The notes under the pieces were generated by a model. That model was not told the origin of the DNA and made no database searches. It was given only the letters and a program-made list of their open reading frames with translations. DNA of 26,818 nt from a virus: IMG/VR virus record IMGVR_UViG_3300038701_001591, positions 1 through 26,818 of that record; one strand, written 5' to 3'. Positions 1-26,818 of the stretch are shown one piece after another. The first letter of the stretch is position 1. The number at the start of each line of letters is the position of its first letter. The translations under genes and the position numbers were made by a program.

Positions 1-210
1 GGAGACATTCCCAAGGTATTTAACACCATGATCCAAGCTGAGTCTCGTGGCTTTGGCGACAATGTCAAGCGTACAATTGTCACAAAGTCCACTGGCTACA
101 TGGACCTGAAAACCACAATGCCTTGGGCATTTGACAAAACCCTCCCACTTGAAACTGGGATGGCAACAATTTTCGAGACAGTAACTGGCCGAAAGCCAGA
201 CTCGAAATAA
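1..210 (+). CDS. RecA/AAA-type ATPase, C-terminal fragment (possible Sak4-like recombinase)
   Basis: The reading frame is open at the left edge and ends with TAA at 208-210, so only the last 69 residues are seen. The fragment has no P-loop; that part would lie upstream of the window. The residues around GDIPKVFN, the basic stretch NVKRTIVTK and the tail LETGMATIF resemble the C-terminal part of phage AAA_24/RecA-like nucleotide-binding proteins, some of which are Sak4-like single-strand annealing proteins. This is recognition by resemblance only. The gene directly precedes a DUF669-like ssDNA-binding protein, a pairing typical of phage recombination modules, which supports the call. A Met at 28-30 is internal and not the real start. 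Confidence 0.45.
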   Translation, partial: GDIPKVFNTMIQAESRGFGDNVKRTIVTKSTGYMDLKTTMPWAFDKTLPLETGMATIFETVTGRKPDSK

Positions 211-239
211 GGCAGGGCATTCCGTCTTTCCTTAATCCC

Positions 240-251
240 GCGCTGCAGCGC
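240..251. other. 12-bp perfect palindrome in the intergenic gap
   Basis: GCGCTGCAGCGC is its own reverse complement. It lies 29 bases after the ATPase stop and 24 bases before the ssDNA-binding protein start, upstream of the AGGAG ribosome binding site near 264-268. It could fold into a short GC-rich hairpin in RNA or be a dimeric operator. There is no U-tract after it, so it is not a standard terminator. The rest of the 211-275 gap shows nothing else that I recognise. Confidence 0.3.
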
Positions 252-275
252 ATAACTAAATCCTAGGAGATAACA

Positions 276-746
276 ATGGATTTTAATTCCGCACTTGATA
301 CAAAAGCCTCTGACGTTGAGAAGCCACCAGTCATGCCGCAAGGCACGTACATCTGGAAGGTCTCGAAGGTTCCCTCTCTGTCCACCAGCAAGTCGGGCGA
401 ATGGTCTATCGTTGAGTTCCCGATCCGTGGTGTACAGGCTGAGGACGACGTGGACCCGGATGAGCTGGAAGAGTTCGGCGGCGTCGGTTCCGCCATCAAC
501 CGGATCAGCTTCATGGCACCGACAGCCGACACACCCGAGGGCGAGGCCGATCGCAAGAAAGCAATGTACCGCATCAAGAAATTCTGCCAAGAGACACTCC
601 GTGTCGACGCAGACGACAATGCGACTTTGCGCGAATTGCTTGACGCCTCTGTCGAATGTCAGTTCCTGGCCCAGGCCGCATGGCGCATGTCCGATGATGG
701 TGAGGAAACTTACATCGACGTGAAGAACTACGCAGCGTTGGATTAA
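276..746 (+). CDS. Putative phage ssDNA-binding protein (DUF669-like)
   Basis: A 156-residue acidic protein with a strong AGGAGA ribosome binding site 5-10 bases upstream of its ATG. The pattern fits the DUF669 family of phage ssDNA-binding proteins, which are predicted OB folds. It has an N-terminal GTYIWKV strand (about residues 24-30), a TSKSGEWSIVEFPIRG segment (about 37-52), a helix around AMYRIKKFCQETL, and a late strand (ECQFLAQ) followed by YIDVKNYAALD. It follows the recombinase-like ATPase and precedes the methyltransferase, so a role in replication or recombination on ssDNA is likely. The 85-90 region is rich in Asp and Glu (DDVDPDELEEF), as in many phage SSB-like proteins, though here the acidic stretch is internal. 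Function is inferred from resemblance and position. Confidence 0.6.
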   Translation: MDFNSALDTKASDVEKPPVMPQGTYIWKVSKVPSLSTSKSGEWSIVEFPIRGVQAEDDVDPDELEEFGGVGSAINRISFMAPTADTPEGEADRKKAMYRIKKFCQETLRVDADDNATLRELLDASVECQFLAQAAWRMSDDGEETYIDVKNYAALD

Positions 747-766
747 TCTGGCATTGCCTTAACTCA

Positions 767-790
767 GGGCGGGGGTTAATTCCCCCGTCT
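767..790 (+). terminator. GC-rich hairpin, possible attenuator
   Basis: CGGGGG (770-775) pairs with CCCCCG (782-787) around a TTAATT loop. The stem can extend by G.T, G-C and G.T pairs to about 9 bp. The downstream bases CTTACCTCGTTC are pyrimidine-rich but not a run of T, so a complete intrinsic terminator is doubtful; partial termination or transcript stabilisation is more likely. It fills the gap between the ssDNA-binding protein and the ParB-methyltransferase gene. Confidence 0.45.
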
Positions 791-801
791 TACCTCGTTC
801 T

Positions 802-807
802 AAAGGA
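802..807 (+). promoter_or_regulatory. Ribosome binding site that selects a GTG start
   Basis: AAAGGA at 802-807 is the only Shine-Dalgarno-like sequence here. It runs into the ATG at 807-809, which leaves no spacing for that start, but it sits 8 bases before the in-frame GTG at 816. This favours GTG 816 as the true start of the ParB-methyltransferase gene. Confidence 0.6.
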
Positions 808-815
808 TGAACTTC

Positions 816-2168
816 GTGAGCATTGAATACCGTACAGTCCCAATTGAGTCTATCATCGTCCACCGGGCTGCGCGCCAACGTCGGGAACTTCCTGCCCTTG
901 ACCAACTCGCTGAGAGCATTTCCCGCATCGGCGTAATCAATCCTCCCGTGGTTAATCAAGACCTTGAGCTAATCGCAGGCGAACGTCGCTTCACAGTCTG
1001 TCGTGACATCCTTCACCACACTCACATAACCGTAGCGGTACGCGAGACCGAGGCCACACATGAAGAACGGTTCATCGAGCTGGCCGAGAATGTAGAGCGG
1101 GAAGAGCTGGACTGGAAGGATAAGTGCTTTGCAGTGGAGGAATACCACAACCTACGCATTTCCGCCGAGGAGGAATGGACTGTAGGCATGACTGCCGAGG
1201 CACTTGGCATCGACCTATCCACAGCCGCTCGCCACATTAATCTTGCCGCCGAACTTAACGCAGGCACAAAACTTATTTGCGAAGCCGACAAGTACTCCGT
1301 AGCCCGAAACATTCTCGAGCGCCTTCGCGAACGTCGTGCTCAAGCAGACCAAGATCGACTCGAGGCAATGATCAACGGCGAACCTGCTCCAGAGGTGGAA
1401 GAAGAGTTGGATGTATCCGATCTACTTTCTGAACCTGATACTCCCACTCCCACTCCCATCATTCCCAACGAACCCGAGACTTCCCCTAACCCTTTCCGTT
1501 GCACAGACTTTCACGTCTTCGTTGACAACTACAAAGGGGAGAAGTTTAACTTCATCCACTGTGACTTCCCTTATGGCGTTAATGCAAATAAGCACAAGCA
1601 AGGGGCGTCAGATAAATTCGGAGGATATGCGGATAGCGCAGACGTTTACTTCGCCTTACTTTCCTCCCTATCTCGCGCAATGAAAAACGTGGTATCCCCT
1701 TCGGCCCACCTCATGTTCTGGTACAGCATGGATCACCACAATACCACCGTGCAGGCACTCACCGACATGGGCTGGAAGGTAAACCCCTTTCCCCTTATCT
1801 GGTTTCGCAATGATAACTCCGGCATCATGCCAGACCCCAAACGTGGCCCTCGCCGCAATTATGAAACCGCATTGATCGCCAGTCGCAATGATCGCAAGAT
1901 CATCCAAGGTGTCTCCAACGTATCCGCTCACCCAAACACCAAACACATTCACATGAGTGAGAAGCCGATCCCAGTCCTCAAGCATTTCTTCCGCATGTTC
2001 GTGGATGAAACTACCCGAATGCTCGACCCAACTATGGGCAGCGGCAATGCAGTTGTCTTGGCCGAACACCTTGGCGCTTTCGCTCGCGGCCTTGAGCGGG
2101 ATAAAGAGTTCTACAACAACGCTCGCAACGCTTACATGCGCGGCGACTACGACTTGGAGGATTTTTAA
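816..2168 (+). CDS. ParB-domain / beta-class DNA methyltransferase fusion
   Basis: From the GTG at 816 the protein is 450 residues; the ATG at 807 would add three. The first about 95 residues are a ParB/Sulfiredoxin-type domain with the signature LIAGERR (GERR at 55-58), followed by a helix-turn-helix-like stretch (TAEALGIDLSTAARHI, about 125-145). A Pro- and Thr-rich linker (TPTPTPIIP) leads to a DNA methyltransferase. Motif IV appears as DFPYG (Asp250) and the SAM-binding motif as LDPTMGSG (Asp404). Motif IV before motif I is the beta-class order, used by N6-adenine and N4-cytosine enzymes. The canonical DPPY has Phe instead of the first Pro. No restriction endonuclease is nearby, so this is probably an orphan methyltransferase protecting or marking phage DNA, with the ParB domain giving DNA binding. 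Target sequence unknown. Confidence 0.85.
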   Translation: MSIEYRTVPIESIIVHRAARQRRELPALDQLAESISRIGVINPPVVNQDLELIAGERRFTVCRDILHHTHITVAVRETEATHEERFIELAENVEREELDWKDKCFAVEEYHNLRISAEEEWTVGMTAEALGIDLSTAARHINLAAELNAGTKLICEADKYSVARNILERLRERRAQADQDRLEAMINGEPAPEVEEELDVSDLLSEPDTPTPTPIIPNEPETSPNPFRCTDFHVFVDNYKGEKFNFIHCDFPYGVNANKHKQGASDKFGGYADSADVYFALLSSLSRAMKNVVSPSAHLMFWYSMDHHNTTVQALTDMGWKVNPFPLIWFRNDNSGIMPDPKRGPRRNYETALIASRNDRKIIQGVSNVSAHPNTKHIHMSEKPIPVLKHFFRMFVDETTRMLDPTMGSGNAVVLAEHLGAFARGLERDKEFYNNARNAYMRGDYDLEDF

Positions 2169-2398
2169 TGACGGACTATACCAACCCTGCAAAGCGCCCG
2201 ACGTTTGACATCAAGCTGGTGCCGCATACAGTCTGGGAGAATGATGAACTGGGTAAGCCTATCAAGAAAGTGAAATGGCGGGCAGACCTATTTGTTATGC
2301 GTGTTACAGGAATTGATGAAGATCATCACGCAATTGGTGAGACACCTTCCGGTGCATTGCTTGAACTCGCCTTGTACTACAAAGAACTTCAGCTATGA
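2168..2398 (+). CDS. Hypothetical 76-aa protein
   Basis: Not recognised. The ATG overlaps the methyltransferase TAA by one base (TAATG) and has a good GGAGG site at 2156-2160, so it is probably translated and coupled. Its own stop overlaps the next start (ATGA at 2395-2398). The protein is small and soluble with no membrane segment. It looks beta-strand rich, with alternating hydrophobic residues such as WRADLFVMRVTGI. The position between the methyltransferase and the exonuclease suggests an accessory role in DNA metabolism, but nothing in the sequence shows which. Confidence 0.7.
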   Translation: MTDYTNPAKRPTFDIKLVPHTVWENDELGKPIKKVKWRADLFVMRVTGIDEDHHAIGETPSGALLELALYYKELQL

Positions 2399-3432
2399 CT
2401 GACCTTCTCATAGTCGGAGACTTTATGTCCCGCAAAGATATGGAAGAGGGCGGTATCTTCTCCGACGGCCTCGGCAAGATGCTGAAAGCATTCCTCCGCG
2501 AGCGAGGTATCGACCCACGTTCCGTTGAGTTCTACAACGTAATGAATGACGTGCCTTCACCTCGCGCCACCTTGGATCAGTTGCTCGGCAAGAAAACTGA
2601 GGGCATTCCAAACATGAAGCATATTAAGAAAGGGAAGTACGTTAAGGCTGAGTACCTCCCCCACGTGGAGAAACTTTGGCGCAAGGTAAACTACCTCAAG
2701 CCCAACCTTATCCTTGCGCTTGGAGACCTACCCACATGGGCGTTGTGCAAAGGGGACAACCCTATCGACTCAGCCCGTGGCCGGATCACAGAGGGCAACA
2801 GCGCTATCGGCGGACGCAAGGTACTTCCCACCTATAACATTAAGCAGGTTGTCGCCGACTGGGCGCTTAGAGTAATCCTATTCTCCGATCTAGAGAAAGC
2901 CGCACGGGAGATGTGCTTCCCAGAAATGCGGCGACCCCAGCGCTTCCTTCACATCGCGCCTTCTCTCGAGGATATGGAGGACTTCTACAACGAGTATCTT
3001 GTGCCCTGTACTCATATCGCCAGTGACATTGAAACCAAAGGCACCATGATCACCTGTGTTAGCTTTGCCCCAACGGAGGACCGAGCCCTTGTCGTACCCT
3101 TCTACTCTCAACAGTCTGCCGATGGTAATTATTGGCCCAGTGCTAAGGAGGAAGCCCTCGCTTGGAGATTTGTACAACGTTGCCTCTCCATGGGTAAGGT
3201 CGTCGGTGGACAGAATTACCAATACGACATGCAATATGAGTGGCGTGAAATGGGGATACCAAATCCTGATTTTGGATACGATACTATGCTTCTCCACCAT
3301 GTCCTTCAGCCAGAACTCCGCAAGGGCTTGGGCTTCCTTGCCTCCATATACACCGATGAGATAGCTTGGAAAGGGATGCACAAAGTATCCGCCAGCGACC
3401 GTACAACTAAGAAAGGAGATGGAGATGAGTGA
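2395..3432 (+). CDS. UDG-like domain fused to the N-terminal part of a PolA 3'-5' exonuclease
   Basis: 345 residues in two parts. Residues 1 to about 170 have the uracil-DNA glycosylase-like fold seen at the N-terminus of some phage family A polymerases such as SPO1. Signs are LLIVGDFM at the start, NLILALGDLPTWAL, ARGRI and VLPTYN. The family-4 motif with His (T-x-H-P) is TYNIK here, so glycosylase activity is doubtful. From about residue 195 comes a DnaQ-like exonuclease: Exo I is SDIET (Asp211, Glu213) and Exo II is NYQYD (Asn274 to Asp278), followed by a YDTMLLHHVL helix. The protein ends before the Exo III Tyr-x3-Asp motif, which is encoded at the start of the polymerase gene at 4061. 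Start and stop are both overlapped by neighbours. Probably works as a complex with that polymerase. Confidence 0.85.
   Translation: MTDLLIVGDFMSRKDMEEGGIFSDGLGKMLKAFLRERGIDPRSVEFYNVMNDVPSPRATLDQLLGKKTEGIPNMKHIKKGKYVKAEYLPHVEKLWRKVNYLKPNLILALGDLPTWALCKGDNPIDSARGRITEGNSAIGGRKVLPTYNIKQVVADWALRVILFSDLEKAAREMCFPEMRRPQRFLHIAPSLEDMEDFYNEYLVPCTHIASDIETKGTMITCVSFAPTEDRALVVPFYSQQSADGNYWPSAKEEALAWRFVQRCLSMGKVVGGQNYQYDMQYEWREMGIPNPDFGYDTMLLHHVLQPELRKGLGFLASIYTDEIAWKGMHKVSASDRTTKKGDGDE
3412..3418 (+). promoter_or_regulatory. Ribosome binding site of the 95-aa gene
   Basis: AAAGGAG at 3412-3418 lies inside the end of the exonuclease gene, 6 bases before the ATG at 3425. A second in-frame ATG at 3419 directly abuts the site and is too close. 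This fixes the start of the next gene at 3425. Confidence 0.6.
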
Positions 3433-3712
3433 CTCTATTATCAAACTCGGCACAATGGAAACCTTAACAATCCAGGACCACAGCGCCGCCGACTTCAACG
3501 TAGGGCAGTACACGATGGACGTGAATGTGGAGGAAAATTTCCTTCGTGCCAGCTCCGACAAGCCGGCTTTCATTAAGCACCAAATTTCATCCTACTTGGC
3601 GCACTGCATTCAGGAAACCACTGTCCCCTCTCACCTTTGGTTCTTCACGCCCGAGCCAGTCGTACTCAAGAACATTCCATCCTTCCCGCAAGTTTTGCTA
3701 TTCGGAGTTTAA
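3425..3712 (+). CDS. Hypothetical 95-aa protein between the two polymerase pieces
   Basis: Not recognised. The gene overlaps the end of the exonuclease gene by 8 bases in another frame and has a convincing AAAGGAG site. The protein has a beta-rich N-terminal half (METLTIQDHSAADFNVG, then YTMDVNV) and a more helical middle (AFIKHQISSYLAHCIQ). It has no membrane segment, zinc site or nuclease motif that I can see, and it does not look like a HNH or GIY-YIG homing endonuclease. Its place between two halves of one enzyme is the main point of interest. It could be a replication accessory protein or a passenger gene. Confidence 0.65.
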   Translation: MSDSIIKLGTMETLTIQDHSAADFNVGQYTMDVNVEENFLRASSDKPAFIKHQISSYLAHCIQETTVPSHLWFFTPEPVVLKNIPSFPQVLLFGV

Positions 3713-3713
3713 C

Positions 3714-4064
3714 ATGATCTACCTAGCCTCCCCATACTCCCACCCCGATCCAAGCGTGATCGAGTCTCGCGTAGAGCAGACCAAACAAGCGATGTATCAA
3801 TTGCTATCCCAAGGCTACGTTATCTTCTCCCCTATTCTAATGCTGCACGAAACCTGCAAGTCGTACAACATGCCGGGCGAAGCAAAGGATTGGGTTGAGT
3901 TTAATTCTGTCTTCCTCTCACGCAGTGACTCCATGTTTGTTCTCTGCATCGAAGGCTGGCGACAAAGCGTAGGCATCGGACATGAGATACTAGAAGCGCA
4001 ACTAGGCGGTGTTCCAGTCCACTACGTAGACGTGCTTGGAAATTTTGTGGAGCCACTTCTATGA
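3714..4064 (+). CDS. DUF1937 family protein
   Basis: 116 residues starting MIYLASPYSHPDP, the characteristic beginning of DUF1937, a small Rossmann-like family related to nucleoside 2-deoxyribosyltransferase-like proteins (a similarity of fold; activity is not shown for this protein). Other matching features are the VESRVEQT-type helix (residues about 17-25), VIFSPILMLHE, a SDSMFVL strand and the HEILEAQ helix near the C-terminus. The ATG lies 1 base after the upstream TAA, and the stop overlaps the polymerase start as ATGA. Such genes are common in phage nucleotide-metabolism regions, so a role in nucleotide turnover is possible. A longer frame from 3525 is possible but would run through the upstream gene and has no reason to be used. 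Confidence 0.8.
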   Translation: MIYLASPYSHPDPSVIESRVEQTKQAMYQLLSQGYVIFSPILMLHETCKSYNMPGEAKDWVEFNSVFLSRSDSMFVLCIEGWRQSVGIGHEILEAQLGGVPVHYVDVLGNFVEPLL

Positions 4065-5626
4065 AGATCATCGACACCAGCCAACTTGTCACCGACGAAC
4101 AACTCGCAGCCCTCACTCCCGATGAAACCTATTGGGTGTACAATGGGCTTGACTCCTGTATCACCGAGGAAATTCGGCAGAAACTTACCGCCCAGTTGGA
4201 CGACGTAACTCGCCCCATGTACGAGCACACCATTCGTATGCAGGCTCCTATCATGGACATGATGCTGCGAGGGATTAAGGTAGATGAAAGCAACCGTAAG
4301 GCTGCCCTTGCTAAAGCCGAGCACGAAAAGCGGCGGCTTCAAGACCTCCTCAATCGCTTGACTAAGGAGGGGCTGGGCTTGGAAAAACCACTAAACCCCG
4401 GTTCCCATACACAGGTAAAGTGGTTCTTCTACGAGTTCCTTGGCCTCAAGGTAATCAAAAAGCGCAACACCAAAGGCTTCTATGCCCCGGCAGCAGATAG
4501 GGAAACCCTTGAAAAACTCCAGCAGTACTTCATCGCCCAACCATTCGTTCAGCTTATTCTCGCCCTCCGCGATCAGAGAAAGATCATTGGCTTTATCAAA
4601 ACTCCGACAGACCCTGATGGTAAACTACGCTGTAGTTTCAGCTTGGCAGGCACAAATACGGGAAGACTTAACTCTTCCTTCTCCGACTTCGGAACAGGCA
4701 CCAACCTCCAAAACGTAGACAACAACTTGCGCTACATGTTCATCGCGGATAAGGGGAAAATCCTTGTTAACATCGACCTCGAACAAGCAGACTCGCGCAA
4801 CGTTGGAGCGCTTTGTTGGGACTATTTCTACGACGATCATGGACCCGAGTTTGCTGGAAGCTATCTGGACGCTTGCGAGTCAGGCGACCTTCACACTACG
4901 GTTTGCAGAATGGGGTGGACCCACTTGGATTGGCCAGAGGACCGTGCGCTATGGCGCCCTGTTGCAGATGGATTGGCCTACCGTACTTTCTCTTACAGGG
5001 ACATGGCGAAGAAGCTGGGACATGGAACTAATTATTATGGCCAGCCTCCCACCATGTCAATGCACACGAAAATTCCCGTCGCGGAAATCGTATCTTTCCA
5101 GCACAACTACTTTGGCGCTTTCCCCTGTATCCCTGCGTGGCACAAGGAAACAATCCACAGGCTACAAACTACAGGGCAGCTTACTCACCTATTCGGAAGG
5201 CGGAGAAGTTTCTTCAAGCGATTGGACGACCAGTCTACAATTAATGCTGCGATCGCGTACTGCCCACAAGGCATGACGGGGGAGGAGATTAACCACGGCA
5301 TTCTTAACTTATTCACTCATCCCGATATCGAGTTGCTTATCCAGGTTCACGACTCAATCCTCTTCCAAGTCCCTATAGACAAAGTCAACGCGCTTGTGCC
5401 TATCGCACTCGAATTGCTTAAGGTAGAAATAGAGCTTCGCGGCGGGCGCAAATTCCACGTACCCCTTGAGGCGGAGACGGGATATAATTGGGGCAAGCGG
5501 AAACTTAACAAAGACGGCAGCCTCAAGCAGAATGAATACGGCCTAACCACATGGACAGGGGAAGAAACCCGATCCCCTCCACGAAAACTAATGCAGAAGC
5601 AAGTGACACTTGCAGAGTATCTCTAA
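4061..5626 (+). CDS. Family A DNA polymerase, polymerase piece carrying Exo III
   Basis: 521 residues. The protein starts in the exonuclease domain: Exo III is YNGLD (Tyr27, Asp31), the partner of Exo I and II on the protein encoded at 2395-3432. The polymerase fold follows. Motif A is NIDLEQADSR (Asp239). Motif B, the O-helix, is RDMAKKLGHGTNYYG, with Arg313 and Lys317; His321 occupies the position of Escherichia coli Phe762, and Tyr325 that of Tyr766. Motif C is QVHDS (His430, Asp431). All polymerase catalytic residues are present, so this is the replicative polymerase. It is short because the Exo I and II part is on a separate gene. The ATG overlaps the DUF1937 stop (ATGA), with a GGAG site about 10 bases upstream. 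A Lys-rich C-terminal tail after the fold is of unknown use. Confidence 0.93.
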   Translation: MKIIDTSQLVTDEQLAALTPDETYWVYNGLDSCITEEIRQKLTAQLDDVTRPMYEHTIRMQAPIMDMMLRGIKVDESNRKAALAKAEHEKRRLQDLLNRLTKEGLGLEKPLNPGSHTQVKWFFYEFLGLKVIKKRNTKGFYAPAADRETLEKLQQYFIAQPFVQLILALRDQRKIIGFIKTPTDPDGKLRCSFSLAGTNTGRLNSSFSDFGTGTNLQNVDNNLRYMFIADKGKILVNIDLEQADSRNVGALCWDYFYDDHGPEFAGSYLDACESGDLHTTVCRMGWTHLDWPEDRALWRPVADGLAYRTFSYRDMAKKLGHGTNYYGQPPTMSMHTKIPVAEIVSFQHNYFGAFPCIPAWHKETIHRLQTTGQLTHLFGRRRSFFKRLDDQSTINAAIAYCPQGMTGEEINHGILNLFTHPDIELLIQVHDSILFQVPIDKVNALVPIALELLKVEIELRGGRKFHVPLEAETGYNWGKRKLNKDGSLKQNEYGLTTWTGEETRSPPRKLMQKQVTLAEYL

Positions 5627-5635
5627 GGAAAACTG

Positions 5636-6838
5636 ATGCCTAGAAAGCTGGACAATTGGGTAGACGCCTTCGTGGACTACACGGACAACCTACCCTCGCC
5701 AGAACTTTTTCGTAAGTGGTGTGCGATTAGCTGCGTTGCGGGTGTGCTTGAGCGCAAGACATGGGTAACTGCTATGGGCAGTGCTCTCTACCCTACCATG
5801 TACATCATCCTCGTGGCCCCACCGGGAGTGGGTAAGACTGTGGTAACCTCCCTTGTCCGTAAAATCTGGGCGGAAATTCCTGACCAATACCTTGCCGCAA
5901 GCAGTGTAACCAAGGCCTCTCTGATCGACGACTTGCGGGAAGCAGAGCGCACTATCATCCGGCCACAAGAAACGCCGAGCACGCAAGTATTCCACTCCCT
6001 CAAAATCGCGGCCAACGAACTAGGGGTGTTTATCCCCAGCTACGAAAACGATTTTATGAACGTGCTTACAGACATCTACGATGGGCATGGGTATTCCGAA
6101 CGTCGCCGCACAAAAGACATCAACTTCAACCTCGAGAAACCTCAGATCAATTTCCTTGCCGCTACCACTCCCGGATACCTTAACAACATGCTGCCGGAAG
6201 GCGCTTGGGATCAGGGCTTTCTTTCCCGCACCATGCTTGTGTACTCCGGAGACCTTCGCCTGATCTCTCCCTTCTCCAACCTTCGCACAAAGACGGATGA
6301 GCTTAAGCCCCTTGTGGCCGATCTTAAGTCAATCGCCCTCATGTACGGTGAATTCAAATTCGAGGAAGAAGCTGCTAACGCCCTTGTCCAGTGGCACCTT
6401 GGTGGCGGGAAGCCTACCCCAGACCACCCCAAACTGCACAACTACCTAACCCGGCGTACATCGCACTTGATTAAACTTTGCATGATCGCCAGTGCTGCGT
6501 CCGGCCCCGGCTTCACAATCACCCTTGACCATTACACAACCGCGATGGACTGGCTTATTGAACTCGAGCACTATATCCCCGACATTTTCAAGTCAATGCA
6601 GACGGGTGGCGATAGCAAGGCCATCGAGGACACATGGTACTTTGCGATGAAGCTGTATGCCTCAACCAAAAAACCAATTGAAGAACGGAAGATTATACAG
6701 TACCTGCAACAGCGTGTGCCCGCCCACAGCATTGATCAAGTGATCACTATCATGCTCCGGGCGAAGCTTATGCAAGAGGTTGAGGTGAATAAGATCGGAA
6801 AATGCTACATCCCGAAAAGCGCCCCTACGGATATTTAA
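5636..6838 (+). CDS. DUF3987-like P-loop helicase/ATPase
   Basis: 400 residues. The Walker A motif is APPGVGKT (residues 61-68). An acidic residue in AANELGVF (Glu128) is the likely Walker B-type residue, and FLSRTMLVYSG is a typical downstream motif with a possible arginine finger. This is the pattern of DUF3987 ATPases, which in phages sit with DNA polymerases and are thought to act as replicative helicases; here that is inferred from context. The last about 60 residues (EERKIIQYLQ to IMLRAKLMQEVEV) look like a winged-helix domain. The ATG lies 9 bases after the polymerase stop with an AAGGAAAA site. The TAA stop overlaps the TAA of the convergent tail-spike gene. Confidence 0.75.
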   Translation: MPRKLDNWVDAFVDYTDNLPSPELFRKWCAISCVAGVLERKTWVTAMGSALYPTMYIILVAPPGVGKTVVTSLVRKIWAEIPDQYLAASSVTKASLIDDLREAERTIIRPQETPSTQVFHSLKIAANELGVFIPSYENDFMNVLTDIYDGHGYSERRRTKDINFNLEKPQINFLAATTPGYLNNMLPEGAWDQGFLSRTMLVYSGDLRLISPFSNLRTKTDELKPLVADLKSIALMYGEFKFEEEAANALVQWHLGGGKPTPDHPKLHNYLTRRTSHLIKLCMIASAASGPGFTITLDHYTTAMDWLIELEHYIPDIFKSMQTGGDSKAIEDTWYFAMKLYASTKKPIEERKIIQYLQQRVPAHSIDQVITIMLRAKLMQEVEVNKIGKCYIPKSAPTDI

Positions 6839-8481
6839 ACCGTTTCCGCTGTGATTGTCGCAGTCCCTGCCAGCACACGTGCACGGCCTGTCATGCGGCT
6901 CCCTGCAAGGCTCAGGCAGTGGAAGCGATAGACCCCCGCCCCTTCGTCCGTCACCGTCCAGTGATACGCGCTGGGGATAAGCGTCGGGGCTTGCCCGCTC
7001 TCAATGTATGCAATCACGCTTGAGCCGATCTGGATCACGCAGGCGTCAACAGTCGTCCCGCCTTCCGTGTGGAACTGACCCTCATCTGTGGCCTCGACCA
7101 GCCAGCTATTGCCCTCCGCTGACCATGCCTGCGGGACATAGGTTCCCTTCACCCCGAATGCCGGGGCGGGCGTGTCCTCAACAACGCAATAGTTCGGCAG
7201 ATCAATCGGCAGTCCCGTGGTGTAGTCAACGACATTATCCACGACTACCGGAGGCGTGGGTTCTCGGCTGGCCTCTGCAAGCCCTGCGGTGTTGCTGTAC
7301 GGGAAGAAGTAATCGCCGTTAATCCCCGCCCCGATCCACGAGTGCCGCAACACATAGGGGCCTTCCAGCCCGTCATAAATGCTCTCGTCCCAGTCTGTGG
7401 TGTTCGTCAGCGGGTCTTGGTTGTTGTTGCCGTTGATGTTGGATGTGAAGAAGCGCACGCCGCGCTGGCAGTTCTCGCCATCGCTAAACGTCTTGTACTG
7501 AGACCAGCCGTCCTTTCGGCCATAACCGATGGGATACACGCCGCGCCATGGCTGGGTAACCAAACCCTCCCGCAAGGAAACACCCATAACGGAGGTGGAG
7601 AACTCATCTCTTGTGGAGCGATCCACATTGGTCGCACCAGCGAAGGTGTCGCTGTTTGCTGGCATATCGACAAGGGTAAACCCGATGTAAGTGTCTCCAG
7701 TCGGCGTGTTGAACACATCTGTGTGCGGGTCGTACCATGACCAGTTGGTGTTGCTGCCAGTGCCGGACGGAAGCGCATGACCCGTTCCGTCAGTCAGCTT
7801 GAGATAGCGTCTCTCGCTATCACCGCCCTCGCCAAACACAACATCACCCACCACGTAGGCCGTGCCGGAATTGTAGGTCAGGGTTGCCGCTGGCAGGTTT
7901 TTCGGTGGACCAACGTAGCACTCCTGAATGGAGCAATCACTGCCCTTGATGCCGTCGCCGCCCAAGTTGACCAGACGGCTGCGGAAAACCTCCATGCTCC
8001 CGGTGTTCCAATCGTTCTCTCTACGCAGGAGATTGTCCGCCCCGCCCGCCCCATCAAAACCATACAGGGTGGTGTACTCTACGCGCAGAGCGTTGTTGTC
8101 TCCGCGAAGCTGGATGAAGTTGAAGCCGCCAGATTCAAACTCTCGCTCTCCCATGAGGCACTGCGAGACTGTCACGTCAACAGTGGAGAACGTGTACAGC
8201 GTGAGATTCCGCCCGCCTTGGCTGGTAAAGTCCAAATCGTCAAAGGTGACCGGAGAAGTGCTGCCTTGAACAAGCTGAGGCAAGTCGCCGCGCGGTGCCC
8301 AGTTGCCCGGCAGATTACCGATGGCGTCTGTAATTGTGCCTGTGTTGGTTCGTCCTGTCTCCGTAGTCAGTGATAGCGCCTCGATCTGCGCTCGCAATGT
8401 AGATACAATAGGGCCAGTAGCCCCACTATTCCAAAAAGGGCTCATACCCTTCTTCCGAGTAAACGGGCTGGCGATACTCAT
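6835..8481 (-). CDS. Putative beta-helical tail spike with an inserted carbohydrate-binding-like module
   Basis: 548 residues. After an N-terminal segment (1-80) that may attach it to the virion, residues about 80-200 and 251-300 show right-handed beta-helix-like repeats, for example FRSRLVNLGGDGIK and SIQECYVG, then HTDVFNT and GFTLVDMP. Residues about 199-250 interrupt this with a segment (SGTAYVVGDVVF, RRYLKLTDGTG, TNWSWYD) resembling small chitin/cellulose-type binding modules (CBM5/12-like). A second short look-alike, NQDPLTNTTDWDE, occurs further on. The C-terminal about 90 residues (from about AWSAEGNSWLVE) are beta-rich. A receptor-binding or polysaccharide-degrading spike is likely, but catalytic residues cannot be assigned. 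Its start overlaps the upstream stop as ATGA; it is the last gene of the late operon. Confidence 0.65.
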   Translation of the reverse strand: MSIASPFTRKKGMSPFWNSGATGPIVSTLRAQIEALSLTTETGRTNTGTITDAIGNLPGNWAPRGDLPQLVQGSTSPVTFDDLDFTSQGGRNLTLYTFSTVDVTVSQCLMGEREFESGGFNFIQLRGDNNALRVEYTTLYGFDGAGGADNLLRRENDWNTGSMEVFRSRLVNLGGDGIKGSDCSIQECYVGPPKNLPAATLTYNSGTAYVVGDVVFGEGGDSERRYLKLTDGTGHALPSGTGSNTNWSWYDPHTDVFNTPTGDTYIGFTLVDMPANSDTFAGATNVDRSTRDEFSTSVMGVSLREGLVTQPWRGVYPIGYGRKDGWSQYKTFSDGENCQRGVRFFTSNINGNNNQDPLTNTTDWDESIYDGLEGPYVLRHSWIGAGINGDYFFPYSNTAGLAEASREPTPPVVVDNVVDYTTGLPIDLPNYCVVEDTPAPAFGVKGTYVPQAWSAEGNSWLVEATDEGQFHTEGGTTVDACVIQIGSSVIAYIESGQAPTLIPSAYHWTVTDEGAGVYRFHCLSLAGSRMTGRARVLAGTATITAETV

Positions 8482-8771
8482 GCGTGATCCACCAGCACTA
8501 CAGCCTGCGAGCCGCCATTAGGCCGTGCCCAAACGCGGTTGGCTCCCGACAACGGGGTCAGTGCGGTAAGTGCTTTCATCTGTTCCCCCGGAGCATTAAG
8601 GCTTTGGTATACCCAGCCTTGATCCTCATCCGTTGGAGGCGTGGTGCCTGCAGTGTACCGAATTTGCACAATGCCTGACAGTACCATAAATGAAATTGTA
8701 GTGACATCGGCATTAGTCAACTGCGTCCATTCGCCGCGAGGACACGTAAGCGCAACTTGATTATGAGCCAT
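8478..8771 (-). CDS. Small beta-rich protein, probably virion-associated
   Basis: 97 residues, not assigned to a named family. It starts MAHNQVALTC and continues as alternating hydrophobic strands (TTISFMVLSGIVQIRY, QGWVYQSLN, GANRVWARP, QAVVLVD), which suggests a compact beta domain such as a small tail or head decoration. Its start follows a UUCG hairpin, with a weak AAGGAA site upstream. Its stop overlaps the tail spike start as ATGA, so the two are translationally coupled and the small protein may be a partner, adaptor or cap for the spike. Confidence 0.6.
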   Translation of the reverse strand: MAHNQVALTCPRGEWTQLTNADVTTISFMVLSGIVQIRYTAGTTPPTDEDQGWVYQSLNAPGEQMKALTALTPLSGANRVWARPNGGSQAVVLVDHA

Positions 8772-8797
8772 TAGAAGTATTCCTTGTCTAAGAGAAA

Positions 8798-8819
8798 GCC
8801 TGCCCCCGAAGGGACAAGC
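8798..8819 (-). terminator. UUCG-capped hairpin within the late operon
   Basis: Read on the minus strand, GCTTGTCCC pairs with GGGGCAGGC-type bases around a TTCG loop: a 9-bp stem (8798-8806 with 8811-8819) with two G.U pairs. TTTCTCTT follows, a poor U-tract. An additional CTTGTC/GACAAG repeat (8783-8788, 8813-8818) could form an alternative stem. It lies in the 56-base gap between the 117-aa membrane protein gene and the 97-aa gene. It could terminate part of the transcript or protect or process the mRNA end. Confidence 0.5.
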
Positions 8820-8827
8820 AGTTTAGT

Positions 8828-9181
8828 TTATTCGCCCAGCACGCGATCCAGCTGTTGCATCGCATAGCGTTCAACCAAGCGGTCAAGGACACTATCGCCG
8901 GGCACCAGTGCAGCTACCGCATCGGGTACCGATTGCCGCACATGCGCAATTGCCAGCGCCTTGATATCCTCCATCCCTTTCTTAGGGCCGTGCTGAACAG
9001 CAGAGCGTACCCCAGTAAGAATGGCGGAATGTAGCGCTTCCCGGTGTTTGGCTTCGACTTCAATTCCCGTGGCCATCTGGAATGCCCCTGCTGCACGTGT
9101 GATAACGTAAGTCAGGATCGCGCCAAACAGCGTCAGCACTGAATTGATAATCGCGTCGTTAGAGAGAATGTCTTCAAGCAT
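8828..9181 (-). CDS. Small membrane protein, possible LLH-like holin
   Basis: 117 residues from the ATG at 9181, which has an AGAGGT site; the frame is open further upstream but there runs into the amidase gene. A hydrophobic segment at about 11-30 (IINSVLTLFGAILTYVITRA) is the only membrane span. The rest is soluble and helical: KHREALHSAILTGVRSAVQ, an Ala-rich helix, and a C-terminal helix (LDRLVERYAMQQLDRV). One N-terminal span followed by helices with a recurring Ala-x3-Ala pattern resembles LLH-type phage holins. The position right after the endolysin also suits lysis. The assignment is tentative. Confidence 0.5.
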   Translation of the reverse strand: MLEDILSNDAIINSVLTLFGAILTYVITRAAGAFQMATGIEVEAKHREALHSAILTGVRSAVQHGPKKGMEDIKALAIAHVRQSVPDAVAALVPGDSVLDRLVERYAMQQLDRVLGE

Positions 9182-9185
9182 TGTC

Positions 9186-9764
9186 TTACCTCTTCTTGTT
9201 TTCGCGGGCATCATGCTCCGCAATCAACTGCCGAATTTTATCAACCAATTCCTCGGCAGGGTTTACCCATTGGGTAGAAGGTGTGGCAGGTGCAGCGAGT
9301 GGTTCGCTGTTATACCACTTAACCACGTTGAAACCTGGGCAAGCCTTCGCGGCAACTTGGTTGTGCCCTATCAGTTTCAATTCATGCTTCGCCTTAGAGC
9401 GAATGCTTTTGATCAGCTTACGCAGTGTGGTATCCTGCGCAACAGTGAAGTGGTCTGAGAATTGATCATCCTCATGTGAACCGTGTCCACCCGCCAGTGC
9501 CAGATGGATAACATTCTTATTCCAGCCTTTGGCCCCTGCCCCGGTTTCTTCCCAGACATCGCCGTCAGCATCCAAGTCACGGCCCTTGGCCCAGTCACCA
9601 TCCGGCCCAATGATAGCGGCGTAGGCTACGCCCCGCCAGCCGTTGTCCACCACATGCCAGTGTGTGACCTCTTTCATAATTTCTTTGGCAGTCTTGCCTT
9701 CTCCCCACGCTTTTCTCGTAGCAAGACAGTGCACCATTATATGCGTTTTATGCGGTTTAATCAT
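9186..9764 (-). CDS. N-acetylmuramoyl-L-alanine amidase endolysin (T7 lysozyme-like)
   Basis: 192 residues, Amidase_2 family, cutting the amide bond between muramic acid and the stem peptide. By comparison with T7 lysozyme the zinc ligands are His12 (in MVHC), His134 and Cys142 (in GHNQVAAKACPG). The catalytic Tyr is Tyr48 (GVAYAA), and the Lys two residues before the Cys is Lys140. No signal peptide is present, so it would need a holin to reach the wall. A C-terminal extension after about residue 158 (Pro- and charged-residue rich) is longer than in T7 lysozyme. T7 lysozyme also inhibits T7 RNA polymerase; no such polymerase is seen here, and the gene sits in the lysis cassette rather than the early region. 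Its start overlaps the upstream stop by 8 bases. Confidence 0.92.
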   Translation of the reverse strand: MIKPHKTHIMVHCLATRKAWGEGKTAKEIMKEVTHWHVVDNGWRGVAYAAIIGPDGDWAKGRDLDADGDVWEETGAGAKGWNKNVIHLALAGGHGSHEDDQFSDHFTVAQDTTLRKLIKSIRSKAKHELKLIGHNQVAAKACPGFNVVKWYNSEPLAAPATPSTQWVNPAEELVDKIRQLIAEHDARENKKR

Positions 9765-10134
9765 TAGTCTTCCTTTCGTCCTCTCCGTGCATTTTCCGCC
9801 AAAGTCTGTGCGGGTAGAATGCTACTGTTAAAATGTTGTAGTTGTTCCGATCCTGCGGAGGGATAAGCAACATGTATCCCTTAAGTGCTTGATACCCTGC
9901 ATACCACGCAAAGGCATTCCACACTACGTTGGATGGATTACCCAGTCCAAACCCATTGAACCAATCCCACCAGACCGATCGCGCCACAAACTGAAACGCC
10001 ATCCAGAAAATAGCGATACCAAAGTGTATATTGGCTGGCCCACAAAATCGCAACGCATAGTGGCGAAAAGAGACCATAACCAGTATGCCTACAATTAGCG
10101 CAGGAATACCTGTCATTTGGTTTAATTCAATCAT
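9757..10134 (-). CDS. Three-span membrane protein, candidate holin
   Basis: 125 residues with about three hydrophobic segments: residues 8-23 (TGIPALIVGILVMVSF), 36-52 (IHFGIAIFWMAFQFVA) and about 68-91. Between the second and third lies a Trp-rich loop (VWWDWFNGFG). The C-terminus is basic and charged (HRLWRKMHGEDERK). This is the topology of a class I-like holin, but no family is recognised, so the call rests on position directly before the amidase and on topology. The ATG lies 3 bases after the previous TAG, with a GGGGATTAGAGA leader as probable ribosome binding site. Confidence 0.55.
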   Translation of the reverse strand: MIELNQMTGIPALIVGILVMVSFRHYALRFCGPANIHFGIAIFWMAFQFVARSVWWDWFNGFGLGNPSNVVWNAFAWYAGYQALKGYMLLIPPQDRNNYNILTVAFYPHRLWRKMHGEDERKTND

Positions 10135-10137
10135 TCT

Positions 10138-10293
10138 CTAATCCCCTTGATGGCTCAGTAGTTTGCCCAAAGCCTCGTTGACTTTATCTTGCATTTCATT
10201 CAATCGTTTTTCATCTTCACGCTGCTTTTTAATCTGCTCAGTCAGTCGTTCATGCTCCGCTTGTTTGGCAGATTTTTCAAATGGCCAAAACAT
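10138..10293 (-). CDS. Hypothetical 51-aa coiled-coil protein
   Basis: Too short for the usual length cutoffs, but well supported: the ATG at 10293-10291 overlaps the previous TAA (TAATG) and the TAG at 10140-10138 is followed 3 bases later by the next start. The protein begins MFWPFEKSAKQ and then becomes one long charged helix (EHERLTEQIKKQREDEKRLN), typical of a coiled coil, with a short C-terminal tail LLSHQGD. No full membrane span is present, although the aromatic first four residues could touch a membrane. It could be an antiholin or a partner of the neighbouring membrane protein. No known family. Confidence 0.6.
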   Translation of the reverse strand: MFWPFEKSAKQAEHERLTEQIKKQREDEKRLNEMQDKVNEALGKLLSHQGD

Positions 10294-10515
10294 TTACTGC
10301 CCTCCCCTGTCCACCAGCATAAAGATTTTCTCCAGCAAGATCAGGGTCTTGGCATTGTTCGTATCCTTCTCCCCAACAAGCTGGAACATAGAGTCAGTTA
10401 AACTCTCATTGCGTTTTTCCTTCTGCCAATTCAACCAGACAAGCCAGATGATAACAACACCAGCCAATCCATGCTCAATCACAATAGGTCCGATAAGTTC
10501 AAGTAGTTCTGTCAT
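10294..10515 (-). CDS. Single-span membrane protein, BhlA/UviB-like holin candidate
   Basis: 73 residues from the ATG at 10515, which follows the upstream TAG with a TAGGATATAGC leader; a start at 10545 would lie inside the upstream gene. One hydrophobic segment (residues about 15-29, HGLAGVVIIWLVWLN) is followed by a charged, helical cytoplasmic domain (QKEKRNESL, DTNNAKTLILLEKI). N-terminal span plus charged coiled tail resembles BhlA/UviB-like holins. It is the first gene after the tail-protein genes and sits near the place of T7 17.5, the T7 holin. Identity not proven. Confidence 0.5.
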   Translation of the reverse strand: MTELLELIGPIVIEHGLAGVVIIWLVWLNWQKEKRNESLTDSMFQLVGEKDTNNAKTLILLEKIFMLVDRGGQ

Positions 10516-10516
10516 G

Positions 10517-12169
10517 CTATATCCTAGTAACCCAGACTCCACCAACCCGCTCTTTCAATACCCCTGTTTCCCAAACACCTGCGACCCGGCCCTTGAGTAC
10601 CCCGGCAACAAAAGCACTACCATTCCAACCTTTTAACACACCTCCAGCCGCGTCCTGTGGCCACTCGAAAACTTCAATCCCATAGCGACTGGTTTGCCCA
10701 TCGTCAGACTGACGGAGGCGCAACGTGGTGGCGTCGGTTAGCGTCAGGTTAACATAACCACGAGGGAAAGCCGTGCCCGTCCCGGTGCCGTCCGTCGAGC
10801 CTGTCACGGACGCCTCGGCAAGCGTCACAGCTGTAATGGTCACGTCTTGAACTTCTTCCTCACCAGTGCCTGCCATGTCGCCCGTCAAGCGCTGAACAGT
10901 CAGGTCAGAGTTGCTGAGAAACCAAACAGATGTACGCCGATTGGCAAAGTCACCGTTGCTGAGGAAGTTAATATTGCTGTTCGATGTGATATTAGTACGA
11001 GCGGAACTATCATCCAGACCAGCACTAGCTGAACCGTAAGTAGGTTGCATGTGGTGAATTGTGGTGTTGAAGTCACTCAGAGCCGGAGAAATAGTTTGGT
11101 CGCTGTTGGTGCTGCCTTCGGTAAATTCCTGTTGATGCACAGACCAGTTGGAACCGACATACTCAACAATCGCGTAGGAAACTTCCGCGCTGCTTGTGCT
11201 GTTGCGGCGCTCAAGCTCGAAGTTGCTGCCGTTGAAGCGGGCCATGAACTGCCCGTCATTGATGTTATTTCGGGTGCTGTTGGCTGTTGATTGCCCGGTG
11301 ATCCAAATCAGGCCATCGCCTGTAGATACCAAGCTGCCGGGGTTGGCGTAACTGCCAGACAGGGACGCAGCCGCAATGGTCTTGACGCCACGTTCGCGCA
11401 CAATCCACTCATTCGCGCCACCCGTTGGCCCGATGTATTCGATGACTTCCCAGTCAACGCGACAATCCAAGCCTGTGCCTTGGCGGGTGATAACCACGTT
11501 GCTGCCGGAGTATTCCAGATGCGCGGTGAACTGGTCCCCGTTGTGGTTACCGCCCCCGCTGATCTGGCCCATGCCGCTGTGGCGGGTGTTGGTGATGCGG
11601 GCAAACCACTTAGTCGCGCCCGTGTCCGTCAGCGTGAAGTCTGTGCTTTCCGTCAGCGTGGCGGTTGTCGCCCCAGATGCAATGACCGTGCTGCCACGGG
11701 TGACATTTACGGATGGTGTGGCGCTGCCGCCACCTCCCCCACCCGCCCCCGTGACAAGATACTGCTGCGTGGTGTTGTCGGCCTGCGGCGTGTCGTATGT
11801 GTCGGTGATCGTGAAGTCTGTGCCGTTGTCCGAATAGGAAATGCGCACGCCTTCAACGTCAATCGAAGAAATTTCATCCGTTTGGACTTGAATTTCAGCA
11901 ATGTCTTTTTCGTTGCCCGCGCCAAAATCCTGCTGAATCCAGACCCACGCACCAGCGGCATCCGAACCGTCAGAAGCCCAGAACCCCCCGCCGTCGCTGA
12001 ATGCGTTGGCAGGGCCGTTGGGACCGTTCTGGCTTTGAGCAGATGCAAACGCTGAACTTGTAACGTCAGCGCCACCAACGGTTTCGCGCATCTCAATTTC
12101 ATCGGCACCCGTTGGTACAGATACCGCTGAAACCTTAAATTCAACACGCCAATATCTATGTGCAGCCAT
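10517..12169 (-). CDS. Tail-associated protein with N-terminal discoidin-like domain and internal repeats
   Basis: 550 residues. Residues 1-130 look like an F5/8-type C (discoidin, galactose-binding) domain: [32 protein letters not shown], then VEGVRISYSDNGTDF. A Gly6 linker (143-148) follows. Residues about 150-505 contain repeats of a beta domain: FTAHLEYSGSNVVITRQ...EVIEYIG (about 214-246), FMARFNGSNFELERR...AIVEYVG (about 308-339), a partial one at 411-430 and a fourth at about 472-503. The last about 40 residues are three imperfect copies of VLKGWNGSAFVAG-like units. The start overlaps the tail-fibre stop (TGATG). It is probably a receptor-binding or fibre-attached protein; the exact role is inferred from architecture and position. 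Confidence 0.65.
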   Translation of the reverse strand: MAAHRYWRVEFKVSAVSVPTGADEIEMRETVGGADVTSSAFASAQSQNGPNGPANAFSDGGGFWASDGSDAAGAWVWIQQDFGAGNEKDIAEIQVQTDEISSIDVEGVRISYSDNGTDFTITDTYDTPQADNTTQQYLVTGAGGGGGGSATPSVNVTRGSTVIASGATTATLTESTDFTLTDTGATKWFARITNTRHSGMGQISGGGNHNGDQFTAHLEYSGSNVVITRQGTGLDCRVDWEVIEYIGPTGGANEWIVRERGVKTIAAASLSGSYANPGSLVSTGDGLIWITGQSTANSTRNNINDGQFMARFNGSNFELERRNSTSSAEVSYAIVEYVGSNWSVHQQEFTEGSTNSDQTISPALSDFNTTIHHMQPTYGSASAGLDDSSARTNITSNSNINFLSNGDFANRRTSVWFLSNSDLTVQRLTGDMAGTGEEEVQDVTITAVTLAEASVTGSTDGTGTGTAFPRGYVNLTLTDATTLRLRQSDDGQTSRYGIEVFEWPQDAAGGVLKGWNGSAFVAGVLKGRVAGVWETGVLKERVGGVWVTRI

Positions 12170-15100
12170 CAGCTTACATCCAACCAGAGGTCACCATCAG
12201 AGGGGCTAACGGGTTCCGTTGCTGAGACTGTGATAGTTGAACCATCCGCTCCATCCGCTCCATCGGCGCCCGCAGCACCAGTCGCACCTGTGGCTCCTGT
12301 CGCACCTGCAGCTCCGGTAGCCCCTGTAGGCCCAACGAGGGAAGTAGCCCCACCCCATGCACCTCCGGTTTTCGGTCCATAGATAGCGTCGGCGGCAGTG
12401 TCGATGTAAAAGTCACCGTCTACCCCAGTGCCTCCACCGGGAACACCCGTGCCGTTGAGTACTGTCTTGCCATCAGCGCCATCTGCCCCATCAGCGCCGT
12501 CCGCTCCGGCCGCACCTGTTGCTCCAGTTGCACCGTCCGCACCTGCCGGACCTGTATCGCCTTGAGGTCCGGTGGCTCCGGTGGCCCCTGTATCACCTTG
12601 GATACCTTGGATACCCTGAGGCCCTGTGTCACCCTGCGGACCAGTTGCGCCTGTGGCACCCGTAGCCCCCGTGGCACCATCCGCGCCGTCTGCACCTGCG
12701 GGACCAACCAGCGATGTTGCACCGCCCCACGCGCCCGCAGTCTTCGGACCATAGATAGTATCCGCTGCGGTATCAATGTAGAAATCCCCATCAACTCCAG
12801 TCCCGCCGCCCGGTGCACCAGTTCCATTCAATACGGTTTTACCGTCAGCGCCGTCTGTACCATCTGCTCCATCGGCACCTGCAGGGCCAGTAGCTCCGGT
12901 AGCCCCGGTAGCACCAGTAGCTCCATCTGCCCCCGGATCACCTTGAGGGCCTTGTGCGCCAGTCGCGCCCGTAGGTCCGGTTGCACCTGTAGCTCCGTCA
13001 GACCCATCGGCTCCGGCAGGCCCAACAAGTGAAGTACCACTGCCCCAAGCCCCACCAGTCTTCGGCCCGTAAATCTCATTGCCAGATGTGTCGATGTAGA
13101 AATCGCCATTGACTCCATCGCCTGGATCAGGGGCACCAGCACCGTTCAGTACTGTCTTGCCGTCTTCCCCGTCAACACCACCTCCGCCTCCACCAGAGCC
13201 ACGGGCAGTCCACCCGGTATTGCCAGAACCAGTAGATTTGAAATAGGCTTCAGTCCCTTCCGCTCCATCCTCTCGAATAAAGATAGAACCAACTGGCGCG
13301 GCTTCAACGCCTTCGGGAGAACCTGTACCTGTGAGGATAATAGTGTCCCCACTCCCCACACGCAGTCGATTAATCCAACCATTGTTAAACCGGAAAGAAG
13401 CACTGCCGAGGTTCTTCGTCAGGTTAGCGTTCGGGCGAATAAACTCTGCGATCAGACTTTGGTTAACCGCAAGTTGCTCTACCGTCGAGTTACCCAACAC
13501 ACGCAACTGTTTAAAGATGCGGAACCACACACCAGTAGTCTCATGGATTGGTTCTTTGTTATGTGAGACTTTGAACGACATATGCTGTTCAACCCCGTCT
13601 TGAAACCACTGTCCAGAATTGGACATGTCCAAGCAGAAGGCATCCGCCATCATCATAAATTTAGCAGTCTGCTCTTCATTTCCGCCAAGCAATTTGTATG
13701 AATGCTGGACAGAATAGTCCCGCTGCCAGACTACTTGAATAGTGGCATCGGACAGGGAACCGAGGTTTGTGTTGAGCGTATAGTTATACCGATCAGTCAC
13801 AGCAGCGACAGTGTAGTACGTCCCATTAATTTTCAACAAGCATTCGGCTTGGATAACACTCAAGTCCTCGGGAAGGCCGGAGGTAATCGTAACCGCTGTG
13901 CCGTTGACATTGCCTACAGCATCCCAAGTGTGTTGAGGCAAGACAGCAGTATGGTTCCAATCAGCGTCCCAGCTAATAGCTGTCCCGTCCCATTCCTCAA
14001 GAGAACAACTGCCCTCCGCGGCCGCTGTGATCCGGCAGTCAAATCCATTTACCATAACTCGACGACCGATCTGGAAGAAGTCGAGATTGAATGTACCGGA
14101 AACCGGCGTCATAGTATTAGTGCCGGAAAGTCCTTCAACCAACTCGTATCTATTGTCGCCCAGGAAAGTGGTGAGCATAGATTGACCGGAAACAGTCTCC
14201 GTTCTCAAGAACCAATAGGAAGCACAGCCCTGATTGTTCATAGAGATAAAGTCGCCATCGGGATCGCCGAGGTTGAAACCCCCTGTACGATCTACTCGTT
14301 GCTGTCCGCCTCGAGTTTCATAAGACCCTGCGAAGTAACTCGTCCCCCAGAATTGATCACCAAACCCCAGTTCTTCATACTTAATTTTACCCGGTCCACT
14401 GAAACGAGAGTTAGCTGCAGGCACACCTACATAACGATACACCTTACCCTTAGTGAGATAAGGGGTGTCAGACACTGCTTGCGCATTGATGATGGCAGCT
14501 GTGTCGTCCGTTGTGCCATCACCCACTGCCCCATGGTAGTCCACCCATTCAGGCGTCATGTGGGTTTCCGCTACCACGGAAAGGAACGGGGAAGAGGGCG
14601 AACCTAAATTCACATTGGAAGTGAGTGGACGGACCAGGTTATTCTGTACTCGAACAATGCCAGCTTGTGTACCCGCACTCGTAGGCTCAAGGTCGATGTA
14701 CCCTTCTTCCGCTCCTGCAGTATTATCAAGAACACCAAACTGGATAGAACCATAACCAGTGCTACCATCTTCATCATCTCGGCCCGAACCGCCGATAACA
14801 GCAACAACGCCTGAGTCTTTACTTGAAGTAAGGAACACACGACCCGCATCCCCAGGGTTACCAGTAAAGGTAGCTGCAGGTGCATTGTCTGCGATTGAGA
14901 GAAATGTCTTGCGCGTGATTGTTTGCACTTCATTCGTGGCCACCAGTTCCCCATCGGGATCAGTAACCAAAGCTGTAATCGTAAGCAACGCGGCGTTAGC
15001 TTCAGCTACGGTAGTTGACACAATCAACCCTGTGCCATCATCGCTAAACCCTATAAGCCTGCCCGCACGATTAGCCGCCGAAGAGGTAAGAGGACTCAGT

Positions 15101-15504
15101 GGAACATCTTGCACAACTTTCACTGCACCAGTAAGCGAACCGTATAGCTCTTGAATGAGCATGTACAGTTTGTCCCACACCCCCATAACCACACTGGCAT
15201 CGTACCGAGTTTGGTTAGTAATATCGACCAACTGCGTTTGCGTAGTATCTCGGTCAATCCGAATTTTGAAACTCGAGCTGAGTGGCAGACCGACCAGAGG
15301 ATAAGTAACCACCGTAGTCTGAGGAACAAGGAAATCCGGAACCGAATAATCAGCCGGATCAACCACAGTCTCTTCGTCAGTTGCAATCTCAATCAGAGTA
15401 ACAATAAGCTCACTGGGAGAGTTGACCGTGAAAGGTACTGGCCACAAGGTAGTGGCACCATTACCTGTTGCGGTAATGCTAGTCTGTATAGTTGTAATAG
15501 TCAT
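12169..15504 (-). CDS. Tail fibre, T7 gp17-like N-terminus with collagen-like C-terminus
   Basis: 1111 residues from the ATG at 15504, which overlaps the upstream TAA; an upstream in-frame ATG at 15591 lies within the previous gene. The N-terminal about 150 residues match the T7-type fibre attachment domain ([49 protein letters not shown]), which binds the tail. A segment around [20 protein letters not shown] is the usual start of a pectate-lyase-like beta-helix, and the region to about residue 750 is beta-rich. After a Gly6 stretch come three modules starting GKTVLNG, each followed by Gly-x-y collagen-like repeats rich in GATGAT and GADGAD. The end is a short beta segment ([10 protein letters not shown]). 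Trimeric receptor-binding fibre. Confidence 0.85.
12330..13161 (-). repeat. Three GKTVLNG modules alternating with collagen-like repeats
   Basis: Modules of about 47 residues begin near 13161, 12843 and 12471. Each carries [13 protein letters not shown] and GAWG and ends LVGP, and collagen-like Gly-x-y runs separate them. The starts are 318 and 372 bases apart, so only the Gly-x-y spacers differ in length. Such arrays vary in copy number by recombination between copies and are known from many phage fibres. Confidence 0.85.
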
Positions 15505-18500
15505 TACCGTGTCTCCGGTAGTTGCAAGGATGTGGCTACTTGATTTTCCACTGCATTCAATGCTTGTCTCAGCCAAAACACGTTTTGCCACGGAGCCATA
15601 AGCCGGGCTTGGTGTAATGTAGATTGTGTTGGGGAGTCGATGCCTGTGATAACACTGGCTGCTTTCTCTCCCAAATCAAAGCTCGGGCCAAGCGCCGCGC
15701 CAAGTAGGTTGGTCGCCCGCCGACGAGTTGTCCGCTTGTTCGCAAAGGTCACGAGATTCTGCGTTGCCGGGATACGTTGCGCAATTTCATACGGTTCAGA
15801 GAACACACCAAGCAAGCCTGAACGGGAGATAGCTTCGTCCATCCACTGACCTTGGTCAAATTTATTGGCCTCTGCCAACGCAGTGCCTCCTACGCTATTA
15901 GCCCAAAGATAATAGGAAACCGTTCCTAATGCAAGGGAAAAGGCCATACCGTTGACAAGAGCCATATCAGCCTGCTGTGCTCCAGACAACAACGAACGAT
16001 TTGTTGAGGCAAAGGTGAACGACTTGAACTGACCCAGCATAGAGAACGCCATATTTTCATCCATCCACGATGGCATGTCTGCGCCAGGAGTGATGATGAT
16101 TGAGTCTACATTTCGGTTTACCGCTGCACGGAATGCGCGGATGGTTCGGAGGTCTTCCCAATTCTCCGTATTCGGCAGAAGGAACCCATCGTCAAAGAGA
16201 TCACTCCCTCCCTCACGCTGCATCTCATTCCACATGCGGTTCGCCATTTGCTCGTCGATGCCGCTTTGCGCCAGCATGGTCTTTGCCGTTTTCATCTGTT
16301 TAGCACTAGACTTCTGCTTCCCCAACACCACAGCCATAGAATTGGTAAGTTCACCTATAGTAACGCTCGCAGCAATTTGCTTCATCTCAGCTGTCCAACG
16401 ATCGAACCCGGCGACAAAGCCAGTCTTATTCGCAGCAAACCCGATAGCCCGCTCGCCTACCGTTTTCCGTGAGGCATAATCATCCATCACATCCATCATA
16501 TGCTGCACGCGATTGTGCATGACAGGGTCCCAGGCTACGCCAATGCGACGAGCCTCGGCACGTGTCAACTTAATCCGCTCCATCCCCTTGGCGTACATCC
16601 CCCAGCCATTGGACAAGGTTTTCGCAAAGCCAAACCGCATGACCGGGCGACCAACATCCGGCACACTGGATAAAGCAACACTGCCCATATACCTTGCGAC
16701 GTTCATATCTTTCGCCACTCTTCCCATACGATACATAATCCCATCTGGGTTTTTGGGCACACCCCGCTGGTGACGAAGGCGGGATACAACCACTCGCATA
16801 TCCTCTTCCACAGACTTCTGCTTCCGGTTCAATGCGATGATGATGTCGGCTCGCTCATCCTTTGTAATAGGGACAGTCTCAACTTCGTTCAAATCCACTG
16901 GACCACCCTCGGCCCATTGCTTGTACAACGCCCGCTGTTTTGGCCGAACGTCGCTCTCAGACAGACGGGCCCGAAGACGGCTGAAATCTTCCCGCATTTC
17001 TCGGAACACAGGCGCTGCATTGACGCTACCAGTAGCACGATAGAGTTCAATGTCGGCAGAGATTTGACGAGTGTAAATTCGGGACAACCGTTCCATATCT
17101 GTCTCGAGGAATTTGGACTTGATCTCAAGAGGAATGTTCAACACCCTTGCCTTCTCTGGTCCTCGCTTACCGTTGAGAATTTCCAACCCTGCAACAGGAT
17201 TACGTAATCCTTGAATTTGCTGGGAAAGTTCTTCCCCCATTTCCTCCGCATGGGTGCGGAAGCTGGCTTCACCTCGATCAATATTGAGGTCTTCTGCCCC
17301 ACGCGCACGCCACTTAGTATCAAACGCATCCTCGAGGTCGATAAGGTCGCCTTCAATCTGCCGCTTGAGTTCTTCCAAGTTCTCCGGGCTAAGTTCTTCC
17401 ACCCGCTGTTCCAGCTTCTCCGCGCGCAAAGCACGACGAGCGTTAAGGTCGCGTACCCGCACGTTGTTCAGGTCTTGTACGGAGCGGAGCATGTTTTGCA
17501 TACCTTCGACATCGAAAGACTCAACGTTATCAATCTCACCGATCAGTTGCTCGGCTTTGGCATCCGCCTTAGCACGCCGCTCACCGAAGATCATAGCCTT
17601 ATTATATGCTGCAAACTTTTGCGCTTCGGTCAGAGGCTTCTTGTACAGACGGGCGATCTGCCGATCCTGTGTCTCCACCTTCTTCATGGCATTGCCTAGT
17701 TGCTTGAACAGCTTTTTCAACTTCGCTCCTTGCGCAGGTTCACCAACTTTATCCAACTCCTTCCGCAACCTCATCCCGGCGTTGAGCACGCGCTCGAGTG
17801 CGTTAAGGTCTTGCACTTCCAGCTTCTCAATCCGGTCTAGCAGTTCCTGTTGCACATCCTCGGACCGACCAGCGGCAAGGTTAAGTTCACGCTGCTCCGC
17901 TTTGAGGTTTGTCAGCCGCTTCCGCTGTTGCTTGAACGTAGGGTTATCATTCCGAAGATCGGACAACTCCTCTTTCAGTTCTTGCTCAAGCAGGTTCGGC
18001 TCATCCTCCACCGTAAGCTTTTTCGCCTCACGGATTTCCCGGCCCAAGCGCAGCTCTTCTTGATGCATCGCATCATACTCAGGATCATTGACAAGTTCGT
18101 CAATCTCCGACTGGATGTTTGCGTACTCTGCACGTGCCTCACTTGCTGTGAAGGACATGTTGTGCAGCCTGCGTTCGTACTTTGCCCGTTTCTTACTGAA
18201 CCGTTCATAGTCTTTCGCAAAAGCGTTTTGGCTTTGAAGTTCAGCATTGTCACTCAACATCTTAACAAAGCCTGCAGGGTCTTCTGCAATTTTCGTCTCA
18301 GAGAATACATGATTGACATACTTATGCGCGTCAGGTCCAAGGTTACCTTCCGGGTCAAACAGCTTTCCTACTTGATCCCCTCCGATCTTGCGGAACTGAT
18401 GTGCTTCTTCGGCGTATTCCACAATCCGCGCAGAAAGGTTTTCCCACGCTTTTGCCGCTTTATTAATCTCTGGGATTTCAGATGTTTCACCTGTTTGCGC

Positions 18501-19739
18501 AACACGAAAGACTTCATTGTTGAACTCTTCGTTAGACATCTTACTTTCTGGATTGGATAGCGCAGCTTTGACACGAGCGGACATTGCTCCTTGAAGTTCG
18601 TCGTCAGGACGACGGTTGCCAGTAATGTAGCGAGAGAACGAGTCGTCCAATTCCTGCAAGAACTGCCCTTCCAGAGCATCGTACTCCCGTACCCTCGCCT
18701 CGATTGTACCCTCACTCGCATGAGGACGAAAGTTAACATTGTCGTCTCCGCGCAAACCAGCGTCTGAAGCCTGCAGCATAAAGCGACGGGCGGCAGGAGA
18801 CTCTGTCTGCATTCCCACCCGTGTAACAGGGTTGAGCTTGGACAGGTACTTGTTCAGTATGCGTGAGACGAAGTTAGGGCTGTCAATACTCTGCGCCGGA
18901 CCACGACCCCCAGCAGACAGGGACTGATCATCCGTCCGTGCGCCTGAATACTTCGTCCGCGCGGCTTCCAGTCCTTCCTTCTCCGCAATCTCGAGGAACT
19001 CCAGTTCATCCGCATCCAGAGCCTTCTTCTCCGCCTTCGGCATCTTGCTCGGTTTGGGCAGAATGTCAACACGAGGCTCGGGGTTGCTGCCAAGGGGGTC
19101 AGTGTACTGTATGGCTCCTGGCCCTTGGCCACCACCCATATCACCCTCGAACAACTTCTTCTCTGCCGGAGTCATATACTTCGCAGCGCTACCCAGCAGT
19201 CCACCAAGCACCGTACCCGCAGCGATGCCAAGCAGTGCATCCCGTCCGGTATACGTCTCACGAGTGGCAAGCAATGCAAGTTCATCCGCAGATGCAGCGG
19301 CACCAGCATAGGCCAGCGTTTGCGCTACCCCTTTAAGCCCACGTGCCTGACCGATGAGCGGAATAGCGAGGGTAGGGGAGATTGAACCAGAGACAATCTC
19401 TGCGACCAACCCTCCGCCACCAGCGGCTTGCAGGATTTGCCGATCGGCAGTCTCCTTACGAATGCGATCTTCAATAGCTTTGAACTCATTGGGGGATTTG
19501 GCCACTGCGAGTTTATCTGAATGGTCCAGCCAAAGATCGCTTTGCCTCCCGTCTTCAACTGGATCATACCCCGGTTGCTCAGGAAAGGTCGGGCGTTGGA
19601 GGTAACGCAAACTACTTACGACAGGGTTAACCCCTGCAGCAGCGCCAAGCGTAGCCAGTACTCCCGGGCCTTCCTCCTCCGGTGCATCTCCGCGCCCAAA
19701 CCCGTAGGCAACTCCTTGCTTATTCGGAACGAAAACCAT
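15504..19739 (-). CDS. Large internal virion (DNA ejection) protein, gp16-like
   Basis: 1411 residues, the third internal protein in the T7 order (gp14, gp15, gp16). The N-terminus lacks a recognisable transglycosylase. Hydrophobic Gly/Ala-rich stretches occur at about 103-150 and 168-190 ([17 protein letters not shown]). The middle is a long charged coiled coil, rich in Glu, Lys, Arg and Leu. The last 400 residues are helical ([26 protein letters not shown]), with a hydrophobic stretch at about 1271-1290 ([13 protein letters not shown]). This is the architecture of proteins ejected to form a channel across the cell envelope. The start is 2 bases after the upstream TAA with an AAGGA site. Function is inferred from size and position. 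Confidence 0.75.
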
Positions 19740-19741
19740 TC

Positions 19742-22546
19742 TTAAAATCCTTCCAGTTCTTTAAGCAATCGTTGCTTCTTCTGTTCAAGTGCGGGAGTGG
19801 CCAGTCCAGGGAACAAGGTGCTGCGCGCCTCTTCTAGTTCCTTCTCCACTTTCGCCAATTGCTCTTCCACTTCCACTTTCAATCGAGTGGGAACAGGGCT
19901 ATTGAAATTACGGTCAGGGTGAAGTTCCCGCAGTTCTTCTAGCTGCTCTACAGTCGCATCGTAGTCAGCAACCTCCGCTTCTGTCGGTTTATCATGTGAC
20001 ATAATCCGGGCTTCAAAGGCTGCCTTACGTTCTTTGAGCATAGCAACCTGCGCATTCTCGTCGATACGTGTGCGCATCTCGGGAGTGATTTCAGCGGCCC
20101 AGCGAATTGGCGCCCCATCATCATCCAGCATAACTTCAACCACACCCTGATCGTTGAGGAAGGCGACTTGATAGGACGCGTTGTTCAGCCCTGCTTTATC
20201 CTCAGCTTGATTGAATGCTTTACCTTCCTGCGCAGTTTGCGCATCGGGCATAAGCTGAAATTCCACGTCTGCGTCAAAGCCCAAATCATTTCTCGCCTGC
20301 AGGTCAATCCAGTCGTGCGAGCCTTGGATAGTTTGATAGAAGGTTTCGGGCGGGAACTTGGAAAGGGAGCGTCGCCCGCCAATTTCACTAACCGCCCAGT
20401 GTTTCTTAATCAACTGATCCGCATACGCTTTCGCGCCCGCTTCATCCTGCGTGACGAGATAGCCCTCAGTATACGCGGTTTGGTAGTCTTGCCGCAAGGC
20501 TGCGGATTGCCCAATAGTCATAGGCATAGAGGGTTCATCACCGGGCAATGCGGTTTCAAAGACTGAAGTAATTTCCGCATCGGTCACAGTTTCGGAAAAC
20601 AATTTCCGCCCTTGCTTCCTCACTTCGTTCACTGCCTGGCTTTGCGAGGGATCATTCACCACCTCAAGGCGTTCTCGAATTTGCTCAGGGGTGTACATCC
20701 CACGCAGGGCATTAACCAATTCCACTTGCCGCTTAGCGTTGTCGGACAGACCGCTGGTCCGCTCCAGCACGTTAGGGTCGGCAGAAGCTGCTGTGGACAA
20801 AACACCCAGTGCATATTCCCGAGATGCTGCATCATTACCAATTACCATAGAGTTCAACTGCTTGGCAATGTCGGATGGAAAGTACCCTGCACGACTAGCG
20901 ATGGGGAGAAGAGTCTGTTCCGCATAATCCGTATCACGCGCCAGTACCGCTTCTTCCCCTTGATTACCTAGCAAGGAGTTCAGGGCTTTGTTATCCTCGA
21001 GGGAAATGAACCCGCCATTCGTCAACGCTTCCCGAACTCGATTGGTTTGGCCAAAGTCATTCGCAGCTTGCTTGACAATGTTCTTCCACTTAGTCACATC
21101 AGTAGAATTATCCAATTGCCCTGACTTGATCAAGTTATCAAGATCGGCCAAAGTGTATTGGTTCTGCTGCGCTTGCATCATAAGCTGTTCAGTCTGCGCT
21201 TCCTTCTGCTGCTTTGCCGCAAGCGCCACATCACGATCACGTGCAGCCACAGCCGTTTGCGCTGAATTAGCCAACGACAGTTTATCCGTGAAAGAAATGT
21301 TAGCATACTTGGGGTCGTTCCAGACATCCGGTCCAGTGCTTGAACCAGTTCCGCCTCCAGCAATCCCGGCAGAACCACTGATGATATTGTAGAACGCATC
21401 GTCAGACATTGTACGGAAAGCTTCCCAGCCGCCACGCCCATCGTGCAGTGCATCCTTCATCGAGACAATCAATTCCCGATTACCTGACGTCAGCACTTGA
21501 TCGAAATTAGGTTCACCCGCACCTACTTGACGATTGTAGATATGACGAGCATAGTCAATAGCAATGCGATCTTGAGCTTCGGGGCTGAAGTCTGTGACAG
21601 GATTGTCTGGGTTTTTCGCATTGTACCGTTTAACGGCTGCGTCCCATGTAGAAGCAAGGAATTGATACTTGCCTGCTGCAGAGCTTTTCTTCCCTTTGTT
21701 TGGGCCTGATGTGATTGTGACATACTTCCTCGGATGGTCTGAGAAGTCGGTAATCTTTTCTCCACCATAAATCACGTCATAACGGTCGGAGCTTTCTTCC
21801 CGCGAAATCGCATTGAGAATACCCCGTTCGTGGGGGAGCAAACCAGCAGCCACGACATCGCCCTCAGACTTAGGCTCGACCGTGCCCTTGAAGTCTATGG
21901 CGTATTCGAGTTCTTTCTGATACTCCACGCGGTCAATGAACGCATTGGCCTGGTCGGTCAGGTCACGCTGGGCCGCCGCATCCAGATCGGACTTGCCGAT
22001 AAGTTCCAGCACGTTTGCCCGCGCTTCGTCCGCAGACATATCACCGGTAAGCACAGCGCTCGCCTGTGTGTTCATAGTCTGGTTAACGTCCTTGACGAAC
22101 TTCTCATTCCCGGCAGTGTACTCGTAGTTAAAGGCGGACGTGATAGCCCCCTCTTCATATGCGGCGACCTTAACGCGATACTCGTCTTGCAGTCGCGTGG
22201 GGAGGGACTGGATAAACTCTTCACTGGCCACAGCCAATTCATCGTTCGTCTGATTGGTAATGCCGGCAGCACTTTCACTTGTGTTCCGAATACGTTCAGC
22301 TTGTACCCGGTTCTGTTCCCCTTGCCAACGAACCCAGCGCTCTTGTGCGTCAAACCCTTCCGTCTTTTCCGCGCGTTGCTGTACGCGAAGGGACATGGCC
22401 TCCACGGCGCTTGTGGCATCATCCATGGCCCCGCCAAGGGTATCCAAGGCACGAGCGACGCCCGCCCCGAAAGCGTTAGGGTTAGCCCTTTGCGAGCTAT
22501 ACGTCTTAGCAGGACCACGTCCTGCAATACGATCACCAATAGCCAT
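19742..22546 (-). CDS. Internal virion protein with a GH104 (lambda R-like) lysozyme domain, gp15-like
   Basis: 934 residues in the T7 gp15 position. Residues about 235-395 resemble lambda R endolysin: ISREESS (Glu250/251, the likely catalytic acid), YDVIYGGE, FSDHPRK, SSAAGKYQFL, then DFSPEAQDRIAI. Lambda R is a GH104 lytic transglycosylase that cuts the glycan chain of peptidoglycan. The flanks are long helices with Gln- and Ala-rich stretches, and the C-terminus is a charged coiled coil (EQLAKVEKELEEARS) ending with KRLLKELEGF. The protein is probably packaged in the head and ejected with the DNA, opening the cell wall locally. T7 has its transglycosylase on gp16 instead. The start overlaps the gp14-like stop (TAATG). 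Confidence 0.82.
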   Translation of the reverse strand: MAIGDRIAGRGPAKTYSSQRANPNAFGAGVARALDTLGGAMDDATSAVEAMSLRVQQRAEKTEGFDAQERWVRWQGEQNRVQAERIRNTSESAAGITNQTNDELAVASEEFIQSLPTRLQDEYRVKVAAYEEGAITSAFNYEYTAGNEKFVKDVNQTMNTQASAVLTGDMSADEARANVLELIGKSDLDAAAQRDLTDQANAFIDRVEYQKELEYAIDFKGTVEPKSEGDVVAAGLLPHERGILNAISREESSDRYDVIYGGEKITDFSDHPRKYVTITSGPNKGKKSSAAGKYQFLASTWDAAVKRYNAKNPDNPVTDFSPEAQDRIAIDYARHIYNRQVGAGEPNFDQVLTSGNRELIVSMKDALHDGRGGWEAFRTMSDDAFYNIISGSAGIAGGGTGSSTGPDVWNDPKYANISFTDKLSLANSAQTAVAARDRDVALAAKQQKEAQTEQLMMQAQQNQYTLADLDNLIKSGQLDNSTDVTKWKNIVKQAANDFGQTNRVREALTNGGFISLEDNKALNSLLGNQGEEAVLARDTDYAEQTLLPIASRAGYFPSDIAKQLNSMVIGNDAASREYALGVLSTAASADPNVLERTSGLSDNAKRQVELVNALRGMYTPEQIRERLEVVNDPSQSQAVNEVRKQGRKLFSETVTDAEITSVFETALPGDEPSMPMTIGQSAALRQDYQTAYTEGYLVTQDEAGAKAYADQLIKKHWAVSEIGGRRSLSKFPPETFYQTIQGSHDWIDLQARNDLGFDADVEFQLMPDAQTAQEGKAFNQAEDKAGLNNASYQVAFLNDQGVVEVMLDDDGAPIRWAAEITPEMRTRIDENAQVAMLKERKAAFEARIMSHDKPTEAEVADYDATVEQLEELRELHPDRNFNSPVPTRLKVEVEEQLAKVEKELEEARSTLFPGLATPALEQKKQRLLKELEGF

Positions 22547-23151
22547 TAGACCACCAACCTTCTGCTGCGAATTTTGCTTACCTTGGCCGCGCCCGAGATA
22601 GCGGAACTGCCAATGTTAATGCCTGCTTCCAGGAATGCGAAACGACCAGCTCGATCGGCTTGATCAGCTTCCGAGCGGAAGTCGGCCCCTTGTTGCCGGA
22701 AGTTCTCAGCCCTATCCGCCCCTTGCTGGATTATCAGGGAAGTGTCCCGTGCCGCAAGTTGCGCCTGTGACTTACGGGAAAGTGCGTAACTTCCACTGCC
22801 GAGGTTCAGCCCACTTGCAGCTTGATTAGCAAGCAATTCCCCCATTTCAACTTGGGCAAATCTCCCACGTTGCTCAGCTTCTTCCTGCGCCTGCTGACTT
22901 GCATCGAGCGCATTGTTCTCTGCGATCGTTGCATTGTTTTCAGCCACCCTGCTTTGGTACTTTGACATCTGCACACTGGAGGCTAGCCCTGCCACGGCAC
23001 TGGCGATCTTAATCCCTGTGGAGATTTTAGCAAAGGTAGCGGCTGTCGCTGTTGCTGCAGTAGCCGTTGCCCCAGCCGCTGCCGCTCCACCTGCTGCCGC
23101 TGCCGCTCCGCCGCCAAAAATAGCAGCAAATGCTGCGGGAAATGCTTGCAT
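22546..23151 (-). CDS. Internal virion protein, gp14-like
   Basis: 201 residues in the T7 gp14 position. The N-terminal about 60 residues are a Gly/Ala-rich low-complexity hydrophobic region (FGGGAAAAAGGAAAAG and ATATAATATAATF), then IASAVAGLASSV, which may insert into the outer membrane. The rest is one long polar helix rich in Gln, Glu and Ala (AQEEAEQRGRFAQVEMGELL, AENFRQQGADFRSEADQADR), followed by a hydrophobic GINIGSSAISGA and a basic end. This is how gp14-like ejection proteins look. Both ends overlap neighbours by one base as TAATG. Sequence similarity to T7 gp14 itself is not obvious by eye; the call rests on composition and order. Confidence 0.7.
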   Translation of the reverse strand: MQAFPAAFAAIFGGGAAAAAGGAAAAGATATAATATAATFAKISTGIKIASAVAGLASSVQMSKYQSRVAENNATIAENNALDASQQAQEEAEQRGRFAQVEMGELLANQAASGLNLGSGSYALSRKSQAQLAARDTSLIIQQGADRAENFRQQGADFRSEADQADRAGRFAFLEAGINIGSSAISGAAKVSKIRSRRLVV

Positions 23152-23549
23152 TATTTCAGCCTTTCGTAAAGATGAATGTTACCATGTTCTGAGTGGAATT
23201 CCAGTCCAAAGAACTTGGCAAACTTTATTGTGATAGGGTTGTCTCGTTCGAGTTCCGCGTAGAAATTGTAGGGGTATTCAGAAAAGAACTCGGTTGAAAG
23301 TTCCCGCCCTCTACGGATTTGTGGTAGGGTAAACTCTATGTCAGCCATAGGCCCAAACATAATCAATGCTCGATTGGACAGCATAGTGGGGGAAAACAAT
23401 GCCATGACAGCGAGAAGCTTCCCGTCCTCAATCAGGAGGAACCGCTCACGTGAGCGCTCTTGGAAGTAGTTCAACACTTCCTCCCCAGCGTAGTTTACCG
23501 TTTTGCGCAAGAACCCGTCAGGGATGCTATCAACTTTAACCAAATGCAT
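23151..23549 (-). CDS. gp13-like / GNAT-like virion-assembly protein
   Basis: 132 residues from the ATG at 23549, which overlaps the TGA of tail tubular B (TGATG); an earlier in-frame ATG at 23702 is inside that gene and is unlikely. Its layout resembles small acetyltransferase-like T7 gp13 proteins: a strand around RERFLLIEDGKLLAVMALFS, then a C-terminal AELERDNPITIKFAKFFGLE helix and a final strand (GNIHLYERLK). The N-terminal part is helical (YAGEEVLNYFQERS). In T7, gp13 is needed for internal protein assembly. No acetyl-CoA pyrophosphate loop is obvious, so enzymatic activity is not implied. Position matches T7 gene 13. Confidence 0.6.
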   Translation of the reverse strand: MHLVKVDSIPDGFLRKTVNYAGEEVLNYFQERSRERFLLIEDGKLLAVMALFSPTMLSNRALIMFGPMADIEFTLPQIRRGRELSTEFFSEYPYNFYAELERDNPITIKFAKFFGLEFHSEHGNIHLYERLK

Positions 23550-26353
23550 CACTCTTCCCCCACATCTAGCTTGGCAACTAGACCAAGGATACCACAAGGG
23601 AGAGGGTAGGCTTGCTCCCAGTAAATTTGAGAAGAACGTTCGTAAGTGGAGTCGATGAAGATACTCGATACATCCGTGCGGATGCCTAGAGTCTCGCCCC
23701 AATCTTCGTCACTACGATCCGGCATTTCTTCCAGCGTATCCCAGGAGTCCCCAAAGGCCAAGCCCCGTGTGTTGTAGAGGCGGGGGATAACGCTGAAGAT
23801 TTTCTTGACCTGGCCCTCGGTTACTTGATTTGCAAGCACCAGTGGAAGGGATGCCCCACGCGCCTTGTACTGCAGGCCTACGTAAATCTTGGTTGAGGGA
23901 AAGGGAATAGTGATGGAACCGTTAGTGACCAAGCGGTCAACCTGCGCATCGCCGTCGAAATTGACGGATACGAGCTCCCCTTCCAAATGCCACAAGCCAG
24001 TGATCTCTGTAATAGGTACACCGATTGACCACTCTCCCGCAGCTTCGGGCAAGGGAATAGGGTTGGTAGAACGCTGAGGTATCACTTGGTTTGCATCGCG
24101 GAGATACGTTGCTGTGATTTCACGAGGTCCAGTATACGCATCAACTTCCAGCTTACCCCCAGCGAAGTAGATAATGCTCCCAACATCAGCTGCGGTGAAT
24201 ACGTCGGCATCAGTGGTTAGGGTTACTGTACCCTCAATGCCGCTAGCGGAAAGTGTTGCTGCGCGGGACTGGGGAAGATAGGCAAGGCCACAATCCACTC
24301 CCCAGAAGTTTTCCGCCAAAGTATCATCACGGAAAGGCACGCGCTCGAAGAACTGCTGCCAAGTACCTTGGAGATAACGGTCAACGATTTGGTAGAGGTA
24401 CGTGCCATCGGCCTCATCAATCTCAATGCAATCCCTGTACAGACCATTTGTCGTGCGACGTGTCCAGCCGAACACCTCTTGCTCCCGCACGTAAGTGAAC
24501 ATGAGCATGGTCCCGTCTTCGCGAGGCATGTAGACAAGTTTGTAAGGATCAGGGCTGTGTACCATTCGACGGATACGTTTGCCTCTCCCGATCAAGTGGG
24601 AAGCGAGGATGGATAGGTCTTGTAACTGGAAGCTTTCAGTATACTCGGTGTAAAGCAGGGCATTGACACTAGCGTCATTCTTGGCGACGTAGATGATGTC
24701 GAGATTGATCCCGATGGGAGGGGTAGTGGATACGCCCCCGTACACTTGAGGTTCCGCCAAAGCATTGACGCCCGAGACCGCCTTGCCCGTTTCGGCACGA
24801 AGTCGCTGGATGGACTCATCCGTAAAGATAAGCAAACCGTTCTGCAGCGCCAATGCGTGACGGATAGGACGAACAGCTTTACTGTCAATTGTGAAACTAT
24901 ACCCATCGCCTGCGTTCACAACCTCAGACACATCATAGTTATCCAAGGCGGTCAGCCCTGGCTTACTCGCCCAAAGGGTAGCAGGGAAATCTGCAGTGGA
25001 AAAGTAAACCCCACGCTGTTGGAAGATGCGGAAAATTGCAGGGTGTGACTGATCCACAGTCCCCTGTGTGATAATGTCAAAGGTAGCGCCAGTGCCACCG
25101 CCAGTATCGCCAAGTGTAACCGTAGGGCTGGTGTAGCCACTACCCCCATCAATGATCTGCACGCCCGTGATAGTGCCAGAGCTATCCACTAGGGGATAAC
25201 CGGTAAAGCCACTGCCCGGTCCGCCAATTGTCATAGTGGTTTCTTTGTCGTACCCGGAACCCGCTGCAGTGATGTTGATCTGCGTAATGGTATTTTCGGC
25301 AAAGGGATTGAAGTTGCTCGGAGGCGTTTTGCTGAAATCCGGTGTTACGTTGTTGTCAGTGAACTGAGTGCCGGAAGTGGAACCAATAAAGTTCAGCCGC
25401 GCACCCCGCACAATCTCAGAACCCGCGTTAAGCACAAGGCTGCGGTAGACATTGTACTTAACTGCGTTGGCAACAGGTGCCCAGTTGAGCGTATAGTACC
25501 CCAGCGTAGAAGTGTAATTCAACATAGTGAACTCGAGATAGTAATCGCTGATCACACTCTCAATGCCGTCTGAGTCCACGCTAGTTACAGCGAATGATGT
25601 ACCGGCAGTGCCTGCGGCAGAGGGGCTACCCGTAAGTCCTGTGGGTGGCGCAAGTGACGCACCAGTGGTAGGGGACTCCAACACCCAATCAAGCGTACTG
25701 TTGAATCGCAAGATGCGGCGATCGTAGTTGATGTGCGTAAGGCGAAGAGTATTGTACCGCTGCTCTACATCCAGTGTCTCAAGGTCTTCCCGTTGGTAGG
25801 GAGTAGTGACAGTGTACGCTCGTTCCACTGACATTCCGGACACAAGTGCATCCATGGCCGAAGTGTCTACCGGCACGCCACGTGAGTCGAGTAGTTCGAA
25901 TGTGTTGGCGGTTGAGTTGTCGATGTAGAAATAGCGATTATTCAACTCTTCGAGGCCAACGCCAGTGGCAATACGAACGATGTCCCCATCCGAGTACCCG
26001 TGGGAATTGGAAGTAAACACTCCAGGATCGGCCAAAGTTGCAGCAGTTATAGATGCACTGGCTTCCACAACATACTGGTTATTCTGTACAAAGCGCAGCT
26101 TGCCTTCCGTGAAGATAAGAACGAAGTCTGCCAACGTCCCTTGAAACCGGGCGAGCCGAGCATCCCGCTCAAAACTCGTAGGCCCGCCCAATTCACTACC
26201 AGCTGCAGATAGCAGTCCTCCACGATAATCCACGAACATGTTTTCGGCCTCGGCCACACCGAGTTCGTACTTGGAAAGATCGGACCTTCCCCAGAAACCC
26301 TTGTTCACTTCCCCTGTGACAAAGGCGTATAGAATTTTGTTTTCGAGGCTCAT
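23549..26353 (-). CDS. Tail tubular protein B (gp12-like nozzle/stabilisation protein)
   Basis: 934 residues, the position and length class of T7 gp12 and related tail-nozzle proteins. The N-terminus (SKYELGVAEAENMFVDYRGGL) and the later FGWTRRTTNGLYRDCIEI and VYMPREDGTMLMFTYVREQE motifs are characteristic. An FN3-like domain lies at about residues 265-330 (YTLNWAPVANAVKYNVYRS), followed by a Gly-rich segment with two GSGY units (AAGSGYDKETTMTIGG and IDGGSGYTSPTV) at about 355-420. The C-terminal half is a beta-propeller-like region. It forms the distal tail tube and joins the fibres and adaptor. Its start overlaps the tail tubular A stop as ATGA, and its stop overlaps the next start as TGATG. 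Confidence 0.85.
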   Translation of the reverse strand: MSLENKILYAFVTGEVNKGFWGRSDLSKYELGVAEAENMFVDYRGGLLSAAGSELGGPTSFERDARLARFQGTLADFVLIFTEGKLRFVQNNQYVVEASASITAATLADPGVFTSNSHGYSDGDIVRIATGVGLEELNNRYFYIDNSTANTFELLDSRGVPVDTSAMDALVSGMSVERAYTVTTPYQREDLETLDVEQRYNTLRLTHINYDRRILRFNSTLDWVLESPTTGASLAPPTGLTGSPSAAGTAGTSFAVTSVDSDGIESVISDYYLEFTMLNYTSTLGYYTLNWAPVANAVKYNVYRSLVLNAGSEIVRGARLNFIGSTSGTQFTDNNVTPDFSKTPPSNFNPFAENTITQINITAAGSGYDKETTMTIGGPGSGFTGYPLVDSSGTITGVQIIDGGSGYTSPTVTLGDTGGGTGATFDIITQGTVDQSHPAIFRIFQQRGVYFSTADFPATLWASKPGLTALDNYDVSEVVNAGDGYSFTIDSKAVRPIRHALALQNGLLIFTDESIQRLRAETGKAVSGVNALAEPQVYGGVSTTPPIGINLDIIYVAKNDASVNALLYTEYTESFQLQDLSILASHLIGRGKRIRRMVHSPDPYKLVYMPREDGTMLMFTYVREQEVFGWTRRTTNGLYRDCIEIDEADGTYLYQIVDRYLQGTWQQFFERVPFRDDTLAENFWGVDCGLAYLPQSRAATLSASGIEGTVTLTTDADVFTAADVGSIIYFAGGKLEVDAYTGPREITATYLRDANQVIPQRSTNPIPLPEAAGEWSIGVPITEITGLWHLEGELVSVNFDGDAQVDRLVTNGSITIPFPSTKIYVGLQYKARGASLPLVLANQVTEGQVKKIFSVIPRLYNTRGLAFGDSWDTLEEMPDRSDEDWGETLGIRTDVSSIFIDSTYERSSQIYWEQAYPLPCGILGLVAKLDVGEE

Positions 26354-26818
26354 GTGGCATTTCCGTTCAATTGCTCGAAGGGGTAGTAATACCGTGTTTC
26401 ATTCTGCGCCCCCGAATATCCCCGTTGCAGAATATTGTCGGGAACGGTCTTGTATTGGAGGCTTGCTTCGTTCGCATATTCCGTTTGAGACTCGAGCGCG
26501 TAGGCTTGCGCATCATTGGTGAGGCGGTCAGACAGTCCCAACTTCCCGTTGATGTTGCGACAGATAAGCGACGCCATGAAGGTCGCTACAGTCAGTACAA
26601 GTCCTTCATCCCAGAAGTTCACTTCCTCCTGATCGAAGGTGTAGCGAAGAATTGCCTGCTCTGTATCCGTTACAATGCAGGGCGCACCGTTCATAAACAC
26701 GCGATCAAAGCGCCCCCAATTCTCCAAACGCTGTGGGGCGAGGAGATCATTCGGTTGAGTGTATGCATAGCAGAACCCAGGGGCCGGATCGGCCTGCACC
26801 CAGACTTCATTGAAATCC
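26350..26818 (-). CDS. Tail tubular protein A (gp11-like adaptor), C-terminal part
   Basis: The frame is open through the right edge, so the N-terminus is outside the window; 155 residues are seen before the TGA at 26350-26352. The first visible part reads DFNEVWVQADPAPG, then CYAYTQPNDLLAPQRL, the typical T7 gp11-type signature before an internal GAPCIVTDTEQAILRY. The end is helical (ANEASLQYKTV) and terminates with NETRYYYPFEQL. In T7 this protein is the dodecameric ring between portal and nozzle. A GTG at 26797-26799 lies in the frame but is internal, since reading continues upstream. It overlaps the tail tubular B start by 4 bases. Confidence 0.85.
   Translation of the reverse strand, partial: DFNEVWVQADPAPGFCYAYTQPNDLLAPQRLENWGRFDRVFMNGAPCIVTDTEQAILRYTFDQEEVNFWDEGLVLTVATFMASLICRNINGKLGLSDRLTNDAQAYALESQTEYANEASLQYKTVPDNILQRGYSGAQNETRYYYPFEQLNGNAT

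What the first reader, a model, noticed from the sequence alone, without database searches (positions are those of the whole stretch)
2395..5626. DNA polymerase split inside the proofreading domain, with two genes between the halves
Exo I (Asp211, Glu213) and Exo II (Asn274, Asp278) are on the 345-aa protein. Exo III (Tyr27, Asp31) and all polymerase motifs are on the 521-aa protein. From Exo II Asp278 to the end of the first protein are 67 residues, plus 31 to Asp31, giving about 98. This is close to the about 77 between the same residues in Klenow, so little or nothing seems to be lost. The proofreading site must therefore be assembled from two polypeptides, or the genes must be joined by RNA or protein splicing. 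Split T4-like (family B) polymerases are known; I cannot tell how often family A is split like this.
Basis: partly seen in the sequence, partly recalled or inferred. Interest (0 to 1): 0.72.

Follow-up and report, generated by a model that had tools for sequence, protein, structure and literature searches.

The report
Phage DNA polymerase made of two proteins
This phage, like a whole branch of related viruses, makes its DNA-copying enzyme as two separate proteins cut through the proofreading centre, so the error-correcting site must be completed by the two proteins coming together.

Summary
A family A DNA polymerase is cut between Exo II and Exo III. A 345-aa protein holds a uracil-glycosylase-like domain plus Exo I/II, and a 521-aa protein holds Exo III plus all polymerase motifs, with two unrelated genes between. 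It is not a sequencing error or an intron. The same cut occurs in 175 distinct gene pairs, including Caulobacter phage Kuura, whose first half is annotated 'hypothetical'. These form one well-supported clade (130 split rows against 41 fused rows: one change, SH-aLRT 99). No fused member was found inside it, although the halves lie from -8 to +5080 nt apart. In six members no gene lies between them, and each half still has its own stop and start. Fused UDG-exo-pol relatives lie outside the clade. Asp211, Glu213, Asn274, Asp278 (half 1) and Tyr27, Asp31 (half 2) are invariant in 130 of 130, down to 28-32% identity, under strong purifying selection. Both halves fold with high confidence. Best reading: a two-subunit polymerase with a composite proofreading site, assembled without splicing. 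Split polymerases are known, including family A cut elsewhere. I found no report of this cut fixed through a clade. Assembly and activity are inferred, not measured.

The parts
2395..3432 (+). Exo half, 345 aa: family-4 UDG-like fold (residues 1-177; the motif-B His is Asn148 here) followed by the first part of a DnaQ-type exonuclease domain with Exo I (D211, E213) and Exo II (N274, D278); last 17 residues predicted disordered
   Evidence: ORF; Pfam UDG 5.7e-05, just under its gathering score, and weak DNA_pol_A_exo1; PHROG 17 profile positions 482-788; AF2 pLDDT 91.4; VIA Z 18.4 to UDG 1ui1 and Z about 12 to EXD2 over 183-319; catalytic residues 130/130
3419..3712 (+). 97-aa orphan protein between the halves (start may be ATG 3425, after AAAGGAG); relatives only in near kin, absent or replaced elsewhere
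   Evidence: no Pfam or PHROG match; homologues in L010 and L012 at 52% and 30%; found between the halves together with the NDT-like gene in 20 of 118 split pairs
3714..4064 (+). 116-aa nucleoside 2-deoxyribosyltransferase-like protein (DUF1937/DUF7768), the commonest gene just before the pol half; its stop overlaps the pol-half start (ATGA)
   Evidence: Pfam DUF1937 5.5e-17, PHROG 355; present between the halves in 58 of 118 split pairs, with DUF7768-type relatives in others
4061..5626 (+). Pol half, 521 aa: new N-terminus (about 24 aa), Exo III helix (Y27, D31), then thumb, palm and fingers with motif A D239, O-helix R313/K317/Y325, motif C H430/D431
   Evidence: ORF; Pfam DNA_pol_A 2.8e-29; PHROG 17 positions 802-1244; AF2 pLDDT 93.7; aligns to Klenow 471-928, Z 31.0
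5636..6838 (+). Neighbouring DUF3987 primase/helicase-like gene that follows the pol half; replication-module context
   Evidence: Pfam DUF3987 4.5e-16, PHROG 14296 DNA primase 1.1e-47; a gene of similar size follows the pol half in Kuura, L010 and L012

Best explanation
The two genes encode the two subunits of one family A DNA polymerase. [quoted passage not shown] Inferred: the two chains are translated separately from one operon, fold as the models show, and dock non-covalently so that Exo III Tyr27/Asp31, carried on the N-terminal helix of the polymerase subunit, completes a two-metal exonuclease site formed by Asp211, Glu213 and Asp278 of the other subunit. The intervening genes are passengers that come and go at the junction.
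For: Same break in 175 distinct pairs and no fused member inside the clade. Tree: split 130 against fused 41 rows, 1 change, support 99; an earlier tree with a mixture model gives 99 for the 90 rows with this break. Exo I, II and III and polymerase catalytic residues are 130/130 invariant across two separate proteins. Both halves are under purifying selection, dN/dS about 0.02-0.13 in the informative pairs. Half 1 model pLDDT 91.4 ends before Exo III; half 2 model pLDDT 93.7 starts at Klenow 471, before Y497/D501. Junction spacing 86 residues against 66 in fused relatives. In six relatives the intervening genes are absent, yet a stop and start still separate the halves, including in-frame TAA|ATG in L073. 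Exo and pol distances correlate, r = 0.76.
Against: No physical interaction, complex model or enzyme activity was measured. The two models could not be docked with these tools. Inter-protein coupling analysis gave only about a twofold enrichment at the expected interface, which is not convincing with about 126 effective sequences. Correlated distances are expected for linked genes in any case.
Confidence: 0.85

Rival explanations
1. The gene is rejoined at the RNA level: the two intervening genes lie in a self-splicing or trans-spliced intron.
For: Introns and homing endonuclease genes are common in phage polymerase genes, and the authors of MEP401/402 considered one for their split family A polymerase (PMC10580990). 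HNH_3 genes sit in the gap in L087, L089, L097 and L098.
Against: No Rfam intron in the window or in 11 relatives. The intervening DNA is coding, differs between relatives and runs from -8 to 5080 nt. Both halves carry their own stop and start even with nothing between.
Confidence: 0.03
2. The two chains are ligated by protein trans-splicing (a split intein), as proposed for phage family B polymerases such as MIJ3.
For: Split inteins in phage polymerases are known (PMC6892783, PMC11923092). One clade member, L098, carries an intein-like in-frame insert of 284 aa inside the pol half.
Against: Half 1 has about 20 residues after the conserved Trp-Lys and half 2 about 24 before Exo III. These are too short for intein halves, and no intein-like block is present there.
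Confidence: 0.01
3. The halves are two independent enzymes: a DNA-binding UDG/exonuclease-like protein and a polymerase that lacks proofreading, so Exo III is a relic.
For: Polymerases without proofreading (for example Taq) exist. The window UDG domain has lost its motif-B His (Asn148; His in 89 of 130).
Against: Exo III Tyr27 and Asp31 sit on the pol half and are 130/130 invariant although polymerisation is not known to need them. Exo I/II are equally invariant on the other half. The exo half lies upstream of the pol half in every case seen.
Confidence: 0.08
4. The pol half and exo half are translated as one chain by frameshift, hopping or readthrough.
For: In L073 a single in-frame TAA separates the halves.
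Against: In many other members the frames differ, up to about 5 kb of other genes intervene, and the pol half has its own start (ATGA overlap in the window).
Confidence: 0.02

Closest known systems
Fused UDG-exo-pol family A polymerases of phages (Microcystis phage Mel-JY34, ctMlz233, Pseudomonas phage PaBG gp205)
   Same: Same domain order and, for Mel-JY34 and ctMlz233, homologous sequence with the same catalytic motifs; PaBG domain order as reported in PMC7412058
   Different: One continuous chain; no break between Exo II and Exo III
Split family A polymerase of OM43 phages MEP401/MEP402 (PMC10580990)
   Same: Family A polymerase on two ORFs with a small ORF between
   Different: Break lies inside the polymerase domain; the whole exonuclease domain is on the first ORF; an intron was suspected; homology to the window pair was not tested here
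Split T4-like gp43A/43B of Aeromonas phages 25 and 44RR (PMC2988022, citing Petrov et al. 2010)
   Same: Phage replicative polymerase on two genes; the two proteins co-purify and have polymerase activity
   Different: Family B; linked to a homing-endonuclease gene or an intercistronic untranslated sequence
Split B-type polymerase of Methanobacterium thermoautotrophicum (Kelman et al. 1999, as cited in PMC3984812)
   Same: DNA polymerase naturally split in two polypeptides
   Different: Archaeal family B
Caulobacter phage Kuura OQ067476 Kuura_029/Kuura_026
   Same: Same break and order, 34-37% identity to the two halves
   Different: Other intervening genes; first half annotated 'hypothetical protein' and not discussed
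ExnV1 (PDB 7r0t, PMC9629493)
   Same: Stand-alone exonuclease related to the family A exonuclease domain
   Different: Contains the complete site with Exo III on one chain; thought to be a truncated polymerase

Membership tests
DNA polymerase family A (Klenow-like) | Palm/fingers motifs A, B (O-helix) and C in a Klenow fold | tested here: met
   DNA_pol_A 2.8e-29; Z 31.0 to 1kfs over 411 residues; D239, K317, D431 130/130
DNA polymerase family A (Klenow-like) | 3'-5' exonuclease domain with Exo I, II, III (proofreading members only) | tested here: met
   All residues present and invariant, but distributed over two proteins; activity not measured
Phage UDG-exo-pol polymerases (PHROG 17) | Order UDG-like fold, exonuclease, polymerase with sequence homology | tested here: met
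   Both halves match consecutive stretches of PHROG 17; UDG fold Z 18.4; fused homologues align throughout
Phage UDG-exo-pol polymerases (PHROG 17) | Single polypeptide | tested here: not met
   Two ORFs with two genes between; the same in every clade member found
Uracil-DNA glycosylase family 4 (enzyme) | Family-4 level sequence match and motif-B His | tested here: not met
   NCBIfam TIGR00758 20 bits against cut-off 125; His148 is Asn in the window, His in 89 of 130; fold matches only
Intron- or intein-interrupted phage polymerase | Recognisable group I/II intron or intein blocks at the junction | tested here: not met
   No Rfam match; no room for intein halves at the junction
Split replicative polymerase that works as a non-covalent heterodimer (T4 43A/43B type of mechanism) | The two chains bind each other and restore activity | not testable with these tools
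   No complex prediction or biochemistry available

The most novel reading that the evidence does not exclude
The split is functional rather than merely tolerated. The UDG-exo subunit is a dissociable proofreading (and possibly uracil-sensing) subunit that docks on a polymerase subunit carrying the last catalytic helix, so that phages of this clade can vary proofreading by subunit level or exchange, comparable in organisation to the epsilon/alpha proofreading arrangement of bacterial replicases but with one active site shared between chains.
Probability: 0.15. Interest if true: 0.8.

Novelty: new variant of a known kind. Interest (0 to 1): 0.62.

Why it matters
It is a natural experiment in which a phage polymerase has kept its proofreading centre divided between two proteins across a large, diverse clade, with every catalytic residue conserved and no return to one chain among the members seen. 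It gives a clean test of whether an exonuclease active site can be assembled in trans, supplies a natural split point for engineering controllable proofreading in family A polymerases, and shows that the first half is annotated only as 'hypothetical' in the one annotated isolate found.

Tried and rejected
Intron or structured RNA at the junction: no Rfam hit in the window or 11 relatives. Split intein: too few residues at the new termini. Sequencing error: excluded by recurrence in 175 pairs. Homing endonuclease as the general cause: HNH_3 genes occur in only a few gaps (L087, L089, L097, L098), so they may be later arrivals. Docking of the two models and a complex prediction were not possible: single chains only, and joined sequences are not accepted. 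Literature: searches for split family A polymerases, ExnV1, UDG-exo-pol and T4 43A/B found no description of this break; the library lacks most subscription papers, and Czernecki et al. 2023 on family A subfamilies is not held.

Full report
What is there. The window is a 26.8-kb IMG/VR virus record of podovirus type: internal virion proteins, tail proteins and an amidase on the minus strand. The plus-strand replication module reads ParB/N6_N4-methyltransferase fusion (807-2168), small ORF, exo half (2395-3432), 97-aa orphan (3419-3712), DUF1937 deoxyribosyltransferase-like gene (3714-4064), pol half (4061-5626), DUF3987 primase/helicase (5636-6838). The genes are packed head to tail with small overlaps; the pol-half ATG overlaps the stop of the preceding gene (ATGA).

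The break. Both halves match consecutive stretches of the same phage polymerase profile (PHROG 17: positions 482-788 and 802-1244). Exo I (D211, E213) and Exo II (N274, D278) are on the first protein; Exo III (Y27, D31) and all polymerase motifs are on the second. In fused relatives the Exo II Asp to Exo III Tyr distance is 56-70 residues, median 66. In split members 62 residues follow the Exo II Asp and 24 precede the Exo III Tyr, together 86 (window 67 + 26). So nothing is missing, and about 20 residues of new termini have been added. The conserved end of half 1 is the stretch YT(D/N)ExxWK followed by a short charged tail; the conserved start of half 2 is M(K/R)IIxT.

Recurrence. In the 50,697-record annotated phage collection only Caulobacter phage Kuura was found with the same break, with two different genes between the halves and the first half annotated as hypothetical. 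In IMG/VR, profile searches brought in many more, plus two bacterial MAG contigs. After removal of duplicates, 175 distinct pairs have the two halves on separate ORFs, always exo half upstream, and no member of the clade is fused. The gap runs from -8 to 5080 nt, median 545. The search criterion was similarity to one half, which does not favour split over fused genes. One caveat: the tool keeps only the best 80 loci per scan, so rare fused members cannot be excluded.

History. A tree of the polymerase region with 130 split and 41 fused rows needs one change of state, on a branch with SH-aLRT 99. An earlier tree with a mixture model put the 90 rows with this break in one clade at 99; the only other 'split' row there, L006, is broken elsewhere. 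The root is not inferred, but single-chain UDG-exo-pol enzymes surround the clade, so one splitting event is the simplest account (inference). Six members have no gene between the halves, and the tree needs six changes for this state. Yet each half keeps its own stop and start: L073 reads ...GATTAA|ATGGCT... in frame; L107 and L316 overlap by 4 nt; L304, L314 and L318 abut within a few bases. Absence of the passengers has therefore not restored a single chain.

Selection and function. The exonuclease residues D211, E213, N274 and D278 and, on the other protein, Y27 and D31 are identical in 130 of 130 pairs whose proteins fall to 28-32% identity; polymerase residues D239, K317 and D431 are equally fixed. 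dN/dS is about 0.02-0.13 in the informative pairs for both halves (a few nearly identical pairs are too similar to be informative and reach 0.2). Exo III has no known role in polymerisation, so its conservation on the pol half is best explained by use together with the exo half. By contrast the UDG motif-B His is Asn in the window and His in only 89 of 130, so uracil excision by the window protein is doubtful.

Structure. AlphaFold2 models from 82-row alignments are confident: exo half pLDDT 91.4 with a disordered tail 329-345, pol half 93.7. The exo half matches family-4 uracil-DNA glycosylase over 1-177 (Z 18.4, 151 residues, 1.7 A) and DnaQ-type exonuclease over 183-319 (Z about 12). The pol half matches Klenow 1kfs over 471-928 (Z 31.0, 411 residues, 4.1 A). 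In Klenow, Exo II Asp424 lies before and Exo III Tyr497/Asp501 after that starting point (established knowledge of Klenow; the residues are also listed in PMC9629493), so the break falls between them.

How it most likely works. Shown: a shared break best explained by one event, two open frames under constraint, all catalytic residues kept. Inferred: the two chains dock so that the N-terminal helix of the pol half completes the exonuclease site. Splicing of RNA or protein is disfavoured. The analogous T4-type 43A/43B proteins co-purify and are active (PMC2988022), so assembly of a split polymerase is plausible. A coupling analysis gave only weak support.

Genes between. They are not constant: DUF1937/DUF7768 deoxyribosyltransferase-like genes are commonest, the 97-aa orphan occurs in near kin, and others include HNH_3 endonucleases, MazG-like and unknown genes. 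They look like passengers. An origin by a homing endonuclease cannot be shown or excluded.

Novelty. Split replicative polymerases are known in family B and, with another break, in family A phages MEP401/402 (PMC10580990). A break through the exonuclease domain that divides one active site between two proteins and is fixed across a large clade was not found in the papers searched. I call it a new variant of a known kind.

Noticed in passing
L098:3780-6185: In-frame 284-aa intein-like insert (begins CLTADHEVLTP, ends TGN before Ser) in the O-helix region of the pol half, while the exo half is still a separate gene; the closing HN is GN.
   Followed up: partly
L002 (Vibrio phage vB_VspS_VS-ABTNL-3) 3456-6590: A related UDG-exo-pol polymerase is split at another place, between the NLQN motif and motif A, with a 184-aa ORF (PVS_28, no Pfam match) between the parts.
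   Followed up: partly
L006 (MW202554.1) 1727-4364: Polymerase on two ORFs broken after Exo III, between the exonuclease and polymerase domains: a third break position in the wider family.
   Followed up: partly
L187:679-3383 and L233:4956-7627: Two fused-type relatives are interrupted at about profile column 200, near the start of the exonuclease part; a further break or a frameshift.
   Followed up: no
L104:6999-12080: Largest separation seen: about 5.1 kb between the exo half and the pol half.
   Followed up: no
L087, L089, L097, L098 between the halves: HNH_3 endonuclease genes sit in the gap, suggesting that the junction attracts mobile genes.
   Followed up: partly
window 807-2168: ParB N-terminal domain fused to an N6_N4 DNA methyltransferase; methylase or ParB-like genes lie just upstream of the polymerase in several relatives.
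   Followed up: no
window 2395-2926 (UDG-like domain): Family-4 UDG fold with the motif-B His replaced by Asn148; His is kept in only 89 of 130 clade members, so the role may be DNA or uracil binding rather than excision.
   Followed up: partly
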